From the NCBI RefSeq assembly GCF_008386235.1, contig NZ_CP040671.1, positions 1,738,001 through 1,802,000 of the forward strand: a stretch of 64,000 bases of DNA, written 5' to 3'. Source of the DNA: Thermosynechococcus sp. CL-1 (GTDB taxonomy: Bacteria > Cyanobacteriota > Cyanobacteriia > Thermosynechococcales > Thermosynechococcaceae). This document shows positions 1 through 64,000 of this stretch, piece by piece. The number at the start of each line of letters is the position of its first letter. Position 1 is the stretch's first letter. The notes beneath the pieces were generated by a model. That model had not been told where the DNA came from and did not search any database. It saw nothing but the letters and a program-made list of their open reading frames with translations. Made by a program: the position numbers and the translations under genes.

Positions 1-1
1 T

Positions 2-451
2 AAGTACTGTTGGCTGTGGCTACCCACCGAAGGCATTGGTGTGGGTATTCTGACGGGGTTGGTGGGAGTGGGTGGGGGATTTGCCATTGTGCCTGCCCTT
101 GTTTTATTGGGCAAAATTCCAATGCGGCAGGCGATCGGCACCTCCCTGTTGATTATTGCCGCCAATTCCGTGGCTGCGGTTTGGGGCTATCTGGGCACGG
201 TTAGCTTGGATCCACGCTTGACCCTGACCCTCACCTTAGCCTCTGCGGGTGGTTCTGTTATCGGTAGCTATCTCAGTCACCGCATTTCTGCCAAGCGACT
301 TCAGCAGGGCTTTGGTTACTTCTTAATTGGCATTGCGGCCTTTGTGATCCTGAAAACCCTACTGGCACCTCCCCAGCGCAGCAAAAGTTCCTCCCTACCG
401 CCGAGGCACTACCTTACTGCATCGGTTCCCGCAAGACCAAGCCGCACCTAA
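2..451 (+). CDS. TauE/SafE (TSUP) family membrane permease, C-terminal part
   Basis: The reading frame is open from the left window edge, so the start lies outside. About 149 residues are visible. They contain the glycine-rich loop [19 protein letters not shown] followed by [15 protein letters not shown], which is the repeat signature of TSUP anion or sulfite exporters. Three hydrophobic segments follow, near residues 16-34, 45-65 and 75-90, and another near 105-125. The family moves sulfite, sulfonates or related anions across the inner membrane; the substrate cannot be told from sequence. The TAA stop at 449-451 overlaps the stop of the convergent rbfA. Family assignment is firm, function open. 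Confidence 0.8.
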
Positions 452-834
452 GACGCTGTTTCAGGAGTCTCTGCAGCACTCTGCTGTTGCCCAATTTGAT
501 TGAGTAGCGAAAGAACGCGACTGCCCCGTTCCAGCGATCGATCCTCAATAAAGACGACCTCCGGTGTCCGCCGCAGGCGAATGCGTTGCCCCAATTCCCG
601 TCGCACAAAGCCTGAAGCCGCCTTCAATCCAGCCATCGTTGAGCGGCGTACCTCGTCGGTGCTGTAGATACTGACGAAGATCTTGGCGTGCTGCAAATCA
701 CCGGAAACTTCCACATCGGTGACACTGACCATGCCCGCCCCCACGCGCTCATCGCGGATTTCATACATTAACAACTGGCTTACTTCCCGTTTGATTAATT
801 CTGCTACCCGTGCCACCCGTCGTTCGGTCGCCAT
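448..834 (-). CDS. rbfA: 30S ribosome-binding factor A (RbfA)
   Basis: A 128-residue protein with the compact KH-like RbfA fold: an N-terminal helix rich in basic residues ([18 protein letters not shown]), the segment [18 protein letters not shown] and the C-terminal [21 protein letters not shown]. RbfA acts in late maturation of the 16S rRNA 5' end in the small ribosomal subunit and is needed at low temperature in other bacteria. I chose the ATG at 834 because AAGGAGG lies about 8 bases upstream; the frame stays open to 864 without a better site. The gene ends with a TAG sharing three bases with the TAA of the convergent permease gene, so there is no intergenic space on that side. Confidence 0.93.
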
Positions 835-1367
835 GGCGGGCCTCCTTTTCTCGGTTGTTGGCAAAGACTATCCTGCAACTCTCCTATCTTATCAAGACAG
901 CTATCCCTCTGTTTCTGGTTGGCGGGCGATCGCTCAAGACTTTTATGGCAGCAACCGCTGGCAGTAGTGTTACAAAAGTTAACATTTCTTGCTGACGTTC
1001 TCTGCAAGTTGAGGACTGAATTTCCTGCTCTCTTGCTAGATTGCCACCCCTGCTCAAAAATGAGAAAGCTGAGAAACTAGGCAACAATCACCTTGATATT
1101 TCGTAAGAATTCCGCTATCACGTTAATATAGTTCTCCCGCAGCAAATGCTGATGGGAAGCTTAACCTACCCTTGGTGAACGCCAACAGCAACTAGGTAAA
1201 ACCACCTACTAGCTCAAGCGTTAGCGAGGGATGGGTTTCTTATTTATGAAGCCAAATTAACAGGATGCTGGAGCGATCGCTCCTAAGTTTTAGAGAGCCG
1301 ATCACGCCCTACCAGCAACTGTAAGGTTCTAAATCTGGCATCTATATCTGCAAGAGGATTTAATTCC
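835..1367. other. Intergenic region between rbfA and psbD
   Basis: This 533-base gap is upstream of both the leftward rbfA and the rightward psbD. No coding or tRNA-like sequence is visible. It holds two HIP1 palindromes GCGATCGC (926-933 and 1273-1280, the second inside a longer GGAGCGATCGCTCC palindrome). An AT-rich TAATAT at 1124-1129 could be a -10 box giving a psbD leader of about 235 bases, but no well-spaced -35 box is convincing. AGAGGAT just before the psbD ATG is a plausible ribosome site. Confidence 0.5.
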
Positions 1368-2426
1368 ATGACGATCGCAATTGGACGAGCGCCAGCAGAA
1401 CGGGGATGGTTTGACATCCTCGACGACTGGCTCAAGCGTGACAGATTTGTCTTTGTCGGCTGGTCAGGCATCCTGCTGTTTCCCTGCGCCTACCTTGCCC
1501 TCGGGGGCTGGCTGACCGGTACCACCTTTGTGACCTCTTGGTACACCCACGGCCTCGCCTCCAGCTACCTCGAAGGCTGCAACTTCCTCACCGTTGCCGT
1601 TTCCACCCCCGCCAACAGCATGGGGCACTCCCTTCTTCTCCTTTGGGGTCCCGAAGCCCAAGGGGACTTCACCCGCTGGTGCCAACTCGGTGGTCTGTGG
1701 ACCTTTATCGCCCTCCACGGCGCCTTTGGCCTCATTGGCTTCATGCTGCGGCAATTTGAAATTGCTCGCTTGGTGGGCATCCGTCCCTACAACGCCATTG
1801 CCTTCAGTGCCCCCATTGCCGTCTTTGTCAGCGTCTTTTTGATCTACCCCTTGGGGCAATCCAGTTGGTTCTTTGCCCCCAGCTTTGGGGTGGCTGCCAT
1901 CTTCCGCTTCCTGCTGTTCTTCCAAGGGTTCCACAACTGGACTTTGAACCCCTTCCACATGATGGGGGTGGCCGGTGTGCTCGGCGGTGCCCTGTTGTGT
2001 GCCATCCACGGTGCCACAGTGGAGAACACCCTCTTCCAAGATGGCGAAGGCGCCAGCACTTTCCGTGCCTTTAGCCCCACCCAATCGGAAGAGACCTACT
2101 CGATGGTGACGGCGAACCGGTTCTGGAGCCAAATTTTTGGGATTGCCTTCTCGAACAAGCGCTGGTTGCACTTTTTCATGTTGTTTGTGCCCGTAACGGG
2201 GCTGTGGATGAGTGCGATTGGCGTGGTGGGTCTGGCGTTGAACCTGCGGTCTTACGACTTTATTTCCCAGGAGATTCGGGCCGCGGAAGACCCTGAGTTT
2301 GAGACGTTCTACACGAAGAACCTGCTCTTGAACGAGGGCATCCGCGCTTGGATGGCGCCCCAAGACCAACCCCATGAAAACTTTGTCTTCCCAGAAGAGG
2401 TACTCCCCCGTGGTAACGCTCTCTAG
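1368..2426 (+). CDS. psbD: Photosystem II reaction centre protein D2
   Basis: A full-length 352-residue D2 protein. D2 pairs with D1 to hold P680, pheophytin, the QA plastoquinone and the non-haem iron in the thylakoid membrane. The order of conserved blocks is right: N-terminal [18 protein letters not shown], five membrane helices, the [13 protein letters not shown] segment that carries the redox-active tyrosine, the [16 protein letters not shown] segment with special-pair and iron histidines, and the C-terminal [18 protein letters not shown]. The last 17 bases overlap psbC, which is the usual psbDC arrangement and implies co-transcription and coupled translation. Thermosynechococcus carries a second psbD copy elsewhere; which copy this is by number cannot be decided here, but linkage to psbC marks the operon copy. 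Confidence 0.98.
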
Positions 2427-3795
2427 TAACTCGATTTTTGCCACCAATCGCGACCAAGAATCCTCCGGTTTCGCGTGGTGGGCCGGTAATGCTCGTCTGA
2501 TTAATCTCTCCGGCAAACTCTTGGGTGCTCACGTCGCCCACGCTGGCCTGATCGTTTTCTGGGCCGGTGCCATGACCCTGTTCGAGTTGGCTCACTTCAT
2601 TCCTGAGAAGCCAATGTACGAGCAAGGGCTGATCCTCATTCCCCACATTGCCACCCTTGGTTGGGGCGTTGGCCCTGGGGGTGAAGTCGTGGACACCTTC
2701 CCCTTCTTTGTGGTCGGGGTGGTGCACCTGATTTCCTCTGCTGTTCTCGGCTTTGGTGGGGTTTACCATGCCATTCGTGGCCCTGAAACCCTTGAGGAAT
2801 ACTCCTCCTTCTTTGGCTACGACTGGAAAGATAAAAACAAAATGACGACGATCCTCGGTTTCCACCTGATCGTCCTCGGTATTGGTGCCCTGCTGTTGGT
2901 GGCCAAAGCCATGTTCTTTGGTGGCCTCTATGACACTTGGGCACCCGGCGGTGGCGATGTCCGCGTCATTACCAACCCCACCCTTGACCCCACGGTGATC
3001 TTTGGCTACCTGCTGAAGTCTCCCTTTGGCGGTGAGGGCTGGATCGTCAGCGTCAACAATCTTGAGGACGTTGTCGGTGGTCACATTTGGATCGGTTTGA
3101 TCTGCATTGCTGGTGGTATCTGGCACATTCTGACGACGCCCTTTGGTTGGGCACGCCGTGCCTTTATCTGGTCTGGGGAAGCCTATCTGTCCTATAGCTT
3201 GGGCGCCCTGTCCATGATGGGCTTCATTGCCACCTGCTTTGTCTGGTTCAACAACACGGTCTATCCCAGTGAATTCTATGGTCCTACGGGTCCAGAGGCC
3301 TCTCAGGCTCAGGCAATGACCTTCTTGATCCGTGACCAAAAATTGGGTGCGAACGTCGGTTCGGCTCAAGGCCCCACCGGTCTTGGTAAATACCTGATGC
3401 GCTCTCCCACGGGTGAAATCATCTTCGGTGGTGAAACAATGCGCTTCTGGGATTTCCGTGGTCCTTGGTTGGAGCCGTTGCGCGGTCCCAATGGTCTTGA
3501 CCTCAACAAGATCAAAAATGACATTCAGCCTTGGCAAGAGCGTCGTGCCGCTGAGTACATGACCCATGCACCTCTGGGTTCTTTGAACTCCGTGGGTGGT
3601 GTGGCCACGGAAATCAACTCGGTGAACTTCGTGTCACCCCGCTCTTGGCTGGCTACGTCCCACTTTGTCTTGGCCTTCTTCTTCCTAGTGGGTCACCTGT
3701 GGCATGCGGGTCGTGCCCGTGCCGCGGCGGCTGGTTTCGAGAAGGGGATTGACCGTGAGTCTGAACCCGTACTCTCGATGCCGAGCCTTGATTAG
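2410..3795 (+). CDS. psbC: Photosystem II CP43 chlorophyll-binding protein
   Basis: CP43 is the inner antenna of photosystem II and supplies a ligand to the oxygen-evolving manganese cluster through its large lumenal loop. The sequence has six membrane helices, chlorophyll-binding histidines and the loop segment [20 protein letters not shown], which includes the Glu and Arg near the Mn4CaO5 cluster. Two starts are possible: an in-frame ATG at 2374 (473 residues) and GTG at 2410 (461 residues). I chose the GTG because psbC in cyanobacteria and chloroplasts is known to start at GTG overlapping psbD, and AGAAGAGG lies about 9 bases upstream. A strong hairpin terminator follows the TAG stop. Confidence 0.97.
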
Positions 3796-3834
3796 AGTCA
3801 CTGACTTCATCTAACTAAACTCAATCCTTCTTGG

Positions 3835-3864
3835 CTCCCATCTACGGATGGGGGTCTTTTTTTT
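3835..3864 (+). terminator. Rho-independent terminator of psbDC
   Basis: The inverted repeat CTCCCATC / GATGGGGG (3835-3842 and 3847-3854, one T-G pair) closes a TACG tetraloop and is followed by an eight-T run at 3857-3864. It sits 40 bases after the psbC stop and just before the end of the convergent gene. Confidence 0.92.
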
Positions 3865-3872
3865 AGCAGGAC

Positions 3873-5066
3873 TCAATTGCCGAGTATTTTTAACAGTTGC
3901 TCAGCAATGCGATCGCTCGCTCCGGGGTCGCCCATGCGTTCTTTGCCATTGGCGGCAATTCGCGCAAGTAAAGTCGCATCTTCCCAAATCTGCCAAAGGG
4001 TCGGGATGGCTCCTTGAGGATCATCGAGTAGGAAAATCGAGTCTCCGAGAAGGCGTTTTTGGCGACTAGCAAACTCACGGGTAAACTGGGGGCCTGCACC
4101 CGCAAAGGTGATCACGGGTTTCCCTAAGCCCACACACTGCTCTGTGGCTGTGCCGGCGAGGGCAATGCCCCCTTCGGCCCAATGCAGAAATTCACGAAAG
4201 TGATGTGAACTTAAAATCAGTTGTTGCTGACCCAACTGCCATGCGCTGGTCTGGGGTAATGCACTGGCGATGGGTTGCCAACCCTCAAGGCTTTGCTCAA
4301 GCATCCGTAAATCAAGGCTGGGACTGACAGCGGCAAGACAGGTCAGCGGCTGATCGGCATAGGGCGCCAGTACCCGTAGGATCTGCTGCCAATTGCGGTA
4401 GGCCTCAGGGGCACGAGACCCCGGCAGTAGCACAATGGTTCTAGTCGTAAAAGGCGATCGCTCAGGGGGTGGCATCACTAAGTCCATCATGGGATTGCCA
4501 CAGTAGTGAACCGTGTAACCGAATTGCCGCAACCCTTTAGCGGTTAACTCATCACGGACAAAAATGCCTCGACAGCGGGGCGATCGCCACAACCATCGTT
4601 CCCAAGGCAGGTAGTCACTCCCCGCCCAGCCCATGCCCCAACGATAGGGACGCCCCGTCGGGTCATATAGGTAATAGTCAGACTTAGCAGTGCCGATAAA
4701 ACTATAGGTTCCCCCTGTGCCATAGGCCAGCAGTAGAGGCACAATATCCCCCACCGCTAAGAGATGCCCTACTGAGAATCGCTGCCAACGCTGAATAGCA
4801 CGAACCTGCGCCCCCAACAGTCCCAGCAGCCCTGCTCTAAGATCCCGCCATAGCTGTCGCAGATCCATGTAGATAAAGCCCCCAGAGGGGAGTATTTTTC
4901 CGGGCTGCAATACAGGAATTCCCAGCCGCGTATAGGCAGACCCTAAGCCCACCAAGGGCAACGCCATTAGGTCTAAGTGTGGGCACCGCTGCCGCAAGGC
5001 CTGCAAAATCGAGCTGGCGATCGCGTCCTCACCGTGGCCATTACTCAGGCAAAGGAGTCGCTTCAT
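3873..5066 (-). CDS. Lipid-A-disaccharide synthase-related protein
   Basis: A 397-residue protein of the family annotated as lipid-A-disaccharide synthase-related, distant from LpxB and found mainly in cyanobacteria and Deinococci. It begins [17 protein letters not shown], where the NGHGED motif matches the nucleotide-sugar glycosyltransferase GT-B N-terminal loop. The C-terminal half contains [16 protein letters not shown] and [19 protein letters not shown], typical of the donor-sugar pocket of LpxB/MurG-type enzymes. The acceptor is unknown; a lipid-linked sugar is a reasonable inference. Its ATG at 5066 overlaps the selO stop by four bases (ATGA), so the two genes are translationally coupled. 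Confidence 0.8.
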
Positions 5067-6490
5067 GCCTGCATCAACTCAAGGGCTGTAGTAAATCGTG
5101 ACCAATCATCCGCCTGATCAATGGCCTGCCAAATGTGTTCAATCTGCGGACGAGTCAGGATAAAAAGGGGATTGGCAGCCGCTAGGGTTTGGGGAAGTGC
5201 GGCTTGTTGTAACGGCGTGGCTTGCTGAAGTAGCTCAAAATAGGTTCTTTTCCAAGCCTCTAGCAATTTCTGATCTGCTGGCGTGAGGGTTGAGCTGTTA
5301 CGAAAGATATGACTGGGATCTACAGCCCACTCAGGGGAGAATTCTTGCCGCAGGCTGACAAAGAATTGGGGATAACTGATGGTGCTGCGGCTGAGAAAAG
5401 CTTGGGTCTCTGCCACTAAGGGACGGCCAATTTCTAGAGGAAGATCTGCCCAACCGAGGCGCTTGAGCATGAGTTTCAAGTAGGTGGTTTGGCAGCGATC
5501 GCCAAAGGTCTTTAGGGCAGCTTGCATTTCCTCAAGGGGCATTACTGAAGACAGAGGGATTTGCAGCTTCTCCAAATTCCAAGCACAAATTGCTGGTTGA
5601 TTGCCGTAGGCGTAGCGGCCATAGTAGTCAAAGTAGGCGGCTGTAAACCCCAAATCATAGTGCTCCAAAAAGACATAGGGACCATAGTCGAAGCTCTCGC
5701 CCGTAATGGCCATATTATCGGTGTTCAAAACACCGTGGCAAAACCCCGCCACCAACCACTGCGCCGCCAGATCCGCTGTGCGTGCCACTAGCTCACGATA
5801 AAAGGCACAATCCCGTTCCTTGGGGTTTGGGATCTCTAGCAAGTGGGGGTAGTAGTAGTCAATGACGTGGTCGAGCAACCGTCGAATCAAGTCCGGTCGC
5901 CGCAGATAGTGGAGCCGCTCAAAGGTACCAAAGCGAATATGGGAACGGCCAAGGCGCACTAAGACACTCGATCGCGTCGGCGATGGCTCATCCCCTCGCC
6001 AGAGGGATTCTCCCGTTTCCACCAAGCTGAGACTGCGAAAGGTGCTCACCCCCAAGCGATGCAGCAGTTCACTGGCCAAAACCTCACGGACACCGCCTTT
6101 GAGTGTCAGGCGACCATCTCCCCCCCGCGAATAGGGTGTGGTGCCAGATCCTTTCGTGCCAAGGTCATACAGTTGACCATCCACACCGCGAAACTGACCA
6201 TAGAGAAACCCTCGGCCATCCCCCAAGCGAGCATTGTATTCCCCAAATTGGTAGCCGTGGTAACGCATTGCTAAAAAAGGTTCACGCCCCTGAAACTGGC
6301 CAAAGGCCGCAATAAAGTCAGCATCAGTTACCTTGGCGGGATTCAGACCCATCAGGGGTAAGAGGGCATCATTGCGAAAACGCAGAATATGCTGCGGAAA
6401 GGTTGCCGCCTGTACCTCGTCCCAGTACTCTTCCCCTAGGGAGAGAAATGCGGGTTCGTACTCAAGGTTTTGAAAGCAATGTCGAGACAT
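5063..6490 (-). CDS. selO: Protein adenylyltransferase SelO (YdiU family)
   Basis: A 475-residue SelO/UPF0061 pseudokinase. SelO binds ATP in a flipped orientation and transfers AMP to Ser, Thr or Tyr of target proteins, and is linked to redox stress. Visible family features are [20 protein letters not shown] near residue 75, [20 protein letters not shown] with the catalytic-site lysine and glycine loop, [13 protein letters not shown], and [20 protein letters not shown] with the metal-binding Asn/Asp. The length matches bacterial SelO, although the C-terminal selenocysteine or cysteine found in some homologues is not seen: the end is ALELMQA. It sits between the M48 protease gene (24-base gap) and the lipid-A-like gene (4-base overlap). 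Confidence 0.92.
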
Positions 6491-6514
6491 TCAGAACATT
6501 CAAAGCGGACTCAG

Positions 6515-8257
6515 CTATTGCGGCGTCTTGGCAGTTTCCCGTTTGGACTTTTTGGGATTGGGGGGATCCACAAGGGTACGCAAGCGCGCTTGAATTTGTT
6601 GATGGCGTTCGACCCCCTCAAAGGCAAAGGGGGTGTACCCGCGATCGCGCATCAAACCACGGATATAGCGAATGCGCTCATTGGTCGGTGGGTGGGTAGA
6701 AAACCATGGTAACGGTGGCTCCTGATGACGGTATTCCTTCTTGAGGGTGTGCATGAGGTTCAGTAGGCCATCAGCGGCATAGCCTGCCCTCGCCAGAATC
6801 CGTGTGCCCAAAATATCCGCCTCTCGCTCCATTTCTCGACTATAGCTAGTCACGAGAATTCCTGTCACATAGCCACCAGCAGGTAATAACCGCGTCAAGT
6901 TGGCAGTGGCCGTGCCTTGGGTGACCAAGCGAAAACCGTGGGAGAGCACCGCGTGGGCAATTTCGTGAGCCAGTAAGCCAGCAAGTTCTGCCTCGGTATT
7001 GGCTTTGAGAATTGCACCGGAATTGATAAAAATCTTGCCTCCTGGCAGGGCAAAGGCATTGAGATCATTATCTTTTATCACAAAAAACTCATACTCAAAC
7101 TCATTGCGACCGGCCACTTTGGCGAGGCGTTGCCCCACTTCATTGACATAGGCTTGAACCTCAGGATCCTCAAGGAGCTTGACTTGGCGGCTAATTTGCT
7201 GTGCTGCTGAACGGCCTAGGGCAGATTCTCCCTGCATCATCAAGGCCATCATTTGAATTGAGTCCAAGGATAGTAAGGGATTGCCCGTGAGTGCCACACC
7301 CACCAGTCCAGTGAGGGCGCCGACAATCATGCCTTCGCGCAGTTGTCCCTGAAGGCGACGACGGAACCGTTGCATTCGCTCTGCGGCTAGTTGCTGAAAT
7401 TCGGGTGTGGCGGGGTGGTCAGGATTCAGTAGGGCAAAACGTTGGGCGGCAAGGGCCGCTTCTAGCCACTGTTGCTGGCGATCGTAGAGGGTGACGAGGC
7501 TACGTTGAATATCGGGTTGATCAGGATAGAGGCTGGCGGCTTTTTCGAGATGGGCATAGGCCTCTTTGAGGGAACCCTGCTGCGCTAGAAACTCAGCAAA
7601 GCGCACTTGGCCGGGGATAAACTCTGGGAATTGCTCCACCAACAGCCGCAGGGGCACGGCTTGGGCACTGTAGAGTTGGGAACCCCCTTGAACTTCTCGC
7701 CAATAGACTTGGGCAGCGGGGGGCAGTTGACTAATTTCCAGTACGGCAGGGGGGGTGACACGGGGCGGTGGCAAATCTAGGTCAGCCTTGGCCTTTTGGT
7801 AATAGGTTTGGGCTGTGACGGTATCTCCCAATTGCCAGTGGCGATCGCCCTCCCGTAGAAGTGCTAAACGCGCCTCCTGTGCGGCTTGCTCTGCTGTCAG
7901 TTCCACTGTTGTTGGAGCCTCTGGCGAATTGTCAGTTGTTCTTAGTGCAGGTTCCACAGAGGGGGCTGCTGAATCACCCTTGATCTCAGTGCTCGTGGGT
8001 AGGGGGGCAGGGGATTCTACAGGCGGAACGACTTCTGCGGAGGGCTGGGGTGGCAGCGGCAATAGATCGACAGCAGCGCCTTCAGATTGCGGCAGGCGAG
8101 CTTGGGCAAAGGGGTCTTCTTTTATGAGAGCAATCAACTCCTCCTCTGCTACACCCGTTTGGGGTAGGGACATCTCTGCTGCTCTAACCGGTTCAAGACC
8201 CACCCCTAAAAGAAGGACAATACCCAGCGACCAGTAGCGTAACCCATCTTGCACCAT
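6515..8257 (-). CDS. M48 family metalloprotease with TPR region
   Basis: A 580-residue exported zinc protease. The N-terminus MVQDGLRYWSLGIVLLLGVGLE is a signal peptide or anchor. Residues about 40-110 are a Pro/Glu/Ser-rich linker, residues about 130-280 have TPR-like helices (EAYAHLEKAASLYPDQPDIQ), and a short hydrophobic stretch MIVGALTGLVGVALTG follows. The protease domain has the zinc motif HEIAHAVLSHG near residue 430 and EREADILGTRILARAG with the third zinc ligand. The layout resembles BepA/YfgC, an outer-membrane quality-control protease, but with TPRs before the protease domain. ATG at 8257 has GAGGA 8 bases upstream. It is the first gene of the likely M48-selO-glycosyltransferase operon. 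Confidence 0.88.
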   Translation of the reverse strand: MVQDGLRYWSLGIVLLLGVGLEPVRAAEMSLPQTGVAEEELIALIKEDPFAQARLPQSEGAAVDLLPLPPQPSAEVVPPVESPAPLPTSTEIKGDSAAPSVEPALRTTDNSPEAPTTVELTAEQAAQEARLALLREGDRHWQLGDTVTAQTYYQKAKADLDLPPPRVTPPAVLEISQLPPAAQVYWREVQGGSQLYSAQAVPLRLLVEQFPEFIPGQVRFAEFLAQQGSLKEAYAHLEKAASLYPDQPDIQRSLVTLYDRQQQWLEAALAAQRFALLNPDHPATPEFQQLAAERMQRFRRRLQGQLREGMIVGALTGLVGVALTGNPLLSLDSIQMMALMMQGESALGRSAAQQISRQVKLLEDPEVQAYVNEVGQRLAKVAGRNEFEYEFFVIKDNDLNAFALPGGKIFINSGAILKANTEAELAGLLAHEIAHAVLSHGFRLVTQGTATANLTRLLPAGGYVTGILVTSYSREMEREADILGTRILARAGYAADGLLNLMHTLKKEYRHQEPPLPWFSTHPPTNERIRYIRGLMRDRGYTPFAFEGVERHQQIQARLRTLVDPPNPKKSKRETAKTPQ

Positions 8258-8359
8258 GAAACTGTCCTCAAGCCACCTGATGCTTTATAGTCTAATCACT
8301 AGGCATGGGTGAATTGGGTCGTCGTTAGAATTATATCTATTCCAATAAAGAATGAGACG

Positions 8360-8518
8360 CTATTCGGCACAATAATTGCGAATCACTTCATCAATAGAAT
8401 TGTTTGATCCTGCATACATCCGCGCTCGCTTCAACGCACTGAAGTCGTGCTCAATCACATTCAAAGGAGTGACCTCCTGCAATTCTTGAAGGCAAGAGGC
8501 CTCAAACCTTGAAAGCCC
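8360..8518 (-). pseudogene. IS630-type transposase, C-terminal remnant
   Basis: Reading leftwards from 8518 there is an open frame of 52 codons ending in TAG at 8360-8362. It translates to a segment containing LNVIEHDFSALKRARMYAG and IDEVIRNYCAE. This matches the end of IS630/Tc1-like transposases, where LNPIEHxWxxLKR carries the last acidic residue of the DDE triad; here it reads LNVIEH. There is no start codon, the frame closes at 8519-8521, and no intact terminal inverted repeats are visible, so only a relic remains. It lies directly upstream of the broken restriction-modification gene. Confidence 0.72.
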
Positions 8519-8589
8519 CTAGGGCGAGATGATCGCCTGTTTGAGAAAAGGGCTGTATTATAGAAAAAATTAGCAGTGCAACAAGTCTC

Positions 8590-11500
8590 ATGGCTACGAT
8601 CAATGATATTTTGGCGGAGTTTCGAGCAGCAGCAGAGTCAAAACGGCACTTGGGCGATCGCTTTGAGCGGTTGATGCAGGCTTACTTTCGCACTGACCCT
8701 TACTATCAGGATTTATTTAGCGATGTGTGGCTGTGGTGGGAGTATCCGCAGCGGGGCAATAGTGGCGACATTGGCATTGACTTGGTGGCCAAAGAACGGA
8801 TCAGTGGCGAGCTTTGGGCGATTCAGTGCAAGTTTTACCATCCTGAGCATACTCTCAGCAAAAGTGATGTGGATTCCTTTTTGGCAGCCTCGGGCAAGGC
8901 GGAATTTAGTCATCGGCTCTTGGTCTCTACCATCGATCGCTGGTCAGAGAATCTGAACAAAACTCTTGACAATCAAAAAGTCCCCGTCCATCGCCTCACG
9001 GTACACGACCTCGCCAATAGCCCCATTGATTGGGAGCAGTTTTCTAGCGACACCATACCCACAGGTAGCCAGCGGCTCCAAGATGCCAAGGGAAGCTATT
9101 CTCTCAAACGCCTTCCCCGCAAGGAATTGCGTCCCCACCAGCAAATAGCCGTTGACAATGTGATCGCAGGATTGTAAACCGCCGATCGCGGCAAGCTGAT
9201 CATGGCCTGTGGCACGGGCAAAACCTTTACGGCTTTGAAAATTGCTGAGCGGATGGTGGGCAAAGGGGGACGGGTGCTTTTTCTGGTGCCCTCGATTTCG
9301 TTGCTGTCTCAGAGTTTGCGGGAGTGGACTGCCGAAGCAGAAATTCCCCTACATCCCATTGCCGTCTGCTCCGATGTGAAGGTGGGGCGGCGCACAGACA
9401 GCGAAGACCTCAAAGCCAGTGATCTACCCTTTCCTGCAACCACCGATAGCGAGAAGATTCGCAAGGGGGCAGCAGCAGCAACCAACAAGATGACGGTGAT
9501 TTTCTCCACCTATCAATCGATTGAGAGCATTACTGCCGCCCAAAAGGCTGGCCTACCCCCCTTTGATTTGATCATCTGCGATGAGGCTCACCGCACCACG
9601 GGCGTGATTCTCTCTAGCCAAGAGGAATCGCAATTTACCCGCGTCCACCGTCAAGAGCACGTCCAAGGCAAGAAACGCCTCTATATGACGGCAACACCGC
9701 GCCTGTATGGCGATCGCGCCAAGAGCAAGGCATTAGAAGAAAACATCACCCTTTGCTCGATGGATGAGGAAGCCATCTATGGCAAGGAACTGCACCGCTT
9801 GGGCTTTGGTGAGGCCGTACGGGCGCACGACGATCGCTTTAATGCCATTGTCAACAAGCTGGCACTCAATCAGCAGCGACCCCCGCAAATTGATGTGATT
9901 GGGATTGGGGGTGGCCGTGAAGACAGTGAAGAAATTGACAACGACCTCACACCCGTGCAGTTAGCGTTTCACTGGCCAGAACTGGAGGAGTGGAAAGAAG
10001 CCCTCTACGCCAAGGTGGTGCATAAAGTGTGGCGATCGCCAGTATTGGGAGGACTGGGCCAAGGATGTGGCCATCCTTGCCGATCACCATCGCACGCGCA
10101 TGGAGGGCATCATCGCCAAAAATCCCAGCGTTAGGGCCCAATTTGATGCCTTTGTCGCCAGTTTGCAGGAGATCATCAACCCCAGCATTACCGCAGCCGC
10201 CACCATAGAGATGCTGTCGCAGCACCTCATTACCAAACCCGTTTTTGATGCCCTCTTTGCCGACTATGCCTTTAGCCAGTACAACCCCGTTTCGGCAGCG
10301 ATGGAGACGATGATTGCGGTGCTAGAGGGGCAGGCTCTCGACAAGGAAACCGCCAAGTTAGAGGACTTTTATACCAGCGTCAAGTTGCGTGCCAGCGGCA
10401 TTGACAACCTACAGGGCAAGCAAAAAATTGTCATTGAGTTGTATGAGGGATTCTTTAAGCTGGCCTTTCCGAAAATGGCAGAGCGGTTGGGCATTGTCTA
10501 TACCTCTGTGGAAATTGTGGACTTCATCATCCGCAGTGCCAATGCAGCGCTCCAGCAGGAATTTGGCCTCAGTCTAGCCTCAGAGAATGTGCATATCCTC
10601 GATCCTTTTACGGGGACGGGAACCTTTATTGTGCGGTTGCTCCAGAGTGGCTTGATTCCCCGCGAAGCTGTGCCCACCAAGTACAGCCGCGAACTCCACG
10701 CCAACGAAATTCTGCTACTGCCCTACTACATTGCGGCCATCAACATTGAGACCGCCTACGCTAGTCTTACAGGACACTACGCCCCCTTTAACGGCCTTTA
10801 ACGGCATTGTCCTCACCGATACGTTTCAAATGTATGAACACGAGGACACCCTCAATGAAGCCTTCTTCCCTGAAAACAATCGCCGCGTTTTAGCGCAGAA
10901 ACAAGAAAAGATCACCGTGATCATTGGCAATCCGCCCTATTCCGCAGGGCAAAAGAGCGAAAATGATAGTAACAAAAATCTAAAATACCAGAGACTTGAT
11001 AAAAAGATTGCTGAGACTTATGCAAAATTTTCTAACGCGACTTCAAAAAGAAGTCTTTATGACTCATATATTCGTGCTATTCGCTGGGCAACGGATCGTC
11101 TAGGGGAAAAGGCGTGATTGCCTTTGTGACAAACGGCTCCTTTATTGACAGCAATGCAATGGATGGCTTGCGCAAATGTCTTGCTGATGAGTTTACCAGT
11201 GTCTATGTCTTTAATCTGCGGGGACTAAGAGGACAGAAAACTTCTGGTGAGCGAGCTAAGAAAGAGGGGGGACAAATTTTTGGTCAAGGTTGTACAAATA
11301 CAGTTGCCATTACCCTGTTGATCAAGAATCCTGCCAAAACCAATCATGAAATTTACTATCACGATATTGGCTATTATCTGAGTCGGGAAGAGAAACTAAG
11401 CAAGATTGCCACCTTTGGTGACTACACAACCCTACCTTGGCAAGAGGTTACACCCAATGAGCAGTAAGATTGGATCAATGCTCGCAATCCAGAGTTTGAA

Positions 11501-12293
11501 AACTTTGTTTCTTTTGTCAATACAGACCCTAAAAGCATCAGTACCCGACTTAGAGTTAATTTCCAATAGCCAATGTTTTCCCCTCTATACCTATGAAAAA
11601 GTTGAAGCCACGCCACAGGGATCGTTATTTGAGAGCAACACATCAACGGGCTATCGCCAGAAAGAGAATATCAATGATGCCATCCTCAAAGTCTTTCGCG
11701 ACACCTACGGGGATACCCAAATCGGTAAAGAGGATATTTTCTACTACGTTTATGGCATTTTGCACAGTCCTGACTATCGCCAACGCTACGCCAATGACCT
11801 GAAAAAGATGCTGCCGCGCATTCCCTACGTTGAAGATTTTTGGGGCTTTAGCAAGGCAGGCCGAGAGTTGGCTCACTGGCATCTCCACTATGAAACCATT
11901 GACCCCTACCCCCTCACTGAGTTGGCAGCCCCCCTGACCACTGATGCCAAAACCTTCTATCGCGTTGAAAAGATGCGCTTTGCCAAAAAAGGGCAGCAGG
12001 TGGATAAGACCACGATTATTTACAACCGTTATGTCACCCTAACGGGGATTCCTCTTCAAGCCTATGACTATGTGGTGAATGGCAAGCCTGCCATCGAGTG
12101 GGTGATGGATCACTATCAAGTCACTGTGGATAAAGACAGCCAAATTCGCAATGACCCCAACGACTGGTCAGCAGATCCCCGCTACATTATTGACTTACTG
12201 AAGCGCGTGGTGCGAGTGAGCGTCGAAACGCTCCAGATTGTCCAACAGCTTCCAAAGTTCAAGCTCCTCAGCAAAAAGGCAACTGCCCCCTGA
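8590..12293 (+). pseudogene. Type ISP restriction-modification enzyme, multiply disrupted
   Basis: The pieces together spell a single-chain type ISP enzyme: an Mrr-like nuclease (GDIGIDLVAKE and WAIQCKFY), a superfamily 2 helicase (ACGTGKT, ICDEAH, MTATPRLYGD), a helical coupler, and a gamma-type adenine methyltransferase (DPFTGTGTFIVRLL, IIGNPPYSAGQ), then the C-terminal part of the specificity domain. Lesions in order are: in-frame TAA at 9175-9177; apparent in-frame loss of the second helicase domain near 9820; +1 shift near 10023; 10-base duplication at 10785-10804; -1 shift near 11107; in-frame TAA at 11465-11467; and a deletion with frame change near 11540. The six open segments are 8590-9177, 9202-10134, 10067-10801, about 10801-11117, 11114-11467 and about 11540-12293. 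It cannot make an active enzyme. Confidence 0.88.
10785..10804 (+). repeat. Perfect 10-base tandem duplication
   Basis: CCTTTAACGG occurs twice in direct succession (10785-10794 and 10795-10804). Removing one copy restores the methyltransferase frame across YAPFNGIVLTDTFQMYE, so the duplication itself is the frameshifting lesion in the type ISP pseudogene. Confidence 0.9.
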
Positions 12294-12300
12294 TTAGCGC

Positions 12301-13170
12301 CTAGGCAAAGACTGCCGTGCGATTGCCATACACCAGAATCCGATTTTGCAAATGCAGCCGTACTGCCCGTGCCAAGACCACCCGTTCTAAATCCTTGCCC
12401 TTGCGAATCAGATCCGCCACCGTATCGCGATGGCTAATGTGCACAACTGCCTGCTCAATAATCGGTCCTTCATCCAAATCCGCTGTAGCATAGTGGGCCG
12501 TGGCACCAATGATTTTTACCCCCCGCTCATAGGCACGGTGGTAGGGATTCGCCCCCGCAAAGGCAGGCAAAAATGAATGGTGAATGTTGATCACTTGGGG
12601 AAAGGCCTCAATAAATTCTGGACTGAGCACCTGCATATACTTGGCCAGCACCACCAGATCAATGTTGTAGTCCTTGAGGAGTTGCAGTTCCTTGGCTTCG
12701 GCAAGGGGCTTGGTCTCTGGCGTTACAGGGATATAGTGAAAGTCAATGCCAAACTGTTCGGCAATGGGACGTAAATGCTCATGGTTACTGATAATCAGGG
12801 GAATTTCCGCAAAGAGATCCCCCGCTCGCTGCCGCAGCAGCAAATCCCACAGGCAATGATCTTGGCGGCTCACCCAAATGGCCAAGCGATAGGGAATATC
12901 CGATGCCCGCAACTGCCAGCGCACCCCTTGCCAACTGGCAAAGACCTTTTCCCGCTGCGCATAGTTGATGAAAGTCGCGGCAATTTGATCGCGGGGGATT
13001 TCAAAGCCCTCTAGTTCCCACTCGAGGCGGGAGAGAAAAATGCCCGCAACGGCATCGGTGTGGTGGTCGGCATGGACAATGTTCCCGTTGTAGCGATAGA
13101 CAAACTGCGCCAACTTGGCCACTAGCCCCCGCTGATCGGGACAGGAAATGGCGAGGGTCATCGTCGGCAT
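12301..13170 (-). CDS. purU: Formyltetrahydrofolate deformylase
   Basis: PurU hydrolyses 10-formyl-tetrahydrofolate to formate and tetrahydrofolate, balancing the one-carbon pool and feeding formate to purine synthesis. The 289-residue product has an N-terminal ACT domain (ISCPDQRGLVAKLAQFVY, GNIVHADHHTD) and a formyltransferase-like domain with VVLAKYMQVLSPEFIEAFP, INIHHSFLPAFAGANPYHRA, and ATADLDEGPIIEQ, which hold the catalytic Asn, His and Asp. I favour ATG at 13170; a GTG two codons earlier (13176) is also possible. It ends 7 bases after the stop of the convergent type ISP pseudogene and is 34 bases downstream of uvrA. Confidence 0.93.
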   Translation of the reverse strand: MPTMTLAISCPDQRGLVAKLAQFVYRYNGNIVHADHHTDAVAGIFLSRLEWELEGFEIPRDQIAATFINYAQREKVFASWQGVRWQLRASDIPYRLAIWVSRQDHCLWDLLLRQRAGDLFAEIPLIISNHEHLRPIAEQFGIDFHYIPVTPETKPLAEAKELQLLKDYNIDLVVLAKYMQVLSPEFIEAFPQVINIHHSFLPAFAGANPYHRAYERGVKIIGATAHYATADLDEGPIIEQAVVHISHRDTVADLIRKGKDLERVVLARAVRLHLQNRILVYGNRTAVFA

Positions 13171-13204
13171 AGACACACCGCAAGGCAGAGCAACCTGTAT
13201 TCTA

Positions 13205-16066
13205 CTACTGCGAATTGGCAGCGGCGCGATTTAACACCTTGGCCAGATAATGCCCTGTATAGGATTGAGGCATCAGTGCCACCGCTTCAGGGGTGCCGAC
13301 GGCAACCACTTCTCCGCCGCGATCGCCCCCCTCTGGTCCAAGGTCAATAATCCAATCGGCACAGCGAATCACATCCAGATTGTGCTCAATTACCAAAATC
13401 GAGTTACCCTTATCCACGAGACGCTGCAACACCTCGAGGAGTTTATGCACATCGTAAAAAGATAGCCCCGTGGTGGGTTCATCAATCAAGTAGAGCGTTT
13501 TGCCCGTGGCACGGCGCGACAGTTCAGCCGCCAATTTCAAGCGTTGGGCTTCGCCCCCAGAGAGGGTCGGTGCCGTTTGCCCTAGTTTGAGATAGCCCAA
13601 GCCCACATCCACGAGGGTTTGCAGCTTGCTCACGACCTTGGGGATATTTTCAAAAAAGGCCAGTGCTGTCTCTGCCGTCATATCCAAGACATCAGCAATC
13701 GAGCAGCCCTTGTACTTCACTTGCAGGGTATCGCGATTGTAGCGTGCCCCCTTGCACACCTCACACTGCACATAGACATCGGGCAAAAAGTTCATTTGAA
13801 TTACATTCACCCCTTGGCCAGCGCAGGCTTCACAGCGGCCACCCTTGATATTGAAGGAAAATTGCCCTGGTTTATAGCCCCGTGCCTTGGCCTCTACGGT
13901 TTGACTAAAGACTTCACGGATAACATCAAACACCCCAATGTAGGTGGCAGGGTTCGAGCGGGGGGTGCGCCCAATGGGGGATTGGTCAATGACAATGACT
14001 TTATCAATGGCATTTAAGCCTTCAATCTCGCCAACTCCCTTGGGCAGGGGCACATTGTGACCAAGATGGTGCTGCAGGGCAGGATAGAGGACTTCGTGCA
14101 TGAGGGTGGATTTCCCCGACCCCGATACCCCCGTCAGACACACCAGCTTACCGAGGGGAATTTCTACGGTGATGTTCTTGAGATTATTGCGAGATACCTG
14201 TTTGAGAATCAGGGATTGACCATTCCCCGGCCGGCGATCGCTGGGGGTTTCAATGCGCTTGCGCCCCGACAGATAAGCCCCCGTCAGGGAGTCGGGATGA
14301 TTGAGAATCGCCTCTAGGCTGCCTTGAGCCACAATCTGGCCGCCGTGGATCCCCGCCCCTGGACCAATATCAACAATGTGATCGGCAGCGCGGATCGTGT
14401 CCTCATCGTGTTCGACAACAATGAGTGTATTCCCCAAATCCCGCAGGCGAAACAGCGTTTGCAGCAGGCGATCGTTATCCCGCTGATGCAAGCCAATGCT
14501 GGGTTCATCAAGGACATAGAGCACCCCCGTCAGGCCAGAGCCAATTTGAGTGGCCAAGCGAATGCGTTGGGCTTCACCACCAGAGAGGGTGGCCGCACTG
14601 CGATCCAGCGTCAGGTAATCTAGTCCCACATCCACGAGAAACTGTAATCGCGCGGTCACTTCCCGCAGGGCCAGCTCCGCAATCTGCTGTTGGCGGGCGC
14701 TCAGTTGGAGCGATCGCAGCCGTGCTAAACACTCGCGAATCGAGACACTGGTGAGATCCGTGAGGCGATATTGCCCCAAGCGCACTGCTAAGGCGGCGGG
14801 TTTTAGGCGTTGACCACCACAAGCGGGGCAGGTTTGATTGACTTGGTACTCTTCCAATTTTTGCTTGTAGGCCTCGGAGGTGGTCTCGCGGTACTGCCGC
14901 TCCAAAATTGGGATCACCCCTTGAAATTGGCGGTAGTAGTCCCGTTTGCGATAGCGGGAATCGGCGGGGATGAGAATTGGGGTATCGGTGCCGTAGAGGA
15001 TAATCTCCCGTTGCAACTCCGTGAGGCGGTACCACGGTGTATGGATGTCAAAGCCAAAGGCCTCAGCAACGCCCCAGAGGAGAGCAAGGTAGTAATCATG
15101 TTCTTTCTCGGCCCAGGGGGCGATCGCCAGATAGACCGGTAGTTCAGGATTGGGGACAATCAACTCCGGGCTAAATTTGCGCAAATAGCCCAAGCCATGG
15201 CACTCTGGACAGGCACCGTAGGGGGAGTTAAAGGAAAACAGCCGCGGCGATAGCTCATCCATCACGGCCCCATGCTCCGGACAGGCAAAATTTTCGGAAA
15301 ATAGGAGCGTTTGACCCTCAGCCTCACCCTCGCGGGGTACCACACTGACCATTGCTGTGCCGTTGGCATGGTGCAACGCCGTTCGCAGCGAGTCCGCTAA
15401 GCGTTCCTCAATCCCCGGCTTCAGCACAAGGCGATCGACAACAATTTCAATCGTGTGGGCATGGTTTTTATCCAGTTCAATGGCATCACTGAGTTCCTGT
15501 ACCTCGCCATTAATGCGAACCCGCACAAAGCCTTCACTAGCAAGACTCGACAGCAGTTTTTTATGCGTGCCCTTTTTCCCCTTGACAATAGGAGCTAGAA
15601 CTTGAAAGCGCGTCTGAGGGGGCAACTGCATCACCTGATCCACCATTTCATCAATGGCTTGGGGGCGAATCGAGCGATCGCAATGGGGGCAATGGGGTTC
15701 ACCCGCACGGCCATAGAGCAGCCGCAGGTAGTCATAGATTTCCGTGACTGTGCCCACCGTCGAGCGAGGATTGTGGGAAGTGGACTTTTGATCAATGGAA
15801 ATCGCTGGACTCAGCCCCTCAATGGCATCCACATCCGGCTTATCCAACTGGCCGAGGAATTGCCGCGCATAGGCACTGAGGGACTCCACATAGCGGCGTT
15901 GCCCTTCAGCAAAAATCGTGTCAAAGGCCAGAGAGGACTTACCGGAACCAGAAACCCCTGTCATCACAATCAGGCGATCGCGGGGCAGATCGAGGTCAAT
16001 GTTTTTCAGATTATGCTGCCGTGCACCCCGAACCCGAATTTCACCCGTAGGCACTGGATCGCCCAT
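13205..16066 (-). CDS. uvrA: Excinuclease ABC subunit A
   Basis: UvrA is the damage-sensing ATPase of nucleotide excision repair, acting as a dimer with UvrB. The 953-residue protein has two ABC ATPase modules: the first with [14 protein letters not shown] near residue 36 and [16 protein letters not shown], the second with [14 protein letters not shown] near residue 645 and [15 protein letters not shown]. Zinc-binding CxxC pairs are visible ([37 protein letters not shown]). Length is typical. ATG at 16066 follows the groEL terminator region, but no strong ribosome site is obvious. Confidence 0.97.
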
Positions 16067-16146
16067 GCTGCAAACTGCGAATGTTAAAAAACGTTACTTG
16101 AGGGTTATTATAGCAACGCTGCCAGACCCGTTTGGCACCATCCAAT

Positions 16147-16173
16147 AAAAAAGCGGGGTGTGGTTTCCCCGCT
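16147..16173 (-). terminator. Rho-independent terminator of groES-groEL
   Basis: On the minus strand a stem AGCGGGG / CCCCGCT (plus-strand 16167-16173 and 16152-16158) with an eight-base loop is followed by a T run (plus-strand A run 16147-16152). It lies about 67 bases after the groEL stop. Confidence 0.88.
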
Positions 16174-16239
16174 GTGAGTGTGACTTAGGTTACTTGCGGT
16201 GAACCCAGTGAGTCTGAGGGATTCACCGCTGGATTGGGC

Positions 16240-17886
<1,647 letters not shown>

Positions 17887-17945
17887 CTACCTCAATCGTT
17901 CAACAGTGATGAAAAATCGCACAGAAATGAAGGAGTGTCAGCGAC

Positions 17946-18257
17946 TTAGCCAACAATGGCCAAGATGTCTTTTTCCGAGAGGAGAACGTAGTCTTCGCCC
18001 GCTAGTTTCACTTCAGTACCGGCATATTTGGAGTACAGCACTTTGTCCCCCACTTTCACATCCATGGGCTGACGCTTGCCGTCTTCAGTGAGTTTGCCAG
18101 GACCAACGGCGGTCACTTCGCCCACTTGGGGTTTTTCACGGGCGTTGTCGGGCAGGAGGATGCCCCCTGCGGTACGTTCTTCACTTTCGCTGACTTTGAC
18201 AAAAATGCGATCGCCCAAAGGCTTCACAGTTGAAACGCTTAGAGATACGGCTGCCAT
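17946..18257 (-). CDS. groES: Co-chaperonin GroES
   Basis: A 103-residue lid protein for GroEL. It has [14 protein letters not shown], the mobile loop [15 protein letters not shown] that contacts GroEL, and [17 protein letters not shown]. The ATG at 18257 is preceded by GGGAGAA about 11 bases upstream; an in-frame TTG at 18275 would place this site inside the gene and is less likely. The gene is first in the groESL operon and follows a promoter with a CIRCE operator. Confidence 0.97.
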
Positions 18258-18356
18258 AGCGTACTGTTCTCCCAATTGTAAGAGTATGGATTGATAGCAC
18301 TCACTGCACGGCTCATCGCGCAGTTTCTGGGGGGCAAGAGCATCACTTGCAATTGT

Positions 18357-18383
18357 TTAGCACTCTCACCCTTCGAGTGCTAA
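18357..18383. promoter_or_regulatory. CIRCE operator (HrcA site) of groESL
   Basis: A perfect inverted repeat TTAGCACTC - 9 bases - GAGTGCTAA matches the CIRCE consensus exactly. CIRCE is bound by the repressor HrcA, which depends on GroEL for activity, so the operon is heat-inducible. It lies about 100 bases upstream of the groES start. Confidence 0.96.
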
Positions 18384-18411
18384 TGTAGCGAGAGACGGTT
18401 GGCGATCGCAA
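18382..18411 (-). promoter_or_regulatory. Probable groESL promoter
   Basis: On the minus strand TTGCGA (plus 18406-18411) and TACATT (plus 18382-18387) are spaced by 18 bases, a good sigma-70-type pair. The -10 box runs into the CIRCE repeat, so bound HrcA would cover the transcription start. Confidence 0.65.
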
Positions 18412-18444
18412 CTCCTGTTGCAGTACGGTTTTCCGAACGGAACT

Positions 18445-19344
18445 TTAGCTCTTTAGCCCCGTGGTGGCAATGCCGCGAATCAGTTGCCGCTGACCCAAAA
18501 TAAACAAAATCATCACTGGCACAGTGGCAATCACCGCCGCCGCCATCATCAACGGCCAATCATTGGTGAACTGCTCCTGAAAATTGGCCAAGGAAAGCTG
18601 CACCGTGATCAGCTCTGGCTTGGTGGTAAAGACCAAGGGCTTAAAGAGATCATTCCACTCCCCAATGAAGGTGAAGATAAAGAGTGTGACCAAGGCCGGT
18701 CGGCTCAGGGGCAAGAGAATATGCCAGAGCACTTGCCAGCGATTGGCTCCATCCAAGAGGGCGGCCTCCTCAAGGGCAACGGGCAATGTGAGAAAAAACT
18801 GCCGCATCAAAAAGACGCCAAAGCCATTGGCCGCCGTCGGCAAGATCAAGGCGCCATAGGTATTGATCAGATGACCCGCCTTGAGGATGAGGAAAATTGG
18901 GATTACCAAAAGTTGAAATGGGATCACTAGGGTTGCCAGCATCAGCAGCAACATCGTCTGTTGCCCCGGAAACGAAAGTCGCGCAAGGGCGTAACCCGCT
19001 AGGGCTGAGGTCACCAACTGGAGCGCCGTTACCGCCAAAGCCACAAACGTTGAGTTGGCAAAGGCCAAGATAAAGTGTCCCTGCTGCCATGCTGCCTGAT
19101 AGCTCTGCCATGTCCAGCCTTGGGGTGGCAACAATTGGGTAGGTAGGGTTCCCGGTGGCCAGCCCGACGTACAGAGCACCACCAGTAGGGGGCTGAGAAC
19201 CAGCAACGCCCCCAGTGTCAATACTAGGGTCAACCCCAAGGAGTGACCCCTGCCCAAGAGCCGTTTCAGCCCATCCACAACCTTCCGCTCCCCAAACAAA
19301 ACCCTGCGCCCTTCGGAAAGCCAGCCTCTTGGCGAGGGCTGCAT
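18445..19344 (-). CDS. Sugar ABC transporter permease (MalG/UgpE type)
   Basis: A 299-residue inner-membrane permease of the carbohydrate-uptake ABC family. It has about six membrane helices, starting with LGLTLVLTLGALLVLSPLLV, and the cytoplasmic EAA loop EEAALLDGANRWQVLWHILLPLSRPA that contacts the ATPase. The N-terminal extension of about 45 residues is rather long and basic. ATG at 19344 is preceded by GAGGGAG; a TTG six bases upstream (19350) is possible. The partner permease, binding protein and ATPase are not in this window, and the neighbouring genes are unrelated, so this is an orphan subunit. Substrate unknown. Confidence 0.85.
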   Translation of the reverse strand: MQPSPRGWLSEGRRVLFGERKVVDGLKRLLGRGHSLGLTLVLTLGALLVLSPLLVVLCTSGWPPGTLPTQLLPPQGWTWQSYQAAWQQGHFILAFANSTFVALAVTALQLVTSALAGYALARLSFPGQQTMLLLMLATLVIPFQLLVIPIFLILKAGHLINTYGALILPTAANGFGVFLMRQFFLTLPVALEEAALLDGANRWQVLWHILLPLSRPALVTLFIFTFIGEWNDLFKPLVFTTKPELITVQLSLANFQEQFTNDWPLMMAAAVIATVPVMILFILGQRQLIRGIATTGLKS

Positions 19345-19687
19345 GTCCAATTCTCCCTCATCCCTGCTTTAACTGCCAGTGAGGTACATTCTCCTTCCCC
19401 CTTTCATAGAGATTTATCTGCCCCACTCAGGGGGTTGGGAGGGCGCTTGAGGACATCCTTGCAATCAAGATTTTGCTCAAGACGCTATCAAGGGAGCACT
19501 ATACCACCCTTTGCGTCTCGCAAGAGAGTGTTTGACCACCCTCCTGAGGACTTGCTTATTCAAAGTGCTGCAGGCACAGAGACCGATTCCAAGACAAAGC
19601 TTTGAGTTTCCTCCCCAAGTTTGCATAGGAGACAAGCTGTGCCAGTTAGAGAAGTTGCAATTGTCCACCCTTGTGGAGTGTCCAGTA
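19345..19687. other. Divergent intergenic region
   Basis: This 343-base space separates the leftward permease gene from the rightward MORN gene and should hold promoters for both. The MORN frame stays open back to 19511, but that stretch has no convincing start with a ribosome site and does not look coding. I see no clear promoter pair, repeat or RNA gene. Confidence 0.4.
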
Positions 19688-20320
19688 ATGACTCATCTGT
19701 ACAACCCAAATCCTGCTGTTATTTACCGCTGGGTGATGAGTTCTTGCCTTGTTGGTTTAGGATGTGCAACCCTGCACTTAGCTCCTGTAACTGCCCAAAT
19801 TGCCGTCTATGAAGGGCGGCGTGTCACCGGAGATGTTACCATGACACTTCCCGACGGCAGCACCTACAAAGGGGAATTGCTCAATGGTCGTTTTAATGGC
19901 CAAGGTATCCTCACAATGGCCAATGGCAACCGCTATGAAGGGGAATTTCGCAATGGACGCTACCACGGTCAGGGGGTGCTCACCTATGCCGATGGGGGAC
20001 GCTACGAAGGGGGTTTTGTGGATGGCATCTTCAATGGCAAGGGCACTCTCCAACTGGCCAATGGTCAACGCTACGAGGGCACGTTTCTCAATGGTCAATA
20101 CCATGGGGAGGGGGTGCTCACCTTTCCCGACGGTACCCGCTATGAGGGGCAGTTTCTAGCGGGCAAGTATCATGGAACTGGAACGCTCTCCTTCGGAGAT
20201 GGCACAAGCTATGCCGGACAGTTTCGCAATGGCTTATTTGAAGGACAGGGGGTCTTTACGCTACCGGATGGCTCCCGCATTGTGGCCACATGGCGCAATG
20301 GTCGCCGCGAACCCCGCTAA
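19688..20320 (+). CDS. Exported MORN-repeat protein
   Basis: A 210-residue protein whose residues from about 55 onward are six MORN repeats plus a partial seventh (pattern RYEGxFxNGxYHGxGVLTxxDG, 23 residues each). The N-terminus includes a hydrophobic segment SSCLVGLGCATLHLAPVTAQ that looks like a signal peptide ending near AQ-I. MORN repeats form a beta-sheet surface used for membrane or protein contact; in bacteria their role is mostly unknown. ATG at 19688 has GGAG about 9 bases upstream. The 3' end is 17 bases before the preferred folC start. Confidence 0.8.
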   Translation: MTHLYNPNPAVIYRWVMSSCLVGLGCATLHLAPVTAQIAVYEGRRVTGDVTMTLPDGSTYKGELLNGRFNGQGILTMANGNRYEGEFRNGRYHGQGVLTYADGGRYEGGFVDGIFNGKGTLQLANGQRYEGTFLNGQYHGEGVLTFPDGTRYEGQFLAGKYHGTGTLSFGDGTSYAGQFRNGLFEGQGVFTLPDGSRIVATWRNGRREPR

Positions 20321-20337
20321 TCTGCTTCAATCAGGCT

Positions 20338-21600
20338 GTGAGTGATCCGCTGACGGCGGCGCTAAGTCCCTACGCCCGCTTTGGGGTGCGCCTTGGCCTT
20401 GAACCCATCCAAGCGCTGCTGAGTGCTTTGGGGTCTCCCCAGTTACAGGTGCCCTTGATCCACGTTGCGGGGACAAATGGCAAAGGGTCGGTGTGTGCCT
20501 ATTTGGATAGTGTTTTGCGGGCGGCGGGCTATCGCACGGGACGTTATACTTCACCCCATCTGTTGAGTTGGTGTGAGCGCATTTGTGTCGATGGTGAACC
20601 CATTGCCCCTGAGGTCTTTTTGACCTTGATTCAACACATTAAAGCGGTACTGCCACAGGTGGCTTATCCCCCCAGTCAGTTTGAAGTGATCACGGCGGCG
20701 GCATGGTTGTATTTTGCCCAGCAGCGGGTGGATGTGGCGGTGATAGAGGTGGGCTTGGGGGGGCGCTTGGATGCCACCAATGTATGTCAGCCCCCTTTGG
20801 TGAGTGTGATTACCTCCATCGGTTGGGATCATTGGCAGCGGTTGGGCAATACCTTGGGGGCGATCGCTGGCGAAAAAGCAGGTATTCTCAAGCCGGGCGT
20901 GCCAGCCGTCATTGGCCCTGTTCCCCCCGAGGCAGAGGCGGTGATTGCGCAGCGTTTGGAAGCTTTGGGGTGCCCCGCGATCTGGCCAGAACCAGCCCAG
21001 TGGTGTGCAAAGCGGCCGGGATGGGCGATTTGGAGGGGGATGGAGTACCCCTTGCCCTTGGCTGGAGAAATGCAGTTGGTCAATTCAGCGATCGCGATCG
21101 CCACGCTACAACAGTTACAATCTCAAGGCTGGCAGATTTCCCGAGAAGCGATTCAACAGGGAATGGCGCAAACCCGCTGGCCGGGACGACTGCAATGGTT
21201 ACAGTGGCAAGGGCGCAAACTGCTCATTGATGGTGCCCACAATGCTCCTGCCGCCGCCTACCTACGGCAATACGTGGATCAACTGGGCTGGACAGAGGTG
21301 ACATGGGTGGTGGGGATGCTCGCCAATAAGGATCATGAGGGGATTCTCAAACATCTCCTGCGAGGGGGCGATCGCCTGTGGTTGGTACCCGTACCGGATC
21401 ACGCTAGCGCTGACTTAGAGGACTTGAAGGCACTTGCCTACACCTGTTGCCCTGAGTTAGGGGAATGCCGTCTTTTTAAGGAGGTGACTGAGGCACTCGA
21501 TAGGGCAGGCGATCGCTGTGTGGTCTGTGGCTCCCTTTACTTAATTGCTGGCGTTTTGGGGGCGATCGCAAGCAAAGGTTCTCAAGCAACTAGACTTTGA
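20338..21600 (+). CDS. folC: Folylpolyglutamate synthase / dihydrofolate synthase
   Basis: FolC adds glutamates to folates and in many bacteria also makes dihydrofolate from dihydropteroate. The product (420 residues from GTG at 20338) has the Mur-ligase-type P-loop HVAGTNGKGSVCAYL, GRYTSPHLLSWCERI, FEVITAAAWLYFAQ, EVGLGGRLDATNV and LIDGAHNAPAAAYLRQY. I prefer GTG 20338 because SDPLTAALSPYARFGVRLGLE aligns with the start of other cyanobacterial FolC proteins. An ATG at 20290 would add 16 residues and overlap the MORN gene by 31 bases. Neither has a strong ribosome site. Confidence 0.92.
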   Translation: MSDPLTAALSPYARFGVRLGLEPIQALLSALGSPQLQVPLIHVAGTNGKGSVCAYLDSVLRAAGYRTGRYTSPHLLSWCERICVDGEPIAPEVFLTLIQHIKAVLPQVAYPPSQFEVITAAAWLYFAQQRVDVAVIEVGLGGRLDATNVCQPPLVSVITSIGWDHWQRLGNTLGAIAGEKAGILKPGVPAVIGPVPPEAEAVIAQRLEALGCPAIWPEPAQWCAKRPGWAIWRGMEYPLPLAGEMQLVNSAIAIATLQQLQSQGWQISREAIQQGMAQTRWPGRLQWLQWQGRKLLIDGAHNAPAAAYLRQYVDQLGWTEVTWVVGMLANKDHEGILKHLLRGGDRLWLVPVPDHASADLEDLKALAYTCCPELGECRLFKEVTEALDRAGDRCVVCGSLYLIAGVLGAIASKGSQATRL

Positions 21601-21730
21601 CGCTCATCCCGCTAACGCTAGGCGTATAGCAGGAGATTCCCCGTTCACAGAGTCTTGACTAGATGACCCGAAAGTCATCCCCGCCAGAACCTCTCTAGGG
21701 GCACTCATGCCAACGGATTGATAAGGAGAC

Positions 21731-21961
21731 ACTTATTTCTACGGCACAGAGCCAAACGATTTCCTCAAAGCCCATGCCCATGACTTTGTGCCCCAAGGGC
21801 AAATTCTCTCCCTCGCCGAAGGGGAAGGGCGTAATGCCGTCTATCTTGCTCAAGAACGGGGAGTTTCCATTACTACCTATCACTGCGATCTGCGGGATGT
21901 TGACCTTGGTGAAAATGCGTGGGATGGGATTATTGTTATTTTTTGCCATCTGCCACCGGAG
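21731..21961 (+). pseudogene. Class I SAM methyltransferase (TehB-like) remnant
   Basis: An open frame without a valid start reads TYFYGTEPNDFLKAHAHD, then GQILSLAEGEGRNAVYLAQ, which is SAM-binding motif I of the small TehB-like methyltransferases common in cyanobacteria, then directly ERGVSITTYHCDLRD and WDGIIVIFCHLPPE. In intact homologues roughly 25-30 residues (end of motif I strand, motif II acidic loop) lie between AVYLAQ and ERGVSITT, and a C-terminal half follows CHLPP. Both are missing here, and a TAA precedes the first conserved residues. It is a relic with an internal deletion and a lost 3' half. Confidence 0.75.
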
Positions 21962-21998
21962 CGGAACGGTAAAATCAAGGTAACGTTGTCCTATTGCT

Positions 21999-22391
21999 AT
22001 GCCGCCGCGACGCACCCGTAGCCAAGTCATTATTCTCGATGCCCTTAGAGCCAGTGGCCGAGCGCTCTCGGCACAGGAACTATTTTTGGAACTACGGCAG
22101 CGGCAAACTCCCCTAGGACTGGCAACGGTTTATCGCACCCTCGATAGTCTGCGCATCAATGGTGAGGTGCAAGCACGGGCGTTGCCCAGTGGCGAATTGG
22201 TCTATAGCCTCGTGCAGCAGGATCAACACTACCTCACCTGTTTGCACTGTGGGGCATCGATTCAGATTAACTGCTGCCCAGTCCAGCACTTAGAAGCTGA
22301 GCTACAACAGTCCTACCATTTTGAGATTTTCTACCATACCCTTGAGTTTTTCGGTCTTTGTGCCAAGTGCCAAGTGATGGCGCAGCGCTGA
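21999..22391 (+). CDS. Fur-family metalloregulator, probably Zur-like
   Basis: A 130-residue Fur-family repressor. The winged-helix part (residues about 8-65) has SAQELFLELRQRQTPLGLATVYRTLDSL, and the C-terminal dimer domain has two CxxC pairs (CLHC and CAKC) that bind structural zinc, with HYLTCLHCG and HTLEFFGLC. The short N-terminus and the YHTLEFFGLCxxC ending resemble cyanobacterial Zur rather than iron-sensing Fur or PerR, but this is inference. The start ATG lacks a strong ribosome site. The downstream glycosidase frame overlaps its end if an upstream start is used; no regulatory link is shown. Confidence 0.82.
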   Translation: MPPRRTRSQVIILDALRASGRALSAQELFLELRQRQTPLGLATVYRTLDSLRINGEVQARALPSGELVYSLVQQDQHYLTCLHCGASIQINCCPVQHLEAELQQSYHFEIFYHTLEFFGLCAKCQVMAQR

Positions 22392-22429
22392 AGCGGTATT
22401 CTGGATCAGGCGCGTCTTCGGAAAGTGGT

Positions 22430-24787
22430 GTGATTGAATTTGCCAACTGTACCTGGACACGGGCGATCGCCCAAGGCTGGGAAAATCCCTATCGCGTTCG
22501 CTATGCCAGCAATTTAGACGATGGCCCTTGGCATGGCATGCCCCTTGGTGGCTTTGGCGCGGGCTGTATTGGTCGTTCCTCGGCCGGGGATTTTAATTTC
22601 TGGCATATTGACGGCGGAGAGCACATTTTTGGCACCCTAGCGGCCTGTCAATTTAGTCTTTTTGAGCAGGGAGAGCAGACACAGGCCTACGCCCTAGGGA
22701 CTCCCCCTAACGATGGCCGCCTCAGCACTTGGCAATGGTATCCGGCTGGCAAAGGTATCTACGCTGCCCGCTATCCCCGCAGTTGGTTTGTCTATGAGGG
22801 GGTCTTTAGCGCCCAGATCACCTGCGAACAGTTTTCACCGATTCTGCCCCACAACTACCAAGAAACCAGTTACCCCGTGGCGGTGTTTCTGTGGACGTTT
22901 AGCAATCCCACGGATCAGCCCCTCACCCTCAGCTTGATGTTCTCGTGGCAAAATACCGTCGGTTGGTTTCGCAATACCACCCCTTCCTCTGCCATTGAAA
23001 TCCGCGATGATGGCAGCCCCGTCTATACCTACACGCCCCCTTGGGGTCAAAGTGACGGCAATTTTAATGAACTGATTCAAACAGAGTCCTACCAAGGTTG
23101 GCGACTGCGCCGTACGCCCCACCCGAACCCACCCCAAGAAGGCGATGGTGAATGGGCAGCATTGGTTCCCACAGGCCTTGGTGAGTTTTTTGGCTGTAGT
23201 CGCTGGCAGCCAGAGGGGGATGGGGCACAACTGTGGCAATCATTTTCGGGGGATGGTTCCCTACCAATTGTCAATGATCCAACCCCAGCGGCAGCGGGAG
23301 AACAGGTGGCCGCCGCCTTTGCGGTGCGCTTTGCCTTGGCACCTAGGGAAACAAAACAAATTCCCGTGGTCTTGGCGTGGGACTTTCCTGTGACTGAGTT
23401 TGGCAAGGGCGTGATCTATTACCGTCGCTACACGGATTTTTGCGATCGCAGTGGCACCAACGCTATCACCCTTGCCGCCCGTGGCCTAGAGCATTACAAG
23501 GAATGGCAACAGCAGATTCGCACTTGGCAAGCGCCAATTCTCACCCACCCCGATTGGCCCGACTGGTTCAAGATGGCACTGTGTAATGAGCTATACGTCC
23601 TCAGTAGTGGTGGAACGCTTTGGAGTGCCGCCAGCGATCGCGACCCCGTGGGGCAGTTCGCCGTTCTAGAATGCCTTGACTACCGCTGGTATGAAAGTCT
23701 GGATGTGCGGCTCTATGGCTCCTTTGCCCTGCTGCAACTGTGGCCAGAACTGGAAAAATCCGTAATGCGTGCCTTTGCGCGGGCGATTCCCACCGCTGAT
23801 CCCACCCGGAGAATCATTGGCTACTTCTATCGCGGTGACCCCGAAACCGCCTACAAAGCGCCTCGTAAACTGGCCAATGCCGTGCCCCACGATCTCGGTG
23901 CGCCCAATGAGCATCCTTGGGAAAGGACGAACTACACTGCTTATCAGGACTGCAATCTTTGGAAGGATTTAGCTTCTGACTTTGTCCTTTTGGTCTATCG
24001 CGACTTTTTGTTTACTGGGCAGACGGATCTCGACTTTGCCCGTGAGTGCTGGCCGGCTGTGGTGGCCGCCTTGGCCTATTTGAAACAATTTGACCACGAT
24101 GGCGATGGCCTGCCAGAAAATGGCGGTGCCCCGGATCAAACCTACGATGACTGGAAGCTACAGGGGGTCAGTGCCTACTGTGGTGGCTTGTGGTTGGCAG
24201 CCCTCGAGGCAGCGATCGCCCTCGGCACGATTCTCCAACAACCGCAGGTGGAGACCTACCGCCAGTGGCTCAAGCAAGCTCGCCCCCGCTACCATCAACT
24301 GCTGTGGAATGGCGAGTACTACCGTCTTGATACCGGCAGTGGTTCCGATGTGATCATGGCGGATCAACTGTGTGGCCAGTTCTATGCCCAACTCTTGGGT
24401 TTGGCGGATATTGTGCCCCCAGACTGTTGCGATCGCGCCCTGCGGAAAATTTACGACACCTGTTTTCTCGAATTTCACAATGGCCAGTTGGGTGCCGCCA
24501 ATGGTCTTTTGCCCAATGGTCAACCCGAAAACCCCCACGCTACCCATCCCCTTGAAGTCTGGACAGGGATTAACTTTGGCTTGGCCGCCTTTTTGTGGCA
24601 GCGGGGAATGACCCACGAAGCATGGCGCTTAGCCGAGGTGGTGGTCCGGCAAATCTACGAGAATGGTCTGCAATTTCGTACACCGGAGGCGATTACGGCC
24701 AATGGGACGTTCCGTGCCTGTATGTATCTACGCCCCATGGCCATCTGGGCACTGGCTCTCGTCAGTCAGGGATCACGATCCACCTAA
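22430..24787 (+). CDS. GH116 family glycosidase (GBA2-like)
   Basis: A 785-residue protein from GTG at 22430 (the frame is open back to 22358). It matches family GH116, which includes human non-lysosomal glucosylceramidase GBA2 and archaeal and bacterial beta-glucosidases and beta-xylosidases. The N-terminal beta domain starts with GMPLGGFGAGCIGRSSAGDF. The (alpha/alpha)6 domain has NELYVLSSGGTLW near residue 389, whose Glu matches the catalytic nucleophile, and GGAPDQTYDDWKLQG near residue 570, whose Asp matches the acid/base. Thus both catalytic residues seem kept. No signal peptide is visible, so it is probably cytoplasmic. GGAAAG precedes the GTG by 4 bases. The natural substrate could be a glucolipid or small beta-glucoside. 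Confidence 0.85.
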   Translation: MIEFANCTWTRAIAQGWENPYRVRYASNLDDGPWHGMPLGGFGAGCIGRSSAGDFNFWHIDGGEHIFGTLAACQFSLFEQGEQTQAYALGTPPNDGRLSTWQWYPAGKGIYAARYPRSWFVYEGVFSAQITCEQFSPILPHNYQETSYPVAVFLWTFSNPTDQPLTLSLMFSWQNTVGWFRNTTPSSAIEIRDDGSPVYTYTPPWGQSDGNFNELIQTESYQGWRLRRTPHPNPPQEGDGEWAALVPTGLGEFFGCSRWQPEGDGAQLWQSFSGDGSLPIVNDPTPAAAGEQVAAAFAVRFALAPRETKQIPVVLAWDFPVTEFGKGVIYYRRYTDFCDRSGTNAITLAARGLEHYKEWQQQIRTWQAPILTHPDWPDWFKMALCNELYVLSSGGTLWSAASDRDPVGQFAVLECLDYRWYESLDVRLYGSFALLQLWPELEKSVMRAFARAIPTADPTRRIIGYFYRGDPETAYKAPRKLANAVPHDLGAPNEHPWERTNYTAYQDCNLWKDLASDFVLLVYRDFLFTGQTDLDFARECWPAVVAALAYLKQFDHDGDGLPENGGAPDQTYDDWKLQGVSAYCGGLWLAALEAAIALGTILQQPQVETYRQWLKQARPRYHQLLWNGEYYRLDTGSGSDVIMADQLCGQFYAQLLGLADIVPPDCCDRALRKIYDTCFLEFHNGQLGAANGLLPNGQPENPHATHPLEVWTGINFGLAAFLWQRGMTHEAWRLAEVVVRQIYENGLQFRTPEAITANGTFRACMYLRPMAIWALALVSQGSRST

Positions 24788-24904
24788 AAATTTTGTAATC
24801 TATTTTACATTGTTTCAATTTGTGAAGCCGCGACAATGGTGACCAATGGGCTGCCCGTCTATGATAGTGGGTAGCGCGTCAACAGCCACTTCTTTAGATA
24901 ACCT

Positions 24905-25354
24905 ATGGATAACCTCAGCCAACGTTACCTACGTCTGTGCCAAGCCTATAGCCAACTGGCAGAACGCTATACCAAACTCGATATTGACCACATGACGCTG
25001 CGGGAAAAGCTCGTCCCCTTTTTGATGGCCTTCAAATATTACAAGCAGATGAGTGAGCAACTCGTTGCTGAAAAAGAAGCCCTGCAGCGGGAACTCAACG
25101 ACCTGCGCGATCGCTACCAGTTGCTCGTGAGTCAAAACGGCAATGCCCCCATCAATGAAGAACTGCTCAGTGCCCTTGCTGAAGCAGAGGAGCAGATGGG
25201 ACTCATTGAAGAAACCCTCAAAGAACAGGAGGCTGACCCGGATCCCAACCTGCTTCCCATTGAAAAGCAATTGCTGGAAGAATATACAAAGGGGAGTGGT
25301 GATTTTCAAGCGCTGCTTCCACAATCGTCGAGTCACTCCGGGGTTACTGCCTAG
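24905..25354 (+). CDS. Coiled-coil protein of unknown function
   Basis: A 149-residue soluble protein, predicted mostly alpha-helical. Residues about 5-30 (YLRLCQAYSQLAERYTKLDI) and 55-80 (EQLVAEKEALQRELNDLRDR) show heptad patterns, and the C-terminal third is acidic. I recognise no enzymatic motif. Its TAG stop is immediately followed by the ATG of the histidine kinase, with no bases between, so the two are probably co-translated. A role as scaffold or partner of the kinase is inference from position only. Confidence 0.75.
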   Translation: MDNLSQRYLRLCQAYSQLAERYTKLDIDHMTLREKLVPFLMAFKYYKQMSEQLVAEKEALQRELNDLRDRYQLLVSQNGNAPINEELLSALAEAEEQMGLIEETLKEQEADPDPNLLPIEKQLLEEYTKGSGDFQALLPQSSSHSGVTA

Positions 25355-26512
25355 ATGCTCTGGCCAGCCAGTGAAGAATTTGCTGCCCTCTGTCGTACCC
25401 AATTAGAACTCGTTGTTAACAGCTTGGGTGCCTCTTCACTGGCGGTCTATCTGAGTGAAACCCTCAACGACTCCCCCTCATGGTCTCCCGTTGCTGTCTA
25501 TCCAGAGGCGGCACCCCCCCTGAGCTTACCGTTTCCCCCAACCCTACCACCGCCAACGCAAGCAGCAGAGACCCCGTTAAGCCATCGCCCTCAACAGGTC
25601 GTCTCGTCCTTGGCCAATCAACTGATCCTGCCCCTGATGTACCAAAATTGGGTCTTGGGGGTACTGGTGGCGCAGCGGCAACACCGTCCTTGGCTGGCGG
25701 CAGAGCAGGCACAATTGCAACAGGTGGCGCAAACACTGGCGATCGCCTGCGTCTTGGATCAACGGCAACAATGGCTCAGCCACTCCCCTGCTAGCACACT
25801 GGATCAGCAGCAACAGCGCTTTGATGACCTGCTCCATCAACTGCGCAATCCCGTGGCCGCCATTCGCACCTTTGTCAAGCTCCTGCTCAAACGGTTGGAA
25901 CCCGATCACCAGGGGCGCCCCCTCGCCGAAGGCATTGCCAAGGAAACAGAGCGGCTCATGGCATTGTTGGAGGACTATCGCCAACAGGGCAACGATATTC
26001 CCGTCCTCACGGGCAGCCAGCCCCTACCCCTTGCGGGTAAACCCCTCGATCTAGTTGAAACCCTCTCGCCGCTGATCACCGCCGCCCAAGCCCGTGCGGA
26101 AATGGAAGGCAAAACCTTTGTGGTCGAAATGCCACCCCAACTCCCCCCGATCTGGCTAGAGGAACGGGTGCTGCCGGAGGTGGTGGGGAATCTGCTAGAC
26201 AATGCCTTTAAGTACACCCCCAAAGGCGGCACGATTGGTCTGCACTTGACCCCCACAGCTGCAGGTTTAGAGTTAACGGTTTGGGATACCGGCTGTGGAA
26301 TTCCTCTGGAGGTGCAGCCGCGCCTCTTTGAACGGGGCTACCGCGGGATTCAAGCCGACAGTGGGATTGAGGGCAGTGGCCTTGGCTTAGCAATTGCTCA
26401 AGATCTGCTGCGTCCCTATGGTCTCAGTCTGCGGGTCACCAGTCCCTACGAGGGCGATCGCGGTACGGCCTTTACGTTGACAATTCCCTTGCCAATGAAG
26501 GTGGAACGATGA
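25355..26512 (+). CDS. Soluble histidine kinase with GAF-like sensor
   Basis: A 385-residue sensor kinase without membrane segments. Residues about 5-140 look like a GAF-type sensory domain. The phospho-acceptor H-box is HQLRNPVAAIRTF with His161; the ATPase domain has the N-box EVVGNLLDNAFKYTPKGG, the G1 box VWDTGCGIPLE and the G2 box GSGLGLAIAQDLL. No response regulator is adjacent, as is common in cyanobacteria. It overlaps the next gene by four bases (ATGA), and the coiled-coil gene ends right before it, so the three likely form one unit. The signal is unknown. Confidence 0.9.
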   Translation: MLWPASEEFAALCRTQLELVVNSLGASSLAVYLSETLNDSPSWSPVAVYPEAAPPLSLPFPPTLPPPTQAAETPLSHRPQQVVSSLANQLILPLMYQNWVLGVLVAQRQHRPWLAAEQAQLQQVAQTLAIACVLDQRQQWLSHSPASTLDQQQQRFDDLLHQLRNPVAAIRTFVKLLLKRLEPDHQGRPLAEGIAKETERLMALLEDYRQQGNDIPVLTGSQPLPLAGKPLDLVETLSPLITAAQARAEMEGKTFVVEMPPQLPPIWLEERVLPEVVGNLLDNAFKYTPKGGTIGLHLTPTAAGLELTVWDTGCGIPLEVQPRLFERGYRGIQADSGIEGSGLGLAIAQDLLRPYGLSLRVTSPYEGDRGTAFTLTIPLPMKVER

Positions 26513-27099
26513 GTGCTCTGAAACAGCGCCTCGCCAAAATCAGCAGTCAGGGGCATCAATTCCTCGTGGCGATCTTTGCCCTACCCCTATTGATCTCCGC
26601 CACAACGGGAATCGCCCATCGTCTTGGACGCAGTTGGTTTGGGCTATCTAAAGACTTTGGGCGGGCGATGATGACCCTTCATGAAGGCCGCTATCTGGGG
26701 GAATGGGGCGTGCCGCTCTATGTGTTGGTCATTGGTTTAGGCTTGCTGGGAATCATTGCCACGGGTTTGGGTCTCCTGTGGGGGCGATCGCTGCCGGCGC
26801 AGTGGTCAGCACGGCGGCTGCATCATCTTTTGGCTGCCATTGCAGCATTGCCCTTGCTCGTGAGTGCCACGACGGGAATGGCCTATCGCCTTGGCCGCAA
26901 CTGGTTTGGCCTCTCCAAAGAACAGGCGGCGATTTTCCTGAGCCTGCATCAGGGAACCTATTGGGGCGAGGTGGGGCGTCCCTTCTATGTTCTTTTGGTG
27001 GGTCTGAGTTTGCTGACACTTCTGGCCACGGGACTCTCGATGCTGACTCTCCTGCGACGGCTGCCCCACTGGCGTCCTAGGGTGACCCCGGAGACCTAG
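26509..27099 (+). CDS. PepSY-like membrane protein with internal duplication
   Basis: A 196-residue membrane protein made of two similar halves. Residues about 14-75 and 104-165 align: FLVAIFALPLLISATTGIAH versus LLAAIAALPLLVSATTGMAY, then RLGRSWFGLSK versus RLGRNWFGLSK, and LHEGRYLGEWG versus LHQGTYWGEVG. Each half has two membrane helices, giving four in total. Histidines recur at matching places (HQF/HHL and LHEG/LHQG). The pattern resembles the membrane part of PepSY-associated proteins. ATG overlaps the kinase stop by four bases, which suggests a membrane partner for the otherwise soluble kinase; that is inference. Confidence 0.78.
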   Translation: MSALKQRLAKISSQGHQFLVAIFALPLLISATTGIAHRLGRSWFGLSKDFGRAMMTLHEGRYLGEWGVPLYVLVIGLGLLGIIATGLGLLWGRSLPAQWSARRLHHLLAAIAALPLLVSATTGMAYRLGRNWFGLSKEQAAIFLSLHQGTYWGEVGRPFYVLLVGLSLLTLLATGLSMLTLLRRLPHWRPRVTPET

Positions 27100-27204
27100 C
27101 TGCGAAATGTTACAAACTATGAGCAGGCGTTGCCAAAGGTAAGCGCCTATGGAGTAATAAATACAGCACTTGATCGCGACTGTTATTCCACAAAGGAGTT
27201 GTTC

Positions 27205-27300
27205 ATGGCGCTGACCGATACCCAAGTTTACGTTGCCCTTGTGATTGCGCTGCTGCCTGCGGTGTTGGCATTTCGGCTGTCCACTGAGTTGTACAAGTAG
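27205..27300 (+). CDS. psaM: Photosystem I subunit XII
   Basis: A 31-residue protein, MALTDTQVYVALVIAL followed by LPAVLAFRLSTELYK, with one membrane helix. This matches PsaM, a small photosystem I subunit that helps trimer stability and carotenoid/chlorophyll binding in the thylakoid membrane. AAGGAG lies 7 bases before the ATG. A possible promoter is TTGCCA (27130-27135) with TAATAA 19 bases later. The gene is too short for standard ORF filters. No clear terminator follows. Confidence 0.95.
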   Translation: MALTDTQVYVALVIALLPAVLAFRLSTELYK

Positions 27301-27444
27301 TTGCACCTGTTATCGCTAACTGGCTGCATAACGTCATTTCTCCAAACTAAAATTTATCAGGCGGTTCCCGATGTTGTTGCTAAGACAGGGGGGCTGCTTT
27401 TTTCTTTTTATACTGATAGACAACTCGCCGTTCATGGTTTAGTC

Positions 27445-27771
27445 ATGGTTCACTCTCCTCGAAAAATTCCTGCGATCGCTTGGGAAGCGGGTGCCAAAAT
27501 TGCAGTGAATCTGATCCTGCTCGCCTTTGCCCTAGGGGCGATCGCCAAGCTGGTGCCCTATCAACTCAGTCAACTGCAAAAGCTCCATGCCCTCGAAGCA
27601 GAAGTGGCGCAGCTGGAGGCACGAGTTAAGGAATTGCAACTGGAACAGGAGCGCGATCGCCAACCCCAAGCACGGCAGCGCATTGCCCAAGAGGAGGCCA
27701 ATTTAATTGCTGCCAATCAGCGGCGGATCATCTGGGTACAACCTAAAAACCCCAAGCAAGAACCGGACTAA
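27445..27771 (+). CDS. Small membrane protein with coiled coil
   Basis: A 108-residue protein from ATG at 27445. It has one membrane helix, KIAVNLILLAFALGAIAKLV, near residues 16-35, followed by a heptad-rich helix LQKLHALEAEVAQLEARVKE. This FtsB/DivIC-like layout (short cytoplasmic tail, single helix, coiled coil) is seen but no sequence motif allows a division-protein call. It appears to be a conserved cyanobacterial hypothetical. The frame extends upstream to 27301, but that part is not protein-like. Confidence 0.65.
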   Translation: MVHSPRKIPAIAWEAGAKIAVNLILLAFALGAIAKLVPYQLSQLQKLHALEAEVAQLEARVKELQLEQERDRQPQARQRIAQEEANLIAANQRRIIWVQPKNPKQEPD

Positions 27772-27778
27772 GGCCAGC

Positions 27779-28546
27779 CTAAAACAAGGCCAAGACTAAA
27801 CCACAGACACCACAGAGGGCAGCACTGAGGGACGCATAGGTCATTTTCCGTTTTTGCCGCTTGTACTGCTGGCTAAGTTGATCCTCAACACTCAGGGAAA
27901 TGATGAATTTTTGTCCCCGCTTTTGTGGCTTTTGCAGGCGGAGTATCCCCCCCTGATCCGAGGCCATGCCCACCACTGAAACAGGTTGCCCCAAGGGCAG
28001 CACCCACTCCTGATAGCGATAACCCAGCGTCGTCGTGCTACCAAACCGCCAATTCAATGACAAGAACCCCAAGGAGAAGGCAAAGGAATGGGGTTTATCC
28101 GCAGGCCGCAGTTCGTCTAAGACCTGCAGTGCTTCAATCTCAGCGCCGAGGGGGTTTACCTCAATTTCCCCCTGATGATCTCGCAGAAAAAATAGGGTTG
28201 ACTGCTCATGGCGGCCAATAATTTCCGACTGGCGTTCTCGACGATTGTGGCGATCGCTCCCCTCTTTTTCATACTCACGGCTGATGATTGTTTTGTAATA
28301 AACACAGGGAATACGCTTCACTTCCGAGAGCAAGGGTTGAGACGTGGTGACTTGGCCAACCACCTGCACGTACTCGCGCCAACTGCCGCTACCGATTTCC
28401 TGAGCCACCTGTTGCTGGCATTGCTGTAACTCACGAATAGAGCTAGGGTTGGCCACCTTCATTGCCTTTAACTTCAGCCGATAATAGCCCTCAAGGGCAA
28501 AGAGAAAGGCCGACCCCGTTAAGCAAAGGTGAGCAATAACCCCCAT
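27779..28546 (-). CDS. GIDE-domain membrane protein
   Basis: A 255-residue protein with an N-terminal helix (LCLTGSAFLFALEGYYRL), a central region matching the GIDE domain of the eukaryotic mitochondrial E3 ligase MUL1/MULAN (VQVVGQVTTSQPLLSEVKRI followed by CVYYKTII, STLFFLRDHQGEIEVNPLGA), and a C-terminal helix YASLSAALCGVCGLVLALF. Databases label such bacterial proteins E3 ubiquitin ligase family, but no RING finger is present and cyanobacteria lack ubiquitin, so ligase activity should not be assumed. It is the most downstream gene of a leftward run that starts at pdhB. Confidence 0.72.
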   Translation of the reverse strand: MGVIAHLCLTGSAFLFALEGYYRLKLKAMKVANPSSIRELQQCQQQVAQEIGSGSWREYVQVVGQVTTSQPLLSEVKRIPCVYYKTIISREYEKEGSDRHNRRERQSEIIGRHEQSTLFFLRDHQGEIEVNPLGAEIEALQVLDELRPADKPHSFAFSLGFLSLNWRFGSTTTLGYRYQEWVLPLGQPVSVVGMASDQGGILRLQKPQKRGQKFIISLSVEDQLSQQYKRQKRKMTYASLSAALCGVCGLVLALF

Positions 28547-28590
28547 GACTGGCGCTCAATTCCTCTCTGATGGTTTTAGAGAGAACTGTC

Positions 28591-29313
28591 TTAACTCAAG
28601 GATAATAAACCAATGGTGAGGCCAAAGAGACCATCAACAATGAGTGTACTTAAGACAGCGCCCATAAATCCCCACACGGGCAAGACAGCGGGATAGCCAC
28701 GGCGAATCTGAGATTCAAAGAGGGGCAATAGACCAATGAGGAGTAAACTCAGGCTCAAGAGAACCCCCCACACTTGGCCACTAAAGGTTTGGGCTTGGGC
28801 GATCGCCTGCCCCAGCATCTCCTGAACGGAGATCAAATCTCCTTCGAGGTACATAATCGCACGCCAATGGGGAATCACATCAATGAGGTAAAAGTAGGCA
28901 TCGGTGATGGCCGTGCCCAGAAAAGACCCCAAAAAAAAGAACACTCCCACCAGTTGCTGCCGCTGCCGTAGGTGCCAGAGCATGAGCGGAATGGGGAGCG
29001 CCTCAATGGGCAAATGCCACAGGGGTTCCCAGCGCAACCACCCCCAGTAGAGCGACCCTGCCCCCCAGCACCAGCTAAATCCATAGAGCATCTCCCCCCA
29101 ATAGCGGCAGTGGGATTGACGCTGGAGATAGAAACTGAGGCCTAGAAGCAGCGGCGTCAGAGCCAAACTCAGCCAAGGCTGTGTCCGCACGAGGGGCGCT
29201 TCAATAAACACGGGAACCGACACCAAGAAGGCAGCAAAGCCAAAAAGGAACCAAGCCAGACGTGAGCCAAGGCGCAGCGCAGGAAAAACCGAGGGGGACG
29301 TAAGAGCAGTCAA
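28591..29313 (-). CDS. DUF3120 family membrane protein
   Basis: A 240-residue protein with six or seven predicted membrane helices, among them LAWFLFGFAAFLVSVPVF, LSLALTPLLLGLSFYL and VWGVLLSLSLLLIGLLPLF. The conserved core YWGEMLYGFSWCWGAGSLYWG and GTAITDAYFYLIDVIPHWR matches DUF3120, a family restricted to cyanobacteria and plastids, of unknown function. The start is a TTG at 29313; no ATG or GTG is near and no strong ribosome site is seen, so the true start is uncertain. It lies 45 bases after the next upstream gene in the leftward run. Confidence 0.75.
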   Translation of the reverse strand: MTALTSPSVFPALRLGSRLAWFLFGFAAFLVSVPVFIEAPLVRTQPWLSLALTPLLLGLSFYLQRQSHCRYWGEMLYGFSWCWGAGSLYWGWLRWEPLWHLPIEALPIPLMLWHLRQRQQLVGVFFFLGSFLGTAITDAYFYLIDVIPHWRAIMYLEGDLISVQEMLGQAIAQAQTFSGQVWGVLLSLSLLLIGLLPLFESQIRRGYPAVLPVWGFMGAVLSTLIVDGLFGLTIGLLSLS

Positions 29314-29358
29314 GGGAATATCAGGAATTGTTAACTTTTATTTCTTTCCTTTAAGGTA

Positions 29359-30045
29359 TCACAGGCTGGAACGTCGTGGTCGGGGCGATCGCCGAGGGGC
29401 TTTTGAACGCGCTTTGCGCCGCAGTGTTTCTGATAGATCAATAAAGGCATCCCGCTGCAAAATGGGGTAGGTGCCAATCCAGAGGCGATGGCGGGGCAGG
29501 AAAACTTCAGAAATCAGTTCAATCTCTGCCAGATCAGGACGACGGGAGAGAACCAGCATTTCCGCTGCATCGCCGGGGCGAATCCCTCGATGTTGACGCA
29601 GTAACTTGGCCTGCACTCTGGTTTCAAAGCCGGTTTTATCACCAATCTCCAGATTCAAGCAGCGTTCACGGTTCTCGATAATCACCAGTTGCCCCTTGTC
29701 GTTCACCGTCTCCTCTTTGCCCACCAATTCTTCGGTGACATAGACATCCAAGACGCGCCCGCGCCAAAAACCCCCATAGGGAAACCGCCGATGGCGACGA
29801 TTGCGAAATGAGGCCAACACTGCCGGTGCCCAGAGCCAATAGAGACCTGCAATCAGACCCAAAACCAGTTGGGTGCTATCCCCTAAAAAATTCAAACCAA
29901 AAGCAACAATGGCCACCGCTACCACAGAGAAGGTTAAGCGTCGTAGAAAGTCCTGAAGTTTGCCCCAAACATAGCGATACTGGGAACCCGTGGCCACCAG
30001 TGGCACCAATTGACGGACTTTTTCTTGGGTGAGGGGAATGAGCAC
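29359..30045 (-). CDS. Conserved cyanobacterial membrane protein
   Basis: A 228-residue protein from GTG at 30045. Two adjacent membrane helices lie at residues about 37-75 (LTFSVVAVAIVAFGLNFL, QLVLGLIAGLYWLWAPAVLA), followed by a soluble domain with GGFWRGRVLDVYVTEELVG and a C-terminal tail rich in Arg, Lys and Pro. Homologues are sometimes labelled phosphate ABC transporter permease, but no transporter motif is present. The gene starts 6 bases after the secF stop, so it probably belongs to the pdhB-secD-secF transcript. Function unknown. Confidence 0.7.
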   Translation of the reverse strand: MLIPLTQEKVRQLVPLVATGSQYRYVWGKLQDFLRRLTFSVVAVAIVAFGLNFLGDSTQLVLGLIAGLYWLWAPAVLASFRNRRHRRFPYGGFWRGRVLDVYVTEELVGKEETVNDKGQLVIIENRERCLNLEIGDKTGFETRVQAKLLRQHRGIRPGDAAEMLVLSRRPDLAEIELISEVFLPRHRLWIGTYPILQRDAFIDLSETLRRKARSKAPRRSPRPRRSSL

Positions 30046-30051
30046 AACCAG

Positions 30052-31005
30052 TTAGGGCGTAGGCGTTGTCTCCAGTGTATTCGTGGCGGGACGAGGCGGC
30101 TGGCGATCGCGCCACCAAGCAAGGAGGGTACTGGCAATAAAAATACTGGAGTAGGCTCCCGTCGTGAAACCAATGATCAGCGCTAGGGCAAAGTAGCGCA
30201 GCGTGTCGCCGCCAAAGATGAAGATGGTAATCAATGGCAGCAGGGTCGTTAGGGTGGTATTAATCGAGCGGCCAAGGGTTTGCACCACTGCCTGATCCAC
30301 CACCTCTTTAATGCCGAGATCAGGGTAGAGCTTCAGGGTTTCTCGCACGCGATCGTAGATGACCACCGTATCGTTCACAGAAAAGCCAATGATGGTGAGC
30401 AGCGCCACAATGAAGAGACTGTCAATTTCCACCCCTGCCACGAGTCCCAAAATGGCAAACACCCCCGTGGTCACCAACACATCGTGGACAAGGGCGACAA
30501 GGGCAAAACAGGCGTAGTCAAACTGAAAACGCAGCGTGAGATAGATCGTAATGCCAATAAACGACACCAAGAGCGCCAGCAACCCCGATCGCAGGATTTC
30601 TTCGCCAAGGGTAGGGCCAACGGTCTCAATCTGCGTTTTCTGGGGGTCAAAGTCACCAATTTTCTGCGTGAGGGCAGCACTGAGGCGAGTGCGCTGATCC
30701 ACATCGAGGGGTACCGTCCGAATACTCACCCCGTACTGATCAATAATTTGCAGACTGCTGTTGCCTAGGCCTTGCTGATTAAGCACTTGACGCACCACAT
30801 CAATATCAATCGGCTGAGAACAGGTCTGCATAGCGCTACAGGCCAGTTCAAATTGCAGCCGTGTGCCACCGATAAAATCCAAGCCCAAGCGCAGGGGACT
30901 TCCTAGGGATACCCAAGAGATGGCCATTGCCACAAGGCCACTGAGAATGACTACTAGGGATAAACCCCACCAGAGCGATCGCTGGCGATTGACACTAAAG
31001 CTCAT
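30052..31005 (-). CDS. secF: Protein translocase subunit SecF
   Basis: A 317-residue SecF with six membrane helices. SecDF uses the proton gradient to pull secreted proteins across the membrane after SecA/SecYEG. Conserved elements are [14 protein letters not shown] at the start of the periplasmic domain, [13 protein letters not shown] and the [34 protein letters not shown] helices. The ATG at 31005 overlaps the secD stop (ATGA), which decides the start over an in-frame upstream codon at 31035. Confidence 0.95.
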
Positions 31006-32432
31006 CGAAAGCTCTCCAGTTTTGGACAGAACCAATTGGGCTTACGTAGACTGGGAATGCTAATGGCGTAAAACAAGAACGTGCGACTACAGGTGAGAGC
31101 CGTAAACATACTAATGCCAATGCCGATGGCAAGGGTCACAGCAAAACCGCGCACAAACCCTGTCCCCAAGGCAAAGAGGGCAGCACAGGCAATCAAGGTG
31201 GTGACATTGCTATCGAGAATGCTGGCAAAGGCGCGATCGAACCCCGATTCAACGGAACGGTAGAGGGTTTTGCCTGCCCGTAACTCCTCGCGGGTGCGCT
31301 CAAAAATCAGCACATTGGCATCCACCGCCATACCAATACTGAGAATAAAGCCCGCAATCCCCGGCAGTGTCAGCGTCACCCCAAACAGCAGAAACGCTGC
31401 ATAGGTAAAGATGGCGTAGAGAATCAGGGCAATGTCGGCAATCAATCCCGGCAGGCGGTAGTAGGCCACCATAAAGATCAGCACCAGCACCAAGCCCGCC
31501 AAACCGGCATAGAGGCTATCGCGAATGCTATCTTGACCCAGCGAAGCCCCCACCGTGCGGTTTTCCACCACCTCGAGGGGAACGGGCAGCGCCCCCCCTT
31601 GTAACTGAATGGCTAAATCATTGGCAGTTTGGGCAGTGAAGCCACCGGAAATCTCTGCACTGCCGCCAACAATCCCTGTTTCTGCATATTCCACCGCCAC
31701 CGTTGGCGCACTAATCAGGCGATCGTCAAGAAAAATCCCCAGACTGCGCCCCGTGCCAGCAATCTCCTTGGTCAGTTGGGCAAAAAGTTCAGCCCCTTGG
31801 CTGTCAAAACGGACAATCACACTCCAGTTCGGGGATCCCGGAGCGACGGGACTGGCAAAGGCTTCCCTGAGCATTGCGCCTGTCAAATCCGAGGGCGTGA
31901 AGAGGCGGGCGATCGCCTGCTGGCTTTTTTCAAGGGATTCACGGTTTTTGGCCAGCTTTGCCTCAATCTCCTTCAGGGCATCAGGATGATTGGCATTTTG
32001 AGCCTGCTCCGCTAAGAGTTGCGCCTGTTCCAAGAGCAGTTGCGACTGAAGTTGCCGCTCAATTTGCAATTGAGCCTCTGTGCCCGGCTTCTGGGCGGCA
32101 AAGAGCAGTTGTGCCGTCCCCTTGAGAATCCGTTCCGCCTGCTGAGGATCGGTGACCCCCGGCAATTGCACCAAGAGCTTGTCATCCCCAGCAGTTTGCA
32201 CCACAGCTTCGGCAACACCCAAGCCATCAATCCGCCGTTGCACCACCCCTTGCACTGCCGCCAGCACTTGGGGCGTAATTTGGGGCACCTTATCCGTTGT
32301 TTGCACCTGCAACGTCAGTTGGGCACCCCCCCGTAGATCCAAGCCCAGCCGCGCTGGTGTGCGCACAATCACCCAAGTGGCGGCCATCAGCAACACCAAA
32401 ATGGCAATCAGCCAGCCGCGATATTTTCCCAT
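31002..32432 (-). CDS. secD: Protein translocase subunit SecD
   Basis: A 476-residue SecD. It has an N-terminal helix, the family motif [14 protein letters not shown], a periplasmic region with [27 protein letters not shown] split across residues 60-90, and five C-terminal membrane helices with [19 protein letters not shown] and [18 protein letters not shown], where the Asp is used for proton movement. A 60-residue helical insertion ([20 protein letters not shown] onward) in the periplasmic part resembles that of other cyanobacterial SecD. The gene begins 2 bases after the pdhB stop and overlaps secF. Confidence 0.96.
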
Positions 32433-32434
32433 GG

Positions 32435-33418
32435 TTAAACCTGTCCCTGCACCAGCTTCTGCACGGCCGCTATAATTTGGGGCGGTTGCACAATTGTGAG
32501 ATTCTCTAGGGTACCGTTGTAGGGGGTGGGAATATCTTGGGAGGAAAGGCGGATCACAGGGGCATCCAGCTCGTCAAAGTAGCGTTCCATGATCGAGGCT
32601 GAGAGTTCAGCACCAATGCCCCCCGTCTTCATACACTCTTCGACAATCACCACGCGATGGGTTTTGCGAATCGAGGCACCAATTGTCTCAAAGTCCAAAG
32701 GCTTTAGGGAAATCAGGTCAATCACTTCGGGGTCGTAGCCCTCTTTTTCAAGGGTTTTCACCGCTTGCAGCACATGGTGGCGCATCCGCGAGTAGGTCAA
32801 AATGGTAACATCTTCGCCACTGCGGACTATCTCAGCTTTATTGAGGGGCAGCAGGTATTCCTCTTCGGGGAGGTCTTCCTTGAGGTTGTACAGGAGCACA
32901 TGCTCAAAGAACAGCACTGGGTTGGGATCGCGAATCGCCGATTTGAGCAAGCCCTTGGCGTTGTAGGGGGTTGAGCAGGCAACAATTTTTAATCCGGGGA
33001 CTGCTTGAAAGTAGGCTTCAAGACGTTGCGAGTGCTCTGCCCCCAATTGCCGGCCAACACCGCCGGGACCGCGAATCACAATCGGGATTTTGAAGTTGCC
33101 GCCAGAGGTGTAGCGCAGCATGCCAGCATTGTTGGCGATTTGATTGAAGGCCAAGAGCAAAAAGCCCATGTTCATGCCCTCGACAATGGGACGCAAGCCG
33201 GTCATTGCTGCCCCGATCGCCATGCCGGTAAAGCTATTTTCAGCAATGGGGGTATCCAATAGACGCAGTTCACCATACTTTTTGTAGAGGTCTTTGGTGA
33301 CTTTGTAGGAGCCGCCATAATGTCCCACATCTTCCCCCAGCACAAACACTGTGGGGTCACGCTCCATTTCTTCATCAATGGCAGCACGAAGGGCATTAAA
33401 CATGAAGGTCTCGGCCAT
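32435..33418 (-). CDS. pdhB: Pyruvate dehydrogenase E1 component, beta subunit
   Basis: A 327-residue E1-beta. With PdhA it binds thiamine diphosphate and decarboxylates pyruvate to feed acetyl-CoA synthesis. Motifs are [39 protein letters not shown] with the ThDP-contacting Glu, [20 protein letters not shown] and [21 protein letters not shown] favour the ATG at 33418 ([10 protein letters not shown]) because E1-beta proteins of cyanobacteria start this way. An ATG seven codons upstream at 33439, with AGGA 11 bases before it, is a real alternative. Linkage to secDF is close (2 bases) but functionally unrelated. Confidence 0.95.
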
Positions 33419-33601
33419 GGTTGCGCGGCATACACTCATTAAGGACTATTTCCTAGGGTAGTTGAAACTGCACCGCTTGCGATCATGCTTATCAGACTCA
33501 TCATTAAACGCAATCTATTCTCAACTCCCCCTAAAACCTATTGAGCATAGACTAGAGATCAAGGGCACATTTACCGCCTAATGATTTTCGGAGTACCAAA
33601 C

Positions 33602-34243
33602 ATGACCACCTTGGCGCGATCGCTCCCCGCTGATACTCGCAGCTTTCAAACCATTCAAACCCACTTGCAGCAGGATCATGTCATTATTCTGCCCATGGCC
33701 ACGGTCTATAGCTTTGTCGTCAACGGCACGAGTCCAAGGGCGATCGCAAAGCTGCGTCGTCTCAAGCACTTTAGTACGGAACAGCCCTTAGCCATTCTCA
33801 CCCGGGGCGATCGCGCGGCTGAAGTGGCAGACCTCTCCCAAGAGGCAAAAACCCTGCTGGCTCACTTTCCCTACCCCGTCACTATGATTGTCAAGGGCAA
33901 GCCCCACCTAGACCCACAAATTATGCAGGGTTTTGATTGTGTCTATCTCGCTTGTCCCGATCGCTTTATCTACGATCTCGTGGGTGCCTTGCCCTTCTTT
34001 TTGGTGGCAGCAACGGTGAAAGTGGGGACGGAACTCATTGTCAGCTTTGAGGACGCCCAAAAATACTATGGCGAGCAAGTGCCGCTGATTGTGGATGGGG
34101 GGCGCTGTGCCTATGGACGGCGGGGAACCCTCGTGGACTTCACCCTTGAATACCCAACCATTATGAACTTTGGCCCTGTGTCTGTGGATGACTTGCGACC
34201 AATATTGCCCAACATTATTTTGCCGTCACATTTAATGAAATAG
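33602..34243 (+). CDS. Divergent YrdC/Sua5-like protein
   Basis: A 213-residue protein with the overall pattern of the YrdC-like fold (HVIILPMATVYSFVVNG near residue 30, QPLAILTR near 65, PYPVTMIVKGK near 95). True TsaC/Sua5 enzymes make threonylcarbamoyl-AMP for tRNA t6A and share PTDTVYGL, a KxR motif and SAN. Here the first reads PMATVYSF, the KxR position reads KHF, and the SAN region reads AATVKVG, so ordinary TsaC activity is doubtful. ATG at 33602 has GGAG 8 bases upstream, which is better than the upstream ATG at 33581. It stands alone between pdhB (divergent) and bioD. Confidence 0.72.
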   Translation: MTTLARSLPADTRSFQTIQTHLQQDHVIILPMATVYSFVVNGTSPRAIAKLRRLKHFSTEQPLAILTRGDRAAEVADLSQEAKTLLAHFPYPVTMIVKGKPHLDPQIMQGFDCVYLACPDRFIYDLVGALPFFLVAATVKVGTELIVSFEDAQKYYGEQVPLIVDGGRCAYGRRGTLVDFTLEYPTIMNFGPVSVDDLRPILPNIILPSHLMK

Positions 34244-34283
34244 ATATAATGATTGAGCATTTTCGCGTTAGGGGGGAGTCACG

Positions 34284-34979
34284 ATTTCTCAGCATTGCCA
34301 GTCCCTACTGATTACGGGTGTGGATACCGGTGTGGGCAAAACGATGATCACGCGGGCACTGTGGTCTTACGCCCATCGCTATCGTCCCCAAGAACGCTGG
34401 GGCATTCTCAAACCAATGCAGAGCGGTACTGCGGTCGAAATTGGAGACGGTGACTACTACTGCCAAACTCTGCCCCTGCAACAAACCGCCAGTGAAGTGT
34501 GTCCCCTCAGTTTTGCAGCACCCCTTGCGCCTCCCATTGCCGCCGAGTTGGAGCAGCGCACGATTGATCTAGCCCCTGTGTGGCAGACTTACCAGCAGCT
34601 TCAGGAGCGGTTTGATTACCTTTTAGTGGAAGGGATTGGCGGTCTAGGGTCGCCCATGACTTGGGAGTGGACGGTGGCGGACTTGGCAGCCGCTTGGAAG
34701 TTGCCGATTGTCTTGGTGGCAACGGTGCGCTTGGGGGCGATCGCCCAAATTGTGGCCAATATTGCCCTTGCACGGCAGTACAAGCTGGACATTCGCGGTC
34801 TGATTCTCAACTGTGTCACCCCCTGTAGCGACACGGATATTGCACAGTGGACACCACCAGAATTTCTCAGCCGTTTTACCCAAGTGCCCGTGCTGGGGGT
34901 GCTGCCCTGTGGTCAACACTCCAATGAGGAGTTGGCGGAAATGGTCGCCGAATGGCCGCTGCATCTGCTTTGGCGTTGA
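34284..34979 (+). CDS. bioD: Dethiobiotin synthetase
   Basis: BioD makes dethiobiotin from diaminopelargonate, CO2 and ATP, the next-to-last biotin step. Conserved parts are SLLITGVDTGVGKTMITRAL (P-loop), ILKPMQSG with the substrate lysine, VEGIGGLGSPM and GLILNCV. The P-loop strand must be included, but between the stop at 34269-34271 and GTG at 34320 there is no ATG, GTG or TTG in frame. GTG 34320 would cut off SLLITG. ATT at 34284, with GGGGGGAG 5 bases upstream, would be a rare start giving 231 residues. I use it as the best guess; the true start is uncertain. Confidence 0.78.
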   Translation: MSQHCQSLLITGVDTGVGKTMITRALWSYAHRYRPQERWGILKPMQSGTAVEIGDGDYYCQTLPLQQTASEVCPLSFAAPLAPPIAAELEQRTIDLAPVWQTYQQLQERFDYLLVEGIGGLGSPMTWEWTVADLAAAWKLPIVLVATVRLGAIAQIVANIALARQYKLDIRGLILNCVTPCSDTDIAQWTPPEFLSRFTQVPVLGVLPCGQHSNEELAEMVAEWPLHLLWR

Positions 34980-35072
34980 GGACTGTGAGGCAAGAAATCA
35001 TTTTGCGGCCGATCAAAGCGCATAATAAAAGTGACTTAGATTAATTGACACAACAGATCGCTGAACTGACCT

Positions 35073-35633
35073 ATGCTAAAGCTCTATGGCGGTGCCAAAT
35101 CCCGCGCCAGTATTGTTCGCTGGTATTTAGAAGAATTGGGAATTCCCTATGAATTTGTGCTGATGGATCTACAAGCCGGGGAGCAACATCAGCCCGACTT
35201 TCTCAAACTCAACCCCATGGGTAAAGTGCCCGTGATTGTTGATGGCGATATCGTGCTCTGGGAATCGGGAGCCATTTTGCTCTATCTTGCCCAAGTCCAC
35301 GGTGAATTACCCAAGGATGCGGCTGCCGCTGCCCAAGTTTATCAGTGGGTGCTGTTTGCCAATTCCACCTTGACACAGGCAATGTTTCCGCCTGAAACGC
35401 GCGATCGCCAGCTGCCGCGACTCCTCAAAGGCATTGAGACCGCCCTCATGGGGCAGTCCTACATTCTCGGCAATCACTTTTCCGTTGCCGATGTTGCCCT
35501 CGGGTCAGTGCTGGCCTATCTACAGATGCTTTTTCAAGTGGATTTGAGTCCCTATCCTGCGGTGGCAAATTATGTGGCACGTCTCCAACAACGACCCGCA
35601 TTCCAGAAGGGCTTAATGGGAGTTGGCGCATGA
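35073..35633 (+). CDS. Glutathione S-transferase family protein
   Basis: A 186-residue cytosolic GST. The N-terminal thioredoxin-like domain has LKLYGGAKSRASIVRWYLEE with the usual Ser/Arg near the active site, NPMGKVPVIVDGD with the cis-proline, and WESGAILLYLAQ that binds the gamma-glutamyl part of glutathione. The C-terminal helical domain includes ILGNHFSVADVALGSVLAYL, a GST folding motif. The substrate is unknown. The stop overlaps the ATG of the DUF3531 gene by four bases, a coupling that may reflect co-expression rather than shared function. Confidence 0.88.
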   Translation: MLKLYGGAKSRASIVRWYLEELGIPYEFVLMDLQAGEQHQPDFLKLNPMGKVPVIVDGDIVLWESGAILLYLAQVHGELPKDAAAAAQVYQWVLFANSTLTQAMFPPETRDRQLPRLLKGIETALMGQSYILGNHFSVADVALGSVLAYLQMLFQVDLSPYPAVANYVARLQQRPAFQKGLMGVGA

Positions 35634-36088
35634 ATGTCATCTTTCGTGAGGTCGATCCCTTTGATTTGTGGATTTGGGTGGAATTTGCCGCACCGCCTTC
35701 ATCCGTTGAGCAGCAGTACCTTGAGGAAGTCTTTAACTCGTGGTTTTTCCTCGGGAAGCTGGGGGGATTCAACGCTGAGAATCTGCAAGTCCAGGAAACG
35801 GGGTTAGACCTCAGTTACCTAGAGTACGATCGCGCCCAAGCTGACAGTTCGATGATGGCCGTGATGCACAATATGGGCGAGTTTGAATACAACGATCGCT
35901 GGGCACGCTGCTGGTTTGACTTGGGCACCAGTGACGCTCTGGCCTTGGATGTTCTGATTAATGCCCTCAATCAGTTTAGTGAGGACTATGTGCCCTTAAA
36001 AACACTCGTGATTGGCGGTGATAATCCCGAATGGCCGATCGCCACCAGTGAACAGCGGGAAATGATTGAACAATCGGCGTGGAACTAA
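35630..36088 (+). CDS. DUF3531 family protein
   Basis: A 152-residue soluble protein matching DUF3531, found in cyanobacteria and plastids, function unknown. Recognisable parts are REVDPFDLWIWVEFAAPPS, YLEEVFNSWFFLGKLGGFN and MGEFEYNDRWARCWFDLGTSD. It overlaps the GST gene by four bases at its start and the rsmB GTG start by ten bases at its end, so three genes are tightly packed in one direction. Confidence 0.82.
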   Translation: MNVIFREVDPFDLWIWVEFAAPPSSVEQQYLEEVFNSWFFLGKLGGFNAENLQVQETGLDLSYLEYDRAQADSSMMAVMHNMGEFEYNDRWARCWFDLGTSDALALDVLINALNQFSEDYVPLKTLVIGGDNPEWPIATSEQREMIEQSAWN

Positions 36089-37407
36089 ATGCGCGGCGTC
36101 TTGCCCTCGATGCCCTAGAACGGGTGGCCAAGGGAGCCTATGCCGATGTGGCACTTCATCAGGTGTTGCAGCAGCGGTCTCTCAAGGAAGGCGATCGCGC
36201 CCTGATCACTGAACTGGTCTATGGGACTATCCGCCAACAGCGCACCCTAGATACCCTTGTTCAGGGGTTTTGTCAGCAACTGCCGCCCTTGAAGGTACAG
36301 TTAGTGTTGCGCCTTGGCCTCTACCAACTGCGCTATCTGGATCGCGTTCCCCCCCATGCTGCCGTGGACACCAGTGTTGAACTGGTCAAAGAGATGGGTT
36401 TAGGCGGCTTTGCCAAACTGGTGAATGGGGTCTTGCGCCGTTACAGCCGCTCCACGACCGATCCCCTTGAGGCTCTCATTGCTCCCCTGCCCTTGGTCTC
36501 CCAACTGGGGTGTCGCTATAGCTTTCCCGATGAGCTGATTGCATCTTGGTTGGAGCGTTTAGGACAAGAGGAATGCATTGCCCTCTGTCAGTGGTTTAAT
36601 CAACCCCCTCGCCTCGATCTACGCCTCAATCCATTGCGGACAACGACTAACCAACTGATTGCTGACTTTGAGGCAGCAGGTTATAGCCTGAAACCGATTC
36701 CCGACTTGCCCCAAGGACTCGTCCTGCCCCACTGTGGCCAAGCTATGCCGGCACTCCCCGGCTATGTTGAAGGTCACTGGTCGGTTCAGGATCGGGCGGC
36801 GCAATGGGTGAGTCATCTGCTGGATCCGCAGCCCGGTGAGGTTGTCATTGATGCCTGTGCAGCACCGGGGGGCAAAACCACGCATATTGCTGAGTTGATG
36901 GCCGATCAAGGCCGCGTCATTGCCTGCGATCGCACCCCCAGTCGCCTGCGGAAGTTGGCGCAAAATCGCAATCGCCTCGGCCTGAAGAGTATTGAAATTC
37001 ACACCCTTGATAGTTCAACAGCAGGGGATTTTGCAGCGATGGGCGATCGCGTTCTTTTAGATGTGCCCTGCTCCGGTACAGGTACCCTCCACCGCCATGC
37101 CGATAGCCGCTGGCAACCCCTGAGAACACGCTTGGCTGAACTAGTGCCCCTGCAAGCTCAACTCTTAGCCAATGTTTGCCAGTGGGTGAAACCCCAAGGT
37201 CTGCTTGTCTATGCCACCTGTAGTCTAGAGCCAGCCGAAAATGAAGCCCAGATTCAGCACTTTCTGGCTCACCATCCCCAGTGGTACATTGAACCACCCC
37301 CCGCAGACTTTCCCCTAAAAGCAGCTCCCGCAGGCTGGATCACCGTCTGGCCGCAACGGCACGATATGGATGGCTTTTTTATGGTGCGGTTGCGACGCGG
37401 TAGCTAA
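36079..37407 (+). CDS. rsmB: 16S rRNA m5C967 methyltransferase
   Basis: RsmB methylates C967 of 16S rRNA. The 442-residue protein has an N-terminal NusB-like domain (ARRLALDALERVAKGAYAD, ITELVYGTIRQQRTLD, VNGVLRRYSRS) and a C-terminal Rossmann methyltransferase with VIDACAAPGGKTTHIAELM, DVPCSGTGTLHRHAD holding the first cysteine and YATCSLEPAENE holding the catalytic cysteine. The start is GTG at 36079 inside the previous gene. The last 29 bases overlap the convergent CPBP protease gene. Confidence 0.93.
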   Translation: MELNARRLALDALERVAKGAYADVALHQVLQQRSLKEGDRALITELVYGTIRQQRTLDTLVQGFCQQLPPLKVQLVLRLGLYQLRYLDRVPPHAAVDTSVELVKEMGLGGFAKLVNGVLRRYSRSTTDPLEALIAPLPLVSQLGCRYSFPDELIASWLERLGQEECIALCQWFNQPPRLDLRLNPLRTTTNQLIADFEAAGYSLKPIPDLPQGLVLPHCGQAMPALPGYVEGHWSVQDRAAQWVSHLLDPQPGEVVIDACAAPGGKTTHIAELMADQGRVIACDRTPSRLRKLAQNRNRLGLKSIEIHTLDSSTAGDFAAMGDRVLLDVPCSGTGTLHRHADSRWQPLRTRLAELVPLQAQLLANVCQWVKPQGLLVYATCSLEPAENEAQIQHFLAHHPQWYIEPPPADFPLKAAPAGWITVWPQRHDMDGFFMVRLRRGS

Positions 37408-38230
37408 GCCCCAAAGCCACCAGAATTAAAATACCTACCCCCATCAGGCCAGCGATTGGGTTGCCATTGATGCCGGTTAGCCACTCTGGCGCTACCCCCG
37501 TATAGCTCACCAATTTGCCCACGTTGACACCAAAATAAGCCCAGACCAAGCCACCGTGGAGTCCCATGGGAAAGCCCAATCGTCCGCTAAAGATCCATTT
37601 ACTCAAACCAAGAATCCAGCCCAACAGTGCCAAGCCGAAAAACTGCGGCCATGTGGCCAAAATGACCTCCAAGGGATGCAGATAGTGCAACGCGGCAAAG
37701 ATCAGGCCATTGAGCACCAAGGCAAACCATGGTTGGTACTCTAGCTCTAGCTCCTGCAACAGCCAGCCGCGAAACAACAATTCCTCAGCAAAGCCCACAG
37801 CAACACCGGTGAGGACGCCATCCAACAGCAGCAGCCCAAAGCGATCCGGTAGCCCCTGCCAGCTTACCCAGCCCAAAAGTCCTTCGATGAGAAATAGCAG
37901 GGCAACCAAAAACACCCCCGCCAGCCAGCCCAGCAGGGCATCCCGCCCAAAGTTCCACCCCCCCTTAAGGCCATAAAACACCAGGGGCGATCGCTGTTGG
38001 TATACCCGCCGTCCCCAGACTCGCAGCAAGAGAATAAAGATGAGGTACAACAGCCCCATATTGACAAAGCTGGCAGCACCGCCCTTACCCCAAAGAAAAT
38101 AGATACTCAGGCCGATGGGCAGCCACAGCAGCACCAGCGTTAGGGCAAAACTAAAGATGCGAATCCAGAAGGGGCGGCGGATCATTTGCCGCCAAAACTG
38201 AGCGAAAAGTGGCTTATTCAGTCGGTTCAA
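37379..38230 (-). CDS. CPBP family intramembrane glutamic protease
   Basis: A 283-residue membrane protein with about seven helices and the Abi/CPBP motifs: GFAEELLFRGWLLQEL carrying the paired glutamates and the arginine, and LIFAALHYLHPLEV with the histidine of motif 2. Related proteins include Rce1-type CAAX proteases and putative bacteriocin-immunity factors; the substrate is unknown. The listed start is a TTG at 38230 overlapping clpS by 17 bases; ATG at 38185 (MIRRPFWIRIF) is an alternative. It likely shares the clpS transcript. Confidence 0.83.
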   Translation of the reverse strand: MNRLNKPLFAQFWRQMIRRPFWIRIFSFALTLVLLWLPIGLSIYFLWGKGGAASFVNMGLLYLIFILLLRVWGRRVYQQRSPLVFYGLKGGWNFGRDALLGWLAGVFLVALLFLIEGLLGWVSWQGLPDRFGLLLLDGVLTGVAVGFAEELLFRGWLLQELELEYQPWFALVLNGLIFAALHYLHPLEVILATWPQFFGLALLGWILGLSKWIFSGRLGFPMGLHGGLVWAYFGVNVGKLVSYTGVAPEWLTGINGNPIAGLMGVGILILVALGLSYRVATAP

Positions 38231-38495
38231 TGGTACTCGTCAGCCCTGCCATTTTCAGGCCTTCACAATAAAATTCAGCATGCTCAAGGGCACAGGTGAT
38301 CACCAAGGCCACCCCCGTCATGTGCGCCTCCATCATGATATCCACGGCTTGGGGTTGGGTGAGGCTCGGCACAGTCTTCAGCAATACCTCCACCACATAC
38401 TCCATGGAATTGACATTGTCATTGTGAAGGAGCACACGATAGCGGGGCGCCAACTTGCGAACGGTTGCTGGTTTTTCAATGGTTTGCACTGACAT
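38214..38495 (-). CDS. clpS: Clp protease adaptor ClpS
   Basis: A 93-residue adaptor that brings N-degron substrates to ClpAP/ClpCP. The core APRYRVLLHNDNVNSMEYVV, the Asn/Asp residues that form the N-end pocket, and MEAHMTGVALVITCALEHAE are conserved. The ATG at 38495 has GGAGG about 11 bases upstream, and that GGAGG lies inside the alternative longer frame starting at 38513, which supports the shorter form. The gene overlaps the downstream CPBP protease gene by 17 bases, or ends before it if that gene starts at 38185. Confidence 0.93.
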   Translation of the reverse strand: MSVQTIEKPATVRKLAPRYRVLLHNDNVNSMEYVVEVLLKTVPSLTQPQAVDIMMEAHMTGVALVITCALEHAEFYCEGLKMAGLTSTIEPTE

Positions 38496-38571
38496 TGTTG
38501 GCCATGCCTCCATTCAGTGGACATTCAGTATCAGGAATTCAGCAAATATGCTTAAGATTTTAGCAAACGGA

Positions 38572-40092
38572 TCAAACTTGACCACTTGCCGATTCCGGAC
38601 GCAACAGCGGGAAAGCAATCACATCACGAATACTGGGGGAATCCGTCAGCAACATCACCAAGCGGTCAATACCAATCCCTAGGCCTCCTGTGGGTGGCAT
38701 TCCATGCTCTAGAGCTGTGAGGAAATCTTCATCAACACTGTGGGCTTCCAAATCCCCAGCCGCTTTGCGCCGTGCCTGTTCCTCCAAGCGTTGCCGTTGA
38801 TCCAATGGATCCGTTAACTCCGAAAAACTATTGGCGTGTTCGCGACCAACGATAAATAATTCAAATCGCTCCACCAGTCCCGGTTGGCTGCGGTGGGGCT
38901 TGGCCAAGGGGGAAATCTCCACAGGATAGTCAAGAACAAAGGTGGGTTGAATCAATGTCGGTTCAACAGTCTGCTCAAACACTTCGTTAAGCACTCGGCC
39001 AATCGTGTCACAGGCGTCTAAGTCTTTTACCCCTGCTTTTTGGGCTGCTTTCTTCGCCGCTGCTAGATCGCACAATTGGCGAAAATCAATCCCAGTGGCT
39101 TGCAACACTGCATCGTGCATGGTCACCCGTCGCCATGGGGGCGTCAGATCAATCGTTTCCCCTTGATAAGTCATCTTGAGCGTACCCAACACCTCCATCG
39201 CTGCTGTGGTGATGATTGCCTCCGTCAGCGTCATCATATCGTTGTAGTCGGCGTAGGCCTGATAGACCTCAATGGACGTAAATTCAGGGTTGTGCTTGGT
39301 TGAGATGCCCTCATTGCGAAAGATGCGCCCCAGTTCATAGACCTTCTCAAAGCCACCGACAATCAGGCGCTTCAGGTGCAGTTCTGTGGCAATGCGCAAA
39401 TAAAGCTGCATCTCCAGCGTGTTGTGATAGGTAATGAAAGGACGCGCCTCGGCTCCCCCGGCTTCCGTCTGTAGCACCGGCGTTTCAATTTCAATAAAGC
39501 CCTGCTCATTGAGGTAGCGACGAATGGCGGCAGTAATCAGTGCTCGCTTGCGGAAGGTATCGCGGACGTGGGGGTTGACGATGAGATCCACATAGCGCTG
39601 GCGATAGCGTTTTTCGACATCCGTGAGGCCGTGCCATTTATCCGGCAGGGGCAACAATGACTTCGTGAGCATGGTGTAGGATTCCACCACAACCGAGAGT
39701 TCACCCTTTTCTGTGCGCTTGAGGGTGCCCACAGCGCCAAGGATATCGCCGACATCCGTCAGGTGTTTCAAATCGGCAAAGGCGGCTTCCCCCATGCCTT
39801 GGCTAATGGTTTGCTTATCGAGGTAAAGCTGAATTGTGCCGCTGTCGTCCTGAAGTGTAAAAAAGGCCAGCTTGCCAAAGACGCGCCGCGCCATAATCCG
39901 ACCGGCGACACTGACGCGATCGCCCACCGCTTCGCCAGCGGCCAAGTGAGCATATTTTTCTTGCAGAACTGCTGCAGTATGGGTGCGCTCCCAACGATAG
40001 GCATAGGGGTTCATGCCCTGTGCTTGCAGTGTTTTGGCTTTCTCAATCCGTGTTGCCCGAATTTCGGCTCCCGTTGCCCCCACGTCGGCCAT
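38572..40092 (-). CDS. lysS: Lysyl-tRNA synthetase, class II
   Basis: A 506-residue class II synthetase charging tRNA-Lys. It has an N-terminal OB-fold anticodon domain ([20 protein letters not shown]), motif 1 near [20 protein letters not shown], motif 2 near [20 protein letters not shown] and motif 3 [17 protein letters not shown] at 40092 gives a normal bacterial length. It is divergent from ppk1, with about 105 bases between the starts. Confidence 0.97.
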
Positions 40093-40197
40093 ATTGGTAG
40101 AAACTCTCCACGATTAGCAAACCTTAACCTTCTCATTGTACGCTCTGGAATCGGTACCAACGCTGCTAAAGGGGAATCGAGTACAGTGGAAGTTAGT

Positions 40198-42423
40198 GTG
40201 ACCAATGAACAAGAACAAACGGCCATGCCCCCCGCGAAGTCCCCTCGCCGTAAAACTCCCGAACCCATTGATCTGCATGATCCGCAGTACTACTTCAACC
40301 GCTCCCTCAGTTGGCTGGAATTTAATAAGCGGGTACTCCACGAGGCCTATGACCCCCGCACACCGCTCCTAGAGCGGCTGAAATTTATGGCCATTTTCAG
40401 TTCCAACTTAGATGAATTTTTCATGGTGCGGGTGGCGGGCTTGAAGCAGCAAGTGGAAAGTGGCATTGTTCAAGGGGGAGCCGATGGCATGCCCCCAGCG
40501 GAGCAATTACAAGCAGTGCGGCAATATCTGCTACCAATCGTTACTGAGCAACACCGCTATTTCGACCAAGAATTGCGTGCTCTCTTGGCCAAGGAAGCGA
40601 TTTTTCTCACCCGCTTTAATGAGTTGACCCCTGAGCAGCAGGCCTACCTCAACGACTACTTCCAAGCGCAAGTTTTTCCGGTGCTCACCCCCTTAGCAGT
40701 CGATCCGGCGCACCCCTTTCCCTACATTTCTAGCCTCAGCCTCAACCTTGCGGTTCTGATCCGTGATCCCGAATCTGGCCAAGAGCGACTGGCACGGGTA
40801 AAGGTACCGAATCGGTTTCCGCGCTTTGTTGCCCTGCCCCAACATTTGCACTCGCCCCAAGGTGCCCATTGGCTAGGCGTTCCCCTCGAAGAAATTATTG
40901 CCCACAACCTCAGTGCCCTCTTTCCGGGGATGGAGATTCAGGCCTACTTTGCCTTTCGCATTACCCGTAGTGCTGACCTCGAACTAGAAACGGACAAGGC
41001 GGATGATTTACTGATTGCCATTGAGCAGGAAATTCGTAAACGGCGCTTCGGCTCTGTGGTGCGTCTAGAGGTGCAGCGGGGCATTCCACCGCTTCTGAGG
41101 CAAACCCTGATGGAAGAGATGGATCTCGAGGAGATTGATGTCTATGAACTCGATGGTCTGTTGTGCTTGAATGATTTGTTTGCCTTTATGGGATTGCCCT
41201 TGCCCCAGTTCAAGGATCCGGAGTGGCAACCCCAAGTTCCCTCCAGTTTCCAGCGGGTAGAGGAACGGGAATCGATGTTTGACACCAGCAGCGAAATTAC
41301 CACCCTCGGCACTGACTATTGGGAAGCCGTGGCCAACGAACTCTTCAGTCTCATTCGCGAGGGGGATATTATCGTTCACCATCCCTACCATTCCTTTGCA
41401 GCAACAGTACAGCGCTTTATTACCTTGGCGGCCCATGATCCACAGGTACTGGCGATTAAGATGACCCTCTATCGCACATCGGGTGACTCGCCGATTGTCA
41501 GTGCCCTGATTAAAGCCGCAGAGAATGGCAAACAGGTGGCGGTTTTGGTGGAACTGAAGGCGCGCTTTGACGAGGAGAACAATATCCTCTGGGCACGGAA
41601 GCTGGAAAAAGTGGGCGTCCACGTGGTCTATGGCGTACCGGGTCTAAAGACTCACACAAAAACGGTTTTGGTTGTGCGCCAAGAGGCGGGGCAAATTCGT
41701 CGCTATGTCCACATTGGCACAGGCAATTACAATCCCAAAACTGCTGGCCTCTATGAGGACTTGGGGCTGTTTTCCTGCCGTGACGAGTTAGGAGCGGATC
41801 TCTCGGAACTCTTTAATGTGCTCACGGGCTATTCCCGCCAACGGGATTATCGCCAGCTTCTCGTTGCCCCGGTCACAATGCGCGATCGCACGCTGCAATT
41901 GATTTACCGTGAGATTGAACACGCCCGCAATGGTCAACCGGGGCGGATTATTGCCAAGATGAATGCGATCACAGATACGCAGGTGATTCGTGCCCTCTAT
42001 GAGGCGTCCCAAGCAGGGGTAGAAATTGATCTGATCATTCGTGGCATGTGCTGTCTGCGGCCGGGGGTACCGGGGGTGAGCGATCGCATTCGGGTGATTA
42101 GTATCATTGGCCGCTTTTTGGAGCACTCACGGATTTTTTACTTTGGCAACAATGGCGAGCCAGAGTACTACATTGGCAGTGCCGACTGGCGATCGCGCAA
42201 CTTAGACCGCCGCGTAGAAGCCATTACCCCCATTCAAGATCCAACCATTCAACTGGAACTCAAAGAGCTGCTTGAAATTATGTTGGCAGACAATCGCCAA
42301 GCGTGGGAGCTGCAACCCGATGGCACCTACCAGCAACGACAGCCAGCCCCCGGTGAACCCGAACGCGGTACCCACAGTGTTTTAATGGCACGTACCCTCA
42401 AGGAAGTAGAAGGGAGCCGCTAG
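40198..42423 (+). CDS. ppk1: Polyphosphate kinase 1
   Basis: PPK1 reversibly makes polyphosphate from ATP. The 741-residue product has the N-terminal segment YYFNRSLSWLEFNKRVLHEA, FMAIFSSNLDEFFMVRVAG, the phospholipase-D-like half with IKMTLYRTSGDSPIVSALI, and the phospho-accepting histidine in VHIGTGNYNPKTAGLYEDLG, plus GSADWRSRNLDRRVE at the end. I chose GTG at 40198 because GGAAG precedes it by 6 bases; ATG at 40225 (MPPAKSPRR) is an alternative. The open frame back to 39763 lies antisense to lysS and is not coding. The stop TAG overlaps that of the convergent ABC gene. Confidence 0.95.
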   Translation: MTNEQEQTAMPPAKSPRRKTPEPIDLHDPQYYFNRSLSWLEFNKRVLHEAYDPRTPLLERLKFMAIFSSNLDEFFMVRVAGLKQQVESGIVQGGADGMPPAEQLQAVRQYLLPIVTEQHRYFDQELRALLAKEAIFLTRFNELTPEQQAYLNDYFQAQVFPVLTPLAVDPAHPFPYISSLSLNLAVLIRDPESGQERLARVKVPNRFPRFVALPQHLHSPQGAHWLGVPLEEIIAHNLSALFPGMEIQAYFAFRITRSADLELETDKADDLLIAIEQEIRKRRFGSVVRLEVQRGIPPLLRQTLMEEMDLEEIDVYELDGLLCLNDLFAFMGLPLPQFKDPEWQPQVPSSFQRVEERESMFDTSSEITTLGTDYWEAVANELFSLIREGDIIVHHPYHSFAATVQRFITLAAHDPQVLAIKMTLYRTSGDSPIVSALIKAAENGKQVAVLVELKARFDEENNILWARKLEKVGVHVVYGVPGLKTHTKTVLVVRQEAGQIRRYVHIGTGNYNPKTAGLYEDLGLFSCRDELGADLSELFNVLTGYSRQRDYRQLLVAPVTMRDRTLQLIYREIEHARNGQPGRIIAKMNAITDTQVIRALYEASQAGVEIDLIIRGMCCLRPGVPGVSDRIRVISIIGRFLEHSRIFYFGNNGEPEYYIGSADWRSRNLDRRVEAITPIQDPTIQLELKELLEIMLADNRQAWELQPDGTYQQRQPAPGEPERGTHSVLMARTLKEVEGSR

Positions 42424-44231
42424 TTAGCGCCTGCATACCCTTGCGCCATGGCTCGAAAGTCTGGACTGTTTTGCAGGAGTTCTTGGTAGCTCCCGACAGC
42501 CGCCACTTGGCCATTGGCCATTAGGTACAGGCGATCGCACGCCATGACAGTGCTGAGGCGGTGGGCAATCATAATAATGGTTTTTGCACCACTGAGGGCT
42601 TGAATCGCATCCATCACTCCCGCTTCCGTTTGATTGTCAAGAGCCGCTGTTGCTTCATCCATAATGAGCACTGAGGGGTTGTGGTAAAGGGCGCGGGCAA
42701 TGCCAATTCGCTGGCGCTGTCCTCCCGAAAGGCGCACCCCCCGTTCACCGACAACAGTGTCTAGGCCTTTTGGCAGGGTATGGACAAAGGTGGCTAACTG
42801 AGCTGCCTCTACCGCAGCCCACAGGGCGGTTTCATCAATGGCCTCTGCCGGTAAGCCAAAGGCAATGTTGTGGCGCAGCGTGTCATCGGAAAGATAAATG
42901 GTTTGGGGAATATAGCCAATCTGCCGTTGCCACTGCGGTAGGTTGTGGTAAATGCTCTCACCATCCACCCGAATATCCCCTTGAGAAGGTTCTAGGAGTC
43001 CCAAAATCAAATCGACAATTGTGGTTTTCCCTGCCCCTGAAGCTCCGACAAAGCCAACCATTTCCCCCTGTTTAATTGTGAGAGAAACCCCACAGAGGGC
43101 TGGCCGAGGGGCATTGGGATAGGTGTAGTGCAGATCAATCAGTTCTAAGCGATCCTGAAAAATTGGTGCTGCTGCTGCAGCAGAGGTAGAGGGAGCCTGC
43201 AACATTCTGGCTTCTAAAAGATCGTCATACAACAAATCGACAGAAGCAGAATAGTAAATAACGTAGTTAAGGTTGTTGGTTAAGCGAGTTGCCGATGGCA
43301 ACAGACGAAACGCTGCAGCTGCAAATAGAGAAATTAGCGGCAGAACTTGTGCCACGTTGCCCCGCTGAAGCAAGTTGAGGATAACAATAAGAATAATTGT
43401 GAGAACGGCTAATGTTTCAAAATAAGCACGGGGCAACTGCTGAACAAACTGCAAAATTAAGTTTGCTTTGCGGTCTTCAATCATGTTTTCAGCATAGGTC
43501 TTCAGGAATTGCTGCTCGCGACCTAGGACTTTCGCTTCTTTGATGCCGCCCAAACTCTCACTAATACTTTGGATCGATTTTTGAGCATAATCAATGCGAC
43601 GTTGACCCACTTCCTTGAGCTTATGGCGAAAGGCTTGAAAGAAAAGCAAGGATAGGGTTGAGATTAGAGCAATAACCAAGATTGAGATGAGAGGGTTACT
43701 CCAAATAATGACTGAAAATATGGCAAAAACAATTAGAGATTCAGAAAAAATAACCAATAAAGGCAGGAGATACAAATTAAAAACATTATTTATTTCAGTA
43801 TTTACATTCTGGATTAGTTTAGCAGTATTGTTTTGCAGGTGAAATGTGTAGGGTTTGTAGAGATAGGATTGCAATAATAAACTTGAGAACTTGCGGTACT
43901 TACTGTTCAGAAACTCCAACTGAAGATAGGTGCTCAAGGCAATAAACAGGTTCTTGCCCACATATAAAAGCCCTAGGGCAGCACTGAGGATCAATAGCCA
44001 CTGGGATTGCTCTGCAGTGGTTAGAGGAACCTCTCGCCAAAATAGGAGGGCATTTAAGCGTTCCGGTTTTTCGACGACAGCAATAAAGGGCAGCACCAAA
44101 CCCACCCCCAAGGCTTCCCAAAGGCTGCTAATTAGCATCAATAGGCCAAGGCCTATCAGTTGCCAGCGATCGCCCCGATCCAGTAGTCGCCAAATTTTGC
44201 CAAGGGAGCGCAGTGCAGGGTGCTTTAACAT
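42420..44231 (-). CDS. ABC exporter, fused permease and ATPase
   Basis: A 603-residue half-transporter. Residues about 20-330 have six membrane helices (LIGLGLLMLISSLWEALGVG, LIVFAIFSVIIWSNPLISIL), followed by an ATPase domain with Walker A GASGAGKTTIVDLI near residue 395, the signature LSGGQRQRIGIARAL, Walker B VLIMDEATAAL and the H-loop IAHRLSTV. The overall sequence is closest to flippases for lipid-linked sugars such as PglK and to other polysaccharide or lipid exporters, rather than peptide exporters, but the substrate is not proved. The middle of the membrane part (43600-43900) is more AT-rich than its neighbours. Confidence 0.87.
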   Translation of the reverse strand: MLKHPALRSLGKIWRLLDRGDRWQLIGLGLLMLISSLWEALGVGLVLPFIAVVEKPERLNALLFWREVPLTTAEQSQWLLILSAALGLLYVGKNLFIALSTYLQLEFLNSKYRKFSSLLLQSYLYKPYTFHLQNNTAKLIQNVNTEINNVFNLYLLPLLVIFSESLIVFAIFSVIIWSNPLISILVIALISTLSLLFFQAFRHKLKEVGQRRIDYAQKSIQSISESLGGIKEAKVLGREQQFLKTYAENMIEDRKANLILQFVQQLPRAYFETLAVLTIILIVILNLLQRGNVAQVLPLISLFAAAAFRLLPSATRLTNNLNYVIYYSASVDLLYDDLLEARMLQAPSTSAAAAAPIFQDRLELIDLHYTYPNAPRPALCGVSLTIKQGEMVGFVGASGAGKTTIVDLILGLLEPSQGDIRVDGESIYHNLPQWQRQIGYIPQTIYLSDDTLRHNIAFGLPAEAIDETALWAAVEAAQLATFVHTLPKGLDTVVGERGVRLSGGQRQRIGIARALYHNPSVLIMDEATAALDNQTEAGVMDAIQALSGAKTIIMIAHRLSTVMACDRLYLMANGQVAAVGSYQELLQNSPDFRAMAQGYAGAN

Positions 44232-44269
44232 TCCGTTTTAGAGGTAACAACGCCTTGATCTTAGGCTAC

Positions 44270-45043
44270 TTATGCCCAAGTCGTGCTTCCCAAATCTGGC
44301 GGAATATCTTGCCAGCGACCTTGACCGACCGCCCGAACCGCTTCCCGCAAATCCACTGCTTTGGTATAAAGTGCCTTACCGACGATCGCCCCCGATAACC
44401 CTTGGGGACTGAGGGCAAAGAGACTGAGAATATCCGTGAGGGAACCCACGCCACCCGATGCAATGACCGGGCGATCAGTTGCCGCCAATAACTGCCGCAG
44501 GGCTGGAATATTCGGCCCTTGGAGGGTGCCATCCCGCTGAATGTCGGTGTAAACAAACCCTGCTACCCCCATTGCTGCCATTTTTTGGGCAAGATCGGTG
44601 GCCAAGATCGTTGAGGTGTCTAGCCAGCCCCGCGTTGCCACATAGCCATCGCGAGCATCCAGCCCTACCCAAATGCGTCCGGGGTATTCTGCGGCCAAAC
44701 TGGCCACTAGCTCTGGATCCTCAAGAGCCACGGTACCCAAAATGGCACGATTGACGCCTTGGAGAAAGAGATCAGCCACTGCTTGGCGCGATCGCAAGCC
44801 ACCCCCCACCTGCACAGGAATTTCAAGGGAGGCGACGATCTTGGCAATCAGATCATAATTTCGCGGTTCGCCCGTTTTGGCTGCATCTAGGTCAACGACA
44901 TGCAAGCGGGGAGCACCCAACCGCTGCCAGTAGAGGGCAACTTTTAGAGGATCATCATGAAAAACCTTGACCTTACCATAGTCCCCTTGCACTAGGCGCA
45001 CACATTTGCCGTCAAGTAAATCAATGGCGGGGATAACATCCAT
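44270..45043 (-). CDS. hisA: ProFAR isomerase (histidine biosynthesis)
   Basis: HisA isomerises ProFAR to PRFAR, an Amadori rearrangement in histidine synthesis. The 257-residue (beta/alpha)8 protein has DVIPAIDLLDGKCVRLVQGD with the first catalytic Asp, VQVGGGLRSRQAVADLF, WVGLDARDGYVATRGW with the second Asp, and VIASGGVGSLTDIL in the phosphate site. Length is typical. It is 38 bases downstream of the ABC exporter start in the same direction. No other his gene is in the window. Confidence 0.96.
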   Translation of the reverse strand: MDVIPAIDLLDGKCVRLVQGDYGKVKVFHDDPLKVALYWQRLGAPRLHVVDLDAAKTGEPRNYDLIAKIVASLEIPVQVGGGLRSRQAVADLFLQGVNRAILGTVALEDPELVASLAAEYPGRIWVGLDARDGYVATRGWLDTSTILATDLAQKMAAMGVAGFVYTDIQRDGTLQGPNIPALRQLLAATDRPVIASGGVGSLTDILSLFALSPQGLSGAIVGKALYTKAVDLREAVRAVGQGRWQDIPPDLGSTTWA

Positions 45044-45401
45044 TGGCGTCAGAAATCCTTATTGAAAAATTGAAAATTTGAGCGTAACTCCCATCCTAGC
45101 AGTCACAAGGGGTGAAGCGCATCGGAGGATTGCTAACATAGTCCCCTCCGTTCCTGAATTGACAAGAGCCACCCATCGAAGGCCGCGCCCTGTCTAAATT
45201 CCTGTGGCGATCGCGTGATTATGCAACAGATTTAATAGGATTCCGTTTGAACATGTCCCCCATATCCTCGCGCAGCAGGTGGGGAAACCTTCATAGGCGG
45301 ACAGAAAATTCAGGCTCATTTCCTCGAGCCTTGGGAATTTGAGTGCTGCTCACCAGTCAAGGTAAGCTAACAAACAAAGGATTTGCTTGGGGTACAAGGA
45401 C
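45044..45401. other. Divergent intergenic region
   Basis: A 358-base gap upstream of the leftward hisA and the rightward DUF697 gene. It contains AT-rich TTGAAAAATTGAAAATTTG at 45062-45080, just upstream of hisA, and no convincing RNA gene, repeat or coding stretch. Two promoters are expected here, but I cannot place them with confidence. Confidence 0.4.
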
Positions 45402-46649
45402 ATGGCTGTTGCTGCCGCCATTATTCTCTTGTTGTTGAGTGGCTGGGTGAATGACCATCCGTGGGGATGGCTGCTGATTCTTGGTCTAGGGTTGGGCTAT
45501 TGGTACTGGCGGCGATCGCCCGCTGCGCCAAACCCAGCTCCCCCTCAACCTTCTCTGCATCCTCAATTACTGGAAAAGCAACTGGCAGACACGCGGAGCC
45601 TTTTGCAGGAACTTCCGATAGAGCGCCAAGCCTCCCTACAATCAGCCCACAGCCAACTCCAACAGCGGTTAGATAGCCCAACGGTTGAGGTCTGTGTTCT
45701 CGGGCAATCGGCCTATGCTCTCAATCGGGTGTACGATGCCGTCGCTACCCTACCCCTCGATAGCTGTACGTTTCAGCAGCAAACATTGGCAACGGTGCCC
45801 CAGGCAGACTTAGTGCTTTTGACCGTAACGGGTGCCCTTACCGCCAGTGAGTTTGAGATGCTGCGGGTATTGCAAGCAAGCCATTATCACGTTCTTGTGG
45901 TGTGGTATCCAGAAATGGTGCAGGAGCGCGATCGCCCGAAGGGCGCGCTTTGCAATCGCGTGGCAGTGCATTTACAGCAGCAACTGCAACAACTCCAGAT
46001 TGGACAAGATCAACTCATTCCCTTTACACCCCACAATCCCCAAGAACTCACCTCCGCAGTGCTGCACTGTCTCACCCAAGAGCGAGCGAATCTGGTCTTA
46101 GCCGGCACCTATCGCCGTGCCCAACAACTCCATCAACAGGCGCAATCCGCCCTCAACCAGTATCGCCAAGAACGAGCCACCCCGATCATTGAACGCTACC
46201 AATGGCTGGCAGCAGCGGCAACGGCAGTGAATCCTCTTCCGCTTCTGGATCTCGTCATGGCCGGGGGGCTATTGGTGCGCCTCACGTGGGATCTCGGTCA
46301 AATCTACCAACGCTCCTTTCGCTTGGCGGATGCTGAACCCCTTGCCAAGGAGCTATTGCGGCTAATGGTGCAGTTGGGGGCTGTGGAACTGGGCACCCAA
46401 TCCCTAGGACAGTGGCTCAAGGGCAATTCCCTCACCTATTTGGCAGGAAGCTGTTTACAGGGGGCAACGGCAGCCTATGTATTGCGCTTGAGTGGCTTGA
46501 GTTTGATCCATTACTTTGAGACCGCTCCCCAAGTAAAATCTCTGCCCTTGGTGACTCGATTGCAGCAAAGCCTTCAGTGGGCACAGCAACAGGTGGGACG
46601 CTCTCCCTTGCAAACCCTAGGACAGTCTCTTGGCTTGCCGTCGGCCTAG
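45402..46649 (+). CDS. DUF697/YcjF-type membrane protein with degenerate GTPase-like region
   Basis: A 415-residue protein from ATG at 45402. Two N-terminal helices (AVAAAIILLLLSGWV, GWLLILGLGLGYWYW) anchor it. Residues about 85-220 look like a G-protein-type Rossmann domain: VEVCVLGQSAYALNRVYDAV sits where a P-loop would be but lacks GKS, and ADLVLLTVTGAL and VLVVWYPEM follow. The C-terminal part (AAATAVNPLPLLDLVMAGGL, LAGSCLQGATAAYVLRLSGL) is DUF697, a membrane-embedded domain in cyanobacterial GTPase-like proteins. The likely loss of nucleotide binding is inference. The 3' end overlaps the convergent glycosyltransferase by 33 bases. Confidence 0.72.
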   Translation: MAVAAAIILLLLSGWVNDHPWGWLLILGLGLGYWYWRRSPAAPNPAPPQPSLHPQLLEKQLADTRSLLQELPIERQASLQSAHSQLQQRLDSPTVEVCVLGQSAYALNRVYDAVATLPLDSCTFQQQTLATVPQADLVLLTVTGALTASEFEMLRVLQASHYHVLVVWYPEMVQERDRPKGALCNRVAVHLQQQLQQLQIGQDQLIPFTPHNPQELTSAVLHCLTQERANLVLAGTYRRAQQLHQQAQSALNQYRQERATPIIERYQWLAAAATAVNPLPLLDLVMAGGLLVRLTWDLGQIYQRSFRLADAEPLAKELLRLMVQLGAVELGTQSLGQWLKGNSLTYLAGSCLQGATAAYVLRLSGLSLIHYFETAPQVKSLPLVTRLQQSLQWAQQQVGRSPLQTLGQSLGLPSA

Positions 46650-47408
46650 CCAGTGACGCAGGAGTTGAGCGGCAAAAAGCACAACAAATGCGGGGTTGTT
46701 TATCAGATAGCGTTGCCAGAGGCGGCGGGGTTCTTGCAGGACTCGAAAGAGCCACTCCAGACCGATCGCCATCATCCAGCGAGGCGCTTGCGCTACAACG
46801 CCACTGTGAAAATTAAAGGCTGCTCCCACACCCACCAAGACAATGGGCAGAAAAGGGCTTTGGCGAGCCATCCACTCCTCCTGCTTGGGACAGCCAAGGC
46901 TGACAAAAACCAGATCAGCACCGCTATCAAGGATGCGCTGGCGATCGCTGGCCTCCTCCTCAGGGGTCAAGGGACGAAAGGGAGGCGCGTAGGCACCCAC
47001 TAACTGCATCTTGGGAAAGCGCTCTCGCAGATTTCGTTGCAGCCGCTCTAACACGAGGGGTTCACTGCCATAGAGGAAAATACGCCAGCCTTCCTCTTGG
47101 GCGCGATCGCACAACGCCAGCATCAAATCAGGACCATAGACCCGCTCTGCTTGCGGAAAGCCCAACAGCTGTAAGCCCCACACCAAGGGCATGCCGTCAG
47201 AGGTCACCAGTTGGGCACCATTCACCACCCGTTGAAAGGGCGATCGCCACACCCCTGTCATGACCACATGGACATTGGCCGCCACCACATAGCCCCCCTT
47301 ACCTTGATTAATCCATTCAGCTATAAGATCACAGGCTTGGCTGTAGGTGGTGACATCAATCCGTGTCCCTAAAATGTGCGCCGACTCCACGCTGGGGCTA
47401 CTCCGCAT
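46617..47408 (-). CDS. WecG/TagA/CpsF family glycosyltransferase
   Basis: A 263-residue GT26 glycosyltransferase, which transfers N-acetylmannosamine or a related sugar onto lipid-linked acceptors in surface polysaccharide synthesis. Motifs are VVAANVHVVMTG, LVTSDGMPLVWGLQLLG with the catalytic Asp, RVYGPDLMLALCD, IFLYGSEPLVLERL and FVSLGCPKQEEWMARQ. A C-terminal amphipathic, Arg-rich end (LLRHWLGRRQAKRLS) suits membrane attachment. The exact sugar is unknown. It is convergent with the DUF697 gene. Confidence 0.9.
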   Translation of the reverse strand: MRSSPSVESAHILGTRIDVTTYSQACDLIAEWINQGKGGYVVAANVHVVMTGVWRSPFQRVVNGAQLVTSDGMPLVWGLQLLGFPQAERVYGPDLMLALCDRAQEEGWRIFLYGSEPLVLERLQRNLRERFPKMQLVGAYAPPFRPLTPEEEASDRQRILDSGADLVFVSLGCPKQEEWMARQSPFLPIVLVGVGAAFNFHSGVVAQAPRWMMAIGLEWLFRVLQEPRRLWQRYLINNPAFVVLFAAQLLRHWLGRRQAKRLS

Positions 47409-47498
47409 GTTTCACGTGATTCCAGCGTAGGACATTGGTTGCAGAACCGAAGTGAACATCCGACAATGCAAAGCAGATGTCATGTTGTGCCCTGCAGA

Positions 47499-48065
47499 AT
47501 GAATTTAGAAGAGTGCTATCGCATTCTGGAGTTGCCACAAGGGGCGTCCTTAGCTCAAGTGAAATCCGCCTACCGACGGCTAGCACGACGCTATCATCCC
47601 GATGTCAACCCTGGCGATCGCACTGCCCATGAGAAGTTTATTCTCCTCCAACAGGCCTATGAAAAATTAGTACGAGGACTGCCCACCTTTCGGCCTACCC
47701 CTGTTAAATCAGAACCCCAATCTCGCCCACCGCAGCCACCGCCGCCTCTTTCCGCCTTTGAAATTCAACTCAAAGATACTAGCTATCGCCAACTGCAAGA
47801 GTTTCTCAAATATCACTGCTATCAACGTGCCATATCCCTTGTGGAAGGGTTGGCCAGTCGGCTGCCTCAAGATGCCGAAGTACGCCAGTGGCAAGCCGTC
47901 ACCTATCAGTGCTGGGCGAGGCAACTCATTCGCGATCGCCAGCCCCAAGCGGCACGGGAATACCTGCATCGCGCGCTGAAAGCCGATCCGGATAACCGAC
48001 TCCTTTGGCAAGAAGCAGAAAAAGACTTTCGTACCCTTGATCGCCTCTACGGCAAAGACATCTAA
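47499..48065 (+). CDS. J-domain protein with C-terminal helical repeats
   Basis: A 188-residue co-chaperone-like protein. Residues 1-60 form a J domain (ECYRILELPQGASLAQVKSA, RYHPDVNPGD with the HPD motif that stimulates DnaK). A Pro-rich linker (SRPPQPPPPLSAF) leads to a C-terminal helical region (RAISLVEGLASRLPQDAEVR, AAREYLHRALKADPDNRL) resembling two TPRs. It lacks the zinc and substrate domains of DnaJ, so it is a type III J protein. ATG at 47499 is chosen by homology; no strong ribosome site is visible. Its TAA overlaps the stop of the convergent DUF3288 gene. Confidence 0.85.
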   Translation: MNLEECYRILELPQGASLAQVKSAYRRLARRYHPDVNPGDRTAHEKFILLQQAYEKLVRGLPTFRPTPVKSEPQSRPPQPPPPLSAFEIQLKDTSYRQLQEFLKYHCYQRAISLVEGLASRLPQDAEVRQWQAVTYQCWARQLIRDRQPQAAREYLHRALKADPDNRLLWQEAEKDFRTLDRLYGKDI

Positions 48066-48346
48066 GTCCAATCCTCCCGTTTATTGCTGCCCAGCTTGTA
48101 AACACCGCCGCGAGCGTGAATGGCACGGGTACGCTCAAACAGTTCTTCCTCCGTGAGTTGCCATTTTTCTAGCAGCTCTGCCATTAACTTCTTATTGGTT
48201 TCGGCACCGGGGAAGCCATCATAGCGAATCAGCAATCGCCCCAATTCCGCCAAGTTGTAATCACTGATGCCCTCTTGTCGCAGGCGCTCGAGGACTAACC
48301 GATCTTGGGCTTCGCGGGGATGTTGTAGGTTCTGGGAGTTTGGCAT
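48062..48346 (-). CDS. DUF3288 family protein
   Basis: A 94-residue protein restricted to cyanobacteria. Conserved parts are HPREAQDRLVLERLRQEG, YNLAELGRLLIRYDGFPGA and KKLMAELLEKWQLTEEEL. Its ATG at 48346 is preceded by GGAGG 5 bases upstream, which favours it over the in-frame ATG at 48358. Function unknown. The gene lies 29 bases downstream of dprA start-to-end on the same strand and converges on the J-domain gene. Confidence 0.83.
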   Translation of the reverse strand: MPNSQNLQHPREAQDRLVLERLRQEGISDYNLAELGRLLIRYDGFPGAETNKKLMAELLEKWQLTEEELFERTRAIHARGGVYKLGSNKREDWT

Positions 48347-48375
48347 TTTACCCTCCAAGATTTATTGATGAAACT

Positions 48376-49500
48376 TTAACGGCTAGTTTTGCGATAGCGA
48401 TTCCCCGGCTGCTGCTCGACCCAACCCGTTAGCTCCAAGTGCATCAGTTCTGCCATCACCACCCCTGTTTCCAAGGGTACGCGCTGCACAATGTCATCAA
48501 AGGCAACACTATTGCTGCCTTGGCTCAGTTGTTGAATCGCCTCGAGAATTTGTTGCTGGGGGGGCGATAGCGTTGGGGGTGGGGCTGAGAAGGGAGTTGG
48601 AGCGAGGGGGGGTGTATGCCCCAATTGTTCGAGGAGAGCTTCTTCTCCCAAGATAATCTGTGCCCCTTGATTCACCAGACTCAGGGCACCCTTGGCACGG
48701 TGGTTATCGAGATGCCCCGGCAGCACATAGACATCACGACCATACTCGGCAGCATAGCGAGCAGTGATCAGGGCACCGGATTTGTAGGGAGCCTCTGCAA
48801 TAATCACCGCACGGCACAGACCAGCAATGATGCGGTTGCGACGCGGAAATTGGGGGCGATCGGCACCCACACCCCTAGGATACTCGCTCAAGAATCCCCC
48901 CCGTTCACGAATCTGGTAATAAAGCGAACGATTTTCCGGTGGGTAGATCATATCCACACCCGTAGCTAAAACGGCCAGTGTGGCACCTCCAGCTTCTAAA
49001 GAGCCGCGATGGGCAGCACCATCAATGCCTGCGGCCATGCCGGAAACAACAATAAACCCAGCTTGGGCAAGGGCATACCCCAGCTTGTGCGCCCAACGCT
49101 GGGCATATTCTGAAGGATCACGGGTGCCGACAATGGCAACAGTTGGTGTGGGTTGACTGAGAATTTCTAAAATGCGAGTCCCGCCATAGTAGAGCAAGGG
49201 CGGCGGATCGGGAATTTCCCGCAGCAGTGGTGGATAGCGAGGGTCACTCAGCACCCAATGGTGGGGATTTTGCTGGCAGTGGTGCTCGTAGAGAGCTAGG
49301 GGTTGGCACTGCTGACGATAGTGGGCGATCGCCCCTTGGAGTTTGGCACCAATCCCCTCTACTTTTCCTAAGGTTTCTACGGACGCTTCCCAAGCAGTTT
49401 TCAAATCCCCAAAGTGCTGCCAGAGGCGTTTGAGTAACACCGGGCCAAGGCCGGGTACCTGTGACCAACTGTACCAATAGGCAGCATCAGCGGGAATCAA
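48376..49500 (-). CDS. dprA: DNA-processing protein DprA
   Basis: DprA loads RecA on single-stranded DNA during natural transformation. The 374-residue product has an N-terminal helix-hairpin-helix/SAM region (SQVPGLGPVLLKRLWQHFGD), a Rossmann fold with VAIVGTRDPSEYAQRWAHKL and VSGMAAGIDGAAHRGSLEAG and IYPPENRSLYYQI, and a C-terminal winged helix (DIVQRVPLETGVVMAELMHL). The start is TTG at 49500, six bases after the ndhJ stop; AGGAAG lies about 14 bases upstream, within ndhJ. Natural competence is known in Thermosynechococcus, which fits. Confidence 0.93.
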   Translation of the reverse strand: MIPADAAYWYSWSQVPGLGPVLLKRLWQHFGDLKTAWEASVETLGKVEGIGAKLQGAIAHYRQQCQPLALYEHHCQQNPHHWVLSDPRYPPLLREIPDPPPLLYYGGTRILEILSQPTPTVAIVGTRDPSEYAQRWAHKLGYALAQAGFIVVSGMAAGIDGAAHRGSLEAGGATLAVLATGVDMIYPPENRSLYYQIRERGGFLSEYPRGVGADRPQFPRRNRIIAGLCRAVIIAEAPYKSGALITARYAAEYGRDVYVLPGHLDNHRAKGALSLVNQGAQIILGEEALLEQLGHTPPLAPTPFSAPPPTLSPPQQQILEAIQQLSQGSNSVAFDDIVQRVPLETGVVMAELMHLELTGWVEQQPGNRYRKTSR

Positions 49501-49506
49501 GGGAGC

Positions 49507-50013
49507 TTAGTAGGCTTCCTGCAACTCGTAGAAGTCAGGGGTGATGTAGTCTTTGCGCAGCGGCCAGCCCAGCCAATCCTCGGGCATAAGGATGCGCTTC
49601 AAATTGGGGTGCCCCTCATAGACAATGCCAAACATATCGTAGGATTCCCGCTCTTGCCAGTCGGCGGTTTTCCAAATCCAATACACCGAGGGGACACGGG
49701 GATCCTCACGGGGGACAAACACTTTAATCCGCACCTCTGGGGGGCGATCGGCATTATCACTGAGCTTGATCAGGTGGTACGTGCTCACCAAGTCTTGGCC
49801 GGGACCCGAATCATAGGCGGCTTGGCACTGCAAATAGTTAAAGCCATCGGCATAGAGGGCTTGGCACACCGCCAGCAGGCGATCGCGATCCACTTTGATG
49901 ATTTCTACACCAGAGGCATCGGTACCGAGGGATTCCACACTCAGGCTTTTAGACTGGAGAAGGCGGCATACAGGGCCAGCTTCAACAATGGGGGCTTCGG
50001 GGGTGTCACTCAT
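49507..50013 (-). CDS. ndhJ: NAD(P)H-quinone oxidoreductase subunit J
   Basis: A 168-residue subunit of the NDH-1 peripheral arm (homologue of NuoC), which carries electrons from ferredoxin to plastoquinone in cyclic flow and respiration. It has [40 protein letters not shown] and [16 protein letters not shown], all typical. It starts 34 bases after ndhC. The usual cyanobacterial order is ndhC-ndhK-ndhJ, but ndhK is absent here. Confidence 0.96.
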
Positions 50014-50047
50014 GTTCGCTGCTCCAACCTAAAGGCAATCAACTCAC

Positions 50048-50410
50048 TCAAGACCATTCGAGGGCACGTTTGCGCCACGCATAAACTAGAGCCACGACCA
50101 GAATGGCAATGAAAATCAAGGCTTCAATAAAGGCCAGTAAGCCCAACTGATGGAAGGCCACCGCCCAAGGATATAAAAAGACCGTCTCCACATCAAAAAT
50201 GACAAAGACGAGGGCAAACATGTAGTAGCGCACATTGAACTGAATCCACGCGCCACCAATGGGTTCCATCCCCGATTCGTAGGTCGTCAAGCGGATCATC
50301 CGCCCGGATTTGGGACGCAATAGCGCAGAGGCAGCTAAAGCCAGTACGGGTACCAGACCACAGATAATCAAAAAGCCAAGAAAATACTCGTAACCACTGA
50401 GAACAAACAC
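50048..50410 (-). CDS. ndhC: NAD(P)H-quinone oxidoreductase subunit 3
   Basis: A 120-residue membrane subunit of NDH-1 with three helices. Conserved are [40 protein letters not shown] with the TMH1-2 loop that touches the quinone site, and [20 protein letters not shown] take GTG at 50410 as the start because it gives the normal 120 residues and has GAGGGA about 10 bases upstream; the frame stays open to 50446. It is followed by ndhJ with no ndhK between. Confidence 0.95.
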
Positions 50411-50524
50411 GGTTGCAGTGTCCCTCGATCTTGGAATTGCTACCATTTTGACACACTCCCCTAGCGATCGCTAGGCTAGGGATCAATAGAAAAAACTAAA
50501 TTGCCCTATAGCGAATCATTAGCG

Positions 50525-51514
50525 ATGTCCCAACCCACTGTCCTCTGTGCTGGCGAAGTCCTCTTTGACTGTTTAGAAGTGCCCCCTGATCCCCCGCAGT
50601 GTTTTCTGGGGGGTGCCCCGGCCAATGTGGCCTGTGGTTTGGTGAAGTTGGGGGTGAGTGCGGCCTTTTTGGGGGCTGTGGGCGACGATGCCTTAGGGGA
50701 GCAAGCCTGTGCCGAATTAGCCGCTTTGGGCGTCAATATCGAAGCGGTCGAGCGGGTCGCTGGGGTGCCGACGCGGCAAGTGCGCGTTCAATTGGTGGGG
50801 GGCGATCGCCAGTTTGTGGGATTTGCGCCAGGGGGAACTTCTGTCTTTGCCGATATGCAGTTCTCTGGCCAGCAAGTCTCGCCATCGTTCCTAGCTGGGG
50901 CACAATTTTTCGTCACCGGCACCCTCGGACTCGCCAGTGAACCCACCGCCACCACCATTGAACATCTAGTCCAGCAACTGCGGCAAAACGGTGCCTTTAT
51001 TCTCATTGATGCCAACTGGCGACCAATCTTCTGGCGGGATGCGAGTGCTGCTCCTGAACGCCTTCGTCCTTTTTTAGCACAGGCGCATTTCCTGAAACTG
51101 GCCAAGGAAGAGGCGGAATTATTTTTCTCTGACAGTGATCCCCAAGTTGTCTATCGTGCCCTTTGGGGGACGGCACCTGACCATGCCGTGGTTATTACTG
51201 ACGGGGATCAAACTATTCACTACTGGTGGCACGGAAATCAAGGGGAATTACACCCCCCTACCATGCCTGTGGTGGATACCACTGGTGCCGGCGATGGCTT
51301 TGTTGCGGGTTGGATTGCCCAATTATTACAGGGCAGCCCGGAAACCTACCGTGACCCCCAATGGCAGGCTGCTTGTTTAGAATTTGCCACGGTGGTGGGG
51401 GCGCTCGTGACGACAAAACGGGGGGCGATCGCTGGTCAACCCACCCTTGCTGAGGTCACTCAATGGCTTCGGGATCATCCTCAAAGAAAAATACGGACGC
51501 ACTCACCGCCCTAG
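50525..51514 (+). CDS. PfkB-family sugar kinase, probable fructokinase
   Basis: A 329-residue ribokinase-type enzyme. It has CAGEVLFDCLEVPP at the start, FLGGAPANVACGLVKLG with the substrate-binding Gly-Gly motif, LIDANWRPIFWRD with the fructokinase-like DANxRxxxW pattern, and VVDTTGAGDGFVAGWIAQLL with the catalytic Asp and anion hole. The DANWRP motif points to fructose as substrate, fitting sucrose breakdown, but other hexoses are possible. ATG at 50525 is chosen. The 3' end overlaps a convergent small gene by 59 bases. Confidence 0.88.
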   Translation: MSQPTVLCAGEVLFDCLEVPPDPPQCFLGGAPANVACGLVKLGVSAAFLGAVGDDALGEQACAELAALGVNIEAVERVAGVPTRQVRVQLVGGDRQFVGFAPGGTSVFADMQFSGQQVSPSFLAGAQFFVTGTLGLASEPTATTIEHLVQQLRQNGAFILIDANWRPIFWRDASAAPERLRPFLAQAHFLKLAKEEAELFFSDSDPQVVYRALWGTAPDHAVVITDGDQTIHYWWHGNQGELHPPTMPVVDTTGAGDGFVAGWIAQLLQGSPETYRDPQWQAACLEFATVVGALVTTKRGAIAGQPTLAEVTQWLRDHPQRKIRTHSPP

Positions 51515-51704
51515 CAGTGGTTGATGGGCTTGTCGCGATCGCTGGCTGATGTTCACGGCTAGGGATGGCTGCCGCCAAGGGACAGGCCCGCCAAAACCCC
51601 CGCACCGGCACATTCAGTTTTTCACAGGTACCACCACGCCGCCCTTCGGAATAATAGAAGCGGCAAAAGCGGCAAGTTGTGGGAGTGAGAATTGGGCTGT
51701 CCAT
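51456..51704 (-). CDS. Small cysteine-containing conserved protein
   Basis: An 82-residue protein from ATG at 51704. Its first 45 residues carry CRFCRFYYSEGRRGGTCEKL and RGFWRACPLA, giving four cysteines in a C-x2-C-x11-C-x13-C spacing, which suggests zinc or iron-sulfur binding. The same CRFCRFY-GRRGG pattern occurs in short cyanobacterial hypothetical proteins. The C-terminal half is low-complexity and lies antisense to the end of the sugar-kinase gene. An ATG at 51752 would add 16 residues without similarity. Function unknown. Confidence 0.72.
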   Translation of the reverse strand: MDSPILTPTTCRFCRFYYSEGRRGGTCEKLNVPVRGFWRACPLAAAIPSREHQPAIATSPSTTARAVSASVFFFEDDPEAIE

Positions 51705-51911
51705 CGCGGGGATCAACTCCGAAGTAAAATCTTTAGGCTCTCTACCTTCCATCCTATGAAATTGCCCTCAGCGACTTTTGCAGCGATCACAGGGTCAAAG
51801 AGGCTTAGGAAGCAGGTTTTAGCGATCCCCAGTGGTCAAAAGTGCTTTTAGATTCTTTTCATACTCCCGCAACACTCCGTAATAATACGGACATCAATTG
51901 TAGGAAAAGTG

Positions 51912-51940
51912 AAAAAAAGGTTACGTCCGCAGACGCAACC
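51912..51940 (-). terminator. Rho-independent terminator of acsF
   Basis: On the minus strand a nine-base stem GGTTGCGTC / GACGTAACC (one G-T pair) with a TGCG loop, plus-strand 51919-51940, is followed by a seven-T run (plus-strand 51912-51918). It lies 37 bases after the acsF stop. Confidence 0.93.
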
Positions 51941-51976
51941 CATGGAGATCAGTATATTTTTAAGCCGCAGAGGAAA

Positions 51977-53155
51977 TTAACGCACCGCCGCCGTCGTGGG
52001 TGCCTTGGCCGGGATCAAGAACAACTTGATCATTTGCCACACATTCGAGAGATAGAGGGGAAGTTTCTTCAGAAAACCGCCATTTTGCTTGCTAATTTCT
52101 GTCAGCTTGGCATTGTTTTCGACACACCGCTCTAACCGCTGATAAAATTCTGGATGATCGACATCGAGAATCACCGGAAAAACACGGCCTGCGGTTTCAT
52201 TGGTTTTGGCAATCACCTCACGATCATACTCGCGGGCATCTAGGCCAATCGCAGCATAGAACTTCGCCCGTTGCAAATCGTTGAGGTACATTGTGGCAAA
52301 GACCGAGAGCAGGAAGAAGCGGCACCACAGTTTTGGTGGCAGCCAGCAGACCATGAAGTAGCGTGCCCATTTCTTACCAGAGAGGGACAGGGGAATTTCC
52401 TTAATCTTTTGCCAGAAGGTGCGCGGCCGATCCAGCATTTGCGGTTGAGCCCGCATCACGGCGTCAAAGAAGTCACCGTGGCGGTTTTCATCTTGGCACC
52501 AGTTCTCAAAGAAGCGGAAGATGGGGTAGATGCGATGTTCGGGGTGCTTCTCCAGATGGCGATAGATCGTAATGTAGCGCCAGTAACCAATTTTCTCGGA
52601 GAGGTAGGTGGCGTAGAAGATGAATTCTGGTTCAAAGTAGGTGTAACTGCGGTGCTGCGTCAAAAAGCCGAGATCCAGCGATAGGTTAAAGTCGGCCATC
52701 GCTTTATTCAAGAAGCCAGCGTGGCGGGCTTCATCGCGAGACATGAGGGCAAAGCATTCCGCCAATAGGGGGTTGCGATCCTTGAGCTTGCGGCTGAGTT
52801 CTTTGTAGAGGAGAAAGCCAGAAAATTCCGCTGTGCAGGAGCGCTCCAAAAATTCAATAAATAACTGGCGGGTTTCGCCATCAATGTGATCCCAAGACTG
52901 TTCAAATTCTGCATCCCGCACAAAGTGGTGGCGGTTGTAGTCGCAGCGGAATTCCTCAAGGATGGCCTGAAGTTCTGCTTTGTTTTCAGTAATGTCCATA
53001 TTGGCCATCGCTTCAAAGTCAGTGGTGTAGAAGCGGGGCGTGAGGATGGTTTCCTTGGCGGGGGCTTTGATGCCCGGCCGCAGTTCTTCAAACTCTGGTT
53101 TGGCGACGGTATTAACCATAAAAAGCTGCGTCTCGCTCTTGCTAACGGCACTCAT
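51977..53155 (-). CDS. acsF: Mg-protoporphyrin IX monomethyl ester oxidative cyclase (aerobic)
   Basis: A 392-residue di-iron enzyme that closes ring E of chlorophyll with O2. Iron ligands lie in [31 protein letters not shown] and [20 protein letters not shown]. The C-terminal part ([18 protein letters not shown]) is typical of the family. The gene has a strong terminator and starts 50 bases downstream of the Npun_F0494-type gene. ATG at 53155 is used; ATG at 53119 ([13 protein letters not shown]) is an alternative. Cyanobacteria often have a second, low-oxygen copy (chlAII); this is likely the main form, by inference. Confidence 0.96.
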
Positions 53156-53205
53156 AAAGCATGGTAGCGAAAATCACCGATGCGTTACAGGTCGTTACAG
53201 AACCG

Positions 53206-53580
53206 TTACATTCCCCACCAGCGGCTGAGTTGATTGCGCCAGCGATCGCCCCACGAGGCCCCCCATGTGGGTTGGCTATAACGTTGAATCAACTGTTGCC
53301 CCAAGGGAGTGAGGCGATAGCGATCGGTGAGGCCTTGGCCATCCACTTCGCGGCGCAGTAAACCGACGCGGATCAACCAGTCCAACTCTGCTTCTGCTAG
53401 GAGCACAGGCAAGGGCGATCGCGTGAATCCCGATTGAAGACCCGCTTCGCCCGCAATTTCTAGGAGTGCCACACTCCGCTGCTGCATTGTCTGAAACAAG
53501 AGGGGCAAAAAGGGACTACAGCGCAGGGCGCGATCGCCCCGTTCCAAAACCTTCGGAGAATACGCGATCGCCACTGCCAC
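53206..53580 (-). CDS. Npun_F0494 family protein
   Basis: A protein of about 124 residues in a cyanobacterial family without known role. It has SPKVLERGDRALRCSPFLPL, TMQQRSVALLEIAGEAGLQ and a winged-helix-like ELDWLIRVGLLRREVDGQGL segment followed by DRYRLTPLGQQLI, which suggests DNA binding but is not proof. Start choices are GTG at 53580, TTG at 53583 or GTG at 53574. It begins 5 bases after the previous gene's stop. Confidence 0.75.
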   Translation of the reverse strand: MAVAIAYSPKVLERGDRALRCSPFLPLLFQTMQQRSVALLEIAGEAGLQSGFTRSPLPVLLAEAELDWLIRVGLLRREVDGQGLTDRYRLTPLGQQLIQRYSQPTWGASWGDRWRNQLSRWWGM

Positions 53581-53585
53581 CAAAC

Positions 53586-54260
53586 CTACAGAGAATTTAA
53601 GTGGCTGGTATCAATGAAGGTTGCCCGGTCATTCACTGACGTACCAGGGGCGGGGGGTGTGCGGGGCGATTGAGCTGCGGCAGAGGTTGATGGCGAAGAG
53701 GGAGTTTCTGCCTCCTGACGACGGCGATCGGGTAAGACCACGCGCTCCATAATGAACTCAATGGTGCCCTTGCGCAGCCATCCCCGTGCTACCAAAATAT
53801 CGCCGAGTCTTGCCCCTGTGGCTCGCTGATCGGCTAAGGCAACCTCAATTTGTGCGGGTGTCACCAATTCTGCTTCAACCAGATAGTTCCCCAAGCGTTT
53901 CGTGTAGCTGTCATCATGGGGACGCTGGATAAAGGGGGGCTTTTTCGCGGGTGCCTCAGTCTCTGCTGCCACGCCTGGCAGGCTGTCAAAGTCACGCTGA
54001 TCCCCCGCTAGGGCAACCAAGCATTCTTTGATTTTCATCAGAATTTCCGCTGCTCGCCGGGGTTGATTTTGCTGGGCTGCCTGCTCCAAGAGCCGCGCTT
54101 CTGCCTCAATCAGCGTTTGCCGGGATGCCACTGCTGCAACTTGTAAAATGCGTGCCTGCTGCTGAAGGACAGCCATATCTCGTTCAAGAAGGGCTTTTTT
54201 GCACTGCTTGAGAACAAGGGATCCCTGCTTCAGCAGGACTTTGTGGGTAGGAGTAGTCAT
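53586..54260 (-). CDS. Protein with helical region and GspE N-terminal-like domain
   Basis: A 224-residue protein from ATG at 54260. Residues about 10-75 are helical (LVLKQCKKALLERDMAVLQQ, LIEAEARLLEQAAQQNQP). Residues about 110-170 contain KRLGNYLVEAELVTPAQIEV followed by ALADQRATGARLGDILVARG, the pattern of the GspE/MshE N-terminal domain that binds c-di-GMP in type II secretion ATPases. No ATPase follows. The C-terminal tail is Pro/Ser/Thr-rich. A regulatory role through nucleotide binding is possible but unproven. It probably shares a transcript with the Npun_F0494 gene. Confidence 0.7.
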   Translation of the reverse strand: MTTPTHKVLLKQGSLVLKQCKKALLERDMAVLQQQARILQVAAVASRQTLIEAEARLLEQAAQQNQPRRAAEILMKIKECLVALAGDQRDFDSLPGVAAETEAPAKKPPFIQRPHDDSYTKRLGNYLVEAELVTPAQIEVALADQRATGARLGDILVARGWLRKGTIEFIMERVVLPDRRRQEAETPSSPSTSAAAQSPRTPPAPGTSVNDRATFIDTSHLNSL

Positions 54261-54432
54261 AGACAGCAACAGCGGGGATAAAGAAGATGACTTAAAAGAA
54301 TATTAAAGCTTGGCAACTGCCTTTGGCATTGTTTAGGCGATGGGGAACACGCAATCTACTTTTACTATAGCCCTTTGTATTGAACCCATTCCGCTGCAGC
54401 TGCGTCAAAGTAAAGGTTCTGTAAAGATAGGA

Positions 54433-55176
54433 TTACTGTTGCTGCCGTAGGACGGTGTTGAAGAGTTCTTTGACTTGTTCCCACGCATCCCGTGCTGCTG
54501 CTGCATCGTAGCTATCCCGTTGATCGCAGAAGAAGCCATGATCCGCTGGATAGATGAAGATGTGGTGGCGAATGCCGTGGTGGCGCAGCGCCGTTTCAAT
54601 TTGCTTCACCTGTTCCATGGGAATACTTTGGTCGCGATCGCCAAAGAAGGCATAGAGCGTGCCGCGAATTTTCGGTGTGATTTCAATGGTGGGTAGGCCA
54701 CCGCCGGGGGTCATGGTTGTCATCCCGGCGCCATAGAATGAGGCCGTGGCTTTAATGTCCGGTAACTGAGCCACCAGATAGGCCACATGACCGCCAAAGC
54801 AAAAGCCAATCGTACCAATGGCATCCCCATCCACATTTTCAAGGCCGCGCAGATAGGCAATGGTGGCTTGGGTGTCACTAAGGAGTTCCGCGGCTTTGGT
54901 TTGGTTTTTGTACTGCCGCCCCAAATCAATATCAGCGGCGGTGTAGCCCGTTTCAAAGCCGGGGGCAAAGCGTTGGTAAATGGCGGGGGCGATCGCCACA
55001 TAGCCTTCGCGGGCAATACGTTCGGTCACATCGCGGATATGGGCATTGACGCCAAAAATTTCCTGAAAGACAATCACTGCCGGATAGCGGCCGGGGGCAA
55101 CAGGCTCGGCTAAGTAGGCATCAATCAGCAGATCGCCATTGACCACCTTGACCCAACGACTGGTAATCTCCACCAT
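54433..55176 (-). CDS. Dienelactone hydrolase family protein
   Basis: A 247-residue alpha/beta hydrolase. It has VIVFQEIFGVNAHIRDVTER with the conserved Glu, IGFCFGGHVAYLVAQ with the nucleophile Cys, GDRDQSIPMEQ with the Asp and YPADHGFFCDQR with the His, so the Cys-Asp-His triad of dienelactone hydrolases is complete. True substrates in cyanobacteria are unknown. ATG at 55176 has AGGAGG about 7 bases upstream. It follows the small 61-residue gene by 10 bases. Confidence 0.9.
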   Translation of the reverse strand: MVEITSRWVKVVNGDLLIDAYLAEPVAPGRYPAVIVFQEIFGVNAHIRDVTERIAREGYVAIAPAIYQRFAPGFETGYTAADIDLGRQYKNQTKAAELLSDTQATIAYLRGLENVDGDAIGTIGFCFGGHVAYLVAQLPDIKATASFYGAGMTTMTPGGGLPTIEITPKIRGTLYAFFGDRDQSIPMEQVKQIETALRHHGIRHHIFIYPADHGFFCDQRDSYDAAAARDAWEQVKELFNTVLRQQQ

Positions 55177-55186
55177 CGTGAACCTC

Positions 55187-55372
55187 CTAGGCAGGAATGT
55201 CGAGGTCTGGAAACGTGCGCTTGAAGTCGCTAATCAATTCATCGAGTTCGGCGAGGGCGGATTCAATGTCAATGGTAAGGGTGCCATGACCGGGGAGTTC
55301 CAAGAGCTTTTTAAGGCTCTCCCGTTTCGCCAAAACAACTGCTAGACGTTCCTGTAGGGTGGGTAACTCCAT
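55187..55372 (-). CDS. Small conserved protein, 61 residues
   Basis: A short, mostly helical acidic protein (ELPTLQERLAVVLAKRESLK, DIESALAELDELISDFKRTF). ATG at 55372 has GAGGT 6 bases upstream, which decides against the longer frame start at 55396. It lies between the thioredoxin-like gene and the dienelactone hydrolase gene, all on the same strand with gaps of 10-26 bases, so the three may form an operon. I do not recognise the family. Confidence 0.62.
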   Translation of the reverse strand: MELPTLQERLAVVLAKRESLKKLLELPGHGTLTIDIESALAELDELISDFKRTFPDLDIPA

Positions 55373-55398
55373 CTTGTACCTCGTTGCAAAGCTCACTA

Positions 55399-55983
55399 TT
55401 ACTCTACCGTTTCGTTGGCCAGCTTCTTCCCTTTGACAGGTGTCGGGGGCACCAGTTCCACATTGATTTCATTCACAGGGCGCGGCCGCAGTTCCAGAGA
55501 TTGCGATCGCGGCAGCAAATCAAACACTTCCCGAAACGTGTCATCGAGGATTTCAAAGGGCACCACACCGATAAATTCCTGCCGCAATTGGCCTTGGCGA
55601 TCGAAAATCAGGGTTTGCGGCACCCGGCCTTTGTAGTAGTAGCCCGCTTCATTGGCGGAGAACTGCGCCCCAAAGGGTAGGGCATCGACATCAATGGCGA
55701 TGAAATCGGTGACGCGACCATAGTACCCCTGCAATTGGGAGATGGTTGAGGCAAACTGCTTGCAGTCGCGGCTATCGTTCACATAAAACAGCAGCAATGT
55801 GGCGCGATCGCTCTGACGCGATTTCTCTAGGGTGACTTTCGGCGGTACCAAAGAGCCATTGCCGGCGTAGAGGGCAAAGATATTCCCATCGTAGCGATCG
55901 TCTTGTAACCCCGCCCAACTCGGCACTGTCCACAGTCCCCACAGCAGGAGGACAAGTCCTAACCAGCCCCAAACCCGTTTCAT
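55399..55983 (-). CDS. Thioredoxin-fold thylakoid or lumenal protein
   Basis: A 194-residue protein from ATG at 55983, with GGAG 8 bases upstream. An N-terminal segment VWGWLGLVLLLWGLWTVPSWA is a signal peptide or anchor. The rest has the thioredoxin-fold pattern RATLLLFYVNDSRDCKQFAS, FIAIDVDALPFG, GRVPQTLIFDRQGQLRQEFI with the cis-proline. The redox CxxC is absent: only one cysteine is at that place (SRDC). Related cyanobacterial proteins have been annotated as photosystem I accumulation factors; I treat that as tentative. The frame extends to 56166 but the upstream part overlaps the divergent gene. Confidence 0.75.
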   Translation of the reverse strand: MKRVWGWLGLVLLLWGLWTVPSWAGLQDDRYDGNIFALYAGNGSLVPPKVTLEKSRQSDRATLLLFYVNDSRDCKQFASTISQLQGYYGRVTDFIAIDVDALPFGAQFSANEAGYYYKGRVPQTLIFDRQGQLRQEFIGVVPFEILDDTFREVFDLLPRSQSLELRPRPVNEINVELVPPTPVKGKKLANETVE

Positions 55984-56139
55984 TTTTCGCTCCATCACGC
56001 TCTGTAAAGACACTATACCGCTAGGCCATCCCCCTCCTGTGGATTGTAGAACCGATGCTACACCTTCTAAGGTAGGAAAAGTCTCTTTGTTGCTTTTGCC
56101 ACTGGCTACAGGGGTGCTCTTTCTGGGGCTTTTTTCGAC

Positions 56140-56913
56140 GTGATCAAAGGAATGAATCTGTACCAACGTTTAGGGATAGTCACGATTTTAAGTACAGCGC
56201 TACTGGCGAGTTGTGCGCCCGCCTCGCAAAAGGGCACTCTCCTACTCTATGCCAATGGTGAAGAGCGCTTGCAAACGGGATGGACAAGCAAAGATGGCTG
56301 GAAGCTCGAGTTTGACCATGTCTATTTGACGTTGGGCACGGTGACTGCCTACCAAACCCATCCTCCCTTCGATTCTGAGGCGGGCGATCGCCCCGCAAGT
56401 GAAGTGACGGTTGTGTTTAGCGATCCTATGACGGTGGATTTGGTGAGTGATCAGCGTCCCCTTGTAGGCAGTGCTGCGGCGGCGGTGGGTCACTTCAATG
56501 CCCTGCAGTGGCAGACCCTCGCACCCAGTTTACAACTGGTGGGCACGGCGCAGCGGCGCGATCTCAAGGTGCCCTTTGACATTACGTTGGATCAGCCCTT
56601 GGCCTTTGTTTGTGGTGACTACATTGGCGATGAACGCAAGGGAATAGTCACAGCGAACAGTTCCGCTGAGCTAGAGATTACGCTCCGCTTTGATCATCTT
56701 TTCGGTGATGGGGCTGAACCGGCAACCGCCGAGATCAATCGCGACGCGGTAGGCTTTGACCCCTTTGCTGCCCTAGGCACTCCTGAGGGAGTCACGGTTG
56801 ACTGGACAGGATTACAGCAAAAACTCAGCCCCAAAGATTTTGAAACACTGCGCAAAGCCCTTAGCGGTCTGGGGCATGTCGGCGAAGGTCACTGTCGGGA
56901 GGTTTCCTCATGA
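56140..56913 (+). CDS. Lipoprotein of unknown family next to metal-uptake genes
   Basis: A 257-residue exported protein. The N-terminus LGIVTILSTALLASC has a lipobox (LLASC), so Cys is likely lipidated. The body contains DGWKLEFDHVYLTLGTVTAY, VGHFNALQWQT, VCGDYIGDERKGIVTA and LRFDHLFGD, reminiscent of MbnP- or DUF4382-like beta proteins; I cannot decide. GTG at 56140 is the listed start; ATG at 56152 is also possible. It overlaps the NikK-like gene by four bases, and thus belongs with the nickel/cobalt uptake genes. A role in metal capture or delivery is inference. Confidence 0.72.
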   Translation: MIKGMNLYQRLGIVTILSTALLASCAPASQKGTLLLYANGEERLQTGWTSKDGWKLEFDHVYLTLGTVTAYQTHPPFDSEAGDRPASEVTVVFSDPMTVDLVSDQRPLVGSAAAAVGHFNALQWQTLAPSLQLVGTAQRRDLKVPFDITLDQPLAFVCGDYIGDERKGIVTANSSAELEITLRFDHLFGDGAEPATAEINRDAVGFDPFAALGTPEGVTVDWTGLQQKLSPKDFETLRKALSGLGHVGEGHCREVSS

Positions 56914-57392
56914 AAACAGTTTTAGCGAGTGTGGCTACCTTAGGACTGATAGTTCCCCAAGCCCTTGCCCATGGGGTTGAGTTGCGCTACAAACCGCAAC
57001 AGGTGATTCACATTACAGCGCGCTATGACAGTGGCGAACCGATGGCAAATGCTAGGGTACAAGTCTTTGCCCCCGATCGCCCCCAACAGGCCGTCATCAG
57101 TGGTACCACCAATGCCCAAGGGGAGTTTCAATTTGTGCCCGATCGCCGCGGTCAGTGGCAGGTGCAGGTACGCCAAGGGGGACATGGCGGCCTACTCACG
57201 ATTCCGGTAGCGACCCATGCCCAAGCAACGGCTGAAGTTGCTCTTACCGCCGTTCCCGAACCGCCAAGAACGGTTTCCCTGAGTCAATACACTCCCGCAC
57301 AAATCACGGTCATGATCTTGGCAGTGCTCTGGGGTGCCATTGGCACGGCTTGTTTTGCTTGGTCGCGGCGGCGGCTGCCAGTGGAGTCGTAG
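56910..57392 (+). CDS. NikK-like periplasmic metal-transport accessory protein
   Basis: A 160-residue protein with a signal peptide (VLASVATLGLIVPQALA followed by HG), a carboxypeptidase-regulatory-like beta domain (YDSGEPMANARVQVFAPDRP, TNAQGEFQFVPDRRGQWQVQ) and a C-terminal membrane helix (ITVMILAVLWGAIGTACFAW). The mature N-terminus begins with HGVELRYK; a terminal histidine is typical for NikK/NikL/NikN-type partners of nickel ECF transporters. GGAGG lies 8 bases before the ATG. It is followed 2 bases later by the cbiM-type gene. Confidence 0.78.
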   Translation: MKTVLASVATLGLIVPQALAHGVELRYKPQQVIHITARYDSGEPMANARVQVFAPDRPQQAVISGTTNAQGEFQFVPDRRGQWQVQVRQGGHGGLLTIPVATHAQATAEVALTAVPEPPRTVSLSQYTPAQITVMILAVLWGAIGTACFAWSRRRLPVES

Positions 57393-57394
57393 TC

Positions 57395-58081
57395 ATGCAC
57401 ATCCCCGATGGTTTAGTGCCGCCCCTGTGGTGTGGACTGGGTTATGCCGGTAGCGGTGGTCTCCTGTGGTGGTCTTGCCGCCGTTTGCAGCGGGCAACGG
57501 TGGATCCGCTGGCGATCGTCCCTCGTTTGGCTCTATTATCCGCTGCCTTTTTTACCGCCTCTGCGGTTTATATCCCGCTGCCCCCCGCCAGTGTCCATCT
57601 CATGTTCCTTGGCAGTCTGGGGATTCTTTTGGGGGAAGGGGCAATGATAGCCGTGGTGGTGGGATTATTTCTACAGGCGGTGATGTTTGGTCATGGCGGG
57701 CTGACGACCTTGGGTCTCAATGCGCTGATCATGGGAATTCCAGCGCTCCTTGCCGCTGCTGTTTTTCGGGGGCTGTGGCATCGCTGTCCGTCAAAGGGGC
57801 GATCGCTCCTCGGGTTTATCCTTGGGGCGGGGGCTGTGCTGTTGGCTGTTCTCTTATTTGGCGCAGTGATTCTCCTGAGCCTGCCAGCACCCTTGGATCA
57901 ACAGCGGGAATGGCTAGCGATCGCTGCGATTGGGATTGCCCATTTGCCCCTTGCTATGTTGGAGGGAGTGGTCACGGCTTCACTGCTGGTCTTTTTGGCC
58001 AAAGTCAAGCCAGAATTCCTGTCCCAAGGCGTATGCTTTTCCCGTGAAAATTCTCCTTACCCTACTGCCGACCCTCGCTGA
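57395..58081 (+). CDS. cbiM: ECF-type Ni/Co transporter S component (CbiM/NikM)
   Basis: A 228-residue membrane protein starting MHIPDGLVPPLWCGLGYAG. The MHIPDG start is diagnostic: the N-terminal amine and His2 bind Ni2+ or Co2+ in NikM/CbiM. Further ligands may be the histidines in PPASVHLMFLGSLGILLGE and MFGHGGLTTLGLNALIMG. Seven helices are predicted. The T component (CbiQ) and ATPase (CbiO) are not in the window and would be needed for full transport, unless M works with partial modules. The end overlaps the next gene by 38 bases. Ni or Co cannot be told apart by sequence. Confidence 0.88.
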   Translation: MHIPDGLVPPLWCGLGYAGSGGLLWWSCRRLQRATVDPLAIVPRLALLSAAFFTASAVYIPLPPASVHLMFLGSLGILLGEGAMIAVVVGLFLQAVMFGHGGLTTLGLNALIMGIPALLAAAVFRGLWHRCPSKGRSLLGFILGAGAVLLAVLLFGAVILLSLPAPLDQQREWLAIAAIGIAHLPLAMLEGVVTASLLVFLAKVKPEFLSQGVCFSRENSPYPTADPR

Positions 58082-58973
58082 ACTCTACGGATTAATCTTT
58101 CTGTGCATGGGCATTGGCTATGGCAGTAGCCGTTTTTTGCCACCAACGACGGGGGCTTGGCTGGCGCAAGGGTTGTTCTGGGTGGGGACGCCCCTAACGG
58201 CATTTAGTTTTATTGTCACCACCCCGATTACGGGTCACAGTACGTTGGCTCCGCTATTGGCGTGGCTAGGAATGGGGATCGGCGTCAGCTTGGCGTGGCT
58301 GTGGTTGCAGCAATATCCCGCTCACACGCGGCAGGAGCAGGGCAGTTTTCTCTTGGCGACCATGGTGGGCAACACGGGTTTTATTGGCTTTCCCATTACT
58401 TGGCGACTGCTGGGGCAAGAGCACTTCAGTTGGGCGTTGTTTTTTGATCTGATGGGGACGCTCCTCATTTCCTATAGTGCTGGCATTGGCGTGGCGGCGA
58501 GTTTTGGCGATCGCGCCATTTCCATCGCAAAACTGCTGTGGCACATTGGCCGCAATCCAACCCTCTGGTGTGTGGGCTTGGGGCTGCTGTTGCGACAGTA
58601 CCCTCTACCGACGATCGCTCAACAGGGACTTTTAACCTTGGGGTGGTTAATGGTGATTGCTGGATTGATCTATATGGGCATCTGCCTCGGTGAGGCTCCC
58701 CTCAAACTCCGCTGGGAACGCATCATTCCCTGTCTGGCGATTAAGATGCTACTGGTGCCGCTGCTGCTGGGGGTAGGGTTAACTCTGATTGGGGTCACCG
58801 GGCTGCCGCGCCTCGGAATGGTGCTGCAAGCAGGCATGCCCCCTGCTTTTATGACGCTGATCTTGGCGGATGTTTATCACTTAGACCGCGCCTTTGCCGC
58901 CAGCTTAATTTTGACTAGTCTTTTTGCCTTAATTCTTTTCTTGCCCCTGTGGCTGGTGCTCTTTGCCGGCTAG
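58044..58973 (+). CDS. AEC family transporter (auxin efflux carrier type)
   Basis: A 309-residue membrane protein from GTG at 58044, with about ten helices (LYGLIFLCMGIGYGSSRFL, LLATMVGNTGFIGFPITWRL, LVPLLLGVGLTLIGVTGLPR, VLQAGMPPAFMTLILADVYH). The NTGFIGFP and AGMPPA motifs mark the crossing segments of AEC/BASS-fold transporters. The substrate is unknown. The gene overlaps cbiM, so it may be co-translated with the metal-uptake genes, though a functional link is not proven. Confidence 0.85.
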   Translation: MKILLTLLPTLAELYGLIFLCMGIGYGSSRFLPPTTGAWLAQGLFWVGTPLTAFSFIVTTPITGHSTLAPLLAWLGMGIGVSLAWLWLQQYPAHTRQEQGSFLLATMVGNTGFIGFPITWRLLGQEHFSWALFFDLMGTLLISYSAGIGVAASFGDRAISIAKLLWHIGRNPTLWCVGLGLLLRQYPLPTIAQQGLLTLGWLMVIAGLIYMGICLGEAPLKLRWERIIPCLAIKMLLVPLLLGVGLTLIGVTGLPRLGMVLQAGMPPAFMTLILADVYHLDRAFAASLILTSLFALILFLPLWLVLFAG

Positions 58974-58987
58974 GGGCATTGGGTTGC

Positions 58988-59089
58988 TTAATCGTCTGGG
59001 GTCAAACGCAACAGCAGGTACCCTGCGCCTAACCCAACTAGAACCAGCGTAAACGTAATTACCGCAGTATTGAAAATCTCTTCTGCCAT
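58988..59089 (-). CDS. petM: Cytochrome b6f complex subunit 7
   Basis: A 33-residue single-helix protein, [19 protein letters not shown] then [14 protein letters not shown]. Size, the N-terminal acidic pair and the [14 protein letters not shown] helix match PetM of cyanobacterial cytochrome b6f, which links the photosystems. GAGG lies 8 bases before the ATG at 59089. The gene falls between the convergent AEC gene (14 bases away) and a secreted-protein gene. The assignment is from recognition of the sequence; other tiny thylakoid subunits fit less well. Confidence 0.78.
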
Positions 59090-59140
59090 AGGGCGGCCTC
59101 AGCTAACAAGAACTCATTTTAACCAATTTGGCTCCTTTGC

Positions 59141-59503
59141 TTACCACGGCTCCAAAACAGGTTCCCGCAGCAGCTCATGGGTACCACGATTCACGGTCAA
59201 GAACATCCCGCGGGGTGTTTTGGTCAATAGATACGTGTACTCACCATTGACGGCTTCAAAATAGTACCCTTGAGGACTCCAATCCCGCAGGGGCAGCCGA
59301 ATTGATAGGCGCGGATCCTGCTTGTGTCGTGCCATATAGTAGGCGGGGCGATCGCCCCCACAGATATTCACCCAATAGCTACGGGTCTCCGTGGCCACAA
59401 AGGTACTTTCATAGGAGCGACAGGAGAGGGGGCGTGCCAGTGCCGACAGAGGTGTCAGGATTAACAAGGTTACAGCAGCAACTGTCTGCCCAAAGTATTT
59501 CAT
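59141..59503 (-). CDS. Secreted protein of unknown function
   Basis: A 120-residue protein with a clear signal peptide (YFGQTVAAVTLLILTPLSALA, cleavage likely after ALA). The mature part has two cysteines (PLSCRSYE and WVNICGG) that could form a disulfide bond, and aromatic-rich strands (AYYMARHKQDPRLSIRLPLR). I recognise no family. ATG at 59503 has GGAGA about 10 bases upstream. It is divergent from chlD and 51 bases upstream of petM on the same strand. Confidence 0.7.
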   Translation of the reverse strand: MKYFGQTVAAVTLLILTPLSALARPLSCRSYESTFVATETRSYWVNICGGDRPAYYMARHKQDPRLSIRLPLRDWSPQGYYFEAVNGEYTYLLTKTPRGMFLTVNRGTHELLREPVLEPW

Positions 59504-59617
59504 TAAGAGAGTTCTCCATGGGTTTCTAACTCCAGTCTAGCCAAGGAGGCGGGAAAGGGTTTCCACCCTCGGTAAGATAGATGATGACGACTGCTGTTTA
59601 CCTTCAACAGGGATGCA

Positions 59618-61621
59618 ATGACGCTCGCGATCGCCCCCTTTCCCATCACCGCCATCATTGGTCAAGAGGCTATTAAATTGGCGCTGCTGTTGGCCGCCGT
59701 TGATCCCGGTTTGGGGGGGGTGATCATTGCGGGGCGGCGGGGGACTGCCAAATCCGTCCTTGCGCGGGGTATTCATGCCCTATTGCCCCCCATTGAAGTC
59801 ATTGATCAAGGGGAGATCCCAGTACCGATCATTGCCAACCCCGATCCCGAACGTCCTCAAGACTGGGATAGCCGCTTGCAGGCTTGGCGCCAAAGCCATC
59901 CCGATGTCGCTTTGACCACCAAAGTGATTCCAGCCCCCTTTGTGCAAATTCCCCTAGGGGTCACCGAAGATCGCCTCTTGGGAGCCGTGGATGTGAGTCA
60001 ATCGGTGCAGCGGGGCGAAGCGGTCTTTCAGCCCGGCCTATTGGCGGCAGCCCACCGCGGCGTGCTCTATGTGGATGAAATCAATCTCTTGGATGAGCAG
60101 CTAGCCAATGTCCTGATGGCCGTGCTGAGTGCTGGGCGCAACCAAATTGAACGGGAGGGGATTAGTCTGGATCACCCCTGTCGTCCCCTGTTGATTGCCA
60201 CCTTTAATCCCGATGAGGGAGAAGTACCACCCCATCTGCTGGATCGGTTTGCGATCGCCCTATCGGCGGATACGGTTCTGGGCTTAGATGAGCGGGTTGC
60301 AGCGGTGGATCATGCCACCCAATTTGCTGATTCGCCCCAAGCCTTTTTGCAGCAGTACGATGCTGAGCTAGAGGATCTGCGCACCCAAATTATTCTGGCG
60401 CGGGAATGGCTCAAGGAGGTGAAAATTCAACGGCAGCAAATTGCCTATCTGGTCACCGAAGCCCTACGGGCGGGAGTGCAAGGCCATCGAGCAGAACTCT
60501 TTGCGGTGCGGGTGGCCAAAGCCCATGCTGCCCTGAATGGCCGCAGTGGGGTCAATGCCGAAGACCTACGCCGCGCTGTTGAACTCGTCATTGTGCCGCG
60601 AGCCACGCAACTGGAACCGCCGCCGGATCAACCACCACCGCCGCCGCCCCTCCCAGAGAATCAGCAGTCTGACCCCAAAGAAGAACCCGATGAACCAGAG
60701 ACACCACCGGAAGAGCAGCAGGAGACACCACCGATTCCTGAGGAATTTGTCTTTGAGGCCGATGGCACAGTCTTGGATGAGTCAGTGCTCTACTTTGCCC
60801 AACTGACCCAGCGCCAAGGGAAATCGGGGAGCCGTAGCCTGATTTATTCCCAAGATCGCGGTCGCTATATCCGCCCCATTTTGCCCCGTGGCCGAGGGGG
60901 TCGAATTGCGGTGGATGCCACCCTGCGCAGCGCCGCTCCCTACCAAAAATCCCGTCGCCTACGCCAACCCCAACGCCGCGTCATTGTTGAAAACAGTGAT
61001 CTGCGAATTAAACGTTTGGTACGCAAAGCGGGTGCCTTGATTATTTTTGTCGTGGATGCCTCTGGCTCAATGGCACTGAACCGCATGAATTCTGCCAAGG
61101 GCGCTGTTTTACGCCTATTGACCCAAGCCTATCAAAACCGCGATATGGTGGCGCTGATTCCCTTTCGTGGCGAGCAAGCAGAGGTGCTCCTACCCCCCAC
61201 CCGATCCATTGAAGCGGCACGGCGACGCCTTGAAACCCTGCCCTGTGGGGGTGGCTCTCCCCTTGCCCACGGTCTGACCCAAGCGGTGCGAGTGGGTTTG
61301 AATGCCAAACAAAGCGGTGAAATTGGTCAAGTGATGATTGTGGCCATTACCGATGGTCGAGGCAATATCCCCCTGAGCCGTTCCCTTGGCGAAACCATTC
61401 CGCCGGAGACCAAGCCCGATGTCAAAGCGGAAGTACTGGAAATTGCCGCTAAAATTCAAGCCTTGGGTCTGAAGCTCTTGGTGATTGACACCGAGAATAA
61501 GTTTGTTTCCACGGGGATGGGCAAAGAATTGGCACGGCAAGCGGGGGGTAAGTACTACCATTTGCCCAAGGCCACCGATCAGGCGATCGCCCAAGTGACA
61601 CAGAATGCCCTGCAATTTTAG
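59618..61621 (+). CDS. chlD: Magnesium chelatase subunit D
   Basis: A 667-residue subunit that, with ChlI and ChlH, inserts Mg2+ into protoporphyrin IX, the first committed chlorophyll step. The N-terminal half is an AAA+ domain with a P-loop-like [20 protein letters not shown] and [19 protein letters not shown] Pro/Glu-rich linker (residues about 328-380) follows. The C-terminal half is an integrin-I/vWA domain with the MIDAS motif [18 protein letters not shown]. The length is normal. ATG at 59618 has AGGGA 6 bases before. Confidence 0.97.
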
Positions 61622-61629
61622 CCACCAAT

Positions 61630-61655
61630 AAAAAACTCTCTCCCCAGTTAGAGAG
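61630..61655 (-). terminator. Probable terminator of the second groEL
   Basis: On the minus strand CTCTCT / AGAGAG (plus 61650-61655 and 61636-61641) forms a six-base stem with an eight-base loop, followed by six Ts (plus-strand A run 61630-61635). Alternative pairing with the adjacent GGAGAG is possible. It lies between groEL2 and the end of chlD. Confidence 0.7.
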
Positions 61656-61688
61656 GAGAGAACCTAGCAAACTATTGGGGCAGTAAGC

Positions 61689-63326
<1,638 letters not shown>

Positions 63327-63504
63327 CTATCCTTTAGTAACTTGGAGGTCATGATTGAGGGACTGCAAACTTAGCAGGCTTCAAGCCATTGTTTACAGTA
63401 CTGTGGAAAACCAGCTGAGGGCAATGGCAGAAAATGTAGGGGATTCCGCACTTGCTCGCGTACACTGGCAATAGACTGACAATAGATTAACAAGCTTCGC
63501 AGCC

Positions 63505-64000
63505 ATGACTGGCCGCCACCTCAATCAACAACGCCTACAGGTCTTCTTGTACGTCACCTTAATGCTCGGCATTGCCCTTGCAGCGGCCAAGGAGTATTTT
63601 TACTTGAACAATGGCCAAGGGGGGCAAGATTGGCAAATTGGTGCTCCACAGGTGGATGTCATTGCTGCTCAGCCAAAACGCTCCCTTGCGGAAATACGAG
63701 CCTTTGCCCTGCAATTGGTGAATCGCGATCGCCAGCTCAATGGACTGCCGCCCCTTGTTGCCGATGAATTACTGACAGAGGCAGCACAACGCCACGCCGA
63801 AGATATGCTCAAACGCCAATACTTTAGCCATACCAATCCCGATGGGCAATCCCCAATGGATCGCTTTATCGCCTTGGGGGGACGCGGTGGCGTCGGTGAA
63901 AATATCATGGAGCAGAAGGGCACCCCCGGCTTGGTGCTCAACTATAAGCTGATTGAGCGCTTCCAAAAAGGCTGGATGTATAGTGAGGGGCACCGCCAAA
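63505..64000 (+). CDS. CAP-domain (SCP/YkwD-like) exported protein, 5' part
   Basis: The frame opens at ATG 63505 and runs off the window, giving about 165 residues. A hydrophobic segment (LQVFLYVTLMLGIALAAA) near residues 10-28 is a membrane anchor or signal. From residue 55 the CAP domain shows FALQLVNRDRQLNGLPPLVA, AAQRHAEDMLKRQYFSHTNP, GGVGENIM and GWMYSEGHR, matching the CAP1-type helix, the metal-binding His and the Glu/His motifs. Such proteins are extracytoplasmic with unknown activity. It is divergent from groEL2. Confidence 0.88.
   Translation, partial: MTGRHLNQQRLQVFLYVTLMLGIALAAAKEYFYLNNGQGGQDWQIGAPQVDVIAAQPKRSLAEIRAFALQLVNRDRQLNGLPPLVADELLTEAAQRHAEDMLKRQYFSHTNPDGQSPMDRFIALGGRGGVGENIMEQKGTPGLVLNYKLIERFQKGWMYSEGHRQ

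Follow-up and report, generated by a model that had tools for sequence, protein, structure and literature searches.

Organisation of the locus

The window analysed here is a stretch of 64,000 nucleotides, positions 1,738,001-1,802,000 of the closed 2.65-Mb genome of Thermosynechococcus sp. CL-1. Within it, a touching set of three open reading frames on the forward strand encodes an acidic, coiled-coil-like protein, a histidine kinase and a membrane protein (Table 1). The stop codon of the first gene is followed directly by the ATG of the kinase, with 0 nt between them, and the kinase and membrane protein genes overlap by 4 nt through a common ATGA, which is the compact arrangement given in the preliminary description. 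Touching genes are frequent in bacteria; what goes beyond chance is not the touching itself, but the retention of these junctions at large synonymous divergence. The 0-nt junction is present in all 11 genomes of the genus and the 4-nt overlap in 9 of the 11, with a 2-nt gap in one of the others (G173) and an ambiguous start in the second (G160). Within the genus, dN/dS is approximately 0.07-0.17 for all three genes, indicating purifying selection, and the three are probably co-transcribed as a single operon.

In every one of the 11 genus genomes the psaM gene adjoins the set in the same orientation; it is probably a neighbour rather than a part of the touching set. It so happens that psaM stands here beside a member of a kinase family tied to photosystem stoichiometry. 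Upstream, a gene for a Fur-family-like regulator (21999-22391) overlaps a large gene (22358-24787) that belongs to the conserved block around the kinase gene, and whose GH116-like label comes from reading its sequence only.

Table 1. Features of the three-gene set and its downstream neighbour, in positions of the window
Feature	Position	Strand	Basis or remark
Coiled-coil-like acidic protein, 149 aa	24905..25354	+	presumed tlr0194 equivalent, by position
Hik2 (Chloroplast Sensor Kinase homologue; tlr0195 orthologue), 385 aa	25355..26512	+	Pfam domains, tlr0195 primers
GAF domain of Hik2, residues 11-131, with Cys13	25385..25747	+	Pfam, alignment
Phospho-acceptor His161 codon (LLHQLRNP; H185 in Synechocystis Hik2)	25835..25837	+	alignment
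HATPase_c catalytic domain with N279/N283, DTGCG and GSGLG boxes	26171..26494	+	Pfam, alignment
Minimal PepSY_TM protein, 196 aa	26509..27099	+	presumed tlr0196 equivalent, by position
His16 codon, start of TM1	26554..26556	+	predicted cytoplasmic-side haem ligand, pairs with His105; topology by homology
His58 codon (LHEGRYLG before TM2)	26680..26682	+	predicted outer/lumenal-side haem ligand, pairs with His147
His105 codon, start of TM3	26821..26823	+	predicted cytoplasmic-side haem ligand
His147 codon (LHQGTYWG before TM4)	26947..26949	+	predicted outer/lumenal-side haem ligand
psaM, photosystem I subunit PsaM, 31 aa	27205..27300	+	105 nt downstream of the membrane protein gene

The kinase is Hik2

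Domains and published primers identify the kinase as Hik2, a known redox sensor also called the cyanobacterial Chloroplast Sensor Kinase (CSK) and related to a chloroplast sensor of plants. GAF, HisKA and HATPase_c domains are all found in it by Pfam; the H-box histidine, His161, is invariant among 14 aligned Hik2 sequences and corresponds to the phospho-acceptor H185 of Synechocystis Hik2 (PMC4751278), and the N, G1 and G2 boxes are present (N279, N283; D311/G313/G315; G340/G342/G344). The Hik2 gene of T. elongatus BP-1 (tlr0195) was cloned by Ibrahim et al. (PMC5904244), who printed the primers; of these, the forward one fits the window at 25355 without a mismatch, and the other three show 2, 5 and 1. 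At one locus of another genome (L012 of G029), whose kinase is 91% identical to that of the window, there is no mismatch in any of the four. Primer match and domain content together rule out an undescribed kinase. The undescribed signalling module that had been proposed for these genes survives, therefore, only in part: its kinase was already known, and what is new is the membrane protein as a candidate Hik2 partner.

Hik2 is the only close relative of its kind in the genome, the next match (L002) having a different, hydrophobic N-terminus, and the window kinase falls far below the cut-offs of family models for NblS, SasA and similar kinases. These and other conserved cyanobacterial kinases have the histidine kinase core in common with it, but NblS sits in the membrane and has other sensor domains, and SasA carries a KaiB-like domain. 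The maximum 19-residue hydropathy of the window kinase is 1.19, so there is no evident membrane helix and the protein appears to be soluble, just as first described. Equally accurate was the remark that no response regulator lies nearby, since the nearest of the 33 receiver domains in the genome is approximately 107 kb away; candidate LuxR-type regulators number four in the genome as a whole. This is normal for Hik2; its known targets, Rre1 and RppA, are encoded elsewhere, the latter being phosphorylated by Hik2 in Synechocystis (PMC13421787). A study of thermophilic cyanobacteria (PMC9953108) describes most of their two-component genes as orphans and reports Hik2 homologues in every strain it covered apart from Thermostichus.

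Both Cys13 and Cys132 are present in the window kinase. The former corresponds by its N-terminal position to C19, the proposed [3Fe-4S] ligand of Synechocystis Hik2 (PMC6949291), the Synechocystis sequence itself not being in our alignment. The described Hik2/CSK proteins (slr1147, Synpcc7942_0453, tlr0195) likewise have a soluble GAF-DHp-CA architecture, an H-box histidine, no paired response regulator and a cysteine at the proposed ligand position, but the window Hik2 differs from these descriptions in being encoded in a touching set with coiled-coil and PepSY_TM genes. The portions of the Hik2 literature cited here contain no mention of such a set. As a separate observation, Hik2 has alanine at the proposed ligand position in most genomes of one genome family (f23; L028, L030-L037), so that not every Hik2 protein has this ligand.

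A membrane protein of the minimal PepSY_TM type

There are four hydrophobic segments in the membrane protein, arranged as two homologous halves of two helices each. Aligned with each other, the halves score 238 over 75 residues, whereas none of 500 shuffles preserving the hydrophobic pattern scored above 65, and this bears out the internal duplication initially noticed. The Pfam model of PepSY_TM, PF03929, matches the protein with an E-value of 3e-6 and 27.6 bits, slightly short of the cut-off of 28.8, and matches a paralogue in the same genome with 41.0 bits, which is over the cut-off. Four histidines (H16, H58, H105 and H147) are invariant in 23 family members; the full-length PepSY_TM proteins of cyanobacteria likewise show four histidines that do not vary, at matching places relative to the helices. 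When profiles of the minimal and full-length proteins are compared with hhalign (Prob 93, E 3.4e-7), H105 and H147 are paired with invariant histidines, while H16 and H58 correspond by motif and order. One of the full-length cyanobacterial proteins matches FoxB (PDB 7abw; E 0.0015), which holds two haems through conserved histidines on either side of the membrane (PMC13038864).

Given that the invariant histidines match those of full-length PepSY_TM proteins, and given the haems of FoxB, a di-haem cytochrome is the best reading; the protein is probably a minimal bis-His di-haem b cytochrome of the PepSY_TM type, with one haem near each membrane face. The preliminary description had offered haem or redox sensing among its examples, and a predicted haem or redox nature receives good support from homology. 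Solved structures gave no direct match to the membrane protein, and the viral and plasmid collections contained no relatives; a single-sequence structure model (mean pLDDT 60.9, pTM 0.30) was too poor to address haem geometry.

FoxB, CrpH and other PepSY_TM proteins, which are ferrisiderophore or proposed copper reductases, likewise have four helices, four conserved histidines, matching motifs and two predicted haems. However, at 196 aa the window protein has no PepSY domains, its outer loops being only approximately 30-35 residues long, so that nothing like the large outer PepSY cavity of FoxB is found, and its halves are closely similar to each other. Its setting differs too, since FoxB and CrpH-type genes adjoin a TonB-dependent transporter, whereas the window gene adjoins a sensor kinase.

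The same minimal membrane family accompanies two-component genes in a second setting. In the CL-1 genome, an operon at approximately 574800-578600 of C1 (C1:574810; L200:4790-8584) encodes an RppA-like regulator, an RppB-like kinase, a PiuC-type dioxygenase and a minimal PepSY_TM protein that is a paralogue of the one in the window. Similar operons occur in several other cyanobacteria, with the PepSY_TM relative last, a PiuC/YbiX-type Fe2+-dependent dioxygenase and sometimes an RTX-repeat protein. The RppA and RppB models are the best matches for the operon genes, yet they score below their curated cut-offs. Unlike the hik2 set, these operons combine an RppB-like kinase with a paired RppA-like regulator and the dioxygenase. 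Since Hik2 phosphorylates RppA in Synechocystis, the two settings of the membrane family may meet in one regulatory circuit.

Phylogenetic distribution of the gene set

Adjacency of all three genes is found in 11 of 11 genomes of the genus, and it is in this genus only that the membrane protein gene adjoins hik2. In G056 the coiled-coil gene and hik2 are kept together and the membrane protein gene lies on another contig. A search across the whole family (29 genomes) gave the same pattern of adjacency, and in other families neither coiled coil-Hik2 adjacency nor Hik2-membrane protein adjacency was seen. Poor conservation of adjacency, which the initial reading of the locus named as counting against it, is thus found in part: the pairing of membrane protein and Hik2 is limited to one genus, but that of coiled coil and Hik2 extends to three. 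In most Hik2-bearing cyanobacteria the membrane protein finds no match over its full (double) length, which rules it out as a component of Hik2 sensing in general. The gene set is an elaboration, particular to this lineage, of a sensor that was already known.

Those membrane proteins that are linked to Hik2 group together in a single clade (support 100/99), whose sister in G056 is unlinked, and the link therefore most simply arose once. In the most diverged members of the genus (G125 and G087), dS is approximately 1.7-2.7 for the kinase and membrane protein genes and outer synteny is broken, and a block stays intact that runs from the large upstream gene through the coiled-coil, hik2 and membrane protein genes to psaM and a hypothetical gene. 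As the block has kept psaM and the large upstream gene equally well, adjacency within the genus says little about function, and retention alone does not prove a partnership between Hik2 and the membrane protein.

As judged from its sequence, the first protein of the set is plausibly an acidic coiled coil. Neither Pfam nor NCBIfam has a model for its family. A profile search found homologues in 41 of 242 genomes of the class, and in 13 genomes, from three genera, the gene adjoins hik2; in G056 and G104 the two are separated by gaps of 1 and 14 nt respectively and the flanking genes are unrelated. Among the loci examined outside the three genera, the gene was not adjacent to hik2, homologues in other families adjoining, for example, rpl27/thiG, DUF3611 or fructosamine kinase genes. 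We rejected the idea that the coiled coil partners Hik2 in general, because these homologues lie elsewhere beside unrelated genes. Many other cyanobacteria have a different conserved neighbour of Hik2, a protein of 105-175 aa with the motif RNEHTTDRYFWAEKGLFGAQYVEENHFLFPSLR whose gene is divergently oriented (L204-L207, L212, L213, L215, L216); it does not lie beside Hik2 in Thermosynechococcus.

A possible role beside Hik2

Our preferred explanation overall, to which we give about an even chance, is that the Hik2 gene is packed together with two helper genes in what is likely to be one transcription unit. From what has been described of the Hik2 family, the kinase would read the redox state of the plastoquinone pool through a [3Fe-4S] cluster borne by its GAF domain and sense Na+ through its kinase core, autophosphorylate on the H-box histidine and pass the phosphate to Rre1 and RppA. 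The membrane protein, as a minimal PepSY_TM cytochrome with two b haems, one per membrane face, would feed or drain electrons at the membrane. That it would thereby set the redox state read by Hik2, or report to it, is a tentative proposal that we think rather doubtful, and we would say much the same of the coiled-coil protein binding Hik2 and influencing its oligomer or location, as the tether of the preliminary description would, although the two genes adjoin in three genera with unrelated flanks. Direct input from the membrane protein into Hik2 is a plausible but hypothetical mechanism. No expression or interaction data were found, and a literature search on tlr0194 and tlr0196 yielded no paper.

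These helper roles must be weighed against the possibility, which we rate somewhat short of even, that Hik2 works alone, as it does in other cyanobacteria, and that a membrane protein of iron, siderophore or haem redox metabolism came to lie behind hik2 in a single event at the root of the genus and remained there because short blocks of genes persist in this small genome, with no physical or signalling link between the two. The single clade of Hik2-linked copies, pointing to one event, with its unlinked sister in G056, is what this would predict, as is the equal retention of psaM and the large upstream gene, and the company that the paralogues keep with PiuC fits as well. It sits less easily with coupling at the level of coding sequence, mostly as a 4-nt overlap, that has been kept over large synonymous divergence, and paralogues elsewhere also accompany two-component kinases. 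The operon with RppA-like regulator, RppB-like kinase and PiuC/YbiX-type dioxygenase can be read in another way, in that the membrane protein could be an effector regulated by Hik2 in iron or redox homeostasis and merely co-transcribed with it. Phosphotransfer from Hik2 to RppA is documented (PMC13421787), but no evidence for a promoter or operator emerged, a consensus promoter and terminator scan finding no convincing site upstream of the set, and we regard this as an unlikely account, if one worth keeping in mind.

The boldest alternative would make Thermosynechococcus Hik2 a three-protein redox sensor, in which the plastoquinone pool, or lumenal or periplasmic reductants, would come to equilibrium with the di-haem protein, which in turn shuttles electrons to and from the [3Fe-4S] cluster of Hik2, while the coiled coil docks the kinase at the membrane. 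The predicted haem pairs near each membrane face and the cysteine in the position of the Fe-S ligand would suit such a relay, and association with a membrane protein has been suggested as an option for soluble CSK (PMC6949291). Against it, the membrane protein is absent beside Hik2 outside the genus, and in vitro the Hik2 of Synechocystis reacts to redox agents with no partner present (PMC6949291, PMC13421787); we consider the relay improbable.

How a soluble CSK reads a plastoquinone signal in the membrane is a question raised in accounts of this kinase (PMC6949291, PMC13421787), and as one of these names association with a membrane protein, the operon puts forward a candidate partner that would hold for this lineage at most. 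With Hik2 coupled at the coding level to a likely di-haem protein, the genus offers a concrete partner hypothesis that can be tested, and the fact that T. elongatus Hik2 has already been purified would aid such tests. The gene set also draws attention to a minimal PepSY_TM family, devoid of PepSY domains, that keeps company with two-component genes among cyanobacteria, and it gives a first functional lead for the unnamed coiled-coil family. In one genome of 8.1 Mb (G187), that family is represented by three distant copies, on contigs C1, C4 and C6, each matched in two pieces (loci L219, L222 and L224-L227).
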